DNA of 64,000 nucleotides from Actinomadura craniellae (GTDB taxonomy: Bacteria; Actinomycetota; Actinomycetes; Streptosporangiales; Streptosporangiaceae). The position numbers were made by a program, and so were the translations under genes. Positions within the stretch are counted from its first letter, which is position 1; every line of letters starts with the position of its first letter. Shown here piece after piece: positions 1 to 64,000 of this stretch. A model generated the notes under the pieces. It was given only the letters and a program-made list of their open reading frames with translations, was not told the origin of the DNA and did no database searches. Location of the stretch: contig NZ_QLYX01000011.1 of assembly GCF_003289645.1 (NCBI RefSeq), forward strand, positions 124,001 through 188,000, in the 5' to 3' direction.

Positions 1-1651
1 CGGTGTCGGCGATCGCGCCCGCGGTCATCGACCCCGACCGGCTGCCTCCCGTGCCGCCGCCGAACGGGGTGACGGCCGTGTCGCCCTGGATGGTGTTGAC
101 GTCCTCGATGGCCGCGCCCAGCGCGTCGGCGGTGAGCTGCACGACGGTGGTCTCGATGCTGTTCCCGGCCGACCCGCCCGAGACGTAGACGTTGACCTTG
201 CCGGACGGCTCGATCCGGATGGTCGCGCCCTCGGTGGCGTGCAGCGCCATGGCGGCCGTGGTGGGCTCGACGTAGGTGCAGGTGCCCACGCCCAGGAAGC
301 GGCCCTGCGCGCGGGCCTGCTCCTGCTCCTTGCGGAAGGACTCGTAGTCGAGCATCTGCAGTGCCTGCTCGAACGTCTCCAGTGGCGTGATGTCGTCGTA
401 GGGCATGCCGTTGGGGTTGAAGTACGGCAGTTCGTCCCGCCGCAGCAGGTTCCGGCGGCGCAGCTCGGCCGGGTCCAGCCCCAGCCGGCGCGCCCCGGCG
501 TCCAGCAGCAGTTCCCGGGCGACCGACTCGAACTGCCACGGGCCGCGGTAGGCGTTACGGCCGGTGGTGTTGGAGAACACGCAGGCCGTGGACCAGGTGG
601 CCTGCGGGATGCGGTAGGGGCCGGGGAAGAACATCCCGACGGCCGCGGCCGTCCCCACCGGCCACGGCACCGGGTAGGCACCCACGTCCTGGGTGTAGTC
701 GATCGCGGCGGCGAGGATGCCGCCGTCCGCGTCGAAGGCGATCCGCGCGTCGGCGTGCTCGTGCCGTGACTGCCCGGCCGACAGCAGGTTCTCCTGCCGG
801 TCCTCGATCCACTTCAGCGCGCCGGGCACCTTCAGCGCGGCCAGCATGATGCACATGTCCTCGCGCTGCGGGACGACCTTCTGGCCGAAGCCGCCGCCGG
901 TGTCGCGCGTCATGACCCGCACCCGGTGCTCGGGCAGCCCCAGCAGCCGGGAGCAGAACAGGCGCACCTCGTGCGGGGACTGGGTCGCCGTCCAGATCGT
1001 CAGCTCGCCGGTGGCCGCCGACCACTCCGTCACCAGCCCGCGCGTCTCGATGGGCACCTGCGCGTAGGCCTGCTGGTAGATCGTCTCGCGCACCACCAGC
1101 GCCGCCTCGTCGAAGGCCGGCGCGAGCTGGTCCAGCGGCGGGCCGGCCAGCTCGCCCGCGAGGTTGCCCGGGTAGGCGGCGTGCACCAGCTCGCCGGACT
1201 CGCGGGCGGTGACGTAGTCGACGACCGGCGGCAGCGGGTCGTAGTCCACGACGACCTGCTCGACCGCGTCCTCGGCGATGTAGCGGTCGTCGGCGATCAC
1301 CAGTGCGACCGGGTCGCCGACGAAGCGCACCTCGTCCTCGGCCAGCGGCGGCCGGGGGGTGTCCGGGCTGTCGCGGCCGATCAGGGTGTACCACTGCTCG
1401 TGCACGCCCGGGTTGAGGTCCTCGGCGACGAGGACGGCGTGGACCCCGTCGAGCGCGAGCGCCCCGGCCGTGTCGATGCCGAGGATTTTCGCCCGGGCCA
1501 GTGGGCTACGGACGAAACAGGCGTGGAGCATGCCGGGCCGGGTGACGTCGTCCACGTACGTGCCGTGGCCGGTCAGCAGCCGGGCGTCCTCGACTCGGGG
1601 GACGCGGGTGCCGGCGTAACCGGCGGTTTCCGGAGCTTCGGGGGCGCTCAT
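1..1651 (-). CDS. Xanthine/CO dehydrogenase-family molybdopterin-binding subunit (partial)
   Basis: Large subunit of a molybdenum hydroxylase (xanthine, aldehyde or CO dehydrogenase family), truncated by the left edge of the window after about 550 codons. The start is the ATG at 1651 (MSAPEAPETAGYAGTRVPRVED). The N-terminal a/b hammerhead domain reads GHGTYVDDV and VRFVGDPVALVIADD. The pterin-contact motif GGGFGQK follows, then GRNAYRGPWQFE at the substrate loop. Form I CO dehydrogenases carry AYRCSFR there and form II enzymes AYRGAGR, so this is neither and probably oxidises an aldehyde or aromatic heterocycle. The iron-sulfur and FAD subunits are not in view and may lie further left. Two TetR-type operators upstream suggest repression. 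Confidence 0.9.
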   Translation of the reverse strand, partial: MSAPEAPETAGYAGTRVPRVEDARLLTGHGTYVDDVTRPGMLHACFVRSPLARAKILGIDTAGALALDGVHAVLVAEDLNPGVHEQWYTLIGRDSPDTPRPPLAEDEVRFVGDPVALVIADDRYIAEDAVEQVVVDYDPLPPVVDYVTARESGELVHAAYPGNLAGELAGPPLDQLAPAFDEAALVVRETIYQQAYAQVPIETRGLVTEWSAATGELTIWTATQSPHEVRLFCSRLLGLPEHRVRVMTRDTGGGFGQKVVPQREDMCIMLAALKVPGALKWIEDRQENLLSAGQSRHEHADARIAFDADGGILAAAIDYTQDVGAYPVPWPVGTAAAVGMFFPGPYRIPQATWSTACVFSNTTGRNAYRGPWQFESVARELLLDAGARRLGLDPAELRRRNLLRRDELPYFNPNGMPYDDITPLETFEQALQMLDYESFRKEQEQARAQGRFLGVGTCTYVEPTTAAMALHATEGATIRIEPSGKVNVYVSGGSAGNSIETTVVQLTADALGAAIEDVNTIQGDTAVTPFGGGTGGSRSGSMTAGAIADT

Positions 1652-1842
1652 CGGCGCACCGGTGCGGTGGGGAGTTCCCGGGGTGGGGGAGGCTCGATCC
1701 GTGCCATCGAGCGGGCCCTCCATTCGGCTCGGATCTGGCGGGAGAGAACGGGTCAGCGCAGCATTACATGGCGGTGGCGTCTCTTCTCCAGCCCCTTTCG
1801 ACCGAGACGCGCGGCACTCAAGGCACCGGCCACCGGCACTCA

Positions 1843-1886
1843 TGCTGAGCGATTGCTTAGCATGGGTGCTGAGCGACTGTTTAGCA
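1843..1886. promoter_or_regulatory. Two tandem TetR-like operators
   Basis: Two copies of a 20-bp imperfect palindrome, TGCTGAGCGATTGCTTAGCA (1843-1862) and TGCTGAGCGACTGTTTAGCA (1867-1886), lie 24 bp apart in the gap upstream of the molybdenum hydroxylase. The layout is typical of tandem TetR-family sites. The core resembles the palindrome at 8792 in front of the ferredoxin-P450 operon, so one regulator may serve both. Confidence 0.6.
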
Positions 1887-2377
1887 TCGTTCCCGCCGAC
1901 CGTCAAGGATCGGGGGTGGGGCCGGCTCTCCGCAGCGCTGCCGGGCACTCCGGGGGACGCTTCCGCCTCGGCATCATCGGCCGGTGTGACATGCGGAAAT
2001 GCACTTATGCGCACTGTGCTCGGCGCGTCACATACCGGAATTGTGAAACTTCGACAACGATCTTCCGGATCGAGGTCGGCCATGAAATTCAGGGCGGTCG
2101 CCAAACGGTGTCAGGCTTTTCGCGGTGAATCGGCCGGCTGCCGAGAACAGTTCCGGGGCGCCCGGTCAATGATTTCTGCGGGCTGTGCCGAAGTCCGTTC
2201 AATCGGGACGGAGAGTTTCTCCGACCGCGGGTGTCCCCCGGGTCCGCACGGGCGGGAACTCGCCGGAATCCGGGCCCTCGCCGGACGCGGCGGCCGCGGT
2301 GTCCCGCCAGGGGGAGATCCAGGGGAAACGCGTCCCGGAGATCTCGCCGGCCGCCGTTCGCTTCTAAGCTCCGATGC
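1887..2377. other. Intergenic region without a recognised gene
   Basis: This 490-bp stretch lies between the divergent hydroxylase and yciO-like genes. It is less GC-rich than the genes around it (for example near 1990-2100). Short open frames show no recognisable protein. It probably holds both promoters; I see no further structure. Confidence 0.5.
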
Positions 2378-2998
2378 ATGGCGAGGTATTTCGATGTGCA
2401 TCCGGACGATCCGCAACCCCGGGCGATCCGCCAGGTGGCGGACCTCATCCGCGCGGACGGCCTGATCGTGTACCCGACGGACTCGTGTTTCGCGCTTGGG
2501 TGCCAGTTGGGCAACAAGGCGGGCCTCGACCGGATCAGGGAGATCCGTCATCTCGACAGCGGGCACCACTTCACCCTGGTCTGCAAGGATTTCGCCCAAC
2601 TTGGACGGTTCGTCCAGATCAGTAATGCGCTGTTCCGCTCGATCAAGGCGGCGACTCCCGGCAGCTACACGTTCATCCTGCCGGCGACGAAGGAGGTCCC
2701 GCGCCGGCTGCTGCACCCCAAGAAGAAGACCGTCGGCGTCCGGATTCCCGACCACACCGTCGCGCAGGCGCTGCTGGCCGAACTCGGCGAGCCGCTGCTG
2801 TCGAGCACCCTGCTCCTGCCCGGCGAGGAGGAGCCCATGACCCAGGGCTGGGAGATCAAGGAAAGGCTCGACCACGCGGTGGACGCCGTGCTCGACTCCG
2901 GCGAGTGCGGCGCCGAGCCGACGACGGTCGTCGACCTCTCCAGTGGCGAGGCGGAGATCGTCCGCAGGGGCGCCGGAGACCCTTCGCTGTTCGAGTAG
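2378..2998 (+). CDS. Sua5/YciO/YrdC-family protein, YciO type
   Basis: 206-residue YrdC-fold protein. It matches E. coli YciO almost motif for motif: IHPDNPQ becomes VHPDDPQ near the N terminus, then LIVYPTDSCFALGCQ, TPGSYTFILPATKEVPRR, KKTVGVRIP, LGEPLLSSTL and PTTVVDLS. YrdC-fold proteins bind nucleotide and double-stranded RNA. TsaC/Sua5 members make threonylcarbamoyl-AMP for the t6A tRNA modification, but YciO is a paralogue with weak or uncertain activity of that kind. The ATG at 2378 is chosen because homology begins there. The frame stays open about 50 codons upstream, but that part is proline- and arginine-rich without similarity. Confidence 0.88.
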   Translation: MARYFDVHPDDPQPRAIRQVADLIRADGLIVYPTDSCFALGCQLGNKAGLDRIREIRHLDSGHHFTLVCKDFAQLGRFVQISNALFRSIKAATPGSYTFILPATKEVPRRLLHPKKKTVGVRIPDHTVAQALLAELGEPLLSSTLLLPGEEEPMTQGWEIKERLDHAVDAVLDSGECGAEPTTVVDLSSGEAEIVRRGAGDPSLFE

Positions 2999-3109
2999 CC
3001 CGGCCGGGCCCGGCTCCGGCGGGCGTCCCGGAACGGCCGGGGACTACTCGGGGCGCAACGGGGGAGTGACTTTCCCAGGTGGCGTGGAAGCAGGTCGGAG
3101 GGAGCCGAC

Positions 3110-5083
3110 ATGAGCCAGCGCAGTCACAACGCCCGTTCCGCCCCCGCCCCGGCAGGCGCCGTCGATGAGCGCGCCGCCCGGCGGGTGGCCGAGGAGGCCC
3201 GCGAGACCGAGTGGCGCTTGCCCAGCTTCGGCAAGCGGCTCTTCATGGGGGATCTCCGCCTGGACCTGATCCATCCCCATCCACGGCCGGGCGCGGAGGC
3301 GCGGCGCGCGGGCGAGGAGTTCCTGGCCCGGCTGCGCGACTTCTGCGAGACCAGGATCGACCCGATGGCGATCGAGCGGGAGGCGCGCATCCCGGACGAG
3401 GTCGTCAAGGGGCTGCGCGGGCTCGGCGCGTTCGGCATGAAGATCCCGCAGCGGTACGGCGGCCTCGGGCTCAGCCACCTGTACTACTGCCGCGCCCTCA
3501 TGCTCGTCGGCTCGGTGAGCCCCGCGATCAGCGCGCTGCTGTCCGCGCACCAGTCGATCGGCGTGCCGCAGCCGCTCAAGCTGTTCGGCACCGCCGAGCA
3601 GCGGGAGAAGTGGCTGCCGCGCTGCGTCAACGAGATCAGCGCGTTCCTGCTCACCGAACCCGACGTGGGCTCCGACCCCGCCCGGCTGCGCGCCACCGCC
3701 GTGCCCGCCGGCGACTCCTACGTGCTCAACGGCGTCAAGCTGTGGACCACCAACGGGGTCGTCGCCGACCTTTTGGTGGTCATGGCCCGGGTGCCGGAGT
3801 CCGCCGGGCACCGGGGCGGCATCTCCGCGTTCGTGGTCGAGGCGGACGCGCCTGGCATCACCGTGGAGAACCGCAACGCGTTCATGGGCCTGCGCGGCAT
3901 CGAGAACGGGGTCACCCGCTTCCACGACGTGGAGGTCCCCGCCGGGAACCTGATCGGCGCCGAGGGCGCCGGCCTGAAGATCGCCCTGACCACGCTGAAC
4001 ACCGGGCGGCTGTCGCTGCCCGCCATGTGCGCCGGGGCCGGCAAGTGGGCCACCAAGATCGCTCGCGAGTGGTCCCGGGAGCGGGTGCAGTGGGGCCGCC
4101 CGGTGGGCGAGCACGAGGCGATCGCCAAGAAGGTGGCGTTCATCGCCGCCACCTCCTACGCGCTGGAGGCGACGCTGGACCTGTCCAGCCAGCTCGCCGA
4201 CGACGAGCGCAACGACATCCGGATCGAGGCCGCGCTGGCCAAGCTGTGGGCCTCGGAGATGGCCTGCCGCATCGCCGACGAGCTGATGCAACTGCGCGGC
4301 GGCCGCGGCTTCGAGACCGCCGAGTCACTGGCCGCCCGGGGCGAGCGCGGCGTACCGGTCGAGCAGGTGATGCGCGACCTGAGGATCAACCGGATCTTCG
4401 AGGGCTCCACCGAAATCATGCACCTGCTGATCGCGCGGGAGGCGGTGGACGCGCACCTGTCGGTCGCCGGGGACATCATCGACCCCGACGCGTCCCCCCG
4501 CGCCAAGGCGCGGGCCGCGGCGCGCGCAGGCGGCTTCTACGCCCGCTGGCTGCCCACGCTGGTGACCGGCCCCGGGCAGCGGCCCGGCGCGTACGCCGGG
4601 TTCGGGCCGCTGGCCGGGCACCTGCGGTACGTCGAGCGCGCCTCCCGCAAACTCGCCCGGTCGACGTTCTACGCCGCGGGCCGCTGGCAGGGCGGGCTGG
4701 AGAGCCGGCAGGGCTTCCTGGGCCGCATGGTCGACATCGGCGCCGAACTGTTCGCGATGAGCGCCGTCTGCGTCCGGGCCCGCGCCGACGTCGAGCACGG
4801 GCCGATGTTCGGCGCGGACGGCGACGGGCGGCGACCGGGCAGGTCGGCGCTGCGGCTCGCGGACGCGTTCTGCCGCCAGTCGCGGATCCGGGTCGAGGAA
4901 CTGTTCGACGGGCTGTGGCACAACACCGACGCGCCCGACCGCAGGCTGGCCGAGCGGGTCCTCGCGGGCGAGTTCGCCTGGCAGGAGGAGGGCGCGCTCG
5001 ACCCGTCCATCCCCGGCCCCTGGATCGCCTCCGCCGAACCCGGGCCGAGCCACCGGGAGGACGTCCACCGCACCATCGGCTGA
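3110..5083 (+). CDS. Long acyl-CoA dehydrogenase (FadE family)
   Basis: 657-residue FAD enzyme that forms an alpha,beta double bond in acyl-CoA. It is longer than the usual 380-residue dehydrogenases because of a C-terminal extension, as in VLCAD/ACAD9-like and some mycobacterial FadE proteins. Visible motifs are FLLTEPDVGSDPAR (FAD and substrate binding), LWTTNG, the second signature LMQLRGGRGFETAE, and RIFEGSTEIMHLLIAR, whose Glu is the candidate catalytic base. The ATG follows a strong GGAGGGAG site. It stands alone on the plus strand, so the electron-transfer partner and substrate cannot be named. Confidence 0.92.
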   Translation: MSQRSHNARSAPAPAGAVDERAARRVAEEARETEWRLPSFGKRLFMGDLRLDLIHPHPRPGAEARRAGEEFLARLRDFCETRIDPMAIEREARIPDEVVKGLRGLGAFGMKIPQRYGGLGLSHLYYCRALMLVGSVSPAISALLSAHQSIGVPQPLKLFGTAEQREKWLPRCVNEISAFLLTEPDVGSDPARLRATAVPAGDSYVLNGVKLWTTNGVVADLLVVMARVPESAGHRGGISAFVVEADAPGITVENRNAFMGLRGIENGVTRFHDVEVPAGNLIGAEGAGLKIALTTLNTGRLSLPAMCAGAGKWATKIAREWSRERVQWGRPVGEHEAIAKKVAFIAATSYALEATLDLSSQLADDERNDIRIEAALAKLWASEMACRIADELMQLRGGRGFETAESLAARGERGVPVEQVMRDLRINRIFEGSTEIMHLLIAREAVDAHLSVAGDIIDPDASPRAKARAAARAGGFYARWLPTLVTGPGQRPGAYAGFGPLAGHLRYVERASRKLARSTFYAAGRWQGGLESRQGFLGRMVDIGAELFAMSAVCVRARADVEHGPMFGADGDGRRPGRSALRLADAFCRQSRIRVEELFDGLWHNTDAPDRRLAERVLAGEFAWQEEGALDPSIPGPWIASAEPGPSHREDVHRTIG

Positions 5084-5180
5084 ACGCCGGCACAGCGGCT
5101 CGTCGAGGGCGATCGGCGGGTCGCGGATTCCGGTGGCGTGGTGGAACGGCGTCGGCGATCGCCGTGGGAGTGCGGACGGC

Positions 5181-7196
5181 TCAGATCTTCCACAGGCGGG
5201 CGCTGTTGTCAGAGGTTGCGCTGACCAGGTGCCTGCCGTCCGGGGTGAACGCCAGGAGGTGGGCGGCGTCCTCGGTGTGGCCGGTGAAGGTCTTGACGAC
5301 CTTGAGCGAGGTCGCGTCGAGCAGCCGGATGACCCTGTCTATCGACCAGCCGGCCAGCAGCCTGCCGTTCGGGCTGTAGGTCAGGTGCCGGCCGTAGAAG
5401 TCCAGCCGGCCGGATCTCACGACTTCGCCCGTCCTCGGGTCGCGAAAGGTGATCCCCGTGCCCTCGCCCACGACGAGGGTGCTCCGGTCGGGGCTGAGCG
5501 CTATCGAGGTGATCGTGTCGCCGCCGGGGCTCTTGATGCTGTCCTCCCAGAGCAGCCGGCCGTTCCTCGGGTCGTGTGCGGTGAGCAGCGAGCTGAGCTC
5601 GGTGAAGCTGATGAGGGAGCCGTCGCGCGGACTGAAGAGGATCCGGTCACGCCCGCCCGTTCCGCAGGTGGCGAGGAGCCGGCCCGACTCGACGTCCCAG
5701 GTTCTCGGGGGGTCGTCGTAACCGGTGGTCGCCAGGGTTCCGCCGTCGGGGCTGAAGGCCAGCAGTCCGGCCGACCTCTTGTGGCCGGAGAACGTCCTGA
5801 GGAGCCGGCCGGTGGTGAGGTCCCAGAGCTTGGCCGCGCGGTCGCCGGAGCCCCCGGCCGTCGCCAGCAGCGGGCGCTTCGGATGGAACGCCGCGTCCAC
5901 GACGTCGTCGGGATGGCCCGTGGGGATCGTCCGCACGAGCCTGCTGGTCGCCACGTCCCACAACTGGAGGTCGTTCTCCCAGCCCGCGGCGAGCGTCCTG
6001 CCGTCCGGGCTCAGCGCGTGGCACCACAGGTGGGCGCCGGAAACGATGACGCCGGGCGCCGGGGCGGGGTGGGGGACCTCGGGGGGATCTCCGCGCAGCG
6101 CCTCCGACACGATCCCCCAGACCGCGGGGACGCCGAGGGCGGTCGCCGCGACGGTCCCCCCGGCAACCAGCAGGGCGCGCCGTCGCGGGAACGGTTTCGG
6201 CGGCCGGACGGTCGGCTCCCGGACCGGCCCGGGCACGGTGGGGTCCGGTGGTTTCACCGGCCGCCGGGGGCCTGGCCTTCCGGCCGCGGTCCCGGAGTCC
6301 GGGTGCGCGGATCCGGCGCGGCCGTCCGGTTCCGGTAGGGGCGGGGCTGGCGGTCGCCGCGGGGCCGGGGGCGCCGGATGGCGCATCGCGCGCAGCCGGC
6401 GCGCCACGGCCGCCGCGCTCTTCGGACGGTTCCCGATCTCCTTGCGGAGCAGTTCGCCGACGAGCCGGCAGAGGTCGGGCGGGAAGCCGTGCCGCTCGGG
6501 GTCGAGTTCGGGTGCGGGCGCGTTCAGGTGCTGGTACATCAGCGCGTGCTGGTTGCCGGAGAACGGCGGGCGGCCGGTGAGCATGGCGTGGAGGGTGCAG
6601 CCGAGCGAGTACAGGTCCGTGCCCGGCCGGGCCTGCTCGGCGCGCCACTGCTCGGGGGCCATGAAGGACGGGGTGCCCAGCGGCCGGCCCTCGGCCGTCA
6701 GCGTGGTGGCGTCCGCGAACCGGGCGATCCCGAAGTCGCAGATCTTGGTCGTGCCGTCGGGCAGGACCATGATGTTCTCCGGCTTGATGTCGCGGTGGAC
6801 CACGCCCCGGTCGTGCGCGTGGGCGAGCGCCTCGCTCACCGCGAGGGCCATCTCGACGGTCCGGCCGACCGGCATCCCGCCCGGGTGCCGGTCCCGGATC
6901 AGCGTGGCGAGGTCCGTCCCCGCCAGGAGTTCCATGACGAAGAAGGGCGTTCCCGCGTGCTCGCTCACGTCATGGACGACGGTGATCCCGGAGTGTTGTA
7001 AGGACGCGGCGGTCCGGGCCTCCCGGGTGAGGCGGGCGAGCAGTTCGGCCGGCGCCGCCAGCCGGGCGAGCACGAGCTTCAGCGCCACCTGCCGCTCCAG
7101 GCGGAGGTCGTGGGCCGACCACACCTCGCCCATGCCGCCCTGGCCGAGCCGCCGTTCGAGGCGGTACCGGCCGTCGAGCACGGTCCCGGACTCCAC
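5181..7196 (-). CDS. Ser/Thr protein kinase with C-terminal WD40 propeller
   Basis: 671-residue Hanks-type kinase. The kinase domain (about 10-265) has the glycine loop GQGGMGEVW, Lys40, the catalytic loop HRDIKPEN (Asp136) and DFG at 154-156, so it looks active. A proline-rich linker (about 270-340) leads to one transmembrane segment after RRRALL, and then a WD40 region with repeated LWD, TWD and RLW units ending SATSDNSARLWKI. The propeller is probably extracellular and may sense a ligand or bind partners. The start is a GTG eight bases after GGGAGG. The secreted RCC1 propeller gene lies upstream at 7357-8595 on the same strand; a strong hairpin separates them, so they are probably separate transcripts. 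Confidence 0.92.
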   Translation of the reverse strand: MESGTVLDGRYRLERRLGQGGMGEVWSAHDLRLERQVALKLVLARLAAPAELLARLTREARTAASLQHSGITVVHDVSEHAGTPFFVMELLAGTDLATLIRDRHPGGMPVGRTVEMALAVSEALAHAHDRGVVHRDIKPENIMVLPDGTTKICDFGIARFADATTLTAEGRPLGTPSFMAPEQWRAEQARPGTDLYSLGCTLHAMLTGRPPFSGNQHALMYQHLNAPAPELDPERHGFPPDLCRLVGELLRKEIGNRPKSAAAVARRLRAMRHPAPPAPRRPPAPPLPEPDGRAGSAHPDSGTAAGRPGPRRPVKPPDPTVPGPVREPTVRPPKPFPRRRALLVAGGTVAATALGVPAVWGIVSEALRGDPPEVPHPAPAPGVIVSGAHLWCHALSPDGRTLAAGWENDLQLWDVATSRLVRTIPTGHPDDVVDAAFHPKRPLLATAGGSGDRAAKLWDLTTGRLLRTFSGHKRSAGLLAFSPDGGTLATTGYDDPPRTWDVESGRLLATCGTGGRDRILFSPRDGSLISFTELSSLLTAHDPRNGRLLWEDSIKSPGGDTITSIALSPDRSTLVVGEGTGITFRDPRTGEVVRSGRLDFYGRHLTYSPNGRLLAGWSIDRVIRLLDATSLKVVKTFTGHTEDAAHLLAFTPDGRHLVSATSDNSARLWKI

Positions 7197-7304
7197 CAGG
7201 CCGACCTCCCGCTCGGGGGCATCTGCCGCAATGATCCCGGGATCGTCCGCCGTCCGGAAGGGAACGGGGCGTCCCGGACCGGCCGGATGCCGGGCGCGGG
7301 AAAA

Positions 7305-7344
7305 CGGCGGAGCGGGACGGGTGGTCGTCCGTCCCGCTCCGCCG
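7305..7344 (-). terminator. Rho-independent-type hairpin after the RCC1 gene
   Basis: A 16-bp perfect stem, CGGCGGAGCGGGACGG paired with its complement across an 8-nt loop, starts 12 bp after the RCC1 stop codon. There is no long T run, as is common in actinomycetes. It would end the RCC1 transcript before the kinase gene. Confidence 0.7.
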
Positions 7345-7356
7345 CGCCGGCCGGTG

Positions 7357-8595
7357 TCAGGGGTTGATCCACCAGGCGGTGACCTGGGTCGCCAGGGCGT
7401 GCCTGGACGACGACCCGGCGACGGCCCCCACCATCAGGAGCGGGGGCTCGTCCGCCGCGTGGTAGACCAGCTTCGGCAGCGGATCGGCGGGCGCGGTGCC
7501 GCCGGTGCCGAGCTGGCCGGTGTTGTTGCGGCCCCAGGTGTGGACGCAGAGCTTGCCGGAGACGAAGGGCGGAGGCGTCTGGGCCAGGCTGAAGTCCACG
7601 CCCGCCGACACGTTGTGCACGACGCCGAGCGACGGGATCAGGGTGGGAGTGCCGCGGTTGACCTGGTCGCCGAGCCCGAGCTGCCCGTAGGAGTTGTCGC
7701 CGAAGGCGTAGACCCGGCGGTTCACCGTCAGCGCCAGGCTGTGATGACCGCCCGCCGCGACGTTCTGCACCCGTGCCGGGACGGGCACCTGCACCGGCGT
7801 CAGCCGGTCCTGGTAGGGCGGGCCGGTGCCGAGCTGGCCGGCGGCGTTGCGGCCCCAGGCCAGCAGCTTGTCGTCGTTGCTCACCGCCAGGCTGTGGTGG
7901 ATGCCGGCGGCCACCGCGCGTATCTCGGTCAGCCCGGACACCCGCACCGGGGCGGGGCGCGGTACCGGGGTTCCGTCGCCGACCTCGCCGTCGTCGTTCA
8001 GCCCCCAGGCGTAGACCTTCCCGTCCCAGGTGAGCGCCAGCGCGTGGTCGTAGCCGGCGGAGAGCTGGACCACCCCTTCCAGTCCCGGCACCAGGGCCGG
8101 CGACCGCACCGGCCCGCCGACCGTGCCCAGGCCGAGCTGCCCCTTGTCGTTGCAGCCCCACGCGTAGACCCGGCCCGTGCCCGTCAGCGCCAGGCTGAAG
8201 TCACGGCCGGCGGCGACCCCGTACAGGTTCGACGGCGCCCCGTGGACCGGCTCCGGAGTGCTCCGCGAACCCCCGGCGGTGCCCAGCTGACCGCAGGCGT
8301 TGCCGCCCCACGACTGCAGGATCCGGTTCGGCCCGATGCCCAGGCTGTGCGTTTCGCCGGTGGCGACCTGGCTGTACCTGGACTGCGGCCATCCGGTGAC
8401 CTCCACCGGCGTTCCGTGCTGTGCCTGGACGACCCCGCTGCCGACCTGGCCGTACGCGTTTGCGCCCCAGCCCACCGTCCGGTAGGACAGCTCTCCCGTA
8501 CCGTCGTCGGCCGCGGCCGCACCCGGCGGCACGGCGACCGTGGTGACGATCGCCGCGGCCATCACCGCCGCTCCTCTGCTCAGCGTTTCTCTCAT
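7357..8595 (-). CDS. Secreted RCC1-repeat protein
   Basis: 412 residues. An N-terminal signal peptide (charged start, hydrophobic AAVMAAAIVTTVAVPPG, likely cut after GAAAA) is followed by about six RCC1 blade repeats of about 55 residues, each with a YAWG or SWGGNACGQLGTG-type motif and a HSLAL/FSLAL motif. Bacterial RCC1 proteins are seven-bladed propellers of mostly unknown role. Nothing here suggests the eukaryotic Ran exchange-factor activity. It is probably an exported binding protein. The neighbouring membrane kinase carries a WD40 propeller outside the cell, so a shared role at the cell surface is possible but not shown. Confidence 0.9.
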   Translation of the reverse strand: MRETLSRGAAVMAAAIVTTVAVPPGAAAADDGTGELSYRTVGWGANAYGQVGSGVVQAQHGTPVEVTGWPQSRYSQVATGETHSLGIGPNRILQSWGGNACGQLGTAGGSRSTPEPVHGAPSNLYGVAAGRDFSLALTGTGRVYAWGCNDKGQLGLGTVGGPVRSPALVPGLEGVVQLSAGYDHALALTWDGKVYAWGLNDDGEVGDGTPVPRPAPVRVSGLTEIRAVAAGIHHSLAVSNDDKLLAWGRNAAGQLGTGPPYQDRLTPVQVPVPARVQNVAAGGHHSLALTVNRRVYAFGDNSYGQLGLGDQVNRGTPTLIPSLGVVHNVSAGVDFSLAQTPPPFVSGKLCVHTWGRNNTGQLGTGGTAPADPLPKLVYHAADEPPLLMVGAVAGSSSRHALATQVTAWWINP

Positions 8596-8791
8596 GCCCG
8601 TTCACCCATGACGTGGATTTCGCCTTCCCCCATCGGCGGTCGCCGTCCGTGCCGGCAACGCTCGTGGCCTCGTGCCGGCGAGTCTCCGCCCGGGGGGTTG
8701 CCATCCGGTTGCCGGTCGGCGGTGGGCGGGGGTCGCGGGGTGCGTGCGCTGGACCACATGCCGTCAGTGCAGTTCAGGGATGATTCTCAAG

Positions 8792-8805
8792 TGAGCGGTC
8801 GCTCA
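8792..8805. promoter_or_regulatory. Candidate TetR operator of the ferredoxin-P450 operon
   Basis: TGAGCGGTCGCTCA, two 6-bp arms around GT, lies about 85 bp before the first start codon of the small-ORF/ferredoxin/P450 unit. It agrees at 11 of 14 positions with the core TGAGCGATTGCTTA at 1846-1859. Confidence 0.5.
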
Positions 8806-8887
8806 TCCGGTCTGGTGCTCAAACCGGGGTGATAGTACTGTTCTCTCATTCGGAACTAGAGCTTTCTTCAAAGGAGAAGGCTATTCC

Positions 8888-9058
8888 ATGATCGGTGAGA
8901 GGTTCTCGCATCGAGCCGCCGGACATCGGCGCCACCGTACGTTCCTCGCCCTCGCCGGGTCCCGCCGCGTGACCGGCGTGCGGTGGCGGGGCGATGCCGG
9001 TGGCCGCCTCGGGCGGCGTGCCTTCTCCGTCCAGACCGTAGAGGAGACAGCACCGTGA
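8888..9058 (+). CDS. Arginine-rich 56-residue small ORF coupled to the ferredoxin
   Basis: A 56-codon frame starts at an ATG eight bases after the near-perfect Shine-Dalgarno AAGGAGAAGG (8871-8880). It ends with a TGA overlapping the ferredoxin GTG (GTGA at 9055-9058). The peptide begins MIGERFSHRAAGHRRHR and is very basic; I recognise no family. The strong ribosome site and the overlap argue that it is translated and couples ferredoxin synthesis. It could be a leader peptide or a chance frame using the true start of a leader. Confidence 0.5.
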   Translation: MIGERFSHRAAGHRRHRTFLALAGSRRVTGVRWRGDAGGRLGRRAFSVQTVEETAP

Positions 9059-9255
9059 AGGTCAAGGTCGATCAGGCACGCTGCCAGGGGCACACGCTCT
9101 GCGCGATGAACGCTCCGGAGATCTTCGAGTTGGACGACGTCGACGGCCACGCGTCCGCGGTCAGCGAAGACGTCCCCGCCGGCCACGAATCTCATGTGAT
9201 CAATGCCGTCAGGTCCTGCCCCGAGCAGGCGATCTTTGTGGAGGACAGGTCGTGA
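9055..9255 (+). CDS. [3Fe-4S]-type ferredoxin, P450 partner
   Basis: 66-residue single-cluster ferredoxin. Cysteines sit in the order C-x5-C (RCQGHTLCAMNAPEIF) and a final CPEQAIFVED. The usual second cysteine of a 4Fe motif is absent, so a 3Fe-4S cluster is expected. Such small ferredoxins pass single electrons from a reductase to a cytochrome P450. The GTG start follows GAGGAG, and the stop overlaps the P450 start by 4 bp, so the two are translationally coupled. The ferredoxin reductase is not encoded nearby. Confidence 0.93.
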   Translation: MKVKVDQARCQGHTLCAMNAPEIFELDDVDGHASAVSEDVPAGHESHVINAVRSCPEQAIFVEDRS

Positions 9256-10622
9256 GCGTGGAAGACGCCATCGGCGACGAAGAGCGCAAGAAGAACAGGT
9301 ACCACTTCGACCGGCACGCCCCCGACTACCGCGACCGGGCCGAAGAGATCACCCGGGAACTGCACGCCCAGTGCCCCGTCGCCTGGACGGACACCCACGG
9401 CGGCCACTGGGTCGCCTCCGGCAACCGCGAGGTCTTCGAGATCGCCCGGTCCGCCGAGTACATCTCCAACGACCACGACGTCAAGGGAGAGCGGCGCGGC
9501 TACCAGGGCATCTCCATCCCCGCCCCGCAGCGCGGCCGGGGGAACCGGGGCGGGTTCCTGGAGATGGACCCGCCCGAGCAGCGCCACTACCGGCAGGCGC
9601 TCAACCCGTACCTGTCCCCGGCGGCCATCAACCGGTGGATCCCGTGGATCGACGAAGTGGTGCGCGCCTGCCTCGACGAGAAGATCGAGGAAGGCCGGAT
9701 CGACTTCGTCGAGGACCTCGCCAACGTCGTGCCGGCGGTCTTCACGCTGGCCATGATGGGCATCCCGATCAAGGACTGGCGGACCTACAGCGAGCCGGCC
9801 CACGCGGTGATGTACACCCCGCTGACCTCCCCCGACATCATGCGGGTCGGGCAACTGCACATGGCCATGCAGCAGGAACTCATCCGGCGGCTCGCCGAGA
9901 TCCGGGAGAACCCCCGGCCGGGCCTGGTGAACGGGCTGATCAACGCCGAGATCAACGGCGAGAACCCGCCCGACGAGGAACTCCGCGGCGTCCTCGGCCT
10001 GCTCATCGGCGGTGGTTTCGACACCACGACGGCGCTCACCGCGCACGCCATCGAATGGCTCTCGGAGAACCCGGCGGAACGCGACCGGCTGAGCCGGGAG
10101 CGGGACACGCTGCTGGACTCCGCGACCGAGGAGTTCCTGCGCTTCTACGCCCCCGTGGTGGGCAACGGGCGCACCATCTCCGCCGACTGCGAACTCGCCG
10201 GGACCCAGTTCAAGGAAGGCGACCGGCTCTGGGTGTCCTGGGCGATGGCCAACCGCGACCCCGCCGCGTTCGACAACCCCGACCAGATCGACCTGGCCCG
10301 CGAGGGGAACCGGCACAACAGCTTCGGGCTCGGCATCCACCGCTGCATCGGCTCGAACGTCGCGCGCACCGTGTTCAAGCGGATGCTCCTGCAGGTCTTC
10401 GACCGGATGCCGGACTACGTCTGCGACCCCGAGGGCACCGTGCACTACGAAACGATCTCCGTCATCAACGGGATGCGTTTCCTCCCGGCGACCTTCACCC
10501 CGGGCCCCCGCCTCGGCCCCGGTCTCGCCGAGACCCTGGAAACCCTCCAGCAGGTCTGCGACGAGCAACGGCTCGCCGAACCCGTCACCGTCCAGAAGGC
10601 GAGAGCGAAGGTCGCCGACTAG
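9252..10622 (+). CDS. Cytochrome P450 (ferredoxin-coupled)
   Basis: 456-residue bacterial P450. The haem-binding loop is FGLGIHRCIGS with the Cys ligand, the K-helix ExxR is EEFLRF, and the I-helix oxygen-activation region is LIGGGFDTTTAL, with GG in place of the common AG. At 456 residues it is longer than the usual 400; the extra length is mainly a C-terminal tail after PATFTPGPR. The GTG start overlaps the ferredoxin stop. Substrate is unknown. The neighbourhood (SDR-like oxidoreductase, cupin, DapB-fold enzyme, SnoaL-like protein) suits catabolism or tailoring of a hydrophobic compound, which is inference. Confidence 0.95.
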   Translation: MSVEDAIGDEERKKNRYHFDRHAPDYRDRAEEITRELHAQCPVAWTDTHGGHWVASGNREVFEIARSAEYISNDHDVKGERRGYQGISIPAPQRGRGNRGGFLEMDPPEQRHYRQALNPYLSPAAINRWIPWIDEVVRACLDEKIEEGRIDFVEDLANVVPAVFTLAMMGIPIKDWRTYSEPAHAVMYTPLTSPDIMRVGQLHMAMQQELIRRLAEIRENPRPGLVNGLINAEINGENPPDEELRGVLGLLIGGGFDTTTALTAHAIEWLSENPAERDRLSRERDTLLDSATEEFLRFYAPVVGNGRTISADCELAGTQFKEGDRLWVSWAMANRDPAAFDNPDQIDLAREGNRHNSFGLGIHRCIGSNVARTVFKRMLLQVFDRMPDYVCDPEGTVHYETISVINGMRFLPATFTPGPRLGPGLAETLETLQQVCDEQRLAEPVTVQKARAKVAD

Positions 10623-10689
10623 GACGTCCCACGAAGCGCGGCCGGCGCCCCCGCGCGGCACACCAACGCCGGCTTCCGGCCCCTTGCCC

Positions 10690-10743
10690 GGTGATCGTTG
10701 AGGATCGGTGGTGCCCTGGCACCACCGATCCTCAACGATCACC
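10690..10743. repeat. Palindromic repeat family A, copy 1
   Basis: A 54-bp perfect palindrome: 26-bp arms starting GGTGATCGTTGAGGATCGG around a CT centre, with outer CCTTGCC/GGCAAGG pairing beyond. It lies 67 bp after the P450 stop and could terminate transcription in both directions. Near-identical copies lie at 17215 and 50032, and a half copy at 50121. Confidence 0.85.
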
Positions 10744-10816
10744 GGCGCAGGCAAGGCGTGCCCCGCCAGGGCGGCCGGGTCCCGCCCGAGCGGACCAAGG
10801 TCATCGGCACCCGGCC

Positions 10817-10935
10817 CACTTCGAAACACGCCTTGGGCGTTCCACGAAGTGCGGCTGGCAGCCTCCCTGCTGGGCCGCCACCGGCGTGGCCCTTCGGCTT
10901 CCGGGATGTTGGAGCGCCCTGAAAGCCGAAGGGCC
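10817..10935. repeat. Two further palindromes in the repeat cluster
   Basis: CACTTCG (10817-10823) pairs with CGAAGTG (10845-10851). GGCCCTTCGGCTT (10888-10900) pairs with AAGCCGAAGGGCC (10923-10935). They sit between the family A and family B palindromes and seem part of the same non-coding repeat cluster (10625-11090), which holds no convincing gene. Confidence 0.65.
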
Positions 10936-10957
10936 GACCGCACTTCGCCTTCGGCGC

Positions 10958-11080
10958 GTGATCCTTCAGCTTCCGGTGCGCCACAGCGCCCTGGATCCTG
11001 AAGGATCACAGACGCATGTACTCTCACCAGGTGATCCTTCAGCTTTGAGTGCACTGTGGCACCTCGAATGCTGAAGGATC
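10958..11080. repeat. Palindromic repeat family B, tandem pair 1
   Basis: Two family B palindromes, each starting (G)TGATCCTTCAG and ending CTGAAGGATC(AC), at 10958-11009 and 11031-11080, joined by a 21-bp linker containing TACTCTCACCAG. The same pair and linker recur at 17346-17469, and a reversed copy with its flank at 55236-55305. Confidence 0.8.
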
Positions 11081-11130
11081 TGTGAGTGTGTGGTTGGCGT
11101 TGCTGGTGGGGCGCCTCGGACGCTGATGGA

Positions 11131-11691
11131 TCACTGTCCGTCTGCCGTGGTGTTTCCCCGGCGGGGCCGGGTGGCCGCTCGCCGGCGCCACCACGGTCGG
11201 GACAGTAGCGCGGCCAGTACGGCGCCGAGGGCGTTGATCAGGACGTCGTCGGTCGATGAGACCCGGCCGAGGTCGAACGTCCACTGGGCCGTTTCGATCG
11301 TGAGCGAGCCGGCGCAGGCGATCGCGCCGACCGCCGCCGGGCCGAGCGGCCATCGGATCGGGAGGAAGAACCCGAGGGCGGCGAACACCAGCAGGTTCCC
11401 GATGACCTGGACCACGGCCGTCTGGGGTGAGCCGTGGAGCACGTCGTACAGGTCGATCAGCGGGACCGGGCGCACTCCGCCGGGCGCGGAGACCGGGGAC
11501 ATGACCATCCACAGCCACGGCAGGGTCCCGGCGACCAGGCCGACCTCGGCGATCGGGTCCCGCCACCGGCGGCCGCCCACCACCATGCGTGACCAGACGA
11601 GGGCGGCGCACAGCGGCAGGCACAGGACGGAGACGAGGACGACCTGACCCCAGCTCTGCCACGCCTGCGCCACGGGCCGATTATCGGGCAC
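11131..11691 (-). CDS. VanZ-like membrane protein
   Basis: About 186 residues from the GTG at 11691; an upstream ATG at 11781 in the same frame would add 30 residues without similarity, and neither start has a clear ribosome site. Four hydrophobic segments are visible (VVLVSVLCLPLCAALVW, VGLVAGTLPWLWMV, VVQVIGNLLVFAALGFFLP, VLINALGAVLAALL), plus the VanZ signature IGNLLVFAALGFFLPIRW and ETAQ...LGRVSSTDDVLINALG. VanZ proteins give low-level teicoplanin resistance in enterococci; actinomycete homologues are mostly uncharacterised. The 3' end lies next to the palindromic repeats. Confidence 0.85.
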   Translation of the reverse strand: MPDNRPVAQAWQSWGQVVLVSVLCLPLCAALVWSRMVVGGRRWRDPIAEVGLVAGTLPWLWMVMSPVSAPGGVRPVPLIDLYDVLHGSPQTAVVQVIGNLLVFAALGFFLPIRWPLGPAAVGAIACAGSLTIETAQWTFDLGRVSSTDDVLINALGAVLAALLSRPWWRRRAATRPRRGNTTADGQ

Positions 11692-11854
11692 CGCGGGGCC
11701 GGTGGCGTGAAGACCGTCGTGCCGACCGGCCTGCCACCACGGCCGGGATTCATGACCGAAGCTTTGCGCCCGGACCGTCACGACCGGGAAGGGCGTCCTG
11801 TCTTAGCCGGTGACCGGGGGGCGACGGGTGCCTCCGGCGGACAGGAGGGTTGTC

Positions 11855-12610
11855 ATGAAGATCGTGGTAATCGGCGGCACCGGTCTGATCGGGTCGAAGC
11901 TGGTGGCGAAGCTCGGCGAGCACGGGTACGAGGCGGTGGCGGCCGCCCCGAACACCGGCGTCAACGCCCTCACCGGCGAAGGGCTCGCCGAGGCCCTGGC
12001 CGGCGCGTCCGTGGTGGTCGACGTGTCGAACGCGCCGTCCTTTGAGGCCGCCGCGGTGCTGGAGTTCTTCGAGACCTCCACCCGCAACCTGCTGGCCGCG
12101 GAGGCGGCGGCGGGCGTCGGCCACCACGTCGTGCTGTCGGTGGTGGGGGCCGAGCGGCTGCCCGGCAGCGGCTACCTCCGGGCGAAAATGGCCCAGGAGA
12201 AGATGATCGAGAGCTCGGCGATCCCGTACTCGATCGTGCATGCGACGCAGTTCTTCGAGTTCGCCCGGCGCATCGCCGACGAGGCCACCGACGCCGGCAC
12301 GGTGCGGATGCCGCCCGTGGGTTTCCAGCCCATCGCCGCCGACGAGGTCGTCCGGGCGGTCGGCCGGATCGCGGTGGGGTCGCCGGTGAACGGGACGGTC
12401 GAGGTCGCCGGGCCCGAGCGGTTCCGGATGGACGAGTTCTTCCGGGACGTCCTGGCCGCCTGGAACGACCCGCGCGAGGTGGTCACCGACCCGCACGCCC
12501 GCTACTTCGGGACCGAACTGGGCGAGCGGTCCCTGGTGCCGGACGACGGCGCGACCCTCGGCGAGGTCAAGTACGCCGACTGGCCGGGTCGGACCGCGAC
12601 CGGCGGGTAG
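11855..12610 (+). CDS. Atypical SDR, NAD(P)-binding protein
   Basis: 251-residue Rossmann protein of the NmrA/YtfG-like atypical short-chain dehydrogenase group. The dinucleotide loop GGTGLIGSKLV is at the N terminus, followed by DVSNAP and GHHVVLSVVGAERLPGSGYLRAK, where a lone YLRAK stands in place of the classical YxxxK. Such proteins bind NADPH as sensors or reduce quinones or isoprenoids. The ATG at 11855 is preceded by GGAGGG; the upstream part of the frame lacks similarity. The cupin gene follows 46 bp downstream and is probably cotranscribed. Confidence 0.88.
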   Translation: MKIVVIGGTGLIGSKLVAKLGEHGYEAVAAAPNTGVNALTGEGLAEALAGASVVVDVSNAPSFEAAAVLEFFETSTRNLLAAEAAAGVGHHVVLSVVGAERLPGSGYLRAKMAQEKMIESSAIPYSIVHATQFFEFARRIADEATDAGTVRMPPVGFQPIAADEVVRAVGRIAVGSPVNGTVEVAGPERFRMDEFFRDVLAAWNDPREVVTDPHARYFGTELGERSLVPDDGATLGEVKYADWPGRTATGG

Positions 12611-12656
12611 TACATACGCGCTGGTCAGCCCGCCCTTCGTCGAGGAGGTCATCGCC

Positions 12657-13091
12657 ATGCCGGACACCGATCTGCCGCACACCGGGCAGCATCCGAAGTC
12701 GACCGTGTGGCAGACGGCGGTCACCGTGCTGCAGGAGGTGGAACCGCCCTTCGTCCCGGCGGGAGCGCACGCGATGACCCTCGTCATCGAGTACCCGCCC
12801 GGCGATCCCGGCACGCCGCCGCACCGGCACACCGGCCCCGCGTTCGGTTACGTGCTGGAAGGCGAGATGCTGCTGGAGATCGAAGGCGACCCGGAACGGG
12901 TCGTGCGCGCCGGGGAGACATTCTGGGAGCCGGGCGGCGACGTCATCCACTACCAGGACGGCAACCACCGCGACGACGTCCCGCTCCGTTTCACCGTCAC
13001 GATGCTGGGCGCCCCCGGCGGGCCGATGCTCACCCTGGTGGACGACGAGGAACTGGTCCGGCGCCGGGACCGCCGCGCCCCCCGGCCCTGA
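12657..13091 (+). CDS. Small cupin-domain protein
   Basis: 144 residues with one cupin barrel: PPGDPGTPPHRHTGPAFGYVLEGEMLLEIEG gives the first motif (HRH metal ligands), and AGETFWEPGGDVIHYQDGN the second. Single-domain cupins of this type are metal-binding enzymes or sensors, sometimes quercetinase-like. The ATG follows GAGGAGG. It lies downstream of the SDR gene and converges on the TetR gene, 22 bp away. Confidence 0.88.
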   Translation: MPDTDLPHTGQHPKSTVWQTAVTVLQEVEPPFVPAGAHAMTLVIEYPPGDPGTPPHRHTGPAFGYVLEGEMLLEIEGDPERVVRAGETFWEPGGDVIHYQDGNHRDDVPLRFTVTMLGAPGGPMLTLVDDEELVRRRDRRAPRP

Positions 13092-13113
13092 CCGCCGGGC
13101 GCCCGCCGCGCCC

Positions 13114-13788
13114 TCAGGTGCGGCCGGTCGGGGTGGCGAGCCGGCTGTGGCCGGCGATGAACGCCGCGATGTCGCGGCCCACCACCTCGGCGAAGCCGCG
13201 GTCGCCGTACTCGCCGGCGGCCCAGTGCCGGGTGCCCGTCTCCAGGAGGGCCTGCGCGCCGCGGGCCACGTGCAGCGCGTCCAGGCCGGGCGGGAGCTTG
13301 CCGTCCGCCTGGGCGCGTTGCAGCAGTTCGAGGAAGAGGAACCGGGTTGCGTGGTGCTCGGCGGAGCGGCCCTCGGCCAGGGCCCGGTGCTCGGCCCGGT
13401 GCCCTTCCAGGGCGGTTTCGATGATCAGTTCTGGCGGGGTGTGCCGCATCGGCTGTTCGAGCGTGGCCAGGACCGCGGTGATCACCTCGGGTAGGTCGTA
13501 GGGCCCGGCGACCATGTCGCGCCATGTGCGCCGCGCCTGCCGGGTGGACAGGAAGCCCGCCTCGATGAGGGCGTCCTCCTTGCGCGGGAAGTAGAAGTAG
13601 AACAGCGCCTTGGAGACCCCGGCGGCCTGGCAGATGTCGGCCACCGTGGTGTCGGCGAACCCCTTGGTGCGCCACAGCGCGATCGCGGCCTGGAGCAGGG
13701 CGCGTTTCTTCTCCCGCGAACGGGACTGCGCCAGGTTGGCGCGGCGCTGACCCTGGTCAGCGCGGTTCGCCGGGATGCCGTCCTGCAT
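13114..13788 (-). CDS. TetR-family transcriptional repressor
   Basis: About 224 residues. The N-terminal helix-turn-helix reads GFADTTVADICQAAGVSKALFYFYFPRKEDALIEA, followed by a ligand-binding domain of unknown specificity. I chose the ATG at 13788 (MQDGIPANRADQGQR). The frame opens 17 codons earlier, but that start would put the palindrome at 13826 inside the gene. It is divergent from the DapB-fold gene at 13972, whose promoter it probably represses along with its own. A second copy of the palindrome lies inside its own early codons. Confidence 0.9.
   Translation of the reverse strand: MQDGIPANRADQGQRRANLAQSRSREKKRALLQAAIALWRTKGFADTTVADICQAAGVSKALFYFYFPRKEDALIEAGFLSTRQARRTWRDMVAGPYDLPEVITAVLATLEQPMRHTPPELIIETALEGHRAEHRALAEGRSAEHHATRFLFLELLQRAQADGKLPPGLDALHVARGAQALLETGTRHWAAGEYGDRGFAEVVGRDIAAFIAGHSRLATPTGRT
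13744..13763. promoter_or_regulatory. Second copy of the TGACC-CT-GGTCA palindrome, inside the TetR gene
   Basis: GCGCTGACCCTGGTCAGCGC: 9-bp arms with a CT centre and the same core as the site at 13826. It covers codons reading ADQGQR near the TetR N terminus. It may be an autoregulatory site within the gene or a coincidence of codon use. Confidence 0.4.
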
Positions 13789-13825
13789 ACCTCGCAGGTT
13801 ACCGAAACTGATGATCGACAAAATG

Positions 13826-13839
13826 TTGACCCTGGTCAA
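13826..13839. promoter_or_regulatory. Candidate TetR operator TTGACCCTGGTCAA
   Basis: A perfect 6+2+6 palindrome in the intergenic region between the TetR gene and the DapB-fold gene, in an AT-rich stretch. Its core repeats at 13744-13763, and part of it (CTGACCAGG) at about 13955 just before the next gene. Confidence 0.6.
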
Positions 13840-13971
13840 AATTTCGGCTTAGTCTCGGCGGCACCGGCGAACGGCGGGGTGCTCCGCACGACCGGGGCAC
13901 GCCGTGGCCCCGGCCGGCGGAGAAGGGTGCGCACGCCACTCTTCAGGCGACCCCCTGACCAGGGAGGCACA

Positions 13972-15039
13972 GTGGAACGCACGTCCGAACGTCCCATCCG
14001 GGTGGTCCAGTGGACGACGGGCAACGTCGGGCGCCAGTCGGTCGTGGCCATCGCGGAACGCCCCGAGCTGGAACTCGTCGGTGTCTACGCCTTCGGCAAG
14101 GAGAAGGTGGGCCGGGACGTCGGCGAGCTCGCCGGCCTCGACCGCCCGCTCGGCGTCCTCGCCACCGACGACATCGAGGCGATCATCGGGCTCGCGCCGG
14201 ACTGCGTCCTCTACATGCCGCTGCACCCCGACATGGAACACCTGACGCGGCTGCTGCGCGCGGGAATCAACGTCCTCACGACCGCCTCGTTCCTCACCGG
14301 GCGCGCGTACGGCCAGGCGGCGCGGGCCGCCCTGGAGGAGGCCGCGCAGGCGGGGAACGCCAGCCTGTTCGGCAGCGGCGTCAACCCCGGCTACGCCGAC
14401 CAGCTGGCCGCGGTCGCCTCGGGCGTCTGCCGCCAGGTCGACTACGTCAAGGTCTTCGAGTCGTTCGACATCGGGATGTGGGCCGGGGACGCCAACCAGG
14501 ACGAGCTGGGCTGGGGCCGCCCCGCCGGGGACCCCGGGCACGCCGACGACGTCAGAAAAGCCACCGCCCCCTTCAGCGACGCCGTCGAAGCCCTCGCCGA
14601 ACTGCTCGACGCGACCATCGACGACGTCCGCTGCGAGGTCGACTTCGCCCACGCCACCAAGGACCTGGACCTCCCCGGCCGCCCCGTCAAGAGCGGGACC
14701 GTCGCCGGGCTGGACGTCCGGTGGTTCGGCGTCTCCGGCGGCGTGGACGTCGTCGAGGCGCACGTCCGCTGGACCGTGACGCCCGAACTCGACCCCGCCT
14801 GGGAGGTCGCCATGGCCTACCTCATCGAGGTCCGCGGCCACCCGCAGGTCAACCTGCGGGTGGAGGTCCTGCCGCAGGACATGACCTCGATGAGCCTGGA
14901 GGAAATGCTCGCCATCGGGTCGGTCATCACGGCCATGCCCGTCGTCAACGCCATCCCCGCCGTGGTCGCCGCGCGCCCCGGCATCGTCACCTACGCGGAC
15001 CTGCCCACCCAGTCGTCCCGCCACGCCCGCCGCGGCTGA
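13972..15039 (+). CDS. DapB-fold NAD(P)H-dependent amine dehydrogenase-like protein
   Basis: 355 residues with the N-terminal Rossmann motif VVQWTTGNVGRQSVVAIAERPELELVGVYAFGKEKVGRD, typical of actinobacterial 'dihydrodipicolinate reductase-like' proteins related to 2,4-diaminopentanoate dehydrogenase. GSGVNPGYADQLAAVASG marks the middle. Real lysine-pathway DapB is about 250 residues and lacks this long C-terminal half, so a lysine role is unlikely; the substrate is unknown and homologues often sit in lipid or steroid catabolic loci. The GTG at 13972 follows AGGGAGG. The SnoaL-like gene follows 137 bp later. Confidence 0.82.
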   Translation: MERTSERPIRVVQWTTGNVGRQSVVAIAERPELELVGVYAFGKEKVGRDVGELAGLDRPLGVLATDDIEAIIGLAPDCVLYMPLHPDMEHLTRLLRAGINVLTTASFLTGRAYGQAARAALEEAAQAGNASLFGSGVNPGYADQLAAVASGVCRQVDYVKVFESFDIGMWAGDANQDELGWGRPAGDPGHADDVRKATAPFSDAVEALAELLDATIDDVRCEVDFAHATKDLDLPGRPVKSGTVAGLDVRWFGVSGGVDVVEAHVRWTVTPELDPAWEVAMAYLIEVRGHPQVNLRVEVLPQDMTSMSLEEMLAIGSVITAMPVVNAIPAVVAARPGIVTYADLPTQSSRHARRG

Positions 15040-15176
15040 ACCGGGACGGCCGGCCCGCCACGCCCCGGCGGACCGGCCGTCCCGCCGCGGACCCGCTCCC
15101 GGTGATCGGGCCGGAGCGCGTGCCGCGGACCCGCCGCCCCGACCGCACCACCAGGACCGGATACGGAGGCCGTGCC

Positions 15177-15587
15177 GTGGACGACATCGAAGCGATCAAA
15201 CAGCTCAAGGCCCGCTACTTCCGGACCATGGACACCAAGGACTGGGCCGGGATGCGGCAGGTCTTCACCGACGACGTGGTCATCGACACGGTCGACTCCG
15301 GCGGCAGCGTCATCGAGGGCGCCGACGCGTTCATGGCGTTCCTCCGGCAGACGCTCGCCGACCAGACCACCGTGCACCACGGCCACATGCCCGAGATCGA
15401 GCTGACCTCGGCGACGACCGCCACGGGCATCTGGGCCATGGAGGACCTGATCCAGTGGGCGGACGGCGGCGAGCTCCGCGGCTACGGCCACTACCACGAG
15501 ACCTACCGCAAGATCGACGGCACCTGGCGGATCGCGTCGTCGAAGCTCACCCGCGTCCGCCTGGACCTGACCCCCGCCACGGGGTGA
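15177..15587 (+). CDS. SnoaL-like / NTF2-fold protein
   Basis: 136 residues. IEAIKQLKARYFRTMDTKDWAGMRQVFTDDVVIDT starts the cone fold, and GYGHYHETYRKIDGTWRIASSKLTRVRLDL ends it, as in SnoaL_4 proteins. These act as isomerases, dehydratases or cyclases on polycyclic or aromatic substrates, or have no known activity. The GTG at 15177 follows CGGAGG. It lies after the DapB-fold gene and before the repeat-rich gap, so it is probably the last gene of that unit. Confidence 0.85.
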   Translation: MDDIEAIKQLKARYFRTMDTKDWAGMRQVFTDDVVIDTVDSGGSVIEGADAFMAFLRQTLADQTTVHHGHMPEIELTSATTATGIWAMEDLIQWADGGELRGYGHYHETYRKIDGTWRIASSKLTRVRLDLTPATG

Positions 15588-15611
15588 CCCCCGGGCCTCC
15601 CCAGGTCACCC

Positions 15612-15805
15612 GGCAGGGAAGGGCTTGGGGCTCGCAGCGGCGTAGATCCCCAACCGGGCGCCGGCCGCCGGTGGAGGCAGGTCTTCGGGCTCGCAGGTGC
15701 CCCTGCCCTTCCGGCCGTGCAGTTCTCAGGGCCGGGGCAGGTCTTCGGACTCGCTGGGCCCGCCTGGCGTCGCTTCCCGGACCAGGCAACGGTGCCCAGC
15801 GACCA
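15612..15805 (-). promoter_or_regulatory. Eroded tandem cobalamin-riboswitch fragments
   Basis: Read on the minus strand, three successive segments end in the cobalamin-aptamer tail. The GCGAGTCCGAAGACCTGCC tail is at 15736-15754, a one-base variant at 15676-15694, and a decayed copy at 15612-15635, spaced about 60-64 bp. The 15736-15805 copy also has CCGGGAAGCGACG and CGCTGGGC, matching the 3' half of the metE aptamer (22928-23095). The 5' half with the core GGTGTGAGTCC is missing, and no minus-strand gene lies downstream. I read this as a decayed, non-functional remnant. Confidence 0.6.
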
Positions 15806-15838
15806 GGGCGCCGGCCGGCCCCGGGCGGTATCCGGCCC

Positions 15839-16086
15839 GGCACGGTTGCGCGGGCGACGAACGTTCCGCCTCGGAGCTGTCCGGGCGATGAATGCTCCTC
15901 CCTGGGGTCGTGCGGGTGGCGAACGTTCCGTCCTGGGGTCGTGCGGGTGGCGAACGTTTTGCCTTGGGGTCGTGCGGGCGATGAATGTTCTGCCCTGGGG
16001 TCGTGCGGTTGGCGAATGTTCCGCCACAGAGTCGTGCGGGTGGCGAACGTTCTGCCCTGGGGTCGTGTGGGCGACGAATGTTCCAC
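15839..16086. repeat. Exact 8 x 31-bp tandem repeat
   Basis: Eight contiguous units of exactly 31 bp (starts 15839, 15870, 15901, 15932, 15963, 15994, 16025, 16056). The unit begins CCTGGGGTCGTGCGGGTGGC and continues GAACGTTCTGC, so most carry the palindrome GAACGTTC or GAATGTTC. The period is not a multiple of three, so it cannot encode a repeat protein. 31 bp is close to three helical turns, which would place every palindrome on one DNA face, as in iterons or regulator arrays. Confidence 0.85.
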
Positions 16087-16126
16087 CCCAGGGTCCCCGC
16101 CGGGGTTCGCCGAGATCACCGGGATT

Positions 16127-16140
16127 ACCCTGAACAGGGT
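16127..16140. promoter_or_regulatory. Palindrome ACCCTGAACAGGGT upstream of the SIP gene
   Basis: A perfect 14-bp palindrome, followed at once by a GAAGGAG ribosome-site-like string and about 135 bp before the siderophore-interacting protein start. It is a candidate operator. It does not match the usual actinobacterial iron box. Confidence 0.35.
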
Positions 16141-16274
16141 GAAGGAGCCGCCCGGGCGACCGGGACCGCCGGCCCCGGCAGGGGATGCCTGTTCGCCGTG
16201 CAGGTAGAGAACCCACCCCGGACGGATCCGGCGCACCGGCTCCGCGACCACCGTCCCGCGCAAAGGAACGCCCC

Positions 16275-17132
16275 ATGGCAGAACGTCCACAACGCAGGAG
16301 CCCCCAGGCCCTCCTCGGGCGGGTCCAGCGAACCGAACGGATCACCCCGCACCTGATCCGCGTCGTGCTGGGCGGGCCGGGCCTGGCCGGATTCACCGCG
16401 GGTGAGTACACCGACCACTACATCAAGCTGCTGTTCCCGCCCGCCGGGGTCACCTACCCCGAACCCTTCGACATCCAGCGGATCCGGGCCGAACTGCCCC
16501 GCGACCAGTGGCCCCGCATGCGCACCTACACCGTCCGCAACTGGGACGCCGAGGCCGGCGAGCTGACGATCGACGTCATCTACCACGGCGCCGAGGGCCT
16601 GGCCGGCCCCTGGGCGGCGAACGCGCGACCGGGCGACGAGATCCGCTTCATCGGCCCTGGCGGCGCCTACGCCCCCGACCCGGCTGCCGACTGGCACCTG
16701 CTGGCCGGCGACGAGAGCGCCCTCCCCGCCATCGCGGCGGCCCTGGAGGAACTCCCGCCGGGCGCCCCCGCCCACGTCTTCATCGAGATCGGCGACCCGG
16801 GGGAGGAGCAGGAACTGCACACCCCTGGGGACGCCTCCATCACCTGGCTGCCCCGCGACGGCGCCCCCGTCGGCAAGGAACTGGTCCGGGCGGTGACCGA
16901 CCTGGACTTCCCCGCCGGCACCGTCCACGCGTTCGTCCACGGCGAGGCCGGCTTCGTCAAGGACCTCCGCCGCCTGCTCCGCGTGGACCGCGGCGTCCCC
17001 CGGGAACGGCTCTCCATCTCCGGCTACTGGCGCCTTGGCCACGACGAGGACGGCTGGCAGGCCAGCAAACAGGAATGGAACCAGCAGGTCGAACGAGAAC
17101 AGGAACCCGGCACCCCCGAGCAGCCCTCCTGA
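16275..17132 (+). CDS. Siderophore-interacting protein (NAD(P)H:ferric siderophore reductase)
   Basis: 285-residue SIP/ViuB-family flavoprotein that reduces ferric siderophores in the cytoplasm to release iron. Motifs: TPHLIRVVLGGPGLAGF at the start, RMRTYTVRNWD (FAD-binding RxYTxR), GPGGAYAPDPAADWHLLAGDESALPAIAAAL (NAD(P) region) and FVHGEAGFVKDLRRLL near the C terminus. The ATG at 16275 has AAAGGAA before it; another in-frame ATG at 16185 adds only low-complexity residues. Its siderophore importer may be the ABC system at 38-42 kb, though no iron box was seen here. Confidence 0.92.
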   Translation: MAERPQRRSPQALLGRVQRTERITPHLIRVVLGGPGLAGFTAGEYTDHYIKLLFPPAGVTYPEPFDIQRIRAELPRDQWPRMRTYTVRNWDAEAGELTIDVIYHGAEGLAGPWAANARPGDEIRFIGPGGAYAPDPAADWHLLAGDESALPAIAAALEELPPGAPAHVFIEIGDPGEEQELHTPGDASITWLPRDGAPVGKELVRAVTDLDFPAGTVHAFVHGEAGFVKDLRRLLRVDRGVPRERLSISGYWRLGHDEDGWQASKQEWNQQVEREQEPGTPEQPS

Positions 17133-17214
17133 CCGGCACCGTGATCACCCCGACTCCGGAGCGATGCGGAGGCCGTGCCACCTCCGCGCACTCCAGGCCC
17201 CGCCCCTTCCCAGC

Positions 17215-17266
17215 GTGATCGTTGAGGATGGGTGGTGCCATGGCCCCACCTATCCTCAACGATCAC
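17215..17266. repeat. Palindromic repeat family A, copy 2
   Basis: GTGATCGTTGAGGATGGGTGG and its complement, 52 bp, with a few mismatches near the centre. It lies 83 bp after the SIP stop and just before a family B pair, the same order as at 10690-11080. Confidence 0.85.
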
Positions 17267-17345
17267 CTGTGTGTACGCCTGCACCAGGTGATGCTGAAGG
17301 AGGCTTCGCCGCCTGGTGCGCCACCGGAGCCCGCCGTAGCGTGGC

Positions 17346-17469
17346 TGATCCTTCAGGATCTGGGGCGCTATAGCGCACCGAGAGCTGAAGGATCACGGCC
17401 GTATGTGCTCTCACCAGGTGATCCTTCAGGATTCGAGGCGCCATGGCGCACCGGATGCTGAAGGATCAC
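17346..17469. repeat. Palindromic repeat family B, tandem pair 2
   Basis: Palindromes at 17346-17395 and 17418-17469, with the linker GTGCTCTCACCAG equivalent to that at 11010-11030. A half copy (GGTGATGCTGAAGG) lies at 17287. After the pair, a stretch with GCGCAGCCGGTACCGATAC resembles the sequence after the family B copy at 55258. No gene is seen in 17133-17609. Confidence 0.8.
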
Positions 17470-17609
17470 GCTGGTAGAGGCACCAGGGGCGGGCGCAGCC
17501 GGTACCGATACCCCGCAGGGAAGTTACTGCTCTCGCTTAGAAGCAGGGCGGAGCCCAGCCGAACTCGAAGGATTCGAGGTGGGCGGGCCTGGTTTCGTCA
17601 GAGGTCGGA

Positions 17610-17819
17610 TCAGGGGTGGTCGAGTTCGCCGTGCTTGATCCGGGTGATCAGGGTGTGGAAGTCCTCGGCGCGTACCGTGAGGTGTCCGAAGGCAGGGTTC
17701 TTGCTGTCGCGGATGCCCACGGCTGAGGTTAGAGCGGCGACTTCGACGCACTGCCCGCCTCCGCCGCCGCTGTGGCTGCTTTTGCGCCATGTGGTCGTTG
17801 GCGGGTTGGTCTCGCTCAT
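17610..17819 (-). CDS. DUF397 protein, duplicate copy
   Basis: 69 residues. The DUF397 signature is complete: TTTWRKSSHSGGGGGQCVEVAAL, then GIRDSKNP, then a C-terminal FHTLITRIKHGELD. DUF397 proteins (the BldB family among them) accompany WhiJ-type DUF5753 regulators in Streptomyces and relatives. The ATG follows GGAGGG. It and the copy at 17896 arose by a 286-bp tandem duplication that also carried the tail of the regulator gene. Confidence 0.93.
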   Translation of the reverse strand: MSETNPPTTTWRKSSHSGGGGGQCVEVAALTSAVGIRDSKNPAFGHLTVRAEDFHTLITRIKHGELDHP

Positions 17820-17875
17820 TCGTAGCCCTCCAGCGTTTGCGAGATCATCTTGAGGGGTGCGTTGCGGTGAACCCT
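17816..17875 (-). pseudogene. Remnant of the DUF5753 regulator C terminus
   Basis: About 19 codons reading NAPLKMISQTLEGYE and a TGA that overlaps the next ATG. The intact regulator ends NASRKMISQALEGYT at 18102. It is a leftover of the tandem duplication that made the second DUF397 gene, and it keeps the ATGA stop-start overlap. Confidence 0.8.
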
Positions 17876-17895
17876 GGTCTCGTCAGGGGTTGGGG

Positions 17896-18105
17896 TCAGT
17901 CGCGGTCGAGTTCTCCGCGCTTGATGCGGGTGATCAGGGCGTCGAAGTCCTCGGTGCGCATTGTGAGGTGTCCCAAGGTGGGGTTCTTGCTGTCGCGGAT
18001 GCCTACGGCTGAGGTGAGGGCGGCGACTTCGACGCACTGCCCGCCCTGACCGCTACTGCGGCTGCTTTTGCGCCATGTGGTCGTCGGTGGGTTGGTCTTG
18101 CTCAT
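17896..18105 (-). CDS. DUF397 protein, regulator-linked copy
   Basis: 69 residues, close paralogue of the 17610 gene: TTTWRKSSRSSGQGGQCVEVAAL, GIRDSKNP, FDALITRIKRGELD. Its ATG overlaps the stop of the DUF5753 regulator by 4 bp (ATGA), so the two are translationally coupled and probably act as a pair. Similar pairs have been proposed to be developmental regulators or toxin-antitoxin-like modules; which applies here is unknown. Confidence 0.93.
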   Translation of the reverse strand: MSKTNPPTTTWRKSSRSSGQGGQCVEVAALTSAVGIRDSKNPTLGHLTMRTEDFDALITRIKRGELDRD

Positions 18106-18941
18106 GTGTAGCCCTCCAGCGCTTGCGAGATCATCTTGCGGGACGCGTTACGAGGTAGCGCCTCACCGGTGACGAGGCCGAAGCGTACTTGGGTCGCCTC
18201 CACCGTGTGCGGGTCACTGATGAGCTGGCCGAGCCCGATGGATTCGAGGTAGGCGAGCTTGGTTGAGTCTGGTAGGCCGAGGACGGTGAACGCCCCGTCG
18301 AGACCGGCCCAGGTGACCGAGTCGAAGGGCAGAACTCTGACCTGGACGTTCGGATGAGAGCTGACGACGTCCAAGAGGTGTTCGAGTTGCTCGCGCATGA
18401 CCTTGGGACCTCCCACCGGGCGCCGTAGGGCCGCCTCGTCCACGACGAACGATAGGCGGGGCGGTGTTTCGCGGTTCAGGATCGCCTGACGGTCCACGCG
18501 TTGGCTGATCAGCGCATCCAGGTCGTCGGCGGGCTGGCCTACATTCATGAGGGCGTCTGCGTACTCACGGGTCTGTAGCAGCCCGGGGATGAGTTGGGCC
18601 TCGAAGCAGTTCATCCATGTCGCGATGGCCTCCTTCCTGACGAAGCCCTGGAAGCCGGGTGGTGACGTGAGGTGGCGGCCCTCGCGTTTGACCTCGCGCC
18701 ACATGGTCCAGAAGGTCTGGTTCGGGGTTTTGAAGTAGGTGTCCAGGTCGCGGGCGGTCTGCTCGCTGATCGGTTTCTTGCCGGTTTCGATGAGTTCCAG
18801 CCACTGCGGGGTGCAGCCCAGGGCCGCGGCGAGCTTGGGGCGGCTGAGGTCGGCGCCCTCCCGGTAGCTGCGGAGCAGTGCACCGACGGCTCTGAGGAGG
18901 GGGTCGCGGGTGAATTCCGCGGGGGTCGGTTCCATGGTCAT
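18102..18941 (-). CDS. WhiJ-type XRE regulator with DUF5753 domain
   Basis: 279 residues. The N-terminal XRE helix-turn-helix reads LSRPKLAAALGCTPQWLELIETGKKPISE. The DUF5753 domain contains CFEAQLIPGLLQTREYADALM, ISQRVDRQAILNRETPPRLSFVVDE, VRVLPF and LAYLESIG. The ATG at 18941 follows GCGAGGTG; upstream codons lack similarity. It is divergent from an RsbW-like ATPase at 19140 and overlaps a DUF397 gene, which is the three-gene composition of WhiJ loci in Streptomyces. Confidence 0.93.
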   Translation of the reverse strand: MTMEPTPAEFTRDPLLRAVGALLRSYREGADLSRPKLAAALGCTPQWLELIETGKKPISEQTARDLDTYFKTPNQTFWTMWREVKREGRHLTSPPGFQGFVRKEAIATWMNCFEAQLIPGLLQTREYADALMNVGQPADDLDALISQRVDRQAILNRETPPRLSFVVDEAALRRPVGGPKVMREQLEHLLDVVSSHPNVQVRVLPFDSVTWAGLDGAFTVLGLPDSTKLAYLESIGLGQLISDPHTVEATQVRFGLVTGEALPRNASRKMISQALEGYT

Positions 18942-19139
18942 GTCGCACCTCGCCGGTTGCCGTTGCCGCGCTCGGGGTTGGACCGTGATTGCCCTCGGTG
19001 TGTGGCAGAGCGTAGTCGTCCGCGGACAGGATGAGCAGGCAATCGGCCGAAGTCGCACGGAACCCGACGATGCTCCGCGGGCTCCAAAAGAGCGGCCTCT
19101 GATCGGACGGTTTCGGACGTCCACAAGGGATGTGGTGAA

Positions 19140-19595
19140 GTGATCTCAGCGATGGCCGGGGAGACCCTGACACGGCGGCTGGCGGCTGCGAAGTCGTCGG
19201 TGGGGATGAGCCGGGATCTGGTCGCCAACACGCTCGGCCGCTGGGGCCTCGCCGACCTCGCCGAGGACGCGGTACTGGTGATCAGCGAGCTGGCGACCAA
19301 CGCCGTCGGCGCCTCGCGGGCGGGGCAGGAGATCACGGTCCACCTCCGCAACTCCGGCACCGAGATCATCCTCGCGGTCCACGACAACGGCCCGGGAACG
19401 CCCCGGCACCGCCAGGTCGATCTCGACCTGGCGACGCTCGACGTCTCGGAGCGGAACTTCGACGCGAACGGCGGCTGGGGGTTGTCGATCGTGGCGGCGC
19501 TGGCCGCCCGGTGCTGGGTGGACCCGGGCACGCCCGCCGGGAAGTGGGTCTGCGCCGCGCTCCGGATTGGGCCCGCCCGGGGCGGGCGAGGGTGA
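19140..19595 (+). CDS. RsbW-like ATP-binding protein (HATPase_c)
   Basis: 151 residues, GHKL fold: N box VISELATNAVG, G1 VHDNGPGTP, G2 GGWGLSIVAAL. Proteins of this size are anti-sigma-factor kinases or their relatives and accompany WhiJ/DUF397 genes in actinomycetes. The GTG at 19140 opens the frame; the ATG at 19152 is an alternative, and neither has a strong ribosome site. The divergent layout with the DUF5753 gene suggests a shared control region at 18942-19139. Confidence 0.88.
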   Translation: MISAMAGETLTRRLAAAKSSVGMSRDLVANTLGRWGLADLAEDAVLVISELATNAVGASRAGQEITVHLRNSGTEIILAVHDNGPGTPRHRQVDLDLATLDVSERNFDANGGWGLSIVAALAARCWVDPGTPAGKWVCAALRIGPARGGRG

Positions 19596-19660
19596 TGGCG
19601 CCGGGTGACCGGCCGGCGGAGATGTGCCGGTGGGCGGTGGCGGGAACCGCGCCGTGACCG

Positions 19661-20437
19661 TCACCTGCCGATCCTGCGCACCACCGAGGCCTGGTGGCAG
19701 GTCAGTGACCAGTGGGCCGTCTCGGGGGAGTGGCCGGCGGGGATGATCTTGGTGCCGGTGGCGGCCGTCACGTTCCGCGGTCCGGCCAGGCAGACCATGA
19801 ACATGTCCAGGTGGTGGTCGAAGCCCTCGTACGCCCAGTGGCACTGGAGTATCCGCTGCCCCGCGGCGAACGGGGCCTGGAGCAGGTGCTGCGCCCGCGG
19901 TGGCAGGTTGCCGAGCAACCCGCGGGCGTCCTGGCTGAGCCCGAGGTCCGGGCCGGCACCGGCGGCCGGCCCGGAGGTCGTGTGCGCGGTGGGCGGTGGC
20001 CGATGATCCACCCGGACGTGACGCAGGGAGGCGGGGTCGAAGACGAACGCGGAGATGACGTAGACCGGACGGTGAGCGGTGTCGACCCGGGGTTCGGCGA
20101 TGCTCAGCCCCCGGTCGCCGAGGACCACCGCGTACGACCGCCCGTCCGGGCTGGAGGCGTCCACCCGCGCGAACCAGTCGATGACGTTGCCGGCGAGCTC
20201 GTGCAGCCGCTCCCGGGTACGACCGCCGATCGTCTCCCAGCACTCCATCCGCAGCCGCGCCTCCGAGGTGAGCCGCATCTCCCCGGCGGGGTGGAAAGGG
20301 GTGTGCCCGCCCTGCGATCGCGCCAGGCCACCGGTACGTGGGGCCGGAGGGTCGGAGCCGGCGGGAGTGAGGGGGAACGAGGGGTCCACGCGCTGGGCCT
20401 CCTGACCGATCCGCGAATCAAGCATCGGTCGCAACAT
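19661..20437 (-). CDS. Conserved-looking hypothetical protein
   Basis: About 258 residues from the ATG at 20437; the ATG at 20425 is an alternative, and no clear ribosome site marks either. I recognise no domain. The residue mix is protein-like: ERLHELAGNVIDWFARVD, YAVVLGDRGLSIAEPRVD, VISAFVFDPASLRHVRV, QCHWAYEGFDHHLDMFMVCLAG. No signal peptide or membrane span is seen. It lies between the RsbW-like gene (convergent) and metE. Confidence 0.6.
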   Translation of the reverse strand: MLRPMLDSRIGQEAQRVDPSFPLTPAGSDPPAPRTGGLARSQGGHTPFHPAGEMRLTSEARLRMECWETIGGRTRERLHELAGNVIDWFARVDASSPDGRSYAVVLGDRGLSIAEPRVDTAHRPVYVISAFVFDPASLRHVRVDHRPPPTAHTTSGPAAGAGPDLGLSQDARGLLGNLPPRAQHLLQAPFAAGQRILQCHWAYEGFDHHLDMFMVCLAGPRNVTAATGTKIIPAGHSPETAHWSLTCHQASVVRRIGR

Positions 20438-20508
20438 GATGGCACCGAAGGCCCCGCGCGAGCGATGTCCCCTGAGGGCGGGAGGTGCATCCGCGCAGTC
20501 GGGCCGGG

Positions 20509-20556
20509 CCGGTGTGCCCCGCGCTCCCGGAGAAGCGGGAGGGCGGGGCACACCGG
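20509..20556 (-). terminator. Hairpin terminator downstream of metE
   Basis: CCGGTGTGCCCCGC pairs with GCGGGGCACACCGG, and the inner CTCCCGGAGAAGCGGGAG forms a second stem. It begins 7 bp after the metE stop codon. Confidence 0.75.
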
Positions 20557-20563
20557 GGGCCGG

Positions 20564-22804
20564 CTACGGGGTCTCGCGCACGCTCCGGGCGGCGGCGACG
20601 AGGTTGCGCAGCGCGGCCTCGGTTTCGGGGTAGGCACGGGTCTTCAGGCCGCAGTCGGGGTTGACCCACAGCCGGTCCGGCTCGATGGCCTGCAGCGCCC
20701 GCCGCAGGTTCTCCTCCATCTCCCCGGCGGACGGCACGCGGGGGGAGTGGATGTCGTACACCCCGGGCCCGATGCCGTTCTCGTACCCGGCGGCGCGCAG
20801 GTCGCCGACCAGTTCCATGTGCGAGCGGGCGGCCTCGACGCTGGTGACGTCGGCGTCCAGGTCGCCGATCGCGCCGATGATCTCGCCGAACTCCGAGTAG
20901 CACATGTGCGTGTGGATCTGGGTGCTGTCGGCGACGCCCGAGGTGGCGAGGCGGAACGCGGCGACGGCCCAGTCCAGGTAGGCGGCCTGCTCGGCCCGGC
21001 GCAGCGGCAGCAGTTCGCGCAGGGCGGGCTCGTCCACCTGGATGATGCAGATGCCGGCGGCCTCCAGGTCGTGGATCTCGTCGTGGAGGGCGAGCGCGAC
21101 CTGGCGGGCGGTGTCGGCCAGCGGCTGGTCGTCGCGGACGAACGACCAGGCGAGCATGGTGACCGGGCCGGTGAGCATGCCCTTGACCGGCTTGGTCGTC
21201 AGCGACTGGGCGTAGGTGGCCCACTCGACGGTCATCGGCGCCGGCCGCGCGACGTCGCTGTGCAGGATCGGCGGGCGGACGCAGCGCGAACCGTAGGACT
21301 GCACCCAGCCGTGCTCGGTGGCGGCGTACCCGTCGAGCTGCTCGGCGAAGTACTGCACCATGTCGTTGCGTTCCGGCTCGCCGTGTACCAGGACGTCGAG
21401 CCCCAGCTTCTCCTGCAGGGCGATGACGTGGGCGACCTCGTCCTTCATCGCCTGGGTGTAGGCGTCGCCGGAGATGCGGCCGGCCCGGTGCTCGGCGCGC
21501 GCCCTGCGGATCTCCCCGGTCTGCGGGAACGAGCCGATGGTGGTGGTCGCCAGCGGCGGCAGGCCCAGCACCGCCCGCTGCGCCGCGAACCGGGCCGCCC
21601 GGTCGCCGCGCCGCGCGTCGCCGAGCATGTCGAGCCGGGCCCGTACCCGGTGGTCGATCCCGGCGGCCGCCGCGGGCGCGGGGGCGGCGGCCGGGACGTC
21701 CTCGCGCAGCGCCCGGCCGACGGCGACGACCTCGGCGACCTTCTGCCGGGCGAACGCCAGCCGGGCGCGCACCGCCGGGTCGAGCGCGGTCTCGGCGTCC
21801 AGGTCGACCGGGACGTGCAGCAGCGAGCACGACGTGCCCACCACGACCTCGCCGGCCAGCCCCAGCAGGGCGGCACAGGTCGCCTTGGCCCGCTCCTGGT
21901 CGGCCCGCCACACGTTGCGGCCGTCCACGACCCCGGCGACGACGGTCCGCCGCGGCAGGCCGCCGACCGAGGCGAGCGCGTCGAGGTTGCCCGGCGCCGT
22001 CACGAAGTCCAGGCCGACCCCCTCGACGCGGGTCGCGGCGAGCACCCGCAGGGCCTCGGCGCCGACCGTCCCGAAGTAGGTCGCGACCAGCAGGCGCGGC
22101 CTGCTCGGCAGCTCGCCCAGCCGCCGGTACACGCGCGCCAGCACCGCCAGCTCCTCGGGCGTGCGGTCGGCGACCAGCGCGGGCTCGTCCAGCTGGACCC
22201 ACTGGGTGCCCGCTCCGGACAGCCGCTCCAGCAGCTCGGCGTACACCTCGACCAGCCCGTCGACGAGGTCCAGCGGATGGAAGCCGGCCGGCGCCCCGGG
22301 CTCGGCCTTGGCGAGCAGCAGGTACGTCAGCGGGCCGACGAGCACCGGCCGGGTCTCGATCCCCAGCGCCTTCGCCTCCCGGTACTCGGCCAGCGGCTTG
22401 CACTCCTCCCCGAGCGCCAGCTTGAACGCGGTGCCGGGCCCCAGCTCGGGCACGATGTAGTGGTAGTTCGTGTCGAACCACTTGGTCATCTCCAGCGCGG
22501 GGACGTCCTGCTCGCCGCGCGCCATGGCGAAGTAGCGGTCGAGGCCGCGCAGCGGCCGGTAGCGCTCGGGGACGGCGTCGACGAGCACGCTCGTGTCGAG
22601 CACCTGGTCGTAGTAGGAGAAGGTGTTGGACGGGATCGTGGCGAGCCCGGCGTCGCGCAGTTCCGTCCAGGTCCGGCGGCGCAGCTCGGCGGCGGTGCTC
22701 TCCAGCTCGGCGGTGTCGATCTTCCCGGCCCAGTAGCGCTCGGTGGCGAACTTGAGTTCGCGCCGCGCCCCGATACGGGGGTATCCGAGGATCGTGGTGT
22801 TCAT
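20564..22804 (-). CDS. metE: Cobalamin-independent methionine synthase
   Basis: 746-residue MetE, which moves a methyl group from 5-methyltetrahydropteroyl-triglutamate to homocysteine without B12. The start reads [23 protein letters not shown], and the zinc site is visible in [13 protein letters not shown] (His and Cys) and [13 protein letters not shown] (Cys). Length is normal for the family. The ATG at 22804 follows GAGGGAAG. A cobalamin riboswitch (22928-23095) precedes it, so it should be expressed only when B12 is scarce and a B12-dependent MetH elsewhere is idle. Confidence 0.97.
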
Positions 22805-22927
22805 GGCAGCTTCCCTCGCGTAGCCATCACGCGGCCGCGCAGGAGGAAAGGGCGCACCACGGGTGCGCGTCCGGGGGCCCTCCCGCGAGGCCGCAGACCA
22901 CCGCACGCCGGTCGGCGCGCGGGCGGA

Positions 22928-23095
22928 GGCAGGTCTTCGGACTCGCGGGCGCCACACCTGACCAGGCGTGTCCTACTGGCCGTCGCTTCCCGGACCTGGC
23001 GGCCCAGTGCTCGATGACGGCGGTCGTTCCCACTCACCGCTGCGGGGCAGTCCCGGACTCACACCGGGTTCCCTCTTACGACACCCACCCCGGCA
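22928..23095 (-). promoter_or_regulatory. Cobalamin riboswitch of metE
   Basis: On the minus strand: GGGAACCCGGTGTGAGTCC and GGGACTGCCCCGC (aptamer core), GAGCACTGGGCCGCC (B12-box region), CCGGGAAGCGACGG, and the closing CGAGTCCGAAGACCTGCC. It lies 123 bp before the metE ATG. It is identical over 168 bp, in inverted orientation, to the nrdA riboswitch at 24411-24578. Confidence 0.93.
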
Positions 23096-23276
23096 GGGGC
23101 GGGCGAACCATCCGCGCCCGCGAGTCTAAGCCATGAACCGCCGACGCCACAGGCCCGGCGGGACGCCGTCCACAGCTTGGACACCCGAAGCCGTGCGGTG
23201 GCTGGAGTTCCCATGAGGGGGAACATCTGGCCACCCACGGCGACCGTCTTGAACCTCGACCGGGGCCGGCCCGGTG

Positions 23277-24101
23277 TCAGGCGAAAAGCCGTGCCCCAGG
23301 CTGCTTTCCGATGCGGTCGCTGACGACCAACCCGCCACGCCACCGTCCGGCCTCATCCCGGTATCGGTACTGGCGGCTTCGCACTCGAAGGCCGAACATC
23401 GCACGGACCTCTGCGTACTTCGGTGAGTAGTGCGGGCCTGGCTGACGTGGACAGTAAGCACTCGCTGCCATGGGGAAGATCAAGGTAGAGGCGATCAGGT
23501 CGGCGATCTGCAGTCCTGCGTGGTTGTCACTCGCTGCGAAGAGAGGAACCTCCTGTAGCGGGGGATAAGGATCGCCGCCGGTCCGCCACTTCTGGGTGAA
23601 GATCGAGTGAGCGACCTTCATGTTCGTATGGTGCCTGCGGCTGTCCGCAATCATTACGCCCACTTTGTCCTGTGCCTCCAGGTACTGGGCGAAATGTTTG
23701 GCGATGTCCTGCACTGCGTAGCAATAGCTGGAATCGGGAGCCAGGCCTTTACCAGGTTCCTTGACCCAAACTCGTCCGACAATCCGGCAGTCGTATCGTT
23801 CGGCGAGATCTACCAGTTCCTGGCGCAACCTCTGCGCTTGGCGTCGAGAGTTACGGCCAGAGCTCCGAGTCATGTGCAGGATGTCGCTGCCCTTCACCTC
23901 TGTAAGGATGTGATCAAGAGCATGTCCTGCGGCGTAGCGACCTGGAAAGTGCCGACGCTTGAGTGCCAGGAAGTCGCGCGTCAGGGCAGGTATCGAAGCG
24001 GCGTCCACAATTAAGCCGAGGATCACCATCACAGGGGTGGCCGATCGATTGCTGTCAGGGGCTTCGTATCCGCCTGACTCGTCCAGGTAACAGACATACA
24101 C
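23277..24101 (-). CDS. DUF3800 domain protein between two inverted riboswitches
   Basis: 274 residues. DUF3800 features: CYLDESGGYEAP at the N terminus, MIADSRRHHTNMKVAHSIF in the middle, and ASDNHAGLQIADLIASTL, the acidic residues of which suggest an RNase H-like nuclease fold. The role is unknown; relatives are frequent on mobile elements and in defence islands. Its base composition is clearly lower in GC than its neighbours, so it looks acquired. It sits between metE and nrdA, enclosed by the 168-bp inverted riboswitch pair, with a strong palindrome 16 bp upstream of its start. Confidence 0.85.
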   Translation of the reverse strand: MYVCYLDESGGYEAPDSNRSATPVMVILGLIVDAASIPALTRDFLALKRRHFPGRYAAGHALDHILTEVKGSDILHMTRSSGRNSRRQAQRLRQELVDLAERYDCRIVGRVWVKEPGKGLAPDSSYCYAVQDIAKHFAQYLEAQDKVGVMIADSRRHHTNMKVAHSIFTQKWRTGGDPYPPLQEVPLFAASDNHAGLQIADLIASTLIFPMAASAYCPRQPGPHYSPKYAEVRAMFGLRVRSRQYRYRDEAGRWRGGLVVSDRIGKQPGARLFA

Positions 24102-24116
24102 CTGGTCAAGATAGCG

Positions 24117-24144
24117 CTAAGGCCGCCCCGTGGGGCGGCCTTAG
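24117..24144. terminator. Perfect palindrome upstream of the DUF3800 gene
   Basis: CTAAGGCCGCCCC and GGGGCGGCCTTAG around a GT centre, 28 bp. It looks like a bidirectional terminator, but it lies before rather than after the DUF3800 gene. It may insulate that gene from transcription directed at nrdA, or mark the edge of the inserted segment. Confidence 0.6.
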
Positions 24145-24410
24145 GATGTGGTGTTCGGGTCTCCCCTAGGCACCTTAAGAAGGTTTCTGCCCTCAGTAGA
24201 GCACACTCATGCCCTCAGAGGCAAAGAAGAAGAGGCACGTACCGCATCGTTCGACCCTGGCGAGCCGTGCGGCCACGGCGTTCGTGGCTTCGCGGTCCCG
24301 AGAGCTGGTTCCATCTCGACCGAGTGTCTTCCGACACTCAAGATGTGGGGTTGGTGGGGCTGGGGTGACACCAGATGTATGGTCTTCTGGTGCTGGTTCG
24401 CCTGCCCTTT

Positions 24411-24578
24411 TGCCGGGGTGGGTGTCGTAAGAGGGAACCCGGTGTGAGTCCGGGACTGCCCCGCAGCGGTGAGTGGGAACGACCGCCGTCATCGAGCACT
24501 GGGCCGCCAGGTCCGGGAAGCGACGGCCAGTAGGACACGCCTGGTCAGGTGTGGCGCCCGCGAGTCCGAAGACCTGCC
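24411..24578 (+). promoter_or_regulatory. Cobalamin riboswitch of nrdAB
   Basis: The same aptamer as at 22928-23095, here on the plus strand: GGTGTGAGTCC, GGGACTGCCCCGC, GAGCACTGGGCC and CGAGTCCGAAGACCTGCC are all present. It lies 109 bp before the nrdA start. B12 riboswitches on class Ia ribonucleotide reductase operons are known from Streptomyces coelicolor, where they turn the enzyme off when the B12-dependent class II enzyme can work. Confidence 0.93.
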
Positions 24579-24686
24579 AGCGCGTTGTTCGTCCACGGCC
24601 TCGAGGGAGGGCGCGTGGGTGCCGGTGCGTCGTGCCCCTGCTCCCGCCGCGTCCTCTCCCGGGGCGGCTTGCGAGGGAGAGAGCAC

Positions 24687-26948
24687 GTGACACAGGAACT
24701 GATCGCGCCGCCGGTCACGGACGCCGAGGAGATCCGGCGGGCCTGCGCGGGGCTGCCCGGCGTCACCCCGGACCGGCTGCCGGCCGATCGCGCGGCGGCC
24801 ATCAGCGAGGCCGCGGCGCTGATCGTGACCGAGCCCGCCTACTCGACGGTCGCGGCCCGGCTGCTGGCCCGGCAGATCGCCGAGGAGGCCGGCGAACCGA
24901 CCTTCGCCGAGGCGATCGCGGTGGCGCACGCCGAGGGGCTGCTCAACGACGCGACCGCCGCGTTCGTCGCCGCGCACGCCGCCGAGCTGGAGGAACTGGT
25001 CGACCACGGGGCCGACGACCGGTTCACCTACTTCGGGCTGCGCACCGTCCACGACCGGTACCTGCTGCGGCACCCGGAGTCCCGCCGGGTGCTGGAGCGC
25101 CCGCAGCACTTCCTGCTGCGGGTGGCCTGCGGGCTGGCGGACACCGTCGGTGAGGCAGCGGAACTGTACGGGCCGATGTCGCGGCTGGCCTACCTGCCCA
25201 GCTCGCCCACCCTGTTCAACTCCGGGGCCCGCCGCCCGCAGCTGTCCTCGTGCTTCCTGCTGGACTCGCCCCGCGACGAGTTGGAGTCCATCTACGAGCG
25301 GTACGGGCAGGTCGCCCGGCTCAGCAAGTACGCCGGCGGCATCGGCATCTCCTGGAGCCGGATCCGGTCGCGCGGGTCGCTGATCCGCGGCACCAACGGG
25401 CACTCCAACGGGATCGTGCCGTGGCTGCGCACCCTGGACGCCTCGGTGGCGGCGGTCAACCAGGGCGGCCGGCGCAAGGGCGCGGCCTGCGTCTACCTGG
25501 AGACCTGGCACGCCGACATCGAGGAGTTCCTGGAGCTGCGCGACAACACGGGAGAGGAGGCCCGCCGCACGCACAACCTCAACCTGGCCAACTGGATCCC
25601 CGACGAGTTCATGCGCCGGGTCGAGGCCGACGCCGACTGGTCGCTGTTCGACCCCAAGGAGGTGCCGGAGCTCACCGACCTGTGGGGGGCGGAGTTCGAC
25701 ACCGCCTACCGGGCGGCCGAGGACGCCGGGCGGTACGTGCGGCGGGTGCCCGCACGAACCCTGTACGGCCGGATGATGCGGACGCTGGCGCAGACCGGCA
25801 ACGGCTGGATGACCTTCAAGGACGCCGCCAACCGCGCCTGCAACCAGACCGCCGAGCCGGGCCGCGTCGTGCACCTGTCCAACCTGTGCACCGAGATCCT
25901 CCAGGTCACCGACGACGCCGAGACCGCCGTGTGCAACCTCGGCTCGGTCAACCTCGCCGCCCACCTCACCGGCGACGACCTCGACTGGGAGCGGCTGCGC
26001 ACCACCGTCGGCACCGCCGTGCGGTTCCTGGACCGCACCATCGACCGGGGCTTCTACCCCACGCCGGAGGCGGCCCGGGCCAACGCCGGGTGGCGCCCGG
26101 TCGGGCTGGGCGTGATGGGGCTGGCGGACGTGTTCTTCCGGCTGCGGTTGCCGTTCGACTCGCCGGCCGCGCTGGAACTGTCCACCCGCATCGCCGAGGA
26201 GATCTCGCTCGCCGCCTACACCGAGTCGGCCCGGCTGGCCGTCGAGTACGGCCCGCACCCGGGTTACGAGCGCACCCGGGCGGCGCGCGGGGTGCTGCAC
26301 CCCGACCACTGGCCCGACGCGCTCTCCCGGCACCCCGAGCGGTGGGACGAGCTCCGCAGCACGGTCGCCCGGACCGGGCTGCGCAACTCGCTGCTGATCG
26401 CCATCGCGCCGACCGCGACCATCGCGTCCATCGCCGGCTGCTACGAGTGCATCGAGCCGCAGGTGTCGAACGTCTTCAAGCGCGAGACCCTCTCGGGGGA
26501 GTTCCTGCAGATCAACCGGTACCTCGTCGATGACCTCAAGGCGCGCGGCCTGTGGACGCAGGCCGTCCGCGACGCCATCAAACGCGCCGACGGGTCCGTG
26601 CAGGGCATCGCCGAGATCCCGGGCGACCTGCGCGCGCTCTACCGCACCGCGTGGGAACTGCCGCAGAAGGCGCTGATCGACCTGGCCGCGGCCCGCACCC
26701 CGTACATCGACCAGTCCCAGTCGCTCAACCTGTTCATGGCCGACCCGACCATCGGGAAGCTGTCGTCGATGTACGCCTACGCGTGGCGCAGCGGCCTGAA
26801 GACCACCTACTACCTGCGCTCGCGCCCGGCGACCCGGATCGCCCAGACCACCGTCGCCCAGACCACCGCCGCGCAGCTCGCCGTCACCCCGACCGAGGCG
26901 GTCACGTGCTCCCTGGAGAACCCCGAGATCTGCGAGGCGTGCCAGTGA
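24687..26948 (+). CDS. nrdA: Class Ia ribonucleotide reductase, large subunit
   Basis: 753 residues; reduces ribonucleoside diphosphates. SSCFLL supplies an active-site Cys, NLCTEI the thiyl-radical Cys with its Asn and Glu, VCNLGSVNL the partner Cys, and PTATIASIAG the phosphate loop. The C terminus ENPEICEACQ has the CxxC that takes electrons from thioredoxin. The N terminus is shorter than in E. coli NrdA and keeps only part of an ATP-cone-like segment, so dATP feedback may differ. The start is the GTG at 24687 after GAGGGAGAG. The gene overlaps nrdB by 4 bp. Confidence 0.95.
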   Translation: MTQELIAPPVTDAEEIRRACAGLPGVTPDRLPADRAAAISEAAALIVTEPAYSTVAARLLARQIAEEAGEPTFAEAIAVAHAEGLLNDATAAFVAAHAAELEELVDHGADDRFTYFGLRTVHDRYLLRHPESRRVLERPQHFLLRVACGLADTVGEAAELYGPMSRLAYLPSSPTLFNSGARRPQLSSCFLLDSPRDELESIYERYGQVARLSKYAGGIGISWSRIRSRGSLIRGTNGHSNGIVPWLRTLDASVAAVNQGGRRKGAACVYLETWHADIEEFLELRDNTGEEARRTHNLNLANWIPDEFMRRVEADADWSLFDPKEVPELTDLWGAEFDTAYRAAEDAGRYVRRVPARTLYGRMMRTLAQTGNGWMTFKDAANRACNQTAEPGRVVHLSNLCTEILQVTDDAETAVCNLGSVNLAAHLTGDDLDWERLRTTVGTAVRFLDRTIDRGFYPTPEAARANAGWRPVGLGVMGLADVFFRLRLPFDSPAALELSTRIAEEISLAAYTESARLAVEYGPHPGYERTRAARGVLHPDHWPDALSRHPERWDELRSTVARTGLRNSLLIAIAPTATIASIAGCYECIEPQVSNVFKRETLSGEFLQINRYLVDDLKARGLWTQAVRDAIKRADGSVQGIAEIPGDLRALYRTAWELPQKALIDLAAARTPYIDQSQSLNLFMADPTIGKLSSMYAYAWRSGLKTTYYLRSRPATRIAQTTVAQTTAAQLAVTPTEAVTCSLENPEICEACQ

Positions 26949-27955
26949 GCGCCCGCGGCACGCTGCTCGACCCGGGGATGGACCTGACCCTGCGGCCGAT
27001 GCGTTACCCGGGTTTCTACGACCGCTACCGCGCCGCGATCCGCAACACCTGGACCGTCGAGGAGGTCGACCTGCACTCGGACCTGGCCGACCTGGCCCGG
27101 CTGAACGCGGGGGAGCTGCACCTGGTCAACCGGCTGGTGGCGTTCTTCGCCACCGGCGACACCATCGTCGCCAACAATCTGGTGCTCAACCTCTACAAGC
27201 ACCTCAACGCCCCCGAGGCGCGGCTGTACCTGTCGCGGCAGCTGTTCGAGGAGGCCGTCCATGTCCAGTTCTACCTGACCCTGCTGGACACCTACCTGCC
27301 CGACGAGGCCGAGCGGGCGAAGGCGTTCGCCGCGGTGGAGAACATCCCCTCCATCCGGGACAAGGCGGAGTTCTGCCTGCGCTGGATCGACTCCCTCGGC
27401 GAGCTGGACGCGCTGCGGACCCGGGCGGACCGGCGGGCGTTCCTGCTCAACCTGGTCTGCTTCGCCGCGTGCATCGAGGGCCTGTTCTTCTACGGCGCCT
27501 TCGCCTACGTGTACTGGCTGCGTTCCCGGGGCCTGCTCAACGGCCTGGCCTCGGGGACCAACTGGGTCTTCCGCGACGAGTCCATGCACATGGAGTTCGC
27601 CTTCTCCGTCATCGACACCGTCCGGGCCGAGGAGCCGGAACTCTTCGACGACGAGCTCACCAAGCAGGTGACCGTGATGCTGGAGGAAGCCGTCGCCGCC
27701 GAGACGGCCTTCGCCCGCGACCTGTGCGGTGACGGCCTGCCCGGGATGAGCGCCGGGGACATGCGCGCCTACCTGGAGAACATCGCCGACCAGCGGCTGG
27801 CCCGCCTCGGCATGCCGCCGCGGTACGGCACCGCCAACCCGTTCGCCTTCATGGAGTTGCAGGACGTCCAGGAGCTGTCGAACTTCTTCGAGCGCCGCGT
27901 CTCGGCCTACCAGGTCGCCGTCGAGGGGACGGTCGCCTTCGACGAGGCGTTCTGA
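26945..27955 (+). CDS. nrdB: Class Ia ribonucleotide reductase, small (radical) subunit
   Basis: 336 residues. The di-iron ligands are visible as ATGDTIVANNL (Asp), QLFEEAVHVQFY (Glu and His), ACIEGLFFYG (Glu) and RDESMHMEF (Glu and His). Tyr in HVQFY, four residues after the His ligand, is at the place of the radical tyrosine, so this is a tyrosyl-radical enzyme and not the Tyr-less class Ic. GTG start overlapping the nrdA stop (GTGA). A strong terminator follows 4 bp after its stop. No NrdR or NrdS-like gene is adjacent. Confidence 0.95.
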   Translation: MSARGTLLDPGMDLTLRPMRYPGFYDRYRAAIRNTWTVEEVDLHSDLADLARLNAGELHLVNRLVAFFATGDTIVANNLVLNLYKHLNAPEARLYLSRQLFEEAVHVQFYLTLLDTYLPDEAERAKAFAAVENIPSIRDKAEFCLRWIDSLGELDALRTRADRRAFLLNLVCFAACIEGLFFYGAFAYVYWLRSRGLLNGLASGTNWVFRDESMHMEFAFSVIDTVRAEEPELFDDELTKQVTVMLEEAVAAETAFARDLCGDGLPGMSAGDMRAYLENIADQRLARLGMPPRYGTANPFAFMELQDVQELSNFFERRVSAYQVAVEGTVAFDEAF

Positions 27956-27958
27956 GCC

Positions 27959-27990
27959 GCGCCCTCGGGCCGGAGACGGCCCGAGGGCGC
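27959..27990 (+). terminator. Terminator of nrdAB
   Basis: A 14-bp perfect stem, GCGCCCTCGGGCCG paired with CGGCCCGAGGGCGC, with a GAGA tetraloop, starting 3 bp after the nrdB stop. Confidence 0.85.
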
Positions 27991-28054
27991 GCTCACCTCG
28001 AGTGCCGGTAGTGGAACCGGGGGGTGACTAGTGGCGATTGATCACGTATGTCAC

Positions 28055-28222
28055 TATGTGCGGTGTAGGCGACGGCGGAACGAGGAAGCCGGTGTGAATC
28101 CGGCGCGGTCCCGCCACTGTGATCGGCGAGCGGATCCCGAACCACGCCACTGCCCGGACACGGGTGGGAAGGCCGGGACGAGCATCGACCCGAGAGCCAG
28201 GAGACTCACGCGGTCGCCTCCT
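28055..28222 (+). promoter_or_regulatory. Cobalamin riboswitch of the B12 import operon
   Basis: Aptamer core GGAAGCCGGTGTGAATCCGG and CGGTCCCGCCACTGT, B12 box GCCACTG at about 28146, GGGTGGGAAGGCC, and closing CGAGAGCCAGGAGAC. Its sequence differs from the metE/nrdA pair, so it is an independent copy. A GGGGCGGATCTCCCC hairpin at about 28231-28246 just before the ribosome site could be the expression platform. Confidence 0.92.
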
Positions 28223-28267
28223 CGATGAAGCTGGGGCGGATCTCCCCAGAGAGGAGGGCGTTCCGGC

Positions 28268-28630
28268 ATGCCCGTGCAGCCGACCGACCCGGCGCCGTGC
28301 CGGGTCACGGTGTGCCGCGACTGCTGCTGTGGCAGTCCCAAAGTCACCGGTATCGATCACGTGGCGCAGACCGCGCGCCTGGCCAGGGACGCGCCGGTCC
28401 GGATCTCCGCGTGCCTGGACGTGTGCGAGCGGGCGAACGTGATCGTCGTGCAGCCCTCGTCCGCCGGCCGCGCCGCCGGCGGCCGGCCGGTCTGGCTCGG
28501 CATGGTCAACGACCCCGCCGCGACCGAGGACATCGTCGCCTGGGTCCGGGCGGGCGGCCCCGGTGTCGCCACGCCGCCCGAGGTCCTGGACCTGTACGCC
28601 TTCACCCCGCCGCGCCGCGCCGCGCGCTGA
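28268..28630 (+). CDS. Thioredoxin-like (2Fe-2S) ferredoxin domain protein
   Basis: 120 residues. The cysteines CRVTVCRDCCCGS and, later, ISACLDVCERANVIVVQPS match the thioredoxin-fold 2Fe-2S ferredoxins found in actinobacterial cobalamin loci. It is the first gene behind the B12 riboswitch, with GAGGAGGG before the ATG. A role in reducing corrinoid or supporting cobalamin handling is likely from context only. The importer genes follow 37 bp later. Confidence 0.85.
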   Translation: MPVQPTDPAPCRVTVCRDCCCGSPKVTGIDHVAQTARLARDAPVRISACLDVCERANVIVVQPSSAGRAAGGRPVWLGMVNDPAATEDIVAWVRAGGPGVATPPEVLDLYAFTPPRRAAR

Positions 28631-28667
28631 CCCCCCTTTTTTCGGCACCTTCGTGAGAGGACTCGCC

Positions 28668-29648
28668 ATGCCGGGTAGACGCCCGCTGTCCCTGCTCCTG
28701 GCCCTGGCCCTGCTGGTCTCGGGCTGTGGTGGCACCGCCGGCGACGACGCCGGGCACCAGGGGGCCGCCGCGGCGGGTTTCCCGGTGACCGTGACGAACT
28801 GCAAGGTGACGGCCACCTACCGGCAGCCGCCGCGGCGCGCGGTGTCGCTCAACCAGCACGCGACCGAGGTCATGCTGGCGCTCGGCCTGGAGAAGTCGAT
28901 GGTCGGCACCGCGTACCTGGACGACAGGATCCTGCCCGAGTACCAGGCCGCCTACGCCGGGATCAAGGTGCTGGCCAAGGAGTACCCCTCCTACGAGACG
29001 CTGCTGGCGGCCGAGCCGGACTTCGTCTACGGCGGGTTCGCCAGCACCTTCGAGGAGAAGGAGGGACGCGCCCGGGCCGCCTTCACCAAGGCCGGGATCA
29101 ACACCCACCTCAACATCGAGGAGTGCCCGTCCGGCCCGGTGACGATGGCCATGATGGACGAGGAGATCCGCACCATCGCCAAGATCTTCGGCGTGCCGGA
29201 CCGGGCCGAGCAGCAGGTCAAGCGGCTGCACGCCACGCTGGACACGGTCAAGACCAAGCTCGGCGGGGTCGCCCCGGTCAAGCTCTTCGTCTACGACAGC
29301 GGCGACAAGACCGCCTTCACCGCGGGCGGCGCCGGCATCGGCAACGAGATGATCAAGCAGGCGGGCGGGGTGAACCTGTTCGCCGACCTGAACAAGGCGT
29401 TCGGTGACGTGTCCTTCGAGCAGGTGGCCGAGCGCGCCCCCGAAGTGATCGTCATCTACGACTACGGCGACCAGCCCGCCGAGGACAAGAAGAAGTTCCT
29501 GCTGGCCAACCCCGCACTGCAGGACGTGCCCGCGATCAAGAACAAGCGGTTCGCGGTGCTGCCGCTGTCCTCCACGGTGCTGGGCGTGCGGGTCCCGGCC
29601 GGCGTGGACGCGCTGGCCCGCCAGCTCCACCCCGACCGGTTCCGGTGA
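28668..29648 (+). CDS. btuF: Cobalamin ABC transporter substrate-binding lipoprotein
   Basis: 326 residues. A lipoprotein signal (LLLALALLVSGC, Cys at about 19) is followed by a cluster A-II/BtuF-type binding fold: RRAVSLNQHATEVMLALGLEKSMVGTAYLDD, EPDFVYGGF, KLFVYDSGDKTAFTAGGAGIGNEMIKQAGGVNLFAD. It captures the ligand outside the membrane and hands it to the permease. The B12 riboswitch in front argues for cobalamin rather than siderophore. It overlaps btuC by 4 bp. Confidence 0.9.
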   Translation: MPGRRPLSLLLALALLVSGCGGTAGDDAGHQGAAAAGFPVTVTNCKVTATYRQPPRRAVSLNQHATEVMLALGLEKSMVGTAYLDDRILPEYQAAYAGIKVLAKEYPSYETLLAAEPDFVYGGFASTFEEKEGRARAAFTKAGINTHLNIEECPSGPVTMAMMDEEIRTIAKIFGVPDRAEQQVKRLHATLDTVKTKLGGVAPVKLFVYDSGDKTAFTAGGAGIGNEMIKQAGGVNLFADLNKAFGDVSFEQVAERAPEVIVIYDYGDQPAEDKKKFLLANPALQDVPAIKNKRFAVLPLSSTVLGVRVPAGVDALARQLHPDRFR

Positions 29649-30733
29649 CCGGCCTGACCGAGGCGACCGGCGAGGTGACCGGCAGGGCCGGACCGGAGGC
29701 GGCCCGCCATCACGGGATCCCGTACCTGCCGGTGCTGGTGCTGCTCGGCGCCCTGGTGCTGGTGGCCGCGACGGCCGGGATCGCGGCCGGTTCGATCCGC
29801 ATCCCGGCCGACCAGGTCTGGGGCATCCTGCTGCACCGGCTGCACCCGGCGCTGGCCGAGCCGACCTGGTCGCCGGTCCGCGAGACGATCGTCATCGACG
29901 TCCGGCTGCCCCGCGTCCTGCTGTGCGGGGTGGTCGGCGCGGGCTTGGCGGTGTGCGGCATGGCGCTGCAGGCGCTGGTGCGCAACCCGCTGGCCGACCC
30001 GATGCTGCTGGGGGTGTCCTCGGGCGCCACGGTCGGCGCGGTGCTGGTCGTGGTGTTCAACCTGACGCTGTTCGGGATGTTCTCGCTGCCCCTGGCCGCG
30101 TTCTGCGGCGCGCTGGCCGCCCTGGTCGCGGTCTACTTCCTGGCCCGCTCCGGCGGGCGGATGACCACGGTGCGCCTGGTGCTGGCCGGAGTGGCCATGG
30201 CCGAGGTGCTGTCGGCGGTGGCCAGCTTCCTGGTCGTCACCTCCGACGACCCGCACAAGACGCAGGCCGCGCTGCGCTGGATGCTCGGCGGGCTGGCCGG
30301 CACCACCTGGACGGTGGTGTGGATCCCCGCCGCCGCGGTCCTGCTCGGGACGGCCGTCCTGCTGGGCGTGTGCCGCCCGCTCAACCTGCTGCTCGCCGGG
30401 GAGGAGGCCGCCGCGGCCCTCGGCCTGGACGTGCACCGGTTCCGCGCCGCCCTGTTCACCCTGGTCGCCCTCATGATCGGGACGATCGTCGCGGTCAGCG
30501 GCTCGATCGGGTTCGTCGGGCTGATCATGCCGCATGTGGTGCGGCTGCTGGTCGGCGCCGACCACCGGCGGGCGCTGCCCGCGGCGGCGCTGCTCGGCGC
30601 GGCCTTCCTGATCACCGCCGACCTGGCCGCGCGCACCCTGATCACCCCCGAGGAGATCCCCGTCGGCATCCTCACCGCCCTGGTCGGCGGTCCCTTCTTC
30701 CTGTGGCTGATGCGGCGGAAGGCGGCGCGGTGA
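29645..30733 (+). CDS. btuC: Cobalamin ABC transporter permease (FecCD family)
   Basis: 362 residues with about ten membrane spans. FecCD signatures: RLPRVLLCGVVGAGLAVCGMALQALVRNPLADPMLLGVSSGA and SGSIGFVGLIMPHVVRLLVG, the latter near the ATPase-contact loop. The GTG start overlaps the btuF stop, and the stop overlaps the btuD start. It works as a dimer with two ATPase subunits. Confidence 0.92.
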   Translation: MTGLTEATGEVTGRAGPEAARHHGIPYLPVLVLLGALVLVAATAGIAAGSIRIPADQVWGILLHRLHPALAEPTWSPVRETIVIDVRLPRVLLCGVVGAGLAVCGMALQALVRNPLADPMLLGVSSGATVGAVLVVVFNLTLFGMFSLPLAAFCGALAALVAVYFLARSGGRMTTVRLVLAGVAMAEVLSAVASFLVVTSDDPHKTQAALRWMLGGLAGTTWTVVWIPAAAVLLGTAVLLGVCRPLNLLLAGEEAAAALGLDVHRFRAALFTLVALMIGTIVAVSGSIGFVGLIMPHVVRLLVGADHRRALPAAALLGAAFLITADLAARTLITPEEIPVGILTALVGGPFFLWLMRRKAAR

Positions 30734-31590
30734 TCCCCGACACGACCCCCGGAGCCCTGCGGGCGGAAGCGGTGTCCGTCGTCGCGGGCGGCCGCACCCT
30801 GGTGGACGGGGTTTCCCTGGACGTGGCGCCGGCGGAGGTCGTCGGCCTGGTTGGCCCCAACGGCGCCGGGAAGTCGACGCTGCTGCGCACGTTCTACCGG
30901 GCGCTGCGCCCCACCTCGGGGCGGGTCCTGCTGGACGGCGAGGACGTCTGGCGGATGCCGGGCAAGCGCCTGGCCCGGCGGCTGGCCGCGGTACTGCAGG
31001 AGACCGCTGGGGAGTTCGAGCTCACCGTGCACGACGTCGTGGCCATGGGACGCACCCCGCACAAGCGCGCCTTCCAGGGCGACGACGCCACCGACCGCGA
31101 CATCATCACGGCCGCGCTGGGCGAACTCGACGTGGCGGGGCTGGCCCGCGCACCGTTCGACCGGCTGTCGGGCGGGGAGAAGCAGCGGGTACTGATCGCC
31201 CGCGCGCTCGCCCAGCGGACCGGGACCCTGGTCCTCGACGAGCCGACCAACCACCTGGACCTGCGCCACCAGATCGACGCGCTCCGGCTGGTCCGCCGGC
31301 TCGGCGTCACCGCGGTCATCGCGCTGCACGACCTGAACCTCGCGGCGGCGTTCTGCGACCGCATCTGCGTGCTGCACGGCGGGCGCGTCGTCGCGACCGG
31401 CCCGCCCGGCCGGGTGCTGACCCCGCGGCTGCTGGCGGAGGTCTACCAGGTGGACGCCGAGGTGGCCGAGCACCCGCGCACCGGCGCCCCCCAGATCACC
31501 GTCCTGACCGGCGGCCCGAGCGCCCGGCCGGTCGCGCTCGACACCGCGCGACCGCCGGCCGGACCGGAGGGGAGGGAGCCCACGGCCTGA
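30730..31590 (+). CDS. btuD: Cobalamin ABC transporter ATPase
   Basis: 286 residues. Walker A GPNGAGKST, Q-loop LQETAG, ABC signature LSGGEKQRV, Walker B TLVLDEPTNHLD and the switch His in ALHDLNLAA are all intact. GTG start with a 4-bp overlap to btuC. A hairpin follows at 31645, so the FhuF-like gene beyond may be read only in part from this operon. Confidence 0.92.
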   Translation: MIPDTTPGALRAEAVSVVAGGRTLVDGVSLDVAPAEVVGLVGPNGAGKSTLLRTFYRALRPTSGRVLLDGEDVWRMPGKRLARRLAAVLQETAGEFELTVHDVVAMGRTPHKRAFQGDDATDRDIITAALGELDVAGLARAPFDRLSGGEKQRVLIARALAQRTGTLVLDEPTNHLDLRHQIDALRLVRRLGVTAVIALHDLNLAAAFCDRICVLHGGRVVATGPPGRVLTPRLLAEVYQVDAEVAEHPRTGAPQITVLTGGPSARPVALDTARPPAGPEGREPTA

Positions 31591-31644
31591 ATTCACCGAG
31601 GAGCGGAGAACGCAGGACGGGCGTCGCCGCCGGGCGAAATGTCA

Positions 31645-31681
31645 CGGCGTGCCGGTGCCTGCCTGGAACAGCGGCACGCCG
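31645..31681 (+). terminator. Hairpin after btuD
   Basis: CGGCGTGCCG (31645-31654) pairs with CGGCACGCCG (31672-31681) across a 17-nt loop, 54 bp after the btuD stop. There is no T run. It is a possible partial terminator before the FhuF-like gene. The rest of 31591-31827 shows no gene. Confidence 0.5.
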
Positions 31682-31827
31682 TTCGCGGGAATGAGATGCC
31701 GCTTTTATGGTCGCCTTCTATTGGCACGGGCGTGCGCGTGGCACCCCAGGTTCGCCCGGCAGTTCTTTGATGGCCGAAATGGTCGACTTAATTCAGGCCG
31801 CCGCCTTTGGACAGGAGCATCGCCAAC

Positions 31828-32514
31828 ATGACCGCCCTCCGGCCCGCACCCTCCCGCCTGGTCGCGACCGCCCTCGCCGACGTCGCGGAACTCGGCCCGT
31901 TCTTCTCGATCACGGTGGGCGGCCCGGACCCGGGGTGGCATCCGATGGCCGCCTCCTACGCCGCGGGGCTGCAGGATCTGGTCGCGGCCACGGCCCGGCG
32001 CTACCGCACCGGCGAGCTGCGGATCGCCGCGTCGGTCGTGCAGCTCGGGCACGCCGCCCGCCTCTGGTCGCCCGTCCTGGCCTGCGCGCTCGTCCACGGC
32101 GTCGTGCCCGACCTGGACGGGCTGCAGCGTGCCGACGAGGGGCCCCACCTGCGGGTTCCCGCCGCGCATGGCCGGCACGTGCCCGCGTCCGAACCGCCGG
32201 CCGGCGAGCTCTACCGGGCGGTGGTGACCGAGCACCTGGAGGCGCTGGCGGCCGGGTTGCACGTCAAGGTGGCGCCGCGGTTGCTGTACGGGAACGCGGC
32301 CTCCGCGCTGGTCGAGGCGGCGCGCGCGATCCTCGCGGCCCGGCCGGACCTGCGCGACCCCCTCGTCCGGCTCACCGGCCGGCTGCTGGACACCGGGCGG
32401 CTGGCGGGGACCGGTGACGTCATCGACGACGACCTGGCGTTCCGGCGCCGTAGCTGCTGCCTGTACTACCGGGTCCCCGACGGGGTGAAGTGTGAAGACT
32501 GCGCGCTGGTCTAG
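31828..32514 (+). CDS. FhuF-like [2Fe-2S] ferric/corrinoid reductase
   Basis: 228 residues. The C-terminal RRSCCLYYRVPDGVKCEDCALV is the FhuF motif CC-x10-C-x2-C, which holds an unusual 2Fe-2S cluster. FhuF proteins reduce ferric siderophores in the cytoplasm. The ATG at 31828 follows AGGAG; an in-frame TTG at 31807 is less likely. Its place just after the B12 importer suggests it could act on cobalamin or an iron chelate; I cannot tell which. The MATE gene starts 2 bp after its stop. Confidence 0.88.
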   Translation: MTALRPAPSRLVATALADVAELGPFFSITVGGPDPGWHPMAASYAAGLQDLVAATARRYRTGELRIAASVVQLGHAARLWSPVLACALVHGVVPDLDGLQRADEGPHLRVPAAHGRHVPASEPPAGELYRAVVTEHLEALAAGLHVKVAPRLLYGNAASALVEAARAILAARPDLRDPLVRLTGRLLDTGRLAGTGDVIDDDLAFRRRSCCLYYRVPDGVKCEDCALV

Positions 32515-32516
32515 CG

Positions 32517-33965
32517 GTGGTCGCGGCCATGTGTTCGAGAGTTCCGCACAAGCGCGATCGCCGTGCACGGGAAGGCCGGTATCGCGGACGTTGGAATCGC
32601 CGGAGCCGGAAAGGGAACTCCTCCTTCGCGGGTGCCGGGCGGATCTGGCGGCTGGCCGCCCCGCTGATGGTGGCCGGGCTCACCCAGATCATCCTCAACG
32701 TCGTCGACACGGTCATGCTCGCGCGGCTGTCGACCGCGGCGCTGGGGGCGTTCGCGCTGGCGGCGCCGGTGTACCTGGTGGCCCTGGTCGTCGTCCGGGG
32801 GTGGGCCACCGCCGTCCAGATCCAGGTGGCCCGGCACCACGGGGCGGGCCGCCCGGGCGAGGTCGCCCGGGTGGTGCGGGTCGGCGTGCTCGTCTCCCTC
32901 GCCGCAGGCACGGCCGTGGGCGCCGTCCTGTACGCGGCGGCCACCCCCTTCCTGACCGTCCTGGGCGCCTCCGCGGAGCTGGTCGGGCCGGGTGCCGGCT
33001 ACCTGCGGGTCCTGGCCTTCGCCGTCCCCCTGGCCGCCGTCTCCTTCACCGTCCAGGGGGCCTGCGCGGGCGTCGGGGTCACCCGGGTCGCCATGTACCA
33101 CGCCCTGCTGGTCAACGCCGTCAACCTGCCGCTCGGCCTGGCCCTGATCTTCGGCGCGGGGTTCGGCGTCACCGGTGCGGCGGTCGCCACCCTGGTCGCG
33201 ACCGGCACCGGCACCGCCTACCTGCTCGGGTACGGCAGGGCCAGGCTGCCGCGGGTTCCGGACGGCCCGATCGCCGCCGCCCGGACGGCCCGGGGCCTGT
33301 GGCGGATCGGCTGGCCCGAGATGAGCACGATGGGCATCGGGTACCTCAACGAGGCGCTCCTGGCCGGGTTCGCCGCCCGGATGGGCACCCACGACCTGGC
33401 GGCCTACCGCATCGTCGACAACCTCATCCTGGTGCTGTTCACCGTTCTCGTCTCGGCCACCACTGCCGTCACCGTCCTGGCCGGCCAGGAGCTGGGCGCC
33501 GGGGACCGGGAGCGGGCCGACGCCTGGCGGCGCGCGGGGCTGCGGCTGCTGGTCGTCCTGCTCGCCGTCCCCCTCGCCGCCGTGCTCCTGGCGGGCCGGC
33601 CACTGATCTCCCTGGTCACCACGGACGCCGCCGTCGCCGACCTCGCCTGGTCCATCGCGCCGCTGGCGCTGCTCAGCCTGGCCCCGCTGCTGGCCGGCAT
33701 GGCCTACGCCGCCGTGCTGCGGGCCGCCGAGGACACCCGGGCCATCATGATCGCCTCGGTGGCCGGTGACTACGTCGCGCTCATCCCGCTCGCCTGGCTG
33801 CTGGGCGTCCACCTCGACCTGGGCCTCACCGGCCTCTACCTCGGCTGGACGGCGTTCGGGGTGCTCTACTCCCTGCTGCTCCACCTGCGCTACCGCCGGA
33901 CGCGCCCCGGGCCGGGGCACCTCCGGTCACCGGCATCCGACGGACCGGAGGCTTCGCTGCCCTGA
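32517..33965 (+). CDS. MATE-family efflux transporter
   Basis: 482 residues, about 12 membrane spans in two similar halves: PLMVAGLTQIILNVVDTVMLARLSTAALGAFALAAPV in the first and WPEMSTMGIGYLNEALLAGFAARMGTHDLAAYRIV in the second. MATE proteins export cations, dyes, drugs or siderophores using sodium or proton gradients. The GTG at 32517 lies right after the FhuF-like stop; an ATG at 32529 is an alternative that removes four residues. Cotranscription with the FhuF-like gene suggests export of a chelator, as inference. Confidence 0.9.
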   Translation: MVAAMCSRVPHKRDRRAREGRYRGRWNRRSRKGNSSFAGAGRIWRLAAPLMVAGLTQIILNVVDTVMLARLSTAALGAFALAAPVYLVALVVVRGWATAVQIQVARHHGAGRPGEVARVVRVGVLVSLAAGTAVGAVLYAAATPFLTVLGASAELVGPGAGYLRVLAFAVPLAAVSFTVQGACAGVGVTRVAMYHALLVNAVNLPLGLALIFGAGFGVTGAAVATLVATGTGTAYLLGYGRARLPRVPDGPIAAARTARGLWRIGWPEMSTMGIGYLNEALLAGFAARMGTHDLAAYRIVDNLILVLFTVLVSATTAVTVLAGQELGAGDRERADAWRRAGLRLLVVLLAVPLAAVLLAGRPLISLVTTDAAVADLAWSIAPLALLSLAPLLAGMAYAAVLRAAEDTRAIMIASVAGDYVALIPLAWLLGVHLDLGLTGLYLGWTAFGVLYSLLLHLRYRRTRPGPGHLRSPASDGPEASLP

Positions 33966-34026
33966 CCGCTCGGTCGATCGGGGAGGCTTGTTCCGTACGG
34001 GTAGAGTGCGGCCGGAGAGGACGACC

Positions 34027-34749
34027 ATGGCCCCACGGATCGACCCACGGATCGACGCGGAGACGGCCGCCGCCGAGCAGCCCCGCATCCCGCTGAGCCG
34101 GCGGCGGGTGCTGCGTGCCGCCGTGACGATCGCCGACCGTGACGGCCTCGACTCGCTCACGATGCGCCGGCTGGCGCAGGAGCTCGGGGTCGAGGCGATG
34201 TCGCTGTACCACCACGTCGCCAACAAGGAGGCGGTGCTGGAGGGCGTCATCGAGGTGATCCTCGGTGAGATCTTCGAGGCGGTGGAGGCGACCGCGGCGC
34301 CGGCGCCGGAGGAGGACTGGCGGGCGGCGCTGCGCGCCCGGATCCTCGCTGCCCGCGAGGTCCTGCTGCGCCATCGCTGGGCCCCGCGGGTACTGGAGTC
34401 GCGGCCCAGCATGAGCCCGGCGGTGATCGGCTACTACGACGGTGTGGTCGGGATCCTCCGGGCGGGCGGGTTCTCCTTCGACCTGGCGCACCGGGCGCTG
34501 CACGTGCTGGGCAGCCGCGCGCTCGGGTTCGCCCAGGAGCTGTTCGATCCCGACGGCGCCGCGGACGCGGATTCCAGCGAGATGATGGAGCAGATGGCCG
34601 ACCGGTTCCCGCACCTCGTCGGGATGCTGGCGGACGCCGTCCACAACGACCCGGACGGCACCCTGGGTTTCTGCGACGACCAGTTCGAGTTCGAGTTCGC
34701 GCTCGACCTGATCCTCGACGGGCTGGAACGGCGCCGCGCCGGGGCGTGA
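34027..34749 (+). CDS. TetR-family regulator (TetR_C type)
   Basis: 240 residues. The helix-turn-helix DGLDSLTMRRLAQELGVEAMSLYHHVANKEAVLEGV is typical of the TetR/TetR_C subgroup. The remainder is a ligand-binding domain with HRALHVLGSRALGFAQELFD. The ATG at 34027 follows GAGAGGACG. The oxidoreductase at 34880 lies downstream on the same strand behind repeated TTACGGCGTA sites, which this protein probably binds. Confidence 0.92.
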   Translation: MAPRIDPRIDAETAAAEQPRIPLSRRRVLRAAVTIADRDGLDSLTMRRLAQELGVEAMSLYHHVANKEAVLEGVIEVILGEIFEAVEATAAPAPEEDWRAALRARILAAREVLLRHRWAPRVLESRPSMSPAVIGYYDGVVGILRAGGFSFDLAHRALHVLGSRALGFAQELFDPDGAADADSSEMMEQMADRFPHLVGMLADAVHNDPDGTLGFCDDQFEFEFALDLILDGLERRRAGA

Positions 34750-34816
34750 GCCCGCCGGACGCCCTGTCACCTTCTGTCACTGGGTAGGCCGATTTCCGCT
34801 GCGCCCCTTGACTGCC

Positions 34817-34862
34817 TTACGCCGTACGATAACCTTACGGCGTATGACAGCCTTACGGCGTA
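34817..34862 (+). promoter_or_regulatory. Repeated TTACGGCGTA operators and promoter
   Basis: Three copies of the half-site: TTACGCCGTA (34817), TTACGGCGTA (34835) and TTACGGCGTA (34853). The first is inverted relative to the others, so TACGCCGTA and TACGGCGTA form a palindrome. They overlap a promoter with TTGACT (34808) and TAACCT about 16 bp later. TetR proteins with the YHHVANKE helix often bind such TTAC-n-GTAA-like sites. Confidence 0.65.
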
Positions 34863-34879
34863 CGACGGAAGGAAGCCCC

Positions 34880-35857
34880 ATGAAGGCCTGGACCTGGGAA
34901 CGCTACGGCTCGCCCGACACACTGACCCTCCGGGACGTCGACGAGCCCGCCATCGCCCCCGACGAGGTGCTGGTGCGAGTGCGCGCCGCCTCCGTCAACC
35001 CCTACGACTGGCGGCACCTGCGGGCCGACCCGTACCTGGTGCGGCTGAGCTACGGCCTGCGGCGGCCGAAGGCGGGCCTGATCCTCGGCGCCGACCTGGC
35101 CGGCGTCGTCGAGCGGGTGGGCGACGAGGTGACCGGCTTCCGCCCCGGCGACGAGGTCTTCGGGGAGGTCCCGCTGGGCTCCTTCGCCGAGACCGTCGCC
35201 GTCCCGCAGGACAGGCTCGCCGTCAAGCCCGCCGGCCTCTCCTTCGAGCAGGCGGCGGCCGTGTCGATGGCCGCGCACACCGCCCTGCAGGGGCTGCGGG
35301 ACGTCGGGCAGATCGAGGCCGGGCAGCGGGTCCTCGTCCACGGGGCCTCCGGCGGCATCGGCACGTTCGCCGTCCAACTCGCCAAGGCGTTCGGCGCCGA
35401 GGTCACCGCCGTCTGCAGCACCCGCAACCTCGAACTGGTCCGCTCCCTGGGCGCCGACCACGTCGTGGACTACACCAGCACGGACTTCACGCAGCGTGAA
35501 GAGCGGTACGACCTGCTCATGGACATCGTGGGCGACCGGTCCCTGGCGAAGCTCCGGAGCGTCCTGACGCCGGGCGGGACGCTCGTGATCGTCGGCGGTA
35601 TCGCCGCGAGCAACCGGCTGCTCGGCCCCGCGGCGCAGATACTCCGCGGTGCCCTCGTCGCCCGCTTCGTCCGGCACCGCGTCGTCTCCGTCAGCTGGAA
35701 ACCCAACGCGAAGGACCTGCGGTTCCTGGCGGAGCTCATGGAGGCGGGACGGGTCACGCCCGTCATCGACCGGACGTACGCGTTCACCGAGGTCCCCGAG
35801 GCGCTGCGCTACCTCGAACGCCGGCGCGCCCGCGGCAAGGTCGCCATCACCGTCTGA
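34880..35857 (+). CDS. Zinc-free medium-chain dehydrogenase (quinone oxidoreductase family)
   Basis: 325 residues. GroES-like N-terminal half (DEVLVRVRAASVNPYDWRHLR, LGADLAGVVERVGDEV) and a Rossmann half with GASGGIGTFAVQLAKAFGAEVTAVCSTRN for NADPH. The structural-zinc cysteines are missing, which marks the quinone-oxidoreductase or enoyl-reductase branch. It probably reduces quinones or reactive enones. The ATG at 34880 follows GGAAGGAAG and three TetR half-sites, so a substrate or xenobiotic likely induces it. Confidence 0.92.
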   Translation: MKAWTWERYGSPDTLTLRDVDEPAIAPDEVLVRVRAASVNPYDWRHLRADPYLVRLSYGLRRPKAGLILGADLAGVVERVGDEVTGFRPGDEVFGEVPLGSFAETVAVPQDRLAVKPAGLSFEQAAAVSMAAHTALQGLRDVGQIEAGQRVLVHGASGGIGTFAVQLAKAFGAEVTAVCSTRNLELVRSLGADHVVDYTSTDFTQREERYDLLMDIVGDRSLAKLRSVLTPGGTLVIVGGIAASNRLLGPAAQILRGALVARFVRHRVVSVSWKPNAKDLRFLAELMEAGRVTPVIDRTYAFTEVPEALRYLERRRARGKVAITV

Positions 35858-35864
35858 TCGGCGC

Positions 35865-37073
35865 TCAGCTCGGGGTGAAGGTGACGGGCAGGTGCTTGAG
35901 CCCGCGCAGGCCGCCCCAGTGCCACTGCAACCGGGCGGCCGGCTCGGCCAGCGCGATGTCGGGCAGCCGCCGTAGCAGGGTGCCGATGGCGATCTGCCCT
36001 TCGAGCCTGGCCAGGGGCGCGCCCAGGCAGTAGTGGATGCCGTGCCCGAAGGCCAGGTGGGAGTTGTCCGTCCGGGAGACGTCGAGCCGGTCCGGCTCGG
36101 GGAAGCGCGCGGGGTCGCGGTCGGCGACCGCCAGGGCGAGGACGACGGTGTCGCCGCGCGGGATCCGGACCCCCGCCAGCTCGATGTCCTCGGTGGGGAA
36201 GCGCGTCATGCCGGGGTTGACGGGCCCGTCGTAGCGCAGGAACTCCTCGACCGCGGCCGGCAGCAGCTCCGGGTCCGCCCGCAGCAGGTCCAACTGGTCG
36301 GGGTGGGCGAGCAGGTGCGCCATGCCGCTGCCGATCAGGTTGACCGTGGTGATGTAACCGGCGACGAGCAGCAGGAACGTCATGGCGAGGAGTTCTTCCC
36401 CGTCGAGGCGCTGCTCGTCGTCGTGGGCGGTGATGAGCGCGCTGATCAGGTCCTCGCCGGGATCGGCCCGCTTGGCGGCGAGGAGGCCCTCCAGGTAGGC
36501 CCGCATGTGGGACCAGGCCTCGCGCAGCCGTTCGCGGTCCGGCCCGCCGTCCCGCTGGTCGAGCATGACGTCGGTCCACGCCTGGAAGCGGTCGCGGTCG
36601 TCGGCGGGAACGCCCAGCAGCTCGCTGATCACCGTGACCGGCAGCGGCAGCGCGAAGTCGTCGATGAGGTCGGCCCGGCCCAGCGGCGTGACCGCGTCGA
36701 GCAGCTGGTCGGCGATCTTCTGGATGCGGGGGCGCAGCTCGGCGGTGCGGCGCGCGGTGAACGCCTTGGACACCAGCCGCCGCAGCCGGGTGTGGTCGGG
36801 CGGGTTGCGGCGGAGCATGTCCCGCGGGAACGGCTCCAGTTGCGCGCGCAGCATCGGGTCCGTCGCGTCGTCGATGTCGCTGCTCATCCGCGGGTCGGAG
36901 ATGAGCGCCAGCGCGTCCTCGTACCGGGTGACCAGCCACGCCGGCATCCCGCCGGCCAGCACCACCTGGTGGATCGGGCCCGCTTCCCGCAGCGTGTTGA
37001 GGAAGGGGAACGGATCGGCGATGAACGCCGGATCGTCGTAGGGGAAAAGGACCGGCTGCCGGCTCGTCGCCAT
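35865..37073 (-). CDS. Cytochrome P450
   Basis: 402-residue class I bacterial P450, normal length. Haem loop LAFGHGIHYCLGAPLAR with the Cys ligand, K-helix EEFLRY, I-helix LLLVAGYITTVNL (AGxxTT). It resembles actinobacterial CYP105/CYP107-like tailoring enzymes. The ATG at 37073 is preceded by GGGAG; the ATG at 37091 lacks a ribosome site. No ferredoxin is adjacent. It converges on the oxidoreductase at 34880, with 7 bp between the stop codons. Confidence 0.94.
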   Translation of the reverse strand: MATSRQPVLFPYDDPAFIADPFPFLNTLREAGPIHQVVLAGGMPAWLVTRYEDALALISDPRMSSDIDDATDPMLRAQLEPFPRDMLRRNPPDHTRLRRLVSKAFTARRTAELRPRIQKIADQLLDAVTPLGRADLIDDFALPLPVTVISELLGVPADDRDRFQAWTDVMLDQRDGGPDRERLREAWSHMRAYLEGLLAAKRADPGEDLISALITAHDDEQRLDGEELLAMTFLLLVAGYITTVNLIGSGMAHLLAHPDQLDLLRADPELLPAAVEEFLRYDGPVNPGMTRFPTEDIELAGVRIPRGDTVVLALAVADRDPARFPEPDRLDVSRTDNSHLAFGHGIHYCLGAPLARLEGQIAIGTLLRRLPDIALAEPAARLQWHWGGLRGLKHLPVTFTPS

Positions 37074-37091
37074 CTCGCGCTCCCGCACCAT

Positions 37092-37415
37092 GGTGTTCGA
37101 CGTGGTGGACGCCACCGCCGGGTCTCGTTGTCGCGTGGAGCCGGCCGTCGTCGGCCGGCACGCCCGGCGCCGAACTGAACCCCCCGGCGGCGCCCTGCGG
37201 ACGGTTACTGGTGTTCCCGGGACGGCAGAGCCCAAGCGCCGGCTCGGAGGCGTCCCACCAGGGCGTATTCGCCCGAAACCACCGCTCAAGGGGGCGACTC
37301 GCCGCCGCCGGGCCCACTGATCGTGACTCCAGGCAACCAACGCGTCACTTTCCTGTGAGGCCAAGGGCGCCGTGTGGGCAGAGTCCCCTATCGGGAATAC
37401 GGGGACGAGAGGGGC
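37092..37415. other. Intergenic region between P450 and EF-hand genes
   Basis: This 324-bp gap separates divergent genes and should hold both promoters. Open frames here show no protein similarity. I see no clear palindrome. Confidence 0.4.
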
Positions 37416-37937
37416 ATGGCGAGCCCCTTTCAGCGAGACAAGGTCCGGCTGGTCTTCGACGCCATGGACGGCGACGGGGACGGCGCCCTCCGCGAGACGG
37501 ACTTCGAAGCCCTCGCCCGCCGGTGGGCGGCGGTCCGGGTCGCGGGCGACGAGGAACGGCTCCTGGCGGTCATGCGCGGCTGGTGGAGCACCCTGGCCCG
37601 GCACTCCCGGACGGCCGACGCGGTCGCGATCGACGATGTCCTGACCGTCGTCGACCTGCTCAAGGCCATGCCGGAGGCGGTCACCGCGACCGCCGACACG
37701 ATGTTCGAGGCCGTGGACGAGAACCGGGACGGCCTCATCTCCCCGGCCGAGTACCGGCGGATGATCGAGGCGTGGCGCGGTGGCCCCGCCGAGGTCGGCG
37801 ACACCTTCGCCCTGCTGGACTCGGACGGCGACGGCGCGATCTCCCGGGAGGAGTTCGCCGCCCACTGGTACGAGTTCTGGGCGGGGGACGACCCCGCCGC
37901 CCCGGGCAGCCGGGTCTTCGGGCGCGTCCCGGGCTGA
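37416..37937 (+). CDS. Calerythrin-like EF-hand calcium-binding protein
   Basis: 173 residues. Three canonical EF-hand loops are visible: DAMDGDGDGALRETDFE, DENRDGLISPAEY and DSDGDGAISREEF. A degenerate fourth lies in between, the arrangement of calerythrin and Streptomyces CabB-type proteins. It probably buffers or senses cytoplasmic calcium. The ATG at 37416 follows GAGAGGGG; a GTG at 37374 would add 14 residues. The iron-box-controlled importer starts downstream on the same strand. Confidence 0.9.
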   Translation: MASPFQRDKVRLVFDAMDGDGDGALRETDFEALARRWAAVRVAGDEERLLAVMRGWWSTLARHSRTADAVAIDDVLTVVDLLKAMPEAVTATADTMFEAVDENRDGLISPAEYRRMIEAWRGGPAEVGDTFALLDSDGDGAISREEFAAHWYEFWAGDDPAAPGSRVFGRVPG

Positions 37938-38027
37938 CCGCCGGCGCGCCGCGGCACCGAACCCGCCCGATGATCTGGACATTGCGGACTTGTAGGTTGT
38001 AACCGCCGTCCTCTAGGCTCACGCTCC

Positions 38028-38045
38028 GGTTAGGCGTGCCTAACC
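38028..38045 (+). promoter_or_regulatory. Iron box (DmdR/IdeR type)
   Basis: GGTTAGGCGTGCCTAACC, a perfect 8+2+8 palindrome, fits the actinobacterial DtxR-family consensus TTAGGTTAGGCTAACCTAA in its core. It lies about 40 bp before the likely start of the first permease gene. Iron-bound DmdR/IdeR would repress the four-gene importer. Confidence 0.85.
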
Positions 38046-38086
38046 CGAACCAGCGTGATCAACGGGGAAACGGCAGGTGGCGGCGG

Positions 38087-39088
38087 GTGGCGGGGACTCC
38101 CAGGCGGCTCGCCGTGCTGGCGGGGTCGGCCGTGCTGCTGCTGGCCGCCGTGCTGGCGAGCCTGGCGGCCGGCAGCCGGGGCATCGCGCCCGGCGACGTG
38201 CTGCACGCCCTCCTGCACGCCGGCGACGACGACGAGACCCTGATCGTGCGCTCCCTGCGGGTGCCCCGGACGGTCATCGGCGTGGCCGTCGGCGCCGGCC
38301 TGGCCGTGGCCGGGGTCCTGATGCAGGCGCTCACCCGCAACCCGCTGGCCGACCCGCGGATCATGGGCGTCTCCTCGGGGGCCTCGCTGGGCGTGGTCGT
38401 GGCGATCAGCGTCCTCGGGCTGACCACGCTGCCGTCCTACATCTGGTTCGGGGTCGCCGGCGCCGCGCTGGCGGGGGCCTTCGTCTACGCGGTGGCGGCA
38501 CGGACCCGCGACGGGGCCTCACCGGTCACGCTGGCACTGACCGGCACCGCGCTGGACGCCTCCCTCACCGGCGTGGTGATCGCCGTGCTCACCCTCAGCA
38601 CGCAGACCTTCGACCAGTACCGTTTCTGGGCGGTCGGGTCGCTGGCCGGCCGGTCCGGCGAGGTCGCGCTGTGGGTGCTGCCGTTCGTGGCCGCCGGTGT
38701 CCTGCTGGCCTTCGCCGTCGCGAGCGGGCTGGACGCGCTCGCCCTCGGTGACGACGTCGCCCGGGGGCTCGGCCACGACGTCGGCCGGGTGCGGCTGGTC
38801 GCCGCCGTCGCGGCGATCGTGCTCGCCGGCGCCGCGGTCGCCGCCGCCGGGCCGGTCGGGTTCGTCGGGCTCGCCGTGCCGCACCTGGCCCGCGGGCTGG
38901 TCGGCGCCGCGCACCGCTGGGTGATGGCGGTCTCGCTGCTGCTCGGCCCCGCCCTGCTGCTCGCCGCGGACGTGATCGGCCGGCTGATCGTCCCGCCTGC
39001 CGAAGTCAAGGCCGGGATCGTCACCGCCCTCCTCGGCGCGCCGCTGCTGATTCTGCTCGTCCGCCGGGGCCGGACGGTGACCGCGTGA
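38087..39088 (+). CDS. Siderophore ABC transporter permease 1 (FecCD family)
   Basis: About 333 residues, about ten spans. RVPRTVIGVAVGAGLAVAGVLMQALTRNPLADPRIMGVSSGA and GPVGFVGLAVPHLARGLVG are the FecCD signatures. I chose the GTG at 38087. The frame extends to a GTG at 38036, but that lies inside the iron box, so it cannot be the start on an iron-box-repressed transcript. First gene of a four-gene importer; the stop overlaps the next start (GTGA). Confidence 0.9.
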   Translation: MAGTPRRLAVLAGSAVLLLAAVLASLAAGSRGIAPGDVLHALLHAGDDDETLIVRSLRVPRTVIGVAVGAGLAVAGVLMQALTRNPLADPRIMGVSSGASLGVVVAISVLGLTTLPSYIWFGVAGAALAGAFVYAVAARTRDGASPVTLALTGTALDASLTGVVIAVLTLSTQTFDQYRFWAVGSLAGRSGEVALWVLPFVAAGVLLAFAVASGLDALALGDDVARGLGHDVGRVRLVAAVAAIVLAGAAVAAAGPVGFVGLAVPHLARGLVGAAHRWVMAVSLLLGPALLLAADVIGRLIVPPAEVKAGIVTALLGAPLLILLVRRGRTVTA

Positions 39089-40116
39089 GAACGGCCCATC
39101 CGGCGGCGGGCCGCACGGTCCTGACCGCCGGCGCGACGACGTTCGTGCTGCGCCGCCGCGCCGCCGCCGCGTTCCTCGTCCTGACCGCGCTCACCGCGGC
39201 CGCGGTGGTGCTCTCGCTCGGCGTCGGCAGCACGTACATCGCACCCGGTGACGTCGTCCGCGCCCTCGCGGGCGACGGCCCCTTCACCGTCGTCGTCCAG
39301 GACCTGCGGCTGCCCCGGGTCGTGGTGGCGCTCGCCGTCGGCGCCCTGTTCGGGCTGTCCGGGGCGCTCCTGCAGTCGATCGCGCGCAACCCCCTCGCCA
39401 GCCCGGACGTCGTCGGCATCAGCCAGGGCGCCGGGCTCGCCGCCACGATCGTGGTGAGCGCCGGTCTGGGCGCCGCCTGGCTGGGGCCGCTCGCGCTGCT
39501 GGGCGGGCTGGCGGCGGCCACCGCGGTGCTCGCGCTGTCGTGGCGGTACGGGCTGGCCGCGCACCGCTTCGTGCTCTGCGGGATCGCCGTCGCCCTGGCG
39601 ACGAAGGCGCTCACCGAGGTCTTCATCGCCGGCGCCGACCCGATCGACGGGCAGCGGGCGCAGGTCTGGCTGGCGGGCAGCCTGGCCGGGACGGGGTACG
39701 ACGAGGCCCGCGTCCTGCTGATCCCGCTGGCCGTGCTCCTGCCGGTCCTGCTGTGGGCGGGCCGGGCGATGGACACCACCGGGCTGGACGACGACGTCGC
39801 CCGCGGCTTGGGCGTCCGGGTGGAGCGGCGGCGTCTCGCGCTGGGCGCCGTGGCGGTGCTGCTCGCCGCGCTGGCCATCTCCCAGGCGGGTGCCGTCGAC
39901 TTCGTGGCGCTGGCCGCGGCCCAGCTCGCCCGGCGCACCGTCCGCGCCGAGCGCCCGCCGCTGGCCTGTTCCGCGCTCACCGGAGCGCTGCTGACCGTGG
40001 TCGCCGACCTTGTCGCGCGCACCGCGTTCGCGCCCGTCCAGCTTCCCGTCGGCGTGCTGACCGCCGTCCTCGGGGGCCCCTACCTGCTCTGGCTGCTGCT
40101 GCGGAGGACCCGATGA
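39085..40116 (+). CDS. Siderophore ABC transporter permease 2 (FecCD family)
   Basis: 343 residues. RLPRVVVALAVGALFGLSGALLQSIARNPLASPDVVGISQGAG and QAGAVDFVALAAAQLARRTV. The second motif diverges from the usual GFVGLxxPH (DFVALAAAQ), as is common in the FepG/FatC-type partner. It forms a heterodimer with permease 1. GTG start with 4-bp overlap at the front and ATGA overlap at the end. Confidence 0.9.
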   Translation: MRTAHPAAGRTVLTAGATTFVLRRRAAAAFLVLTALTAAAVVLSLGVGSTYIAPGDVVRALAGDGPFTVVVQDLRLPRVVVALAVGALFGLSGALLQSIARNPLASPDVVGISQGAGLAATIVVSAGLGAAWLGPLALLGGLAAATAVLALSWRYGLAAHRFVLCGIAVALATKALTEVFIAGADPIDGQRAQVWLAGSLAGTGYDEARVLLIPLAVLLPVLLWAGRAMDTTGLDDDVARGLGVRVERRRLALGAVAVLLAALAISQAGAVDFVALAAAQLARRTVRAERPPLACSALTGALLTVVADLVARTAFAPVQLPVGVLTAVLGGPYLLWLLLRRTR

Positions 40117-40928
40117 CGATCCAGCCCAAGGGAGGGTCGCGCCACCCCGTCCGGCTGGCCGCCCGCGACCTCAGCGCCGGATACGGCGACCGGCTGGTCA
40201 TCGAGGGCCTCGACCTGGAACTCCCGGGCGGCGCGTTCACGGTGGTCATCGGCCCGAACGCCTGCGGGAAGTCGACGCTGCTGCGGACGCTCGCCCGGTT
40301 GCTGTCCCCGCGCGGCGGTGCCGCGCTCATCGACGGCGCCGACCTGCACGGCCTGCCCACCCGGGAGCTGGCCCGCCGGATCAGCGTGCTGCCGCAGAGC
40401 CCGGTCGTCCCCGAGGGGATGAGCGTGGCCGACCTGGTGGCGCGCGGCCGGCAGCCGTACCAGCGCTGGTTCCGGCAGTGGAGCGCGCAGGACACCGCCG
40501 CGGTCGAGCAGGCGCTGGCCCTGACCGGCCTGACCGACCTGCGGGACCGCGGCGTGGACGCCCTGTCGGGCGGGCAGCGGCAGCGGGTGTGGATCGCCAT
40601 GACGCTCGCGCAGGACACCGACGCGCTCCTGCTCGACGAACCGACCACCTACCTGGACCTCGCCCACCAGATCGAGGTCCTCGACCTGCTGCGGCGGCTG
40701 AACCGCGACGGCGGGCGCACGGTGATCGCCGTGCTGCACGACCTCAACCAGGCGTGCCGCTACGCCGACCACCTCGTCGTCATGAAGGCGGGCCGGGTGG
40801 TCGACCAGGGCCCGCCCGCCCAGGTGATGAACGCCGAGTGCCTGGCCGACGTGTTCGGCCTGGCCGGCGTCGTGGTGCCCTGTCCCGCCACGGGGGCGCC
40901 GATGGTCGTGCCGGACGCCCCGGCATGA
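40113..40928 (+). CDS. Siderophore ABC transporter ATPase
   Basis: 271 residues, FepC type. Walker A GPNACGKST, signature LSGGQRQRVWIAMTLAQDTD, Walker B LLLDEPTTYLDLAHQIEVLD, switch His VLHDLNQA. The motif TYLDLAHQ is typical of siderophore ATPases. ATG overlapping the permease stop. The binding protein follows 22 bp later. Confidence 0.93.
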   Translation: MTIQPKGGSRHPVRLAARDLSAGYGDRLVIEGLDLELPGGAFTVVIGPNACGKSTLLRTLARLLSPRGGAALIDGADLHGLPTRELARRISVLPQSPVVPEGMSVADLVARGRQPYQRWFRQWSAQDTAAVEQALALTGLTDLRDRGVDALSGGQRQRVWIAMTLAQDTDALLLDEPTTYLDLAHQIEVLDLLRRLNRDGGRTVIAVLHDLNQACRYADHLVVMKAGRVVDQGPPAQVMNAECLADVFGLAGVVVPCPATGAPMVVPDAPA

Positions 40929-40950
40929 ACGAAACGAACGGAGAACGACT

Positions 40951-41916
40951 GTGAAGTTCCATGGGCTCAGGCGACGGCTGGGGCTGACCGTGGCCGTCGC
41001 GATGGCGGGCGGGCTGGCCCTGACCGCGTGCGGGGGCGGTGACTCCGCGACGGCCACCGGGCCCACCCGCCTGGTCAAGCACGCCATGGCCCAGACCGAG
41101 GTGCCGGAGCACCCGAAGCGGATCGTGGTCCTGGACCAGGACAAGCTGGACAGCCTCTACACCCTCGGCATCACCCCGGTCGGCGCCGCGCTGCCGGACC
41201 AGACGTCCGGCATGCCCAAGTACCTGGGCCCCGGCTTCGCCAAGGTGAAGAAGGTGGGAACGCTCCAGGAACCCGACCTGGAGGCGATCGCGGCACTCAA
41301 GCCCGACCTCATCCTGGGGTCGAAGTTCCGCCAGGAGAAGTTCTACGCCGAGCTGGCGAAGATCGCTCCCACCGTGTTCACCGAGAAGGTGGGGATCACC
41401 TGGAAGGAGAACTTCCTGCTGGACGCCGAGGCGGCCGGCAAGAAGGACGAGGGCCGGCAGAAGCTCCAGACCTACGAGGCGCAGGCCAAGGAGCTGGGCC
41501 GGCAGCTCGGCGACCCGGCCAAGGTGAAGATCAGCCTCGTCCGCTTCCGCCCCGACGAGATCCGCCAGTACGGGCCCGAGTCGTTCGCCGGGATCGTGCT
41601 GAACGACATCGGCCTCGGCCGCCCGAAGGCCCAACTGCTGGAGGGCGCGGACGACCGCAGGTTCGCGGCGCTCAGCCCGGAACGGATCGCCGAGGCCGAC
41701 GGAGACATGATCTTCGTCAGCGCGTTCGGCCAGAAGGCGGCCGAGCGGCAGTCGACGGTGACCGCCGGCCCGCTGTGGAAGAAGCTCGCCGCCGTGCAGG
41801 CCGGGCACGTGCAGGTCGTGGACGACGAGACCTGGATGACCGGCATCGGCGTCACGGCCGCCGGGAAGATCATGAACGACGTGCGGACGTACGTGACGCC
41901 CCTGACCAAGGGGTGA
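40951..41916 (+). CDS. Siderophore-binding lipoprotein
   Basis: 321 residues. The signal peptide ends LALTACGGGD, giving an N-terminal lipid-bearing Cys. The FepB/CdtB-like fold is seen in HPKRIVVLDQDKLDSLYTLGITPVGAALPD, LKPDLILGSKFRQEKFYAELAKIAPTVF and ADGDMIFVS. It binds a ferric siderophore outside the membrane. GTG start after GGAGAACG. It ends the iron-regulated unit. The gap to 42185 shows no gene. Confidence 0.92.
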   Translation: MKFHGLRRRLGLTVAVAMAGGLALTACGGGDSATATGPTRLVKHAMAQTEVPEHPKRIVVLDQDKLDSLYTLGITPVGAALPDQTSGMPKYLGPGFAKVKKVGTLQEPDLEAIAALKPDLILGSKFRQEKFYAELAKIAPTVFTEKVGITWKENFLLDAEAAGKKDEGRQKLQTYEAQAKELGRQLGDPAKVKISLVRFRPDEIRQYGPESFAGIVLNDIGLGRPKAQLLEGADDRRFAALSPERIAEADGDMIFVSAFGQKAAERQSTVTAGPLWKKLAAVQAGHVQVVDDETWMTGIGVTAAGKIMNDVRTYVTPLTKG

Positions 41917-42185
41917 CCGCGTTCCGGTGACGCCCGCCCGGGGTGCGCGACGGCACCGTCCGGCCCGGCGGCCGGCAGGTGACGGCGCCGACGTCGGCCG
42001 GCGATCGGCATCCCCTGCCGGCCGCCGCCGAGCGGAACCACAGGCCGCCGGGCCGCGGTTCCACCCGGCGGCGGCCGGCGGGGTGGCCGGAGTCCCGGGC
42101 GGCCACATGACGGGAGGCGAGGGCGCGTGGGACGATGCTGGCGCCGGAACCGGTGCGTCCCCCTTCTTGAGCTACCGGAGTTCCC

Positions 42186-42365
42186 ATGAGCGAGCGGAAC
42201 CGTCCTCGGCCCGCACCAGAACCACCGGAGCCCGCGCTCCCCGCCGAGGCCCCGACGGGCGTCGGTGACTTCCGCGGCGTGGTCCTCGACCCCGCCGACG
42301 ACATCGAGACGGTGGCGGAACCCCCGGCGGAGCCCGCGCAGCCGCCCGGGCCCGAGCCGCGCTGA
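42186..42365 (+). CDS. 59-residue proline-rich small protein
   Basis: MSERNRPRPAPEPPEP at the start, a central VGDFRGVVLDPADDIETV and a proline-rich end. No membrane span and no family that I recognise. The ATG has GGAG seven bases before it, and the stop is 4 bp before the DUF6338 start, so it is very likely real and coupled to that gene. It may be a soluble partner or regulator of the membrane protein. Confidence 0.7.
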   Translation: MSERNRPRPAPEPPEPALPAEAPTGVGDFRGVVLDPADDIETVAEPPAEPAQPPGPEPR

Positions 42366-42369
42366 CGGC

Positions 42370-43134
42370 ATGGTCCCCTCGTCCGTCGGCTCGGTCGTCG
42401 TCTTCCTCCTGCTGGTCACCCCGGGCGCGGCGTTCGAACTGCTGTGGCAGCGCACCCGCCCGCGCCGGGACGAGAGCGCCTTCATCGAGATCAGCCGGGT
42501 GCTGCTGACCGGGGTGCTGCTCAGCGGCGCGGCGATCGCGACCCTGATGGCGGTCGAGGCACTGGTCCCCGGCGCCGCGGTGGACCTCTTCGCGCTGCTG
42601 CGGGACGGCGAACGGTACGTCGACCGGCACCCGGCGCTGGTCGTGGGCACCCTCGCCGCCGGCCTGGCCGTCGCGCTGCTCTACGGCGTGGCCGCGCACG
42701 ACCTGCTGACGGCGCCCACGGCACGGCGGATCGCGCACGAGACCGTGTGGCACACCGCGTTCGGCCGGCTGCCCGGCCCGCGCGCCCGCGCCTTCCTCAG
42801 CGTCCAGCTCAGGGACGGCACCACGATCATGGGTTACGCGGCCGGGTACTCCACCGAACCCGATCCGGCCCGGCGCGACCTGATGCTCGCCGCACCGCTG
42901 ACGATGCGGCGTCCCGGCGCGGAGGAGGCCACGGCGCTGGCGGGAAGCTGGCAGGTGATGGTGGTCGCGGGCGCCGAGATCAGCACGATCGCGGCCGCCT
43001 ACGTCGACCGGCCCGCCGCCGCGCCCGGGCCTCGCCCGCGCCCCGCCGTGCCCTTCGCGCGACGGCGCTGGGCCGTCGCGCTCGCCGGTGTCCTGGCCGT
43101 CCTCGCCGTCCTGGTTGTGACGGCCGCGCTCTGA
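42370..43134 (+). CDS. DUF6338 membrane protein
   Basis: 254 residues. Start MVPSSVGSVVVFLLLVTPGAAFELLWQ is a membrane span followed by the family motif; further spans lie at about 45-63 (VLLTGVLLSGAAIATLMAV), 95-112 (GTLAAGLAVALLYG) and the C terminus (WAVALAGVLAVLAVLVV). Between them is a soluble part, SVQLRDGTTIMGYAAGYSTEPDP, resembling a small SH3-like barrel. Function unknown. It lies between the 59-residue protein and the TPR-CHAT gene with gaps of only 4 and 13 bp, so all three are one unit. Confidence 0.82.
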   Translation: MVPSSVGSVVVFLLLVTPGAAFELLWQRTRPRRDESAFIEISRVLLTGVLLSGAAIATLMAVEALVPGAAVDLFALLRDGERYVDRHPALVVGTLAAGLAVALLYGVAAHDLLTAPTARRIAHETVWHTAFGRLPGPRARAFLSVQLRDGTTIMGYAAGYSTEPDPARRDLMLAAPLTMRRPGAEEATALAGSWQVMVVAGAEISTIAAAYVDRPAAAPGPRPRPAVPFARRRWAVALAGVLAVLAVLVVTAAL

Positions 43135-43147
43135 CCCGGAGGCCGGC

Positions 43148-46100
43148 GTGTGGCACCGCCTCGAACGAAGGCTCCACCTCCGCGAGGTGACCGCCTCCGT
43201 CGAGCTCGCCCGGCGCGCCGACGAGGAGTGGGCCTCGATCCGCTCGCTCCCCGAGGAGGAGTACGACGAGCTGGTGGACGCGCTGCACGCCATGCTCGCG
43301 GACGAGGACCTGGACGCCAGGGCCCGCCGGCTCCGGGAACGGCACCTGGACGGGGGGCGGTTCGACCTGCGCGTCGCCACGGCGCTCGCCCGGTTGAGCT
43401 GGTACCGCCACCTCTTCCTCCCGGACCGGATACCGCCGGCGGAACTGGCCTCCGCGGTCACGCTGTTCCGCCAGGTCCACGCCGAGGACCCCCGGCAGGT
43501 CCCCGCCCTCCTGGTCCCGGCCTTCGACCCCGGTGCGGACTCCGGACGGGACGAGGACGACCTGGACGTGCTGACGGTGGCCGCGTGGGACCTGATCGCC
43601 TGCGGCGACGAGCACCGCGACGACGCGACGGCGCTGGCCCTGGCCGCCGCCGGGCTGGCTGGCCGGCTGCCGGAGGTCTCCGTGGACCAGCGCGCCGAAT
43701 TAGCCGAGACGCTGGCCGAATGCGGCCTGACCGAGCGCGCCCTGGCCGAGATGCGCGTGGTGGTGGCGCGGACGCCGGGCGACGACGACGCCCGTCTCCG
43801 GTGGGTGGTGGCGCTCGTCGCGCTGGCGGCCGAGATCGACGCCGAGCCCCCGGCGCATCCGCTGCCCGGAACGCTGGCGCTCCTGCTGGCGGAGGTGCGC
43901 GCGGCCGCCCCGGAGAACCCGTCCCTGCCGGAAGTGGTCCGGGACCTGGCGAGCTCGACCCTGGCGGCCCTGCGGGACGGGCTGGACGTCCCCCACGAGC
44001 ACGTTGCGGAGGTGCTCCGCGCGGTGGAGCGTGTCCCCGAGGACGCCCCGGAGCACGCCGAGGCCCTGTGGGACGCCCTGCTCGCGGCGGCCTACCACGT
44101 CCTGGAACCCGAGGACGCCGCCGAGCCCGGCGAGCTGCGGCACACCATCGAGAGCCGGCTCGGCCGCCACTTCGGGCGGGACGGCCACCCGACGTCCGAC
44201 CTGGCGGTGGCCACGGAGGTGGCGGACCTCTGCTGGGACCGGTTCCTGGCCTGGCCGGACCACGTCCCCGACGGGAAGCTCGCGTTCGCGGTCGCGCTCT
44301 TCCAGCGGTTGCCCGCGGTGCACCGGGATTCGGTCCCCGAACTCCTCCGGCCGTCGCTGGACCCGGGCCTGCACGAGACCGGGACGGACGAGGAGGACGT
44401 GTGGGTGCTGGCGTTGTGCGCGTGCCGGCTGTTCTCCTACGCGGACGGGGCGGAGCCGCGCCGCGAGTTCCTCGACCACGCCCGCGGCCTGACCACGCGC
44501 GCCAGGACGCTTGGCCGGCGGCTCGGCACGCCGACCGGGGCGGACGTGCGGGCCATGCTGGCCACGGCCCTGCTCCACCTCTTCGGGATCACCGACGACC
44601 ATGAACTGCTGGACGAGGCCGAGGAACTCGTCGCCTCCTTCGAACCGGACCTGCTCGGCGGGCTCACCGGCGACGGAACGGGCACGATCGAGGACCGGCG
44701 CGCCGCCCTGATCCGGTCGCGGGACGCGGAGCGCGCGGCCGCGAACCCGGCCCAGGGGGAGATCTCCCTCCTGGAGACGCTCGCCGACGTCCGCTGGTAC
44801 CGCTACCAGCACGGAGCGGAGACGACCGGCGCCGACCTGGCCCTGGTGATCGCGCTGTACGAACACCTCCACGTGGCCGCCCCGGAGGTGGTGCCCAACG
44901 GGCTGCGGGTCCTGATTGAGCCGGGCTTCGGGTGGGGGGCCCACGGCGACGAGGGGGATGCCGCGGCCCTGGCGGCATGGGCCGTCGACCTGTTCGACTA
45001 CGCCGGGGCGGAAGCCGTCCCCGGCCAGGACGCACCGCCCAGCCGCTTCCTGGAGTACGCGTTCGGCCTCACCGCCCGGTCGGCGGCACTGGTCGAACGG
45101 CTCGCCGACCCGGGCCCGCTGGCCCACGCCGCGCTGGCCGGTGCCCTGCTGGACGGGTTCGACCACACCGGCGACCAGGCCGTTCTCGACCAGGCCGTGG
45201 AGCACGCCCGGGCGGCCGTGGCGCGGACCCCGCCGGACGACGGCGACCGGCTCATCCGCCTGGTCGTCCTGGGCCGGGCGCTGATGCAGGTCGCCGACAC
45301 CAGGAGGGACCCCGCCGCCCTGCAGGAGGCGATGGACCTGCTCCGTCCCGTGGTGGAGGCGGCCGACACCGGAAATCCCCACACGGCGTTGGTGGCGGGC
45401 GTTCTCGCGGGAGCGCACGGCGTTCGGAGCGGGTGGAACACGGGGATGGAGGTCGCCGCCGAGACCATGCGGGAGTTCCGCCGGCTCATGCCGCTGATCC
45501 CGGAGGGCACCCCGGGCCGGACCGAGCTGGCCATGGCCGGCATCACGGCGGAGATGAACTACTTCACCTCCGTCAACGACGCGGGCGGAGCGCGCCAGAG
45601 CAGGGCCGAGCTCGACCGGATACTGGCCCGGATGCCCGCGGGAACCTCGCTGTACGACATCGGCCGGCTGGCGTCGGCGGCGTTCGCCGTGTTCGAACAT
45701 CTCCTTGACGCAGGCACCCTGCGCGAGCAAGCCCTGCTCTCGACGCCCGGGCCGGTGCGCGACGCGGCGCTCGACCGCGCCCTGGCCCGCTACCGGGAGC
45801 TGTTCCAGAGCGTCCGCTCGCTGAGCCCGCTGGAACGAGCGGACCAGCTCTCCGTGTTCGTCACCATGCTGATCTCGGTGGACACGGCGCGGGGCTCCTT
45901 CACACCGGACAGCGACGAGTGGCTCACCCTGCTGGAGGAGGCGCTGGCCGGCATCCCCGCCGGCAGCGAGCAGTACCGGCTGCTCCGCGGCGAACTCGGC
46001 TGGATGCTGCTGTACCGGTACCGGCTGCGCCGGGACACCGCCGATCTCGACCGCGCGATCGCGCTGCTGCGCCACCGGCTCGCCGACCCGGCCGGCACCG

Positions 46101-47788
46101 ACGACCCCGGCTCCCGGCACCTGGCCGCCGGCAATCTGGGCGCGGCGTTACGGGAGCGCTACCTGCTCACCGGCGACGAGGACTCCTACCGGGAGGGCAT
46201 GGCGGCCCTGCGGAGCGTGGTCGACGCCTCCGCCGCCAGGGTCCTCGAACGGCTGGCGAGCGCCCTGATCGCCGCGCAGCTCGCCGCGGACGCCGGCCGC
46301 TGGCCCGCGGCCACCGAGGTGCTCGCCCGGGGCGTCGCGCTCGTGGCCCGCCTGACCTGGCGCGGGCTGAACCGTCCGTCCCAGGAGAAGGCGCTGGTGA
46401 TGTGGGCGGACGCGACGAAGGAGGCGGCCGCCGCCGCGGTCCGGGCCGGCGACCCCGGCCGCGCCGTGGAACTGCTCGAACAGGGCCGGGCGTCCCTGTC
46501 CCACCAGGCGCTCGACACCCGCGGCGACACCTCCCGGCTCAGGGACGAGCACCCGGACCTCGCCCGGCGGCTCGACGGGATCGACGCCGCGATCGAGCGG
46601 ACCGGTGACCACGCCCGGCGGCACGCGCTCGCGGCGGAGTGGGACGCGCTGGTCGCCGAGATTCGGTCGCGCCCCGGTCTCGCGCGCTTCCTGCGTCCCC
46701 CCGGCCACGCGGAGCTGCGCCCGGCCCCCGGGCAGACGGTCGTCATGGTCAACCCCGCCGACTTCGGCTCCTGCGCGCTGGTCGCCACCGACGCCGGCGT
46801 CCGCACCGTGGCGCTGCCCGCCCTGACCACCGGGGGCGTCCGGGAGCACGTCGAGACCTTCCACGCCGCGATCGACCGCCGCGTCCGGGCCGCGGACGAC
46901 CGGGAGCGGCGGGCCGCCGCGGACACGATGACCGCCGTGCTGGACTGGCTGTGGCACACCACCGCCGAACCGATCCTGGCCGACCTGGGCCACACCCGCG
47001 CCCCCGCCCCCGGCGCGCCGTGGCCTCGGGTGCACTGGTGCCCGACCTGGCTGCTGGGCTTCCTGCCCCTGCACGCGGCCGCGTCCCGCGACACCGGCGC
47101 CGCCGTGCTGGACCGGGTGGCCTCCTCCTACACGATCAGCCTGCGCATGTTGCGGGCGGTCACCCGGCGCGCCGACCCCGCGTCCCCCGCGCGTTCCCTG
47201 CTGGTGGTGTCCCTGCCGGACACCCCGGGACTGCCACCGCTGCCCGGGGCCCGGCGGGAGTCGGCCCACCTGGCCGGCCTGCCCGTGCCCGCCACGACGC
47301 TCACCGGGGACCGCGCGACCCGGGACGCGGTCCGCGGTGCCCTGGCCGGCCACCCGTGGGCCCACTTCTCCTGCCACGCGGCGCAGGACCCGCTGAACCC
47401 GAGCCGGGGACGGATCTTCCTGCACGACCACAAGGCCGCCCCGTTCACCGTTCTGGACATCTCCCGGCTGCGCCTGGAGGACGCCCGGCTGGCCTTCCTG
47501 TCAGCCTGCGAGACCGCGCGCGGCGGCCTCCGGCTGCCCGACGAGGCGCTGCATCTCGGCGGCGCGCTGCAACTCGCGGGCTTCCAGCACGTGATCGCCA
47601 CGATGTGGCCGGTCGAGGACGAGGTCGCCGCCTGGATGACCGCGCGGATGTACGACCGGATGCACACCGCCGGGGCGCTGGACCCGGCCCGGGCCGCCCT
47701 GGCCCTGCACGAGGCGGCACGCGCCCTCCGCCACCGGCACCCGGCCGACCCGATCCTGTGGGCGAGCCACCTCCACTTCGGCCCCTGA
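43148..47788 (+). CDS. TPR-rich CHAT-domain (caspase-like) protein
   Basis: 1546 residues. The bulk (about 1-1200) is helical repeats of TPR/SEL1 type. The C-terminal CHAT domain holds the peptidase dyad HFSCHAAQ (His1410) and LAFLSACETARGG (Cys1454), with ATMWPVEDEVAA near the end. CHAT domains are clan CD proteases related to caspases and separases, and some are effectors in bacterial defence. The dyad is intact, so activity is likely. GTG start at 43148. Codons 185 and 1001 are TTA, rare in such genomes and often a sign of bldA dependence. The DUF6338 membrane protein upstream is the likely partner. Confidence 0.92.
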   Translation: MWHRLERRLHLREVTASVELARRADEEWASIRSLPEEEYDELVDALHAMLADEDLDARARRLRERHLDGGRFDLRVATALARLSWYRHLFLPDRIPPAELASAVTLFRQVHAEDPRQVPALLVPAFDPGADSGRDEDDLDVLTVAAWDLIACGDEHRDDATALALAAAGLAGRLPEVSVDQRAELAETLAECGLTERALAEMRVVVARTPGDDDARLRWVVALVALAAEIDAEPPAHPLPGTLALLLAEVRAAAPENPSLPEVVRDLASSTLAALRDGLDVPHEHVAEVLRAVERVPEDAPEHAEALWDALLAAAYHVLEPEDAAEPGELRHTIESRLGRHFGRDGHPTSDLAVATEVADLCWDRFLAWPDHVPDGKLAFAVALFQRLPAVHRDSVPELLRPSLDPGLHETGTDEEDVWVLALCACRLFSYADGAEPRREFLDHARGLTTRARTLGRRLGTPTGADVRAMLATALLHLFGITDDHELLDEAEELVASFEPDLLGGLTGDGTGTIEDRRAALIRSRDAERAAANPAQGEISLLETLADVRWYRYQHGAETTGADLALVIALYEHLHVAAPEVVPNGLRVLIEPGFGWGAHGDEGDAAALAAWAVDLFDYAGAEAVPGQDAPPSRFLEYAFGLTARSAALVERLADPGPLAHAALAGALLDGFDHTGDQAVLDQAVEHARAAVARTPPDDGDRLIRLVVLGRALMQVADTRRDPAALQEAMDLLRPVVEAADTGNPHTALVAGVLAGAHGVRSGWNTGMEVAAETMREFRRLMPLIPEGTPGRTELAMAGITAEMNYFTSVNDAGGARQSRAELDRILARMPAGTSLYDIGRLASAAFAVFEHLLDAGTLREQALLSTPGPVRDAALDRALARYRELFQSVRSLSPLERADQLSVFVTMLISVDTARGSFTPDSDEWLTLLEEALAGIPAGSEQYRLLRGELGWMLLYRYRLRRDTADLDRAIALLRHRLADPAGTDDPGSRHLAAGNLGAALRERYLLTGDEDSYREGMAALRSVVDASAARVLERLASALIAAQLAADAGRWPAATEVLARGVALVARLTWRGLNRPSQEKALVMWADATKEAAAAAVRAGDPGRAVELLEQGRASLSHQALDTRGDTSRLRDEHPDLARRLDGIDAAIERTGDHARRHALAAEWDALVAEIRSRPGLARFLRPPGHAELRPAPGQTVVMVNPADFGSCALVATDAGVRTVALPALTTGGVREHVETFHAAIDRRVRAADDRERRAAADTMTAVLDWLWHTTAEPILADLGHTRAPAPGAPWPRVHWCPTWLLGFLPLHAAASRDTGAAVLDRVASSYTISLRMLRAVTRRADPASPARSLLVVSLPDTPGLPPLPGARRESAHLAGLPVPATTLTGDRATRDAVRGALAGHPWAHFSCHAAQDPLNPSRGRIFLHDHKAAPFTVLDISRLRLEDARLAFLSACETARGGLRLPDEALHLGGALQLAGFQHVIATMWPVEDEVAAWMTARMYDRMHTAGALDPARAALALHEAARALRHRHPADPILWASHLHFGP

Positions 47789-47836
47789 GCCCCGGCCGTC
47801 GGGTCCCGGTTCTCCGGCCCGCCCGGCATCCCATTG

Positions 47837-47851
47837 TGTTAGTCACTAACA
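47837..47851. promoter_or_regulatory. TetR operator TGTTAGTCACTAACA
   Basis: A perfect odd-length palindrome 17 bp before the TetR GTG. A second partial palindrome (TGTTACCGTGTAACG) follows at once. The layout implies autoregulation of the TetR-ABC unit. Confidence 0.75.
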
Positions 47852-47868
47852 ATTGTTACCGTGTAACG

Positions 47869-48417
47869 GTGGGATTGCGGGAGACGAAGCGGAGCAGGAC
47901 GCGGCAGGCGATCCAGGAGCAGGCCATGCGCCTCTTCCTGGAGCGCGGCTTCGAGGGGACCACGGTCGCCGAGGTGGCCGAGGCCGCCGAGGTGTCGTCC
48001 ATGACGGTGTTCCGGCACTTCCCCACCAAGGAGCACCTGGTCCTCCAGGACGACTACGACCCGGTGATCGCCGACCGTCTCCGGCACCGCCCCGCCGGCG
48101 AGCCGGTCCTGCACCGGATCGCGGCGAGCATCCTGGACGGCCTCGCGGAACTACCGCCCGACCCGCGGCTGCTGCTGGCCCGCACCCGGCTGATCCTGTA
48201 CACCCCCGCGCTGCGCGCCCGGGTGTGGGAGAACAACCACGCCACCCAGCAGGTCATCGTCGCCGCCCTGCCCGACGACGACCCCTTCGAAGTCCAGGTC
48301 GCCGCGAGCGCCTGCCTGGCCGTCGCGACCACCGTGATGGTCCGCTGGGCCGAGACCGACGGCCACGCCGACCTGCGGGAACTGATGGCCGAGGCGCTGG
48401 CGGTGGTCACCCGATGA
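47869..48417 (+). CDS. TetR-family regulator of an ABC exporter
   Basis: 182 residues. Helix-turn-helix GFEGTTVAEVAEAAEVSSMTVFRHFPTKEHLVLQDDYD. The GTG at 47869 begins the homology (VGLRETKRSRTR). Its stop overlaps the ABC ATPase start (ATGA), and an operator palindrome lies just before it, so it represses its own operon until the exporter's substrate binds. Confidence 0.92.
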   Translation: MGLRETKRSRTRQAIQEQAMRLFLERGFEGTTVAEVAEAAEVSSMTVFRHFPTKEHLVLQDDYDPVIADRLRHRPAGEPVLHRIAASILDGLAELPPDPRLLLARTRLILYTPALRARVWENNHATQQVIVAALPDDDPFEVQVAASACLAVATTVMVRWAETDGHADLRELMAEALAVVTR

Positions 48418-49133
48418 TCGAGGCGCGCGAGCTGACCAAACGCTACGGGCGCACCACCGCCGTGGACGGCCTCTCCCTGCGGGTCGCCTCCGGCGAGGTG
48501 TACGGCTTCCTCGGCCTCAACGGCGCGGGAAAATCCACCACGATTCGCATGCTGCTCGGCATGACCCGCCCCACCGGCGGCTCCGTCCGCCTGTTCGACC
48601 GGGCCGAACCGGACTGGAGCCGGGTCGGGTACCTCGTCGACGGAGCCCACGCCTACCCCGGCCTCACCGTCCGGGAGAACCTGGAACTCACCCGGCGGCT
48701 GCGCCGGGAACCCGTCCCCGCCGCCGTGGACCGGGCCATCGAACTGCTCGGCCTGACCCCCCACCGCGACCGGCGGGCCGGCACCCTGTCCCAGGGCAAC
48801 GCCCAGCGCCTCGGACTGGCCAAGGCCGTCCTCCACCGCCCCGACCTGCTCATCCTGGACGAACCGGCCAACGGCCTCGACCCCGCCGGGATCGTGGAAC
48901 TGCGCGGCACCCTGCGGCGCCTCGCCCACGAGGACGGCACCGCGATCCTGGTCTCCAGCCACATCCTCGCCGAGGTCGCCCGCACCGCCGACCGCATCGG
49001 CATCATCGACCGGGGCCGCCTGCTCACCGAGTTCCCCGCAACCGACCTGCCCCGCTGCACCTGCGGCACCGAGAACCTGGAGGACGTCTTCCTCCGACTG
49101 CTCACCGACCACCGGCCGGAGGCGGCGGCATGA
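48414..49133 (+). CDS. ABC-2 type exporter ATPase
   Basis: 239 residues, CcmA/DrrA-like. Walker A GLNGAGKST, Q-loop region VGYLVDGAHAYPGLTVREN, signature LSQGNAQRLGLAKAVLHRPDLLILDEPANGLDPAG, switch His SSHILAEV. The signature is LSQGN where most ABC proteins have LSGGQ, a common drug-exporter variant. ATGA overlap upstream and GTGA-like overlap downstream. Confidence 0.92.
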   Translation: MIEARELTKRYGRTTAVDGLSLRVASGEVYGFLGLNGAGKSTTIRMLLGMTRPTGGSVRLFDRAEPDWSRVGYLVDGAHAYPGLTVRENLELTRRLRREPVPAAVDRAIELLGLTPHRDRRAGTLSQGNAQRLGLAKAVLHRPDLLILDEPANGLDPAGIVELRGTLRRLAHEDGTAILVSSHILAEVARTADRIGIIDRGRLLTEFPATDLPRCTCGTENLEDVFLRLLTDHRPEAAA

Positions 49134-49873
49134 GCGCCGCGCTGTGGACCGAGACCGTCAAGTTCCTGCGCTCCCGGGCGCCCTGGGCGACGGGCGTGGC
49201 CTTCCTGCTCCCAGTCCTGCTTGCCGCGCTGTTCGTGACGGCCTCTGACGACGCGACCCTGGCCGGCAAGTCCCAGGCCCTGGGGATCACCCCCGACTGG
49301 CCCGGCTTCCACACCGCGCTCCTGCAGATCGACGCCGCGGGCGGGTTCCTGCTCTTCGGCGTCCTGGTCACCTGGATGTTCGGCCGCGAGTTCAGCGACC
49401 GCACCTTCCTGGACCTGCTCGCCCTCCCCACCTCCCGCACGGCGATCGTCCTGGCCAAGTTCACCGTCACCACGACCTGGCTGCTCCTGCTCGGCGCCCT
49501 CCAGACGGCCGCGTGGCTCGCCACCGGGACGCTCCTCGACCTGCCCGGCGGCCCCGGAGCGGTCCGAGAGGGCCTGCCCGACCTGCTCCTGCTGCTCGCC
49601 CTCACCGTCGCCCTCACCCTCCCGGTCGCCCTCGCCGCCAGCGCCGGCCGCGGCTACCTCCCCGGCGTCGCCGCCACCGTCGCCCTCCTGGTCTCCGGCG
49701 TCGCCACCGCCACCACCGGCGGAGCCACCTGGTTCCCCTGGGCGGTCCCGGCCGCCCTGGGCGGACTCACCGGCACACCGTCCCTCCCGCCCCTCGGCCT
49801 GGCGACCGTCGCCGCGACGGCCGCGGCCGGCATCGCCACCACCGCCCTCTGGTGGCAACGAGCCGACCATTAG
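49130..49873 (+). CDS. ABC-2 type exporter permease
   Basis: 247 residues, six hydrophobic segments: WATGVAFLLPVLLAALFV, GGFLLFGVLVTWMFGREF, TTTWLLLLGALQTAAWL, LLLLLALTVALTLPVALA, GVAATVALLVSGVATA and LATVAATAAAGIATTALWW. The motif REFSDRTFLDLLALPTSRTAIVLAKF is the usual ABC-2 loop. It pairs with the ATPase to export a drug or lipid. Confidence 0.9.
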   Translation: MSAALWTETVKFLRSRAPWATGVAFLLPVLLAALFVTASDDATLAGKSQALGITPDWPGFHTALLQIDAAGGFLLFGVLVTWMFGREFSDRTFLDLLALPTSRTAIVLAKFTVTTTWLLLLGALQTAAWLATGTLLDLPGGPGAVREGLPDLLLLLALTVALTLPVALAASAGRGYLPGVAATVALLVSGVATATTGGATWFPWAVPAALGGLTGTPSLPPLGLATVAATAAAGIATTALWWQRADH

Positions 49874-50031
49874 GCCGTGCCTCGAATTCCGGGTGCGCCG
49901 GGTGCCGATGGTCCTGGTTCGCTCACGCAGGCCCGGCCGCCCTGGCGGGGTGTGTCCTGCAGGTGACGTGCCGCCGATACCGCCCCGGCTCACCCCGCTG
50001 ACCTGACCAGAGGCCCACCAGTACCCACGCC

Positions 50032-50085
50032 GGTGATCGTTGAGGATAGGTGGGGCTGGGGCCCCACCTATCCTCAACGATCACC
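50032..50085. repeat. Palindromic repeat family A, copy 3
   Basis: 54 bp: GGTGATCGTTGAGGATAGG and its complement with a GGGGCTGGGGCCCC centre. It lies 159 bp after the ABC permease. Nothing else is recognisable in 49874-50213. Confidence 0.85.
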
Positions 50086-50120
50086 CCGATGGCGTTCTGG
50101 ACGACGGTGATGGCCACCGG

Positions 50121-50151
50121 CTGGGCCCCACCCATCCTCAATGATCGTGCC
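50121..50151. repeat. Half copy of palindromic repeat family A
   Basis: CTGGGCCCCACCCATCCTCA followed by ATGATCGTGCC equals the right arm of the copy at 50032 with a few changes. The left arm is absent, so it is a truncated element. Confidence 0.65.
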
Positions 50152-50213
50152 GGGCGGAGGCGGGATCCGCCGGCCGGGTGGGGCACCAGATCCTGGCGCT
50201 CGCCGCGGAGAAG

Positions 50214-50666
50214 TCAGGGCGTCCGGCGGTCCGTGGCGTGGTCGGCGCAGACCGCCACCTCGCAGCCGGCGTCCCGCAGCACCACCGGCACGGTGTCGCC
50301 GCCGAGCGGGTTGCCGTGCTCGGAATGCCTGCGCGCGCCGACGACCATCAGTTCGGCACGCTCGCCCGCGGCGGCCAGCACCTGGCCGGGATCACCGAAG
50401 ACGACCCGCAGCCGGGTGGTGAGATGCCGGGAGCGCGGGACGACACGTGCGGCCAGCCGCCGCAGGCGCAACCATTCGATGACGGCGCGCACCGGACGCG
50501 GGACGGTACCGCGGGAGTCGAGGACATGGATCACGTCGAGCACGGCGTGGCGCCGCTGGGCCTCGGTGGCGGCGCGGCGAAGCGCGGCGATGGAGTTGGC
50601 CGAACCATCGACGCCTACGACCACGCATCGAGGCCTGGGCACGACCCGCATGATGGACCTGGTCAT
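50214..50666 (-). CDS. Universal stress protein (UspA family)
   Basis: 150 residues. CVVVGVDGSANSIAALRRAATEAQRR starts the Usp fold; AELMVVGARRHSEHGNPLGGDTVPVVLRDAGCEVAVC carries the ATP-binding G-2x-G-9x-G(S/T)-like region in a modified form. Usp proteins help survival under stress or hypoxia. The start may be the ATG at 50666 (GGGAG only 2 nt away) or 50651. Confidence 0.88.
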   Translation of the reverse strand: MTRSIMRVVPRPRCVVVGVDGSANSIAALRRAATEAQRRHAVLDVIHVLDSRGTVPRPVRAVIEWLRLRRLAARVVPRSRHLTTRLRVVFGDPGQVLAAAGERAELMVVGARRHSEHGNPLGGDTVPVVLRDAGCEVAVCADHATDRRTP

Positions 50667-50744
50667 TCTCCCAGGTTAAACACTGCGGAGTACCGCCCCG
50701 GCGATGCCGGGACGCGGCGCCGGGTCCGGGGCGGGCGAGCGGCC

Positions 50745-50848
50745 CGTGGTGGATGACGCACGACCGCCACGCCGGACGGGCTCACCGGGACCAGGCCGGT
50801 GGCGAAGACGTCCTTCGCGGCGCGGACGGACGCGTGCTCTCCGGCCAC
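50745..50848 (-). pseudogene. Remnant of an MFS exporter C terminus
   Basis: On the minus strand, AAKDVFATGLVPVSPSGVAVV matches [21 protein letters not shown] near the end of the intact MFS exporter at 62033. Nothing upstream or downstream extends the match, so it is a short decayed fragment in the accessory stretch. Confidence 0.55.
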
Positions 50849-50861
50849 GGCGCGGGTGAGT

Positions 50862-51062
50862 TCATCCGGACCGCCGGGAGGAGCGCTTGGCGGACGCCGG
50901 CCGCTTGAACACGAAGGTCAGCGTCTGGCCGTTCTCCGAATGGCTGACCAGTTCCCAGCCGTCGGCGGAGTAGGCGTCCAGCAGCTCGTCAGGGGAGGAC
51001 CAGGAGTCCGGCTGGTGGGGATTGTAGGTGTCGATCACATGCTCCCAGCGTTGTGGCGGCAT
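50862..51062 (-). CDS. DUF4177-like small protein
   Basis: 66 residues. QRWEHVIDTYNP, LLDAYSADGWELVSHSENGQTLTFVFKRP fits the DUF4177 pattern (a conserved GWELV followed by a strand). Function unknown. The ATG at 51062 has AGGGAA before it; the frame runs upstream into the TnpB remnant but that part belongs to the remnant. Confidence 0.7.
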   Translation of the reverse strand: MPPQRWEHVIDTYNPHQPDSWSSPDELLDAYSADGWELVSHSENGQTLTFVFKRPASAKRSSRRSG

Positions 51063-51126
51063 CGCGGCGTTCCCTTCGGTGGAGCGGCGGCCGGGGCGCG
51101 GCCGGACACCCGCCAGGTTCCCACCT

Positions 51127-51370
51127 GTTGACTTCCTCCCATGGCTGAGCCGGGGGATTACCACCGGCTTGAGAGCGGGTTGGGCCGGTACGGCCTCGCG
51201 GGGTCCCTGTTTCGCGGACCGCCTGACGGCGAGGTCTCCACAGGCCGGCGCCGCATGTCCTGCGGCGCTGAGGATGTTCAGGTCGGCGTGGTCGCAGGCC
51301 GTGCACACGAAGACCGTTTGGCTCTTGCGGTCGTCGGCGTCCACGTGCCCGCACGAAGCGGGCCGCCCAG
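51127..51370 (-). pseudogene. TnpB (IS200/IS605 OrfB) C-terminal remnant and right end
   Basis: On the minus strand the zinc-finger end of TnpB is readable: SCGHVDADDRKSQTVFVCTA, then CDHADLNILSAAGHAAPACGDLAV. TnpB normally has two CxxC pairs; here the first Cys of each pair is lost (CGH and CTACDH remain). It is followed by RSAKQGP and VIPRL, a usual tail, and by a right-end-like hairpin with CCCCCGGCTCAGCC and GGAGGAAGTCAAC at 51127-51160. Everything before the zinc finger is gone, so this is a fossil of an IS605-type element. Confidence 0.75.
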
Positions 51371-51489
51371 CCGGGATCACGGCGACGATGCCGGACAGGC
51401 GGGACCTGGTACTGCGTGACGTCAGCGCCCGCCGTCCGGCCACCTCGGAGAACATCGGCCCGCCACGACCGGCGATCGCGGGTCGGACT

Positions 51490-52131
51490 TCAGCTCGGAC
51501 CGGCGCCGCGGTCCTCGCGTGCCATGTCCCCCGTGCCGGGGGTTCCCGCGCCCAGGCCGTAACGCAGGAGCACGGCGCCCTTGGCGGAGGCGACGGGCGG
51601 TTCGAGGAGTTCCAGGTTGGCGGGGACCGCACCACCGTCGAAGACCTTCTTGCCGACGCCGAGCACGAGGGGGAAGACCCACAGGTCGAGCCGGTCGAAG
51701 AGGCGCTCGCGCAGGAGGGTCTGCACCAGGTTCAGGCTCCCGATCACGTGGACGTGCTCGTGCTTGTCGCGCAGCTCGCGCACGGCGCCCACCAGGTCGG
51801 GGCCGAGCTGGGTCGAGCCCGCCCAGCCCAGGTCCGGGTTGCCGCGTGAGGCGACGTACTTGGGGATGCTGTTGAACAGCGTGGCGATCCCGCCGTCGAC
51901 GCCGTCGGCCTGGTTCGGCCAGTGCGCGGCGAAGATGTCGTAGGTCCTGCGGCCCAGCAGCAGGGCGTCCATGCCCTCCATTCCGGCACCGACGTGCCGG
52001 CCGACCGTCTCGTCGAACAGGGGCGCCTGCCACCCCCCGAACGGAAAGCCGTCCGGGTCCTCCTCGGGGCTCCCCGGCGCCTGGCCGACCAGGTCGAGCG
52101 TCGCGAACAGGTCGATGTGGATGGTGCCCAT
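51490..52131 (-). CDS. RibD C-terminal / dihydrofolate reductase-like protein
   Basis: 213 residues. MGTIHIDLFATLDLVGQAPGSPEEDPDGF, MDALLLGRRTYDIFAAHW, HVIGSLNLVQTLLRERLFDRLDLWVFPLVLGVGKKVF match the RibD_C family, which shares the DHFR fold and binds NADPH. The family is common in actinomycetes and often of unknown substrate. The ATG follows GGAGAACCCC. It is divergent from the PPOX gene at 52316. Confidence 0.9.
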   Translation of the reverse strand: MGTIHIDLFATLDLVGQAPGSPEEDPDGFPFGGWQAPLFDETVGRHVGAGMEGMDALLLGRRTYDIFAAHWPNQADGVDGGIATLFNSIPKYVASRGNPDLGWAGSTQLGPDLVGAVRELRDKHEHVHVIGSLNLVQTLLRERLFDRLDLWVFPLVLGVGKKVFDGGAVPANLELLEPPVASAKGAVLLRYGLGAGTPGTGDMAREDRGAGPS

Positions 52132-52278
52132 GGGGTTCTCCTCGCGCTCCGGTCCGTGCCGGCACGAACCTAGACCGGTGCACTGACAGAACTCGTCGAA
52201 CGACCACCACCAGGAGGGCTGGGCGGCTTCGCCGGGCGGGCATTCGATGTCCGGCGCGGCGTCCGCTCCGGCGGCCTC

Positions 52279-52300
52279 TTGACCTCGAGTCGAGTTGAGG
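52279..52300 (+). promoter_or_regulatory. SoxR/MerR-type box overlapping a promoter
   Basis: CCTCGAGTCGAGTTGAGG (52283-52300) matches 14 of 18 positions of the SoxR consensus CCTCAAGTTAACTTGAGG. It overlaps a -35-like TTGACC at 52279, the usual placement for MerR-family activators. The start of the downstream gene is 16 bp later. Confidence 0.6.
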
Positions 52301-52315
52301 TCCCAGAGTGGTGGC

Positions 52316-52741
52316 ATGGTCTTCACAGCAGCCGAGCGCGACTACCTGGGCATCCACCGGCGCGGGCACCTGGCCACCATCGGGCCCGGCGGAGCACCGC
52401 AGGTCAAACCCATCGCCTACATCCTGACCGGCGACGCCATCGACATCGGCGGGCCGAACCTGACCGATTCGCGGAAGTACCGCAACATCCAGGCCGACCC
52501 CAGGGTCTCCTTCGCTCTCGACGACGAAGCCGAAGAGCCCGTGGGCCCCGGCGGCCAGACCGGCCGCGGCCTGGAGATCCGCGGCACCGCCGAACTGCTC
52601 GTCCTGGAGGACGAACTCCTGCCGGGCTTCAGCCGCGACGTGATCCGCGTCCACCCCCGCCGGATCATCGCCTGGAACATCGACGGCCCCGGCCCCAACA
52701 TCCGCAACGCCGACGGCACCGGATCGGCCACGGCCGGCTGA
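52316..52741 (+). CDS. PPOX-class F420/FMN-dependent oxidoreductase
   Basis: 141 residues, split-barrel flavin/F420-binding fold: GHLATIGPGGAPQVKPIAYILTGDAIDIG, SRKYRNIQADPRVSFALDD and IRVHPRRIIAWNID. Such PPOX class F420-dependent enzymes are common in actinobacteria and reduce quinones or biliverdin-like substrates. The SoxR-type box just upstream suggests induction by redox-active compounds. Confidence 0.88.
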   Translation: MVFTAAERDYLGIHRRGHLATIGPGGAPQVKPIAYILTGDAIDIGGPNLTDSRKYRNIQADPRVSFALDDEAEEPVGPGGQTGRGLEIRGTAELLVLEDELLPGFSRDVIRVHPRRIIAWNIDGPGPNIRNADGTGSATAG

Positions 52742-52808
52742 GAACCGCCCTGGCAGCAGCGGATCCGGGCCTGCCCGGCGTTATCCTGGGCGTGTCCCGA
52801 ACGCCAGA

Positions 52809-52860
52809 ATGGCGGAACGGACATCGAAACCGCAGGTCACGCCCCCCGAAAAGTGGACCC
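52809..52860 (+). promoter_or_regulatory. CRISPR leader of array 1
   Basis: ATGGCGGAACGGACATCGAA and onward, closely similar for about 52 bp to the leader of array 2 at 54076. The conservation of leader and orientation shows that both arrays belong to one system. Confidence 0.7.
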
Positions 52861-53120
52861 GCCGCAATGCCTCGCCCGACTCGAAGGGCATAGAAGCCCC
52901 TTGGCGTTTCGCCTGTTTCTAGGGCGCGTCGCAACGCTCCGCCCGACTCGAAGAGCATGGAAACCAGATGACGGTGGTCCCCAGCAGGCCCTTGACGCTG
53001 ACTCCGGTCGCACCGCCCCGCCCGATCCGAAGGGCATGGAAACGGTCCCATGTGCTGACGGAACCAATTGGTGTCGGTGGCCCCGTCGCAACGTCCCGCC
53101 CGACCAAAGGGCATGGAAAC
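52861..53120 (+). CRISPR. CRISPR array 1 (4 degenerate repeats)
   Basis: Repeats at 52861-52897, 52928-52964, 53007-53043 and 53085-53120, each 36-37 bp, with spacers of 30, 42 and 41 bp. The consensus is GTCGCAACGCCCCGCCCGAC then TCGAAGGGCATGGAAAC. Every copy differs by several bases, so the array is ageing. The 3' GAAAC ending fits type I/III repeats processed by Cas6. cas6 begins 67 bp downstream. Confidence 0.93.
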
Positions 53121-53187
53121 GAGCCGGTGCAGTGACGAACACCCACCTGGTGAGCCGCCGCGGTTTCCGCCGGCCCGGCGGCTGACG

Positions 53188-53928
53188 ATGCCGGCCGCCC
53201 TGACCCTCCGGCTGGTGCCCGACCGCCCCGCCCGGCCCGACACCAGGCAGCTCCACGGGCTGGCGTGCGCGCTGTTCGAGAATTCCACCGACCACCGCGC
53301 GCAGCGCAAACCCTTCACCGTCTGGCCGGTGGCGCCCGACCCCGTCGACCCGGACACCGGCCTGCTGCTACGGGCGAGCTGGCTGGCCGAGGAACCCCTG
53401 CCGTTCGACCCCGACCGGCTCACCGAGGTCCGGTTCGGGTCACGCCGGTGCCCCGTGGCCGCCGCCGACGTCGTGCGGACCTCCCGCGCCCGCCTGGCCA
53501 CCACCGCACCGGCGTCCACCGCGGAACTGACCTTCCGCTCCCCGGCCTACTTCGCCGCCAACGGACGGCGCACCGTCACCCCGGACCTGCGGCTCGTCCT
53601 CGGCGGGTACCGGCGCCGCTGGAACGAACATCTCCCCACCGGCTCCCCGCTGCACCTGGACGACGAACTGGGCCGGGAACTGCACCGCGCCGTCGAACTC
53701 ACCGGCTACGACCTGCGCACCGTCCGCCGCGACGGCGGCCACGGCCACCCCGTGACCGGCTTCACCGGCCACATGGCCCTCGCCCTGACCCCCGACGCCC
53801 CCACCGAACTGCGCGCCGCCTTCACCGCCCTGCTGAGCTTCGCCCCCTACAGCGGCACCGGCGCCCGCACCACCCACGGCTTCGGCGCCACCACCGCCAC
53901 CCTGCACAGGCCGGCCTCCCCGGCCTGA
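53188..53928 (+). CDS. cas6: CRISPR endoribonuclease Cas6
   Basis: 246 residues, two ferredoxin-like halves. The C-terminal glycine-rich loop GTGARTTHGFGATT is the Cas6 signature; an early ENSTDHRAQRKPFTVWPV and WNEHLPTGSPLHLDDEL are typical of actinobacterial Cas6. It cuts the array transcript within each repeat to give crRNAs with an 8-nt 5' tag. It lies alone between arrays 1 and 2; no cas1, cas2 or effector gene is in the window. The ATG at 53188 is chosen because homology begins there. Confidence 0.9.
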   Translation: MPAALTLRLVPDRPARPDTRQLHGLACALFENSTDHRAQRKPFTVWPVAPDPVDPDTGLLLRASWLAEEPLPFDPDRLTEVRFGSRRCPVAAADVVRTSRARLATTAPASTAELTFRSPAYFAANGRRTVTPDLRLVLGGYRRRWNEHLPTGSPLHLDDELGRELHRAVELTGYDLRTVRRDGGHGHPVTGFTGHMALALTPDAPTELRAAFTALLSFAPYSGTGARTTHGFGATTATLHRPASPA

Positions 53929-54075
53929 CCACCCGGCGCCCGGCAGCCGGTACAGCGGTCACCGGATCGGTCGGAGAACGCCCCGGTCGGCGCGGCGGTG
54001 AATCATCAGGTCAGAGCGGGTTTCCTCGTGGCCGCATCACTCGGCAGTTATGCTCGAACCCGGCTACGGCCGAGG

Positions 54076-54128
54076 ATGGCGGAACGGACACCGAAACCCC
54101 AGGTCAGCACCCCGAAGAACCCCGACCC
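54076..54128 (+). promoter_or_regulatory. CRISPR leader of array 2
   Basis: ATGGCGGAACGGACACCGAA and onward to CCCCGACCC, the same leader as at 52809-52860 with a few changes. Confidence 0.7.
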
Positions 54129-54608
54129 GTCGCAACGCCCCGCCCGACTCGAAGGGCATAGAAACAAGACGAGGCCCTCGCTGTTGGCCTTGTAGATGCC
54201 CCCCGTCACAACGCCCCGCCCGACTCGAAGGGCATAGAAACGAACTCCTCGTTCCAGAGCCGCTCGTTGGTGATCGGCTCGTCGCAACGCCCCGCCCGAC
54301 TCGGAGGGCATGGAAACCCGTGGTTCTCGAACCCGTCGTACGAGGCCGTCACGTGTCACAACGTCCCGCCCGACCCGAGGGCATAGAAACGTGTGGCCGT
54401 TCAGATGGGCGTCCAGCGTGTACAGGTCACGACGCCCCGCCCGACTTGAAGGGCATAGAAACAGGTAGAGCGCCACGGCGCAGTCGATCGCGTTGTCGAC
54501 GTCACAACGCCTCGTTTGACCCGGAGGGCATAGAGACCACCCAGGATCTGCAGTTCATCGTGATGGACCCGTCGTAGCACCCCGACCAGGCTCAAAGGGC
54601 ATACGAAC
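54129..54608 (+). CRISPR. CRISPR array 2 (7 repeats)
   Basis: Repeats start at 54129, 54205, 54281, 54355, 54426, 54501 and 54571, with spacers of 39, 39, 37, 35, 38 and 33 bp. The consensus GTCGCAACGCCCCGCCCGAC then TCGAAGGGCATAGAAAC is best kept next to the leader and decays away from it; the last repeat has an extra base and many changes. That gradient is the normal age order of a once-active array. The stretch 54609-54807 after it shows no gene. Confidence 0.95.
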
Positions 54609-54807
54609 GGGCACGTCAGCTCGTCGAGCAGACCTTGTACCGGCTGGGTCGCACTACCCGGCCCGGGTCTGCGCGGTCTTCTCGGCCTGACCGTCGCCGC
54701 CCTCGCTCGCCCCTATGTCCCCGCCGAGGCTTCTCCTCTGCTCGCTCGGGTAGCGGCCGAAGTGATCGCCGCACGTGAGCCGCCGGATGCCTCGTTGCCG
54801 CTCTTTC

Positions 54808-55104
54808 TCATCCGCCGGCGCGTTCGATCACGGTGTCGAGGCGCTTTTCGAGGTGCGCACGGGCGTCCTCGGTGTCGCCTCCGGCTATGGCGATCATGGC
54901 GATTCCGGCGGTGATGATCACGTCGGCGAGTTCCTTCTGCACGTCGTCACGGGTGCCGTGGACGCCTTTGCGGGGGTTCTGGCCGGTGACACCGATGTAG
55001 GCCTGCACGGCTTCGCCGAACTCCTCGGCGATCTTCATGATGCGGGTCTGTTCGTCGATGCCGGCCAGGAAGCCGGAGTGCAGGCGTGCGAGGTGATCCC
55101 ACAT
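54808..55104 (-). CDS. MazG-like nucleotide pyrophosphohydrolase
   Basis: 98 residues. KIAEEFGEAVQAYIG and QKELADVIITAGIAM give the EExxE and ExxD metal-binding pattern of all-alpha NTP pyrophosphatases. Such small MazG proteins hydrolyse non-canonical or phage-derived nucleotides and are frequent on mobile DNA. The ATG at 55104 starts MWDHLARLHSGFLAG. It lies between two CRISPR arrays of different repeat type. Confidence 0.85.
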   Translation of the reverse strand: MWDHLARLHSGFLAGIDEQTRIMKIAEEFGEAVQAYIGVTGQNPRKGVHGTRDDVQKELADVIITAGIAMIAIAGGDTEDARAHLEKRLDTVIERAGG

Positions 55105-55257
55105 GGTCGACCGTCCCGGGGTGTCGGCGTGGCGGAGCGCACGTGACGCTAAGGCATGTCTCGAAGCAAGGTAAACAGCCTCCCCACGGCATCGGCACCA
55201 ACTGCGCCCACCCTCCTGAGGGCCCCTACCAGCAGCAGCGCCAACCACACACTCACA

Positions 55258-55305
55258 GATCCTTCAGCTTTTAGTGCGCTCTAGCGCCTCGGATGCTGAA
55301 GGATC
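55258..55305. repeat. Palindromic repeat family B, single copy with flank
   Basis: GATCCTTCAGCTTTTAGTGC and the complement ending CTGAAGGATC. Its left flank (55236-55257, CCAACCACACACTCACA) is the reverse complement of the right flank of the 11031-11080 copy, so the mobile unit is longer than the palindrome. The sequence after it (GCGCAAGCGGTACCGGTAC) resembles that after the pair at 17418. No gene is seen in 55105-55504. Confidence 0.75.
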
Positions 55306-55504
55306 AAGTCGGCTGAGGCCCCGAGGGGGAAGCGCAAGCGGTACCGGTACTACAGGGAGGCTTTGGCCTTGCTGCGGAACAGGCCATAGGAGGAGCCGAA
55401 ACCGCACCGCTTTGACCTGCGGTGATGCACTACCGCCGGACTGCTGCAAAAATCAGCTCCAGCGGCTTGCCGAACCGGGCCTCGACCTGGGATTTTACCC
55501 TCGG

Positions 55505-55668
55505 GTCGCAGATCATCCCTGGAGGGATAGCAACGCCAGGGTGAGGCGGTGGGCGTCCTGCTCCCGGATGGTCGCAGATCATCCCTGGAGGGATAGCAAC
55601 CTGAAGGTGACCCGGAACATGAACGCGCCGGCGGCCGGGTCGCGGATTATCCCTGGAGAGGACGTAAC
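55505..55668 (+). CRISPR. CRISPR array 3 (different 30-bp repeat)
   Basis: Repeats at 55505-55534, 55571-55600 and 55639-55668. The first two are identical, GTCGCAGATCATCC then CTGGAGGGATAGCAAC, with an internal ATCCCTGGAGGGAT palindrome; the third has 5 changes, as terminal repeats do. Spacers are 36 and 38 bp. The repeat is unrelated to that of arrays 1 and 2, so another CRISPR system, absent from the window, made it. Confidence 0.85.
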
Positions 55669-55749
55669 TTCGTTTGTGTCTTGGGCGGATGAAAGGGCTG
55701 AGGTGCTCCGGAAGATCCGGAGCACCTCAGGGAGCGGGGTAGGGCGGGT

Positions 55750-55959
55750 CTACGCCAGGTCGAGTTTTCCGGCTTTGATTTGGTGGATCAGGTGTCTGAA
55801 AGCCGGTTGGTCGATGGAAAGGGCGGTGTTGGTGGGGTTCTTGCTGTCGCGGAGGCCGATGGCGTCTGGTAGTTGGGCGACTTCGATGCACTGTCCGGAC
55901 TGGCCGCCGCTGTGGCTGCTTTTGCGCCAGGTGGTGGAGGAAACGCTGTTGGTGTGCAC
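55750..55959 (-). CDS. DUF397 protein
   Basis: 69 residues: STTWRKSSHSGGQSGQCIEVAQL, GLRDSKNP, FRHLIHQIKAGKLD. GTG start after GGAGAGCCT, the same leader string as the next gene, which shows that the two came from a tandem duplication. It is the distal member of the second WhiJ-type locus. Confidence 0.92.
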   Translation of the reverse strand: MHTNSVSSTTWRKSSHSGGQSGQCIEVAQLPDAIGLRDSKNPTNTALSIDQPAFRHLIHQIKAGKLDLA

Positions 55960-55982
55960 AGGCTCTCCAGGGAGGAGGGGGG

Positions 55983-56189
55983 TTACGGCAGGTCGAGTTC
56001 TCCGGTCTTGACCTGCTGGATCAGCGTCCCGAATGATGCCCGGTGGACGATGAGGATGGGGCCGGCGGGGTTTTTGCTGTCGCGGAGGCCGACGACGCCG
56101 GGTGCTTGGGCGACTTCGACGCAGTCACCGCTCTGGCCGCCGCTGTGGCTGCTCTTGCGCCAGGTGGTGGGGAGGTCGATCCTGTTCAC
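55983..56189 (-). CDS. DUF397 protein, regulator-linked
   Basis: 68 residues: LPTTWRKSSHSGGQSGDCVEVAQA, GLRDSKNP, FGTLIQQVKTGELD. The GTG at 56189 overlaps the DUF5753 regulator stop by 4 bp, just as at the first locus. Translational coupling keeps it in step with the regulator. Confidence 0.92.
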   Translation of the reverse strand: MNRIDLPTTWRKSSHSGGQSGDCVEVAQAPGVVGLRDSKNPAGPILIVHRASFGTLIQQVKTGELDLP

Positions 56190-56989
56190 AGGCTCTCCAG
56201 GATGTCTTGGATCAGCTTCTCGGAGTCTGAGGCCGAGAGGGTGAGGGATCGGATGCGTTCGAACTTTACGCCAAGCTCGGCGACTCGCGTACCTGTGTCG
56301 ATCATCCGGCCCCAGCCGCCGATGCTTTCGATGTAGGCGACGTCGGGCTCGGTGGGGAAGCTCAGGATGGTGAACGCGCCCTCGGGGCAGATCTGGGCGC
56401 GGTCCGGCACGATGTGGATGGTGATGTTGGGCCTGCGTGCCAGTTCCAGCAGGTGTTCCAGTTGGGCGCGCATGATGTCGCGGTCGCCGAACCATCGTCG
56501 TACGGCGAACTCGTCCAGCAGAGCGACGATCATCGGTGGCTCTTCCCGCGTGAGGATCTCCTGCCGGTCCATGCGCGCGGTGACCAGTTCCTCGAGTTTG
56601 TCGGCGCGCTGTCCGGCGCGCAGGACCGCCCGGGCGTAGTCCACGGTCTGGAACAGTCCGGTGATCACGAAATTCTCGTAGAGGCGGACCATGGTGGCGT
56701 TCGCTTCGGCGTCGGTGAATTCCGGGAAGCTGGCCGGTAGGCCGGTTTCCTCGATGAGGCGCGGGTGCAGGCATTCGAAGAACATGTCCAGGCCGAAGAC
56801 GCCGTCCATGGCCTGGCAGAGGCGGAAGCCGGGGGTGCGGGTGCAGGTTTCGATGCCGCTGATCAGGCTGCCGGAGACGTGCAGCAGCTGGCCGAGGGCG
56901 GGCTGGGACAGTTTGGCCTTCTCGCGTTGCTGCTTGAGGTGGTAGGCGAAGAAGCCGCGGACGGATTCGTCGGGTCGTGCGGGAGGCAT
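56186..56989 (-). CDS. WhiJ-type XRE regulator with DUF5753 domain
   Basis: 267 residues. Helix-turn-helix KAKLSQPALGQLLHVSGSLISGIETCTRTPGF; the DUF5753 part has LYENFVITGLFQTVDYARAVL, VTARMDRQEILTREEPPMIVALLDE, IHIVPD and VAYIESIGGWGRM. ATG with AGGCGA in front. Paralogue of the gene at 18102 with the same DUF397 coupling. The RsbW-like gene of this locus lies downstream on the other strand at 57735. Confidence 0.93.
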   Translation of the reverse strand: MPPARPDESVRGFFAYHLKQQREKAKLSQPALGQLLHVSGSLISGIETCTRTPGFRLCQAMDGVFGLDMFFECLHPRLIEETGLPASFPEFTDAEANATMVRLYENFVITGLFQTVDYARAVLRAGQRADKLEELVTARMDRQEILTREEPPMIVALLDEFAVRRWFGDRDIMRAQLEHLLELARRPNITIHIVPDRAQICPEGAFTILSFPTEPDVAYIESIGGWGRMIDTGTRVAELGVKFERIRSLTLSASDSEKLIQDILESL

Positions 56990-57125
56990 CGGGGTCGCCT
57001 TCCTCTCTGCACTGGGGGGTGTGCGAGGTCCGATTCACGTGTGGAGACGGACTTGTGGCCGAGAGTAACCAGCCCTGCCGAGGATGGGAGGGCACTTCGA
57101 CAAGCTCCCTGACAAGGCGGAACCG

Positions 57126-57500
57126 ATGCAGTCCACAAACCCCCGCAAGGCCCCCATGCCGGCCGCGGAACCGACCCACCGTTCGCTCCCGGCCCCGGGA
57201 AAGGGCAGACCGGAGGGCGCGGACGAGCCGGCGCTCTCCCACCTCCGGGCACTGTGCGCGGCGGTCCAGGCGGGCACCGCCCTCCGGGCCCGGGTGGCCG
57301 AGCGGCCCGGCGACTGCGGCGGGCCGGTCCTGCGGGTGGTCAACCCCGGCGCGGGGCACCTGGCCGAGGAGATCGGCTGCCGGGCCGGGGGAGGGGGGCA
57401 CCGGTTCACCTGGTCCTGGGGGGACGACCTCGGTCCCGCCCGGGACGTGCCCGCCGCCGTGCGGGCGATCGAGCGGGTCCTGGCCGCGGACGCGATGTGA
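57126..57500 (+). CDS. Hypothetical protein
   Basis: 124 residues from the ATG at 57126, which has AAGGCGGA before it; an ATG at 57084 is possible. No recognised domain. The second half reads LSHLRALCAAVQAGTALRARV, VLRVVNPGAGHLAEEIGCR and HRFTWSWGDDLGPARDVPAAVRAIERVLA, which resembles the small proteins that lie beside RsbW-like genes in Actinomadura-type genomes. Its stop overlaps the next start (TGATG). Confidence 0.7.
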   Translation: MQSTNPRKAPMPAAEPTHRSLPAPGKGRPEGADEPALSHLRALCAAVQAGTALRARVAERPGDCGGPVLRVVNPGAGHLAEEIGCRAGGGGHRFTWSWGDDLGPARDVPAAVRAIERVLAADAM

Positions 57501-57742
57501 TGCCCGGCCTCGAAGCCCTGGCGGGGCAGGCCGTCGCGGTGGTGTTCCTGGGGATGGCCTGCACGATCGCCGTCTGGGAGCTGTACCGGCCCGCCGCCAG
57601 GTACGCGCTGTCCCGCCTCTGCCGCATCACCCGGCTGACGGGCCGCGCCGCCGCTCCCCGGGCGGAGACGGCCGGACGGTCCCGCCCGGGGAGGCGCCCC
57701 GTGCCCGCACCGATTCCAGGAGGTGACCGGAACGATGGGTGA
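57500..57742 (+). CDS. Small single-span membrane protein
   Basis: 80 residues. One hydrophobic segment (GQAVAVVFLGMACTIAVWELY) followed by a basic tail RLCRITRLTGRAAAPR. No family recognised. It overlaps both neighbours (TGATG at the front, 8 bp at the back), so it is translated with them and may tether the regulatory ATPase to the membrane. Confidence 0.7.
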   Translation: MPGLEALAGQAVAVVFLGMACTIAVWELYRPAARYALSRLCRITRLTGRAAAPRAETAGRSRPGRRPVPAPIPGGDRNDG

Positions 57743-58205
57743 ATGGACGGACCTGTGCACCCCGTCCGATCGGTGGCTGTACCAGAGCGCCCTGACCTGG
57801 CGGCGCATCTACCCGGGCCGGGCCGACCAGGTGACGCACGCCCGGCGGTTCGTGCGCTCCATGCTCGCCGGGACCGGCCGGTGCGAGGACGCGGAGTTCA
57901 TCGTCTCCGAGCTGGCCTCCAACGCCATCCTGCACACCCTGTCGGGCGCGCGGCGCGGCTGGTTCGGCGTCGAGGTCTCCCTCGCGATGCACGCCTGGAT
58001 CAGCGTCCGCGACCTGGGCGGCAGGAGGACCCCGTCCGCGGTGGTGCCCGCGGGCTCGGTGAACGGGCTGCGCGAGAACGGCCGGGGCCTGCCCGCGGTC
58101 GCCGAGCTGGCCCTGGCCACCGGCTACAACGGGGACCCGGTCGGCGGCCACACGGTCTGGGCGCAACTGGGCCTGCCGCCGGAACCGCCGCTGGAGGTGC
58201 CGTGA
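57735..58205 (+). CDS. RsbW-like ATP-binding protein (HATPase_c)
   Basis: 156 residues. N box FIVSELASNAILHT, G1 VRDLGGRRTPSA (DxG with a less usual setting), G2 ENGRGLPAVAELA. Anti-sigma-factor kinase relative, as at 19140. The ATG at 57735 follows a perfect AGGAGGTG. It ends a three-gene coupled unit and lies divergently from the DUF5753/DUF397 locus. Confidence 0.88.
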   Translation: MGEWTDLCTPSDRWLYQSALTWRRIYPGRADQVTHARRFVRSMLAGTGRCEDAEFIVSELASNAILHTLSGARRGWFGVEVSLAMHAWISVRDLGGRRTPSAVVPAGSVNGLRENGRGLPAVAELALATGYNGDPVGGHTVWAQLGLPPEPPLEVP

Positions 58206-58416
58206 ACGGCCTCCTCCCGCCGATCGGCCGCCACCGGCGCGCCCGCGAGTGCGGGTGAGGCGCGGACGCGCTCATGCCGTCCGGGCCGAGGCCCGGGAGA
58301 CGGCGCGCCGAGGGTGGGCTCATGCGGTCGAGTCGGGGTTCGGGAGGCGGCGGGCCGGGGGCGGGCTCATGCGGTCGGGTCGGGTCGGGTCCAGGGGCGG
58401 TGCGCCGAGGGCGGGC
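58206..58416. other. Intergenic region
   Basis: Convergent gene ends. The stretch contains four loose copies of a GGGCTCATGCGGTCGGG-like string (about 58300-58420), probably short tandem repeats; no gene is seen. Confidence 0.4.
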
Positions 58417-59562
58417 TCAGGTCGTCGGGTCGAGGTCCAGGAAGTCGGCGAAGGGGTCGTCCAGGCCGGTGGTGGGCTCGTCGCGGCCGAGCAGGCACGA
58501 GTCGAGCAGCGCGCCGATCCGGTCCTGGTCCAGTTGGGGGCCGGTGAGCACCAGGTGCTGGACGCGGTCGCCGTGGTCGGGGGACCAGTCCAGCGCGGCG
58601 GCCAGCCTGCGGGCGGGTGGGGCCGCGTCCCAGCCGGTTTCGGGGAGGGCGGCCAGCCAGGGGCCGGTGTCGGCGACGGTGACGATTCCGGCGACGGCGT
58701 CCCAGGCCAGCATTCGGTCGGGCCGGTTCGCGAGCCAGAACCGGCCCCGGCTGCGCACGGACTCGGTGGCGAGGGTGTCCATGGCGTCGAAGAACCGGGC
58801 CGGGTGCAGGGGGGCGGTGCGGTGCCAGACCACGGTGTCCGCCGCGGGGGTGTGCGTGGGGCAGGGGAGTTGGGCGGTGGCCGGGTCGACGCGGGCCGCG
58901 AGTTCCCGGGTGCACCAGCCGGGGCCGGTGACCGGGGGGAGCGGTTCGCCGGGCATGGTGACGGGGGTCATCGGTGCCAGGTGCCCGAGTAGTTCCCGGC
59001 ACAGCTGGAGATCGTCCTCGTCGATCGGGGGCAGTGGCGCGGGCAGGGGGTCCGCGACGACGAGCGCGGTGGCGTACTCGATCTGGTGGGCCAGCACCTC
59101 GGCCAGGTAGCGCTGGTCGCCGGAGGTGCCCGGTTTGCCGAGTTCGGCCAGTAGTTCGCCCCGGCAGATGTCGGTGGGCATCAGTTCGGCGTCCACCGCG
59201 GTCAGCACGCCGGTCAGCCGCAGGTCGCCGTCCCGGACGGGGAGCGCCTCGGCGATCGACCGGGGCTCGACGCAGTCCCACAGGTCCAGGACCAGCAGCG
59301 GGGCCAGGCTCGCGTGCCGTAGCGCCTCGCGGACCAGGTCGTTGCGGACGGTGCAGGTCACGCAGTCGCCGTCGAGCCGGAGCAGGGACCGGTCGTGCGT
59401 CGTGCCGGCGTCCCGGACGGTGCGCGTCACGAAGCCGTCCGCGGAGTCGCGGAGGTCGTGGTGGATCGCCAGGGCGCCGGGGTGCTCGCGCAGGAGCCGG
59501 TCGACGACTGCGGTGCGGGCCGTGGCGTGCAGCCCGGCCACCAGCACGACGGGAACGGACAT
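58417..59562 (-). CDS. Zur-linked COG0523 (CobW/G3E) family protein with degenerate P-loop
   Basis: 381 residues of the CobW/ZNG1-like family. Where normal members have GxxGAGKTT, this one reads [16 protein letters not shown], so the Walker A lysine is lost. The metal motif, usually GCICC, is [12 protein letters not shown] (CxxC). The C-terminal CobW_C region has [22 protein letters not shown]. It probably handles zinc under starvation without normal GTP turnover. The ATG follows AGAGGGGG. A Zur box lies 16 bp upstream and is shared with the divergent ribosomal-protein operon. Confidence 0.88.
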
Positions 59563-59577
59563 CGGACCCCCTCTGCA

Positions 59578-59602
59578 AATGAAAACGGTTATCGCTATCA
59601 TT
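59578..59602. promoter_or_regulatory. Zur box
   Basis: AATGAAAACGG then TTATCGCTATCATT, with AATGA/TCATT ends, lies between the divergent COG0523 and rpmB genes. It fits the TGAAAACG-n-ATCA pattern of actinobacterial Zur sites. Zinc-bound Zur would repress both directions. Confidence 0.82.
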
Positions 59603-59744
59603 GCATGCCGAAGGGGCGCCCACGACGCGTTGCCACCGGACGCTGGGCCGCGGTGCGCGGCGAGACCAGCCGCGTACACGGCTCCCGGAACCGGTGGAAC
59701 GAGCCCGATCGTCCCCGCACGCTCCCTGACCGGAAGGAGTTCAG

Positions 59745-59981
59745 ATGTCCCGTCGCTGCCAGCTGACCGGCGCCGAGCCGTCGTTCGGCAAGAAGGTGTC
59801 GCACTCGCACCGGCGCACCTCACGACGGTTCGACCCCAACATCCAGACCAAGCGGTACTGGCTGCCGGGCGAACGCCGGTACGTCCGGCTGCGGCTGTCC
59901 GCCCGCGCGATCAAGACGATCGACAAGATCGGCATCGAGTCGGCCGTCGCGCGCATCCGAGCCCGAGGAGAGAAGGTCTGA
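59745..59981 (+). CDS. rpmB: Ribosomal protein bL28, zinc-free paralogue
   Basis: 78 residues: [39 protein letters not shown]. Only one Cys remains, so the zinc-binding CxxC pairs of the housekeeping form are missing. Such proteins replace the zinc form to spare zinc. First gene behind the Zur box with GAAGGAG before the ATG. The stop overlaps rpsN (TGATG). Confidence 0.95.
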
Positions 59982-60286
59982 TGGCCAAGAAGAGCAAGAT
60001 CGCCGCCAACGAGCGCCGCAAGGAGGTCGTGGCCCGCCACGCGGAGCGCCGCGCCGAACTCAAGCGCCTGATCCGCAGCCCGCACACCGCCGAGGACGCC
60101 CGCGCGGCGGCCGTCCGCGAACTGCGCCGCCAGCCGCGCGACGCCAGCGCCACCCGGATCCGCAACCGCGACGCCGTGGACGGCCGCCCCCGCGGGCACC
60201 TGCGCAAGTTCGGGCTGTCCCGGGTGCGCTTCCGCGACCTGGCGCACCGCGGTGAACTCCCGGGCATCACCAAGTCGAGCTGGTAG
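59981..60286 (+). CDS. rpsN: Ribosomal protein uS14, zinc-free paralogue
   Basis: 101 residues: [30 protein letters not shown] and [41 protein letters not shown]. No CxxC, and the longer length marks the zinc-independent S14 type. Coupled to rpmB; rpmF follows 8 bp later. Confidence 0.96.
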
Positions 60287-60294
60287 GAGCACCC

Positions 60295-60465
60295 ATGGCC
60301 GTCCCCAAACGCAAGATGTCCAGGAGCAACACCCGCAAGCGCCGGGCGCAGTGGAAGGCGTCCCGCCCGGACCTGGTGCCCATCACCGTCGACGGAAAGC
60401 GCACGCTCGTCCCGCGCTACCTCGTCCGGGCCTACCAGGACGGTCTGCTGACCGACGAGGCGTGA
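60295..60465 (+). CDS. rpmF: Ribosomal protein bL32 paralogue
   Basis: 56 residues: [20 protein letters not shown] at the start, then VTVDGKR-like [23 protein letters not shown]. There is no cysteine, so it is a zinc-free L32. ATG after TAGGAGCACCC. A strong hairpin follows. Confidence 0.95.
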
Positions 60466-60471
60466 CCGGGC

Positions 60472-60506
60472 GGCGCGGGGGCCGCGCCCTGCGCGGCCCC
60501 CGCGCC
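60472..60506 (+). terminator. Strong hairpin between rpmF and rpsR
   Basis: A 16-bp stem, GGCGCGGGGGCCGCGC paired with GCGCGGCCCCCGCGCC, loop CCT. It starts 6 bp after the rpmF stop and 31 bp before the rpsR ATG, so it would end or attenuate the transcript before rpsR. Confidence 0.75.
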
Positions 60507-60537
60507 ACCGGCCGAACACAGAGAAAGGAACGCGCGC

Positions 60538-60786
60538 ATGCGCACCTCCCGCCGCGTCGATCGGCGCCGCAAGCCGAACCCCCTGCACGGCGTCACGTAC
60601 ATCGACTACAAGGACGTCGGGCTGCTGCGGCGCTTCATCTCCGACCGCGGCAAGATCCGCAGCCGCCGCGTCACCGGGGTGACCGTCCAGCAGCAGAAAC
60701 AGCTGGCCAGGGCCATCAAGAACGCCCGCGAGATGGCGCTGCTGCCCTACGGCTCCCGTCCCGCCACCCGGGACGGGAAACCCTGA
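60538..60786 (+). CDS. rpsR: Ribosomal protein bS18 paralogue
   Basis: 82 residues: [38 protein letters not shown] and [20 protein letters not shown]. Cysteines of the zinc-binding S18 type are absent. ATG after AGAAAGGA. Last of the four spare ribosomal-protein genes; its expression may be lowered by the hairpin before it. Confidence 0.95.
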
Positions 60787-60821
60787 GGTGACGCCCCGCC
60801 GGAAGCCCGTGCCGTGGCCTG

Positions 60822-61307
60822 TCAGGCGGGTGCCGGATGGGCGTAGTGAGGGCCGGTGAGGAGCAGGTGCCGGCGGACGAGCCTGCGCCAGCGCCGCTGG
60901 CGGTAGCGGTAGATCCCGGTGGCCGCGAGGGCGACGAGACCGGTGAGCGGACCGGCATCGATATCGACGGTGTCGCTGTAGCGGCACGTGCGCTCACCGG
61001 TCGGCTCGACATGCAGGGTGTGGTTCCAGGCCCGCAGGAAGCCGCCGTGCTCGCGCGAGCGCAGGCTCCGGGTGGCCGGGTCGATCTCGACCAGGTGGAT
61101 GGTGTGGCGCGACAGCGGGACCAGATGGAACAGCAGGATCCATCCGGTCCCGCACTCACCCTCCTGGAAGGGGTCGGTGCGGCCGACCAGGGCGGGAAAG
61201 CCGATCAGCCCTCGCGTGACGAACAGGAACGACGAGGGGTGCTGCATCGCCGCCCAGACCCGGTCGGCGGTGGTGGGCAGTTCGGTATGGATGTGGACGG
61301 TCTTCAC
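60822..61307 (-). CDS. SRPBCC-fold protein
   Basis: 161 residues. VHIHTELPTTADRVWAAMQHPSSFLFVTRGLIGFPAL starts a START/SRPBCC hydrophobic-pocket fold; the end is basic with a helix (YRYRQRRWRRLVRRHLLL). Such proteins bind lipids or aromatics. The GTG at 61307 follows GGAGGCGGC. Divergent from the TetR gene, with a TTAGG...CCTAA palindrome between them, so that regulator probably controls it. Confidence 0.8.
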   Translation of the reverse strand: MKTVHIHTELPTTADRVWAAMQHPSSFLFVTRGLIGFPALVGRTDPFQEGECGTGWILLFHLVPLSRHTIHLVEIDPATRSLRSREHGGFLRAWNHTLHVEPTGERTCRYSDTVDIDAGPLTGLVALAATGIYRYRQRRWRRLVRRHLLLTGPHYAHPAPA

Positions 61308-61326
61308 GCCGCCTCCAGGCTGGGGA

Positions 61327-61340
61327 TTAGGGTGACCTAA
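61327..61340. promoter_or_regulatory. Palindrome TTAGGGTGACCTAA
   Basis: Five-base arms TTAGG/CCTAA around GTGA, in the divergent region between the SRPBCC and TetR genes. It is a likely TetR operator. The spacer is too short for an iron box. Confidence 0.5.
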
Positions 61341-61399
61341 CAACGATTGTGGGTGGCGGCCCAATGCGGCGGCTACTCGCTTTTCAGGAGGTCGTGCTC

Positions 61400-62044
61400 G
61401 TGCCGGACAAACGCCTGCGGCCCAGGAAAAGTCCAGGTCAGCAGCGGGCCGTCGAGACCCGGCAGCGGCTGCTGGACGCGGCTGCTCGCGTTTTCTCCGA
61501 ACACGGTTACCGCAGGGGCACGACCAATCGGATCGCCGAGGCCGCCGGGCACTCGATCGGGTCGCTGTACCAGTACTTCCCCAACAAGGACGCCATTCTG
61601 GTGGAGCTGTCCACCGCCCACGCCCGGGCCGGGATCGCCGCCGTCGAGCGGCTCCTGGACGGCGGGGCACTGCCGGACCGCCTGGAGGACAAGATCAGGC
61701 TGTTCGTCCGCGCGGCCATCGACAACCACCGGGACGACCCGGCCCTGCACCGCGTGCTGTTCGAGGAGGCGCCGCGCTCGCCGGAACTGCTGGACTTCCT
61801 GCACGCGGCGCAACTGCGCGCCACCGAGGCCGCCGAGGAACTGCTGGGCGCCGACCCGCAGGTCACCGTGGCCGACATCCCCATGGCGGCCCGCCTCGTG
61901 GTGACGTCCATCGAATCCCAGGTGCATCGTTTCACCGCCGACGCCGGGCTGGAGAACGTCGACGCGTTCGAGAACGAACTGGTCGCCATGCTCGTGCGCT
62001 ACCTGACCGCCCGGCCGCCCGGGCCGCGGCCGTCACCCGGGTGA
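61400..62044 (+). CDS. TetR-family regulator
   Basis: 214 residues. Helix-turn-helix GYRRGTTNRIAEAAGHSIGSLYQYFPNKDAILVEL. The GTG at 61400 has AGGAGG eight bases before it, better than the GTG at 61394. Flanked by a divergent SRPBCC gene and a convergent MFS exporter with which it overlaps by 12 bp. It may regulate both. Confidence 0.9.
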   Translation: MPDKRLRPRKSPGQQRAVETRQRLLDAAARVFSEHGYRRGTTNRIAEAAGHSIGSLYQYFPNKDAILVELSTAHARAGIAAVERLLDGGALPDRLEDKIRLFVRAAIDNHRDDPALHRVLFEEAPRSPELLDFLHAAQLRATEAAEELLGADPQVTVADIPMAARLVVTSIESQVHRFTADAGLENVDAFENELVAMLVRYLTARPPGPRPSPG

Positions 62045-63598
62045 GCCGTGTGCGGCCTCGGCGGCGGAGTCGCCCTCCGGGGGAACCGCCTCGCCGTCGG
62101 GGCCGAGGAACAGCGCCACGACGGCGGCCAGTACGAGCACGACCGCCATGCTGAGCAGGCTCACCGAGACCAAGCCGGTGGCGAAGGCGTCCTTGGCCGT
62201 CTCCAGCGCTCCGGCCGCGGCGCCGTTGCGCGCCGGCTCCGCGGCGGCCGCGGCGGAGGCCAGGCTGTCCCGCGCGGCGGTACGGAGCTCGTCCGGCAGC
62301 CCGGACGGCAGGTCGCCGGTGACGGTGTGGCGGTAGACGGCGGTGCCGACCGCGCCCAGCGTGGCGACGCCGAGCGCCATGCCCAGCTCGCTGCAGGTCT
62401 CCGACAGGGAGGAGGCCGAACCGCTCTTCTCCTTGGGCGCGGAGGAGATCACCAGGTCGATGACCAGGACCATCAGCGGGCTCAGCCCGACGGTGATCAG
62501 CACGCTGCCCAGTACCGCCGGCAGCAGTCCCGTCTCGACGCCCACCAGGGAGAACACGCCGTAGCCGGCGGCGGCGACGAGCAGGCCGCCCGCGATGACG
62601 CGGGGCTTGGAGATCCGGGCCGTCAGCACCGGCGCGACCATCGCGCCCGCGATGTTGGCCAGCGCGTAGGGCGCCATCCACAACCCGGCCCGGGCCGGGG
62701 ACAGCTCCAGGACCAGCTGCAGGTACTGCGCGAACAGGAGGACGAAGGCGCCCAGGGTGAGCGTGCCCAGGAGCAGGGCGCCCAGGCCGATGCTGAAGGC
62801 GCGGAACCGGAACAGGCCGAGGTCCATCAGCGGGCTGGTCAGGGTGCGCTGGCGGCGGACGAAGACCCAGCCGAACACCGCGCCCGCGGCGAGCGCGACG
62901 AGCACGGCCGCGCTCCACCCGTCCTCCGCGGCCTTCTTGAAAGCCCAGATGGCGGGCAGGATCGTGGCCAGGGACAGGGCGACGCTGAAGAGGTCGAGCC
63001 GGCCCGGCCGGGGGTCCCGGTACTCGGGCAGCAGGAACGGTGCGGCGACCAGCAGGAGCACCATCACCGGCACGCCCATCAGGAACACCGCCCCCCACCA
63101 GAACCATTCGAGGACCACCCCGCCGATCAGGGGCCCGACCGCACCGCCCGCGGAGAAGCAGCTCAGCCAGACGGCGACGGCGAACCCGCGCTGCCTCGGG
63201 TCGAGGAACATGTTGGTGATCAAAGCCAGGGTGGACGGCATCAGGGTGGCGCCCGCGACGCCGAGCAGGGCGCGGGTCGCGATCAGCATCGCCGGGTCGG
63301 ACGCGTAGGCCGCGGCGACGGAGGCCAGGCCGAAGGCCGCGGCACCGATCATGAGTAGCCGGCGGCGGCCGATCCGGTCGCCCAGCGTCCCCATCGTGAT
63401 GAGGAAACCGGCGATCATGAAGCCGTAGACGTCCAGGATCCACAGCTGCTGGGTGCTGCTGGGCCCCAGGTCGGCGGACAGCTGCGGCAGCGCCAGGTGC
63501 AGCACGGTGAAGTCGAGCGCGAGCAGGATCGTGGGCAGCGCCAGGACGGCGAGCCCGATCCATTCGCGCGTCCCGGCCCTGGGGGCGGCGGAGGCCAT
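62033..63598 (-). CDS. MFS exporter of the DHA2 (EmrB/QacA) family
   Basis: 521 residues, 14 membrane spans. [58 protein letters not shown] carries the motif A GDRIGRRR; the motif C-like part is VGPLIGGVV. It extrudes drugs using protons. The ATG at 63598 follows AAGGAGC. A short fragment of a related gene survives at 50745. Confidence 0.93.
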
Positions 63599-63746
63599 GG
63601 GCGGTGCTCCTTTCCGGTCTTTCGTTGGACGGGACGGCGAGCGGCCCGCGAGGTGTCCTCGCCACCCTGCGGCGCGGGGGTTCCGGAAAGGTTCCGGCGC
63701 CGTTCGGGCCCGGGCCGGCGGGAGGCGCTGCACTACCCTGAGGCCC

Positions 63747-64000
63747 ATGCGCTTCGGGGTGCTGGGCCCGCTGGAACTGTGGCGGGCCGACGGCGGGCCG
63801 ATCCGGATCCCCGAGGCCAAGGTGCGCGCTCTCCTCGCTGCGCTGCTGGTGCGCGAGGGCCGCCCCGTCCCGGCGGACACCCTCGTCGAGGACCTGTGGG
63901 GCGCCGCCCCGCCGGCCCGCCCGGAGCGGGTGCTGCGCTCGAAGCTGTCCCGGCTCCGCGGCGTCCTGGAGCAGGCCGAACCGGGTGGCCGCGCCCGGCT
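63747..64000 (+). CDS. SARP/AfsR-type transcriptional regulator (partial)
   Basis: The first 84 codons: [16 protein letters not shown], then [33 protein letters not shown] and [16 protein letters not shown], the OmpR-like DNA-binding domain of SARP activators. A BTAD domain and perhaps an NB-ARC part should follow beyond the right edge. SARPs often activate antibiotic clusters. Confidence 0.88.

Follow-up and report, generated by a model that had tools for sequence, protein, structure and literature searches.

Identical cobalamin riboswitch cores inverted upstream of metE and nrdA in Actinomadura craniellae: a probable case of recent gene conversion

The window analysed here is a 64,000-nt stretch of the Actinomadura craniellae genome (contig NZ_QLYX01000011.1, positions 124,001 to 188,000), a draft of 7.5 Mb in 41 contigs that is 99% complete. 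Within it metE and nrdA stand back to back, each directly 3' of a match to the cobalamin riboswitch family RF00174, and a DUF3800 gene lies between the two riboswitches. The features, in window coordinates, are as follows:

20564–22804, minus strand: metE, cobalamin-independent methionine synthase (PF01717, 4e-151; PF08267, 3e-118; nearest MetE 84%)
22805–22922, minus strand: metE leader 3' of the aptamer (expression platform), of metE type (mean local score 77 against 45 metE leaders, 30 against 45 nrdA leaders)
22911–23128, minus strand: metE cobalamin riboswitch (RF00174, 87.4 bits)
22928–23095, minus strand: aptamer core, copy 1, probably converted; 168 bp, 100% identical to copy 2 (repeat search, base comparison)
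23096–23200, minus strand: metE upstream region, of metE type, with a TAGACT element; putative promoter (scores 36 metE, 24 nrdA; p 1.8e-7)
23277–24101, minus strand: DUF3800 gene, predicted RNase H-like fold (PF12686, 2.3e-13; pLDDT 74.7, pTM 0.80; RNase HII Z 9.1)
23280–24229, minus strand: DUF3800 unit (upstream region, RNA and gene), approximate extent from homology to other loci
24111–24174, minus strand: structured leader RNA of the DUF3800 gene (model R1), including a 28-bp palindrome (conservation, covariation)
24117–24144, minus strand: terminal hairpin of the leader RNA, the same palindrome (palindrome search, shuffles, covariation)
24341–24410, plus strand: nrdA upstream region, of nrdA type; putative promoter (scores 32 nrdA, 22 metE; p 2e-7)
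24377–24595, plus strand: nrdA cobalamin riboswitch (RF00174, 99.1 bits)
24411–24578, plus strand: aptamer core, copy 2, probably converted (repeat search, base comparison)
24584–24686, plus strand: nrdA leader 3' of the aptamer, of nrdA type (mean 44.5 against nrdA leaders, 32.5 against metE leaders, p 0.00055; best G401 nrdA)
24687–26948, plus strand: nrdA, class I ribonucleotide reductase large chain (PF02867, 1.5e-193)
26942–27955, plus strand: nrdB, small chain, start approximate (PF00268, 3.1e-80)

A base-by-base comparison of the two aptamer cores, read on opposite strands, found 168 of 168 bases the same. Outside them similarity is scattered: a repeat search delimits arms of 173 nt (22923–23095 and 24411–24583; 99% complementary, spacing 1315 nt), and a gapped search widens the repeat to 185 columns at 97.8%. 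Both RF00174 matches lie above the gathering cut-off of 31.5 bits. A sequence-only reading of the locus, which had described two identical, inverted 168-bp cobalamin riboswitches of metE and nrdA, weaker similarity running past them and a lower-GC DUF3800 gene in between (GC 0.60 versus 0.72 for the window), was borne out on these points. A third RF00174 copy (28039–28227, 107.5 bits) precedes an ABC-transporter operon (FecCD and periplasmic-binding families); since it is only about 44% identical to the metE and nrdA copies, the likeness of the pair is not mere family conservation. Cobalamin riboswitches at these genes have precedents: according to PMC4991794, Borovok 2006 found one controlling the Streptomyces class Ia nrdABS genes, and metE is described as under one in Mycobacterium (PMC8088520). 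The window has RF00174 upstream of the same two genes; unlike in the known cases, its cores are identical and inverted. Judged by gene identity, both are of the kind that has a B12-dependent counterpart, and the B12-bound aptamers would most likely repress metE and nrdAB when B12-dependent enzymes can serve. The closest NrdA among the named genomes is that of Actinomadura sp. DC4 (82% identity), and the closest MetE in 49 searched genomes is that of Actinomadura sp. NBRC 104425 (84%). Compared with the nearest named locus for nrdAB (L038), only riboswitch, nrdA and nrdB are in place among the matches listed; these include one further match of about 100 bits elsewhere, the others being low-scoring. 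No terminators were found in a scan of 22700–24800. Elsewhere in the window (55505–55600, minus strand) lie two CRISPR-DR12 repeats (RF01325), possibly a tiny CRISPR array.

To place the pair among its relatives we compared metE and nrdA aptamers within and between genomes. The sample started from a search of 338 genomes of the family with the 168-bp query, keeping genomes with two matches among those listed; seven genomes whose second match came from another search were added, as was Actinophytocola gossypii, whose leaders looked alike. The sample is therefore not random but biased to aptamers resembling those of the window, and the source genome is the sole member of its genus in it. It came to 44 genomes (window included) with one metE and one nrdA aptamer each, assigned by downstream gene; G006 and G009 were left out, the second riboswitch falling below the 40-bit limit or the downstream gene being unassigned. 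A second metE riboswitch of genome G111 was kept out of the core-difference and shuffle counts and enters a comparison of 45 pairs for identity. The two cores of a genome show no difference in the window and in A. gossypii, 7 differences in G315 and 11–69 in every other genome (median over the 44 genomes, 32). In the genomes other than that of the window, 60 of the 162 core columns aligned have less than 95% consensus and count as variable. The expectation that independent aptamers would differ thus agrees with 42 of 44 genomes, at 7–69 core positions. Median identity over the 45 pairs is 0.781 within genomes versus 0.751 between genomes, and metE and nrdA aptamers from different genomes share exact runs of at most 96 nt (2071 pairs). 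Finally, the seven differences in G315 (L221, L222) may record an older conversion there, and in Micromonospora inaquosa (L133, 1194–1356 and 3953–4118) a second cobalamin riboswitch lies shortly 3' of metE, with 82% identity to the upstream one.

Only in the window and in A. gossypii, among the 44 genomes, does identity within the genome exceed that to the best orthologue of both copies, A. gossypii having no near relative in the set. The best matches to the 168-bp core, among those listed, are the metE aptamer of G387 and the nrdA aptamer of G119, both at 92%. The genome closest by upstream flanks, G401, comes from outside the genus of the source genome and carries a diverged pair (79% identity). 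A tree of the aptamers mostly follows the gene, with 9 label changes versus 31 in shuffles; at least three changes are forced by well-supported branches, and many forks are poorly supported. As to the arrangement of the two genes, a search around 80 nrdA loci, with at most 10 kb of flank and some flanks shortened by contig ends, found no metE nearby, and in A. syzygii and A. chibensis the two genes are about 30 kb apart.

We then asked to which gene the sequence on either side of each core belongs. Upstream, in a comparison that includes a short piece of aptamer, the window metE flank scores 36 against metE and 24 against nrdA flanks (p 1.8e-7), and the nrdA flank 32 against nrdA and 22 against metE (p 2e-7). 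Downstream, where stretches reaching slightly into the gene were compared with 45 metE and 45 nrdA leaders, the metE leader has a mean of 77 versus 30 (p 2.7e-15) and the nrdA leader 44.5 against its own type versus 32.5 (p 0.00055). Copying of a whole leader would bring along the promoter side or the expression platform; since the flanks are each gene's own, the common tract is essentially the aptamer core. The window pair thus combines copies that are closer within the genome than to orthologues with unconverted flanks, the pattern taken here as the mark of conversion. Duplication of a whole riboswitch onto the other gene, whose regulation it would have replaced or founded, would also account for the complete identity of the aptamers, and in A. 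gossypii the common leader is identical all the way to the ribosome-binding site. For the window it is largely refuted by the gene-specific type of both flanks of each aptamer, and related Actinomadura metE genes already have their own riboswitch, so we regard it as improbable. The same gene-specific flanks show that the repeats are neither a copied leader nor the ends of a mobile element. Terminal inverted repeats of a transposon were accordingly rejected: the repeats are native riboswitches, and the homology of the DUF3800 unit ends inside them.

The best explanation, which we consider likely, is that the two neighbouring, inverted aptamers underwent gene conversion once and recently; the restriction to a single event, the recombination mechanism and the order of events we infer from the comparisons above. 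In this scenario metE and nrdA would each have had their own cobalamin riboswitch, differing at about one fifth of positions as in related genomes. Once the two genes had come to lie back to back in this lineage, their aptamers would have formed a near inverted repeat 1.3 kb apart, and homologous recombination may then have copied one core over the other, once and recently. A tract confined to the aptamer, the region of highest homology, would spare both promoter regions and both expression platforms, so that conversion would have equalised the sensing domains while each gene kept its own promoter and platform. Both genes are presumably still repressed by the same cofactor. The event may have arisen by accident during recombination, and the common ligand of the two genes perhaps explains why it was tolerated. 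Independently of this, the DUF3800 unit would have inserted between the two genes, upstream of both, bringing a leader RNA and what appears to be a promoter of its own. As to the donor, diagnostic sites are mixed, and their counts disagree between reference genomes and are inflated by gaps.

The earlier reading held that recent duplication or ongoing conversion must keep the aptamers alike. Recent recombinational copying fits, since such aptamers normally differ; ongoing conversion does not, given the free divergence elsewhere. Within-genome pairs are indeed more alike than shuffled partners across the 44 genomes (0 of 20000 shuffles reach the observed value, with or without the two identical twins), as would be expected if the pair were a regulatory device kept identical by continuing conversion or selection. 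Contrasts of each pair with the nearest relative are positive in only 15 of 42 cases, which is no excess, and the broad likeness within genomes is therefore old and of clade level; family-wide concerted evolution was therefore rejected despite the positive shuffle test. Two genomes also carry the genes back to back. In G855 (L377, 3495–4194) metE and a ribonucleotide reductase gene have riboswitches 272 bp apart and aptamers that are 78% identical; in G111 (L208) nrdA and metE are about 1.1 kb apart with aptamers 78–82% identical depending on the alignment, and the gap between their riboswitches holds a further RF00174 match of 38 bits. No DUF3800 gene lies beside either pair in the stretches fetched. 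Close back-to-back pairs that stay diverged, without DUF3800, in two genomes argue that no structure is being maintained and that proximity alone is insufficient for identity. Aptamers that differ freely in relatives were what the earlier reading had itself named as evidence against a maintained pair, and identical pairs occur in only 2 of 44 genomes; we give a maintained device little credence. The G111 stretch is unusual in its own right: five RF00174 matches (L208, 4351–13417) fall within one 20-kb stretch, together with two metE genes and nrdA.

A. gossypii, of another family, is an independent case. Its metE and nrdA (L132 and L080), on different contigs, are preceded by 303 identical bp that run from near the presumed transcript start to the ribosome-binding site, with unlike sequence on either side. 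Among the matches listed for 249 genomes of its family there is no other equal pair. Complete homogenisation is thus seen in two of the genomes compared, over different extents, and since the A. gossypii loci are on separate contigs, identity of the kind left by conversion also occurs without demonstrated adjacency. Gene conversion and concerted evolution of bacterial repeats have been described for rRNA operons (PMC8022953) and prokaryotic paralogues (PMC6053082). As in the accounts given there, copies within the genome are closer than orthologues; unlike there, the unit is a small non-coding sensor, the genes are non-paralogous, and the events look isolated rather than part of a steady state. 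We found no report of riboswitches of non-paralogous genes made identical in the open-access literature, as judged mainly on titles and abstract openings. The two cases are concrete examples of such riboswitches, with tract limits that can be read. A tentative extension, which we hold to be possible but doubtful, is that recombination repeatedly transfers riboswitch modules, as units, between operons under separate regulation, the core (168 bp in the window) or the whole leader (303 bp in A. gossypii) being copied between B12-repressed genes with tract ends at module borders. If so, a gene could take over the ligand response of another with its promoter and coding sequence unchanged, and, if this were general, sensing could be transplanted between operons in one step.

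Perfect inverted repeats at a spacing of 1.3 kb could recombine, and such repeats are present here; an invertible switch that flips the 1.3-kb segment and exchanges the metE and nrdA promoters is thus conceivable. The sequence-only reading had suggested that inversion would leave both riboswitches intact. Since the upstream regions of metE and nrdA both lie inside the segment, inversion would swap them, and the idea that everything stays intact fails on this point. The assembled flanks are in the ancestral orientation, each upstream region being of the ancestral type, and the one spacer ORF tested for this is the DUF3800 gene and not a known recombinase, which makes a switch extremely unlikely. 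An assembly artefact, in which one aptamer sequence was used twice, could be suspected in a draft of 41 contigs. Repeat copies that are 20% different are expected to yield separate assembly paths, the four flanks, each of its own gene's type, speak for correct joins, and there is the second case in another family; we consider an artefact very unlikely.

The DUF3800 gene between the repeats turned out to have a history of its own. Its protein matches PF12686 (E 2.3e-13, 51.5 bits, cutoff 21), and matches to the protein were found in 11 of 341 family genomes, as a short fragment only in G171 and G238 and in pieces in G226 and G115. Homology between the loci continues past the start codon and through the palindrome to about 24205–24229, the other end being the stop codon. 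In G232 and G243, of one genus, a 1019-bp unit is 89% identical while the adjoining sequence is unlike; one other nearby block is common to both (453 bp, 85%), at different distances. In G120 and G115, of another genus, the unit sits inside long homologous flanks and was therefore inherited in place. The DUF3800 unit thus behaves as a discrete element that, on sequence comparison, is at least sometimes transferred, and the gene looks like a travelling cassette, unrelated to the riboswitches beside it, that has a leader RNA of its own. Being sporadic, with its own leader and in other places in other genomes, it does not support the picture of a gene held between riboswitch repeats. A terminator-like hairpin 3' of its stop codon is unsupported (z 0.05). 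No relatives were found in the phage collection; in viral contigs the window protein alone gave no DUF3800 match and an alignment gave five. The protein had no match in PADLOC or, by sequence, in PDB, and only a weak one in PHROGs (E 0.034).

A single-sequence fold of the protein was poor (pLDDT 41), and the model used was built from an alignment of six sequences (mean pLDDT 74.7, pTM 0.80; residues 156–192 poor). In the VIA structural comparison RNase HII was the best match (Z 9.1, 3.5 Å over 150 residues), where a best Z of 7–8 is typical of the tool even without a clear match, and the top 17 rows (Z at least 7.6) are all RNase H2/H3 entries or complexes; with Foldseek the best E was only 0.012. 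We therefore predict a fold of the RNase H type, with RNase H2 as its nearest match. Such a fold and a link to putative non-coding RNAs are reported for DUF3800 in PMC10910872, which also links a TPR-DUF3800 protein to Cas12a2. The window protein shares with that one the DUF3800 domain, the (here predicted) RNase H-type fold and the link to a non-coding RNA; it differs in being single-domain with a leader RNA, and there is no CRISPR effector among 13 window proteins scanned.

The 28-bp palindrome that the earlier reading placed in the spacer is real (core 24119–24142; 0 in 100 shuffles), and we read it as the terminal hairpin of a leader RNA that is conserved and shows covariation. Positions 24111–24174 are conserved 5' of DUF3800 in nine of the nine rows first aligned, window included (L162, which lacks the N-terminus, was left out). 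In the proposed layout a 4-bp stem closes a small hairpin, a linker carries an invariant TCCT, and the palindrome forms a long terminal hairpin; RNAalifold gave essentially the same structure. Over 12 sequences 97.9% of cells pair and two-sided changes occur at 7 pairs. None of 500 shuffles reached the pairing, two-sided change or covariation scores, 12 of 500 equalled or exceeded the count of further pair types, and pairing is lost when the partners are slid against each other. For the covariation counts, G673 and G535 were left out of alignment A3, and alignment A5 also omits G243, G143, G226, G535 and one Thiothrix row of an identical pair. Once rows from proteobacteria are included, the closing stem takes the forms GGTG/CACC, GGCG/CGCC, GCTG/CAGC and GTCG/CGAC, the covariation score is 0.359 versus 0.171 in shuffles (0 of 500), and two-sided pairs number 6 versus 3.5 (reached by 10 of 500); further pair types are not above shuffles (209 of 500).

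A model of the leader was built from nine sequences (its E-values are rough) and searched against 338 family genomes, where it gave 11 strong matches (at least 75 bits). Nine of them had been used to build the model, and each has a DUF3800 match next to it. Of the two new ones, that in G401 (L316) has remnants of both gene ends only and that in G250 (L315) a gene match at chance level: a leader RNA with an internally deleted DUF3800 gene in the first, and one without a recognisable gene in the second. Matches in 24 other family genomes reach at most 33 bits, several of them to the hairpin alone, and were treated as chance. Among 394 genomes of the class, 36 had matches; the strong new ones, in G051 (another family, 67 bits) and G673 (a third family, 50 bits), lie directly 5' of a PF12686 gene, a 39-bit match in G535 has no clear gene, and the rest reach at most 36 bits. 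Proteobacterial plasmids yielded 10 DUF3800 loci, of which four were examined; the model matches 5' of the gene in all four (E between 1.7e-6 and 9.3e-5 for 9 kb), with the same motif sequence in two Thiothrix loci. In viral contigs it matches two of five DUF3800 loci, with one more recognised by eye, and a pattern search for the motif there gave none. The leader loci, in Actinobacteria, proteobacterial plasmids and some viral contigs, are:

24111–24174 of the window (minus strand); L309–L319, L329, L330, L382–L386 and L388

Structured RNAs directly upstream of DUF3800 genes make up the DUF3800 motif series of Rfam, and the window leader has the same position. That series includes DUF3800-I (RF02969) and DUF3800-IX (RF02968) (PMC11701678). 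Unlike its members, the window leader is matched by no Rfam DUF3800 model: the Rfam 15 DUF3800 families gave no match to the scanned leader loci at E up to 10 in one scan or up to 1 in the others. We therefore propose the leader, found in three actinobacterial families, on proteobacterial plasmids and in some viral contigs, as a candidate new RNA family. The unit most likely pairs a leader RNA with an RNase H-like protein that binds it or is controlled by it, a testable RNA–protein system whose RNA is matched by no Rfam 15 family. Finally, a Thiothrix subterranea plasmid (L384) carries a DUF3800 gene and this leader RNA close to where metE ends, probably by coincidence, and one small annotated gene overlaps this DUF3800/metE neighbourhood.
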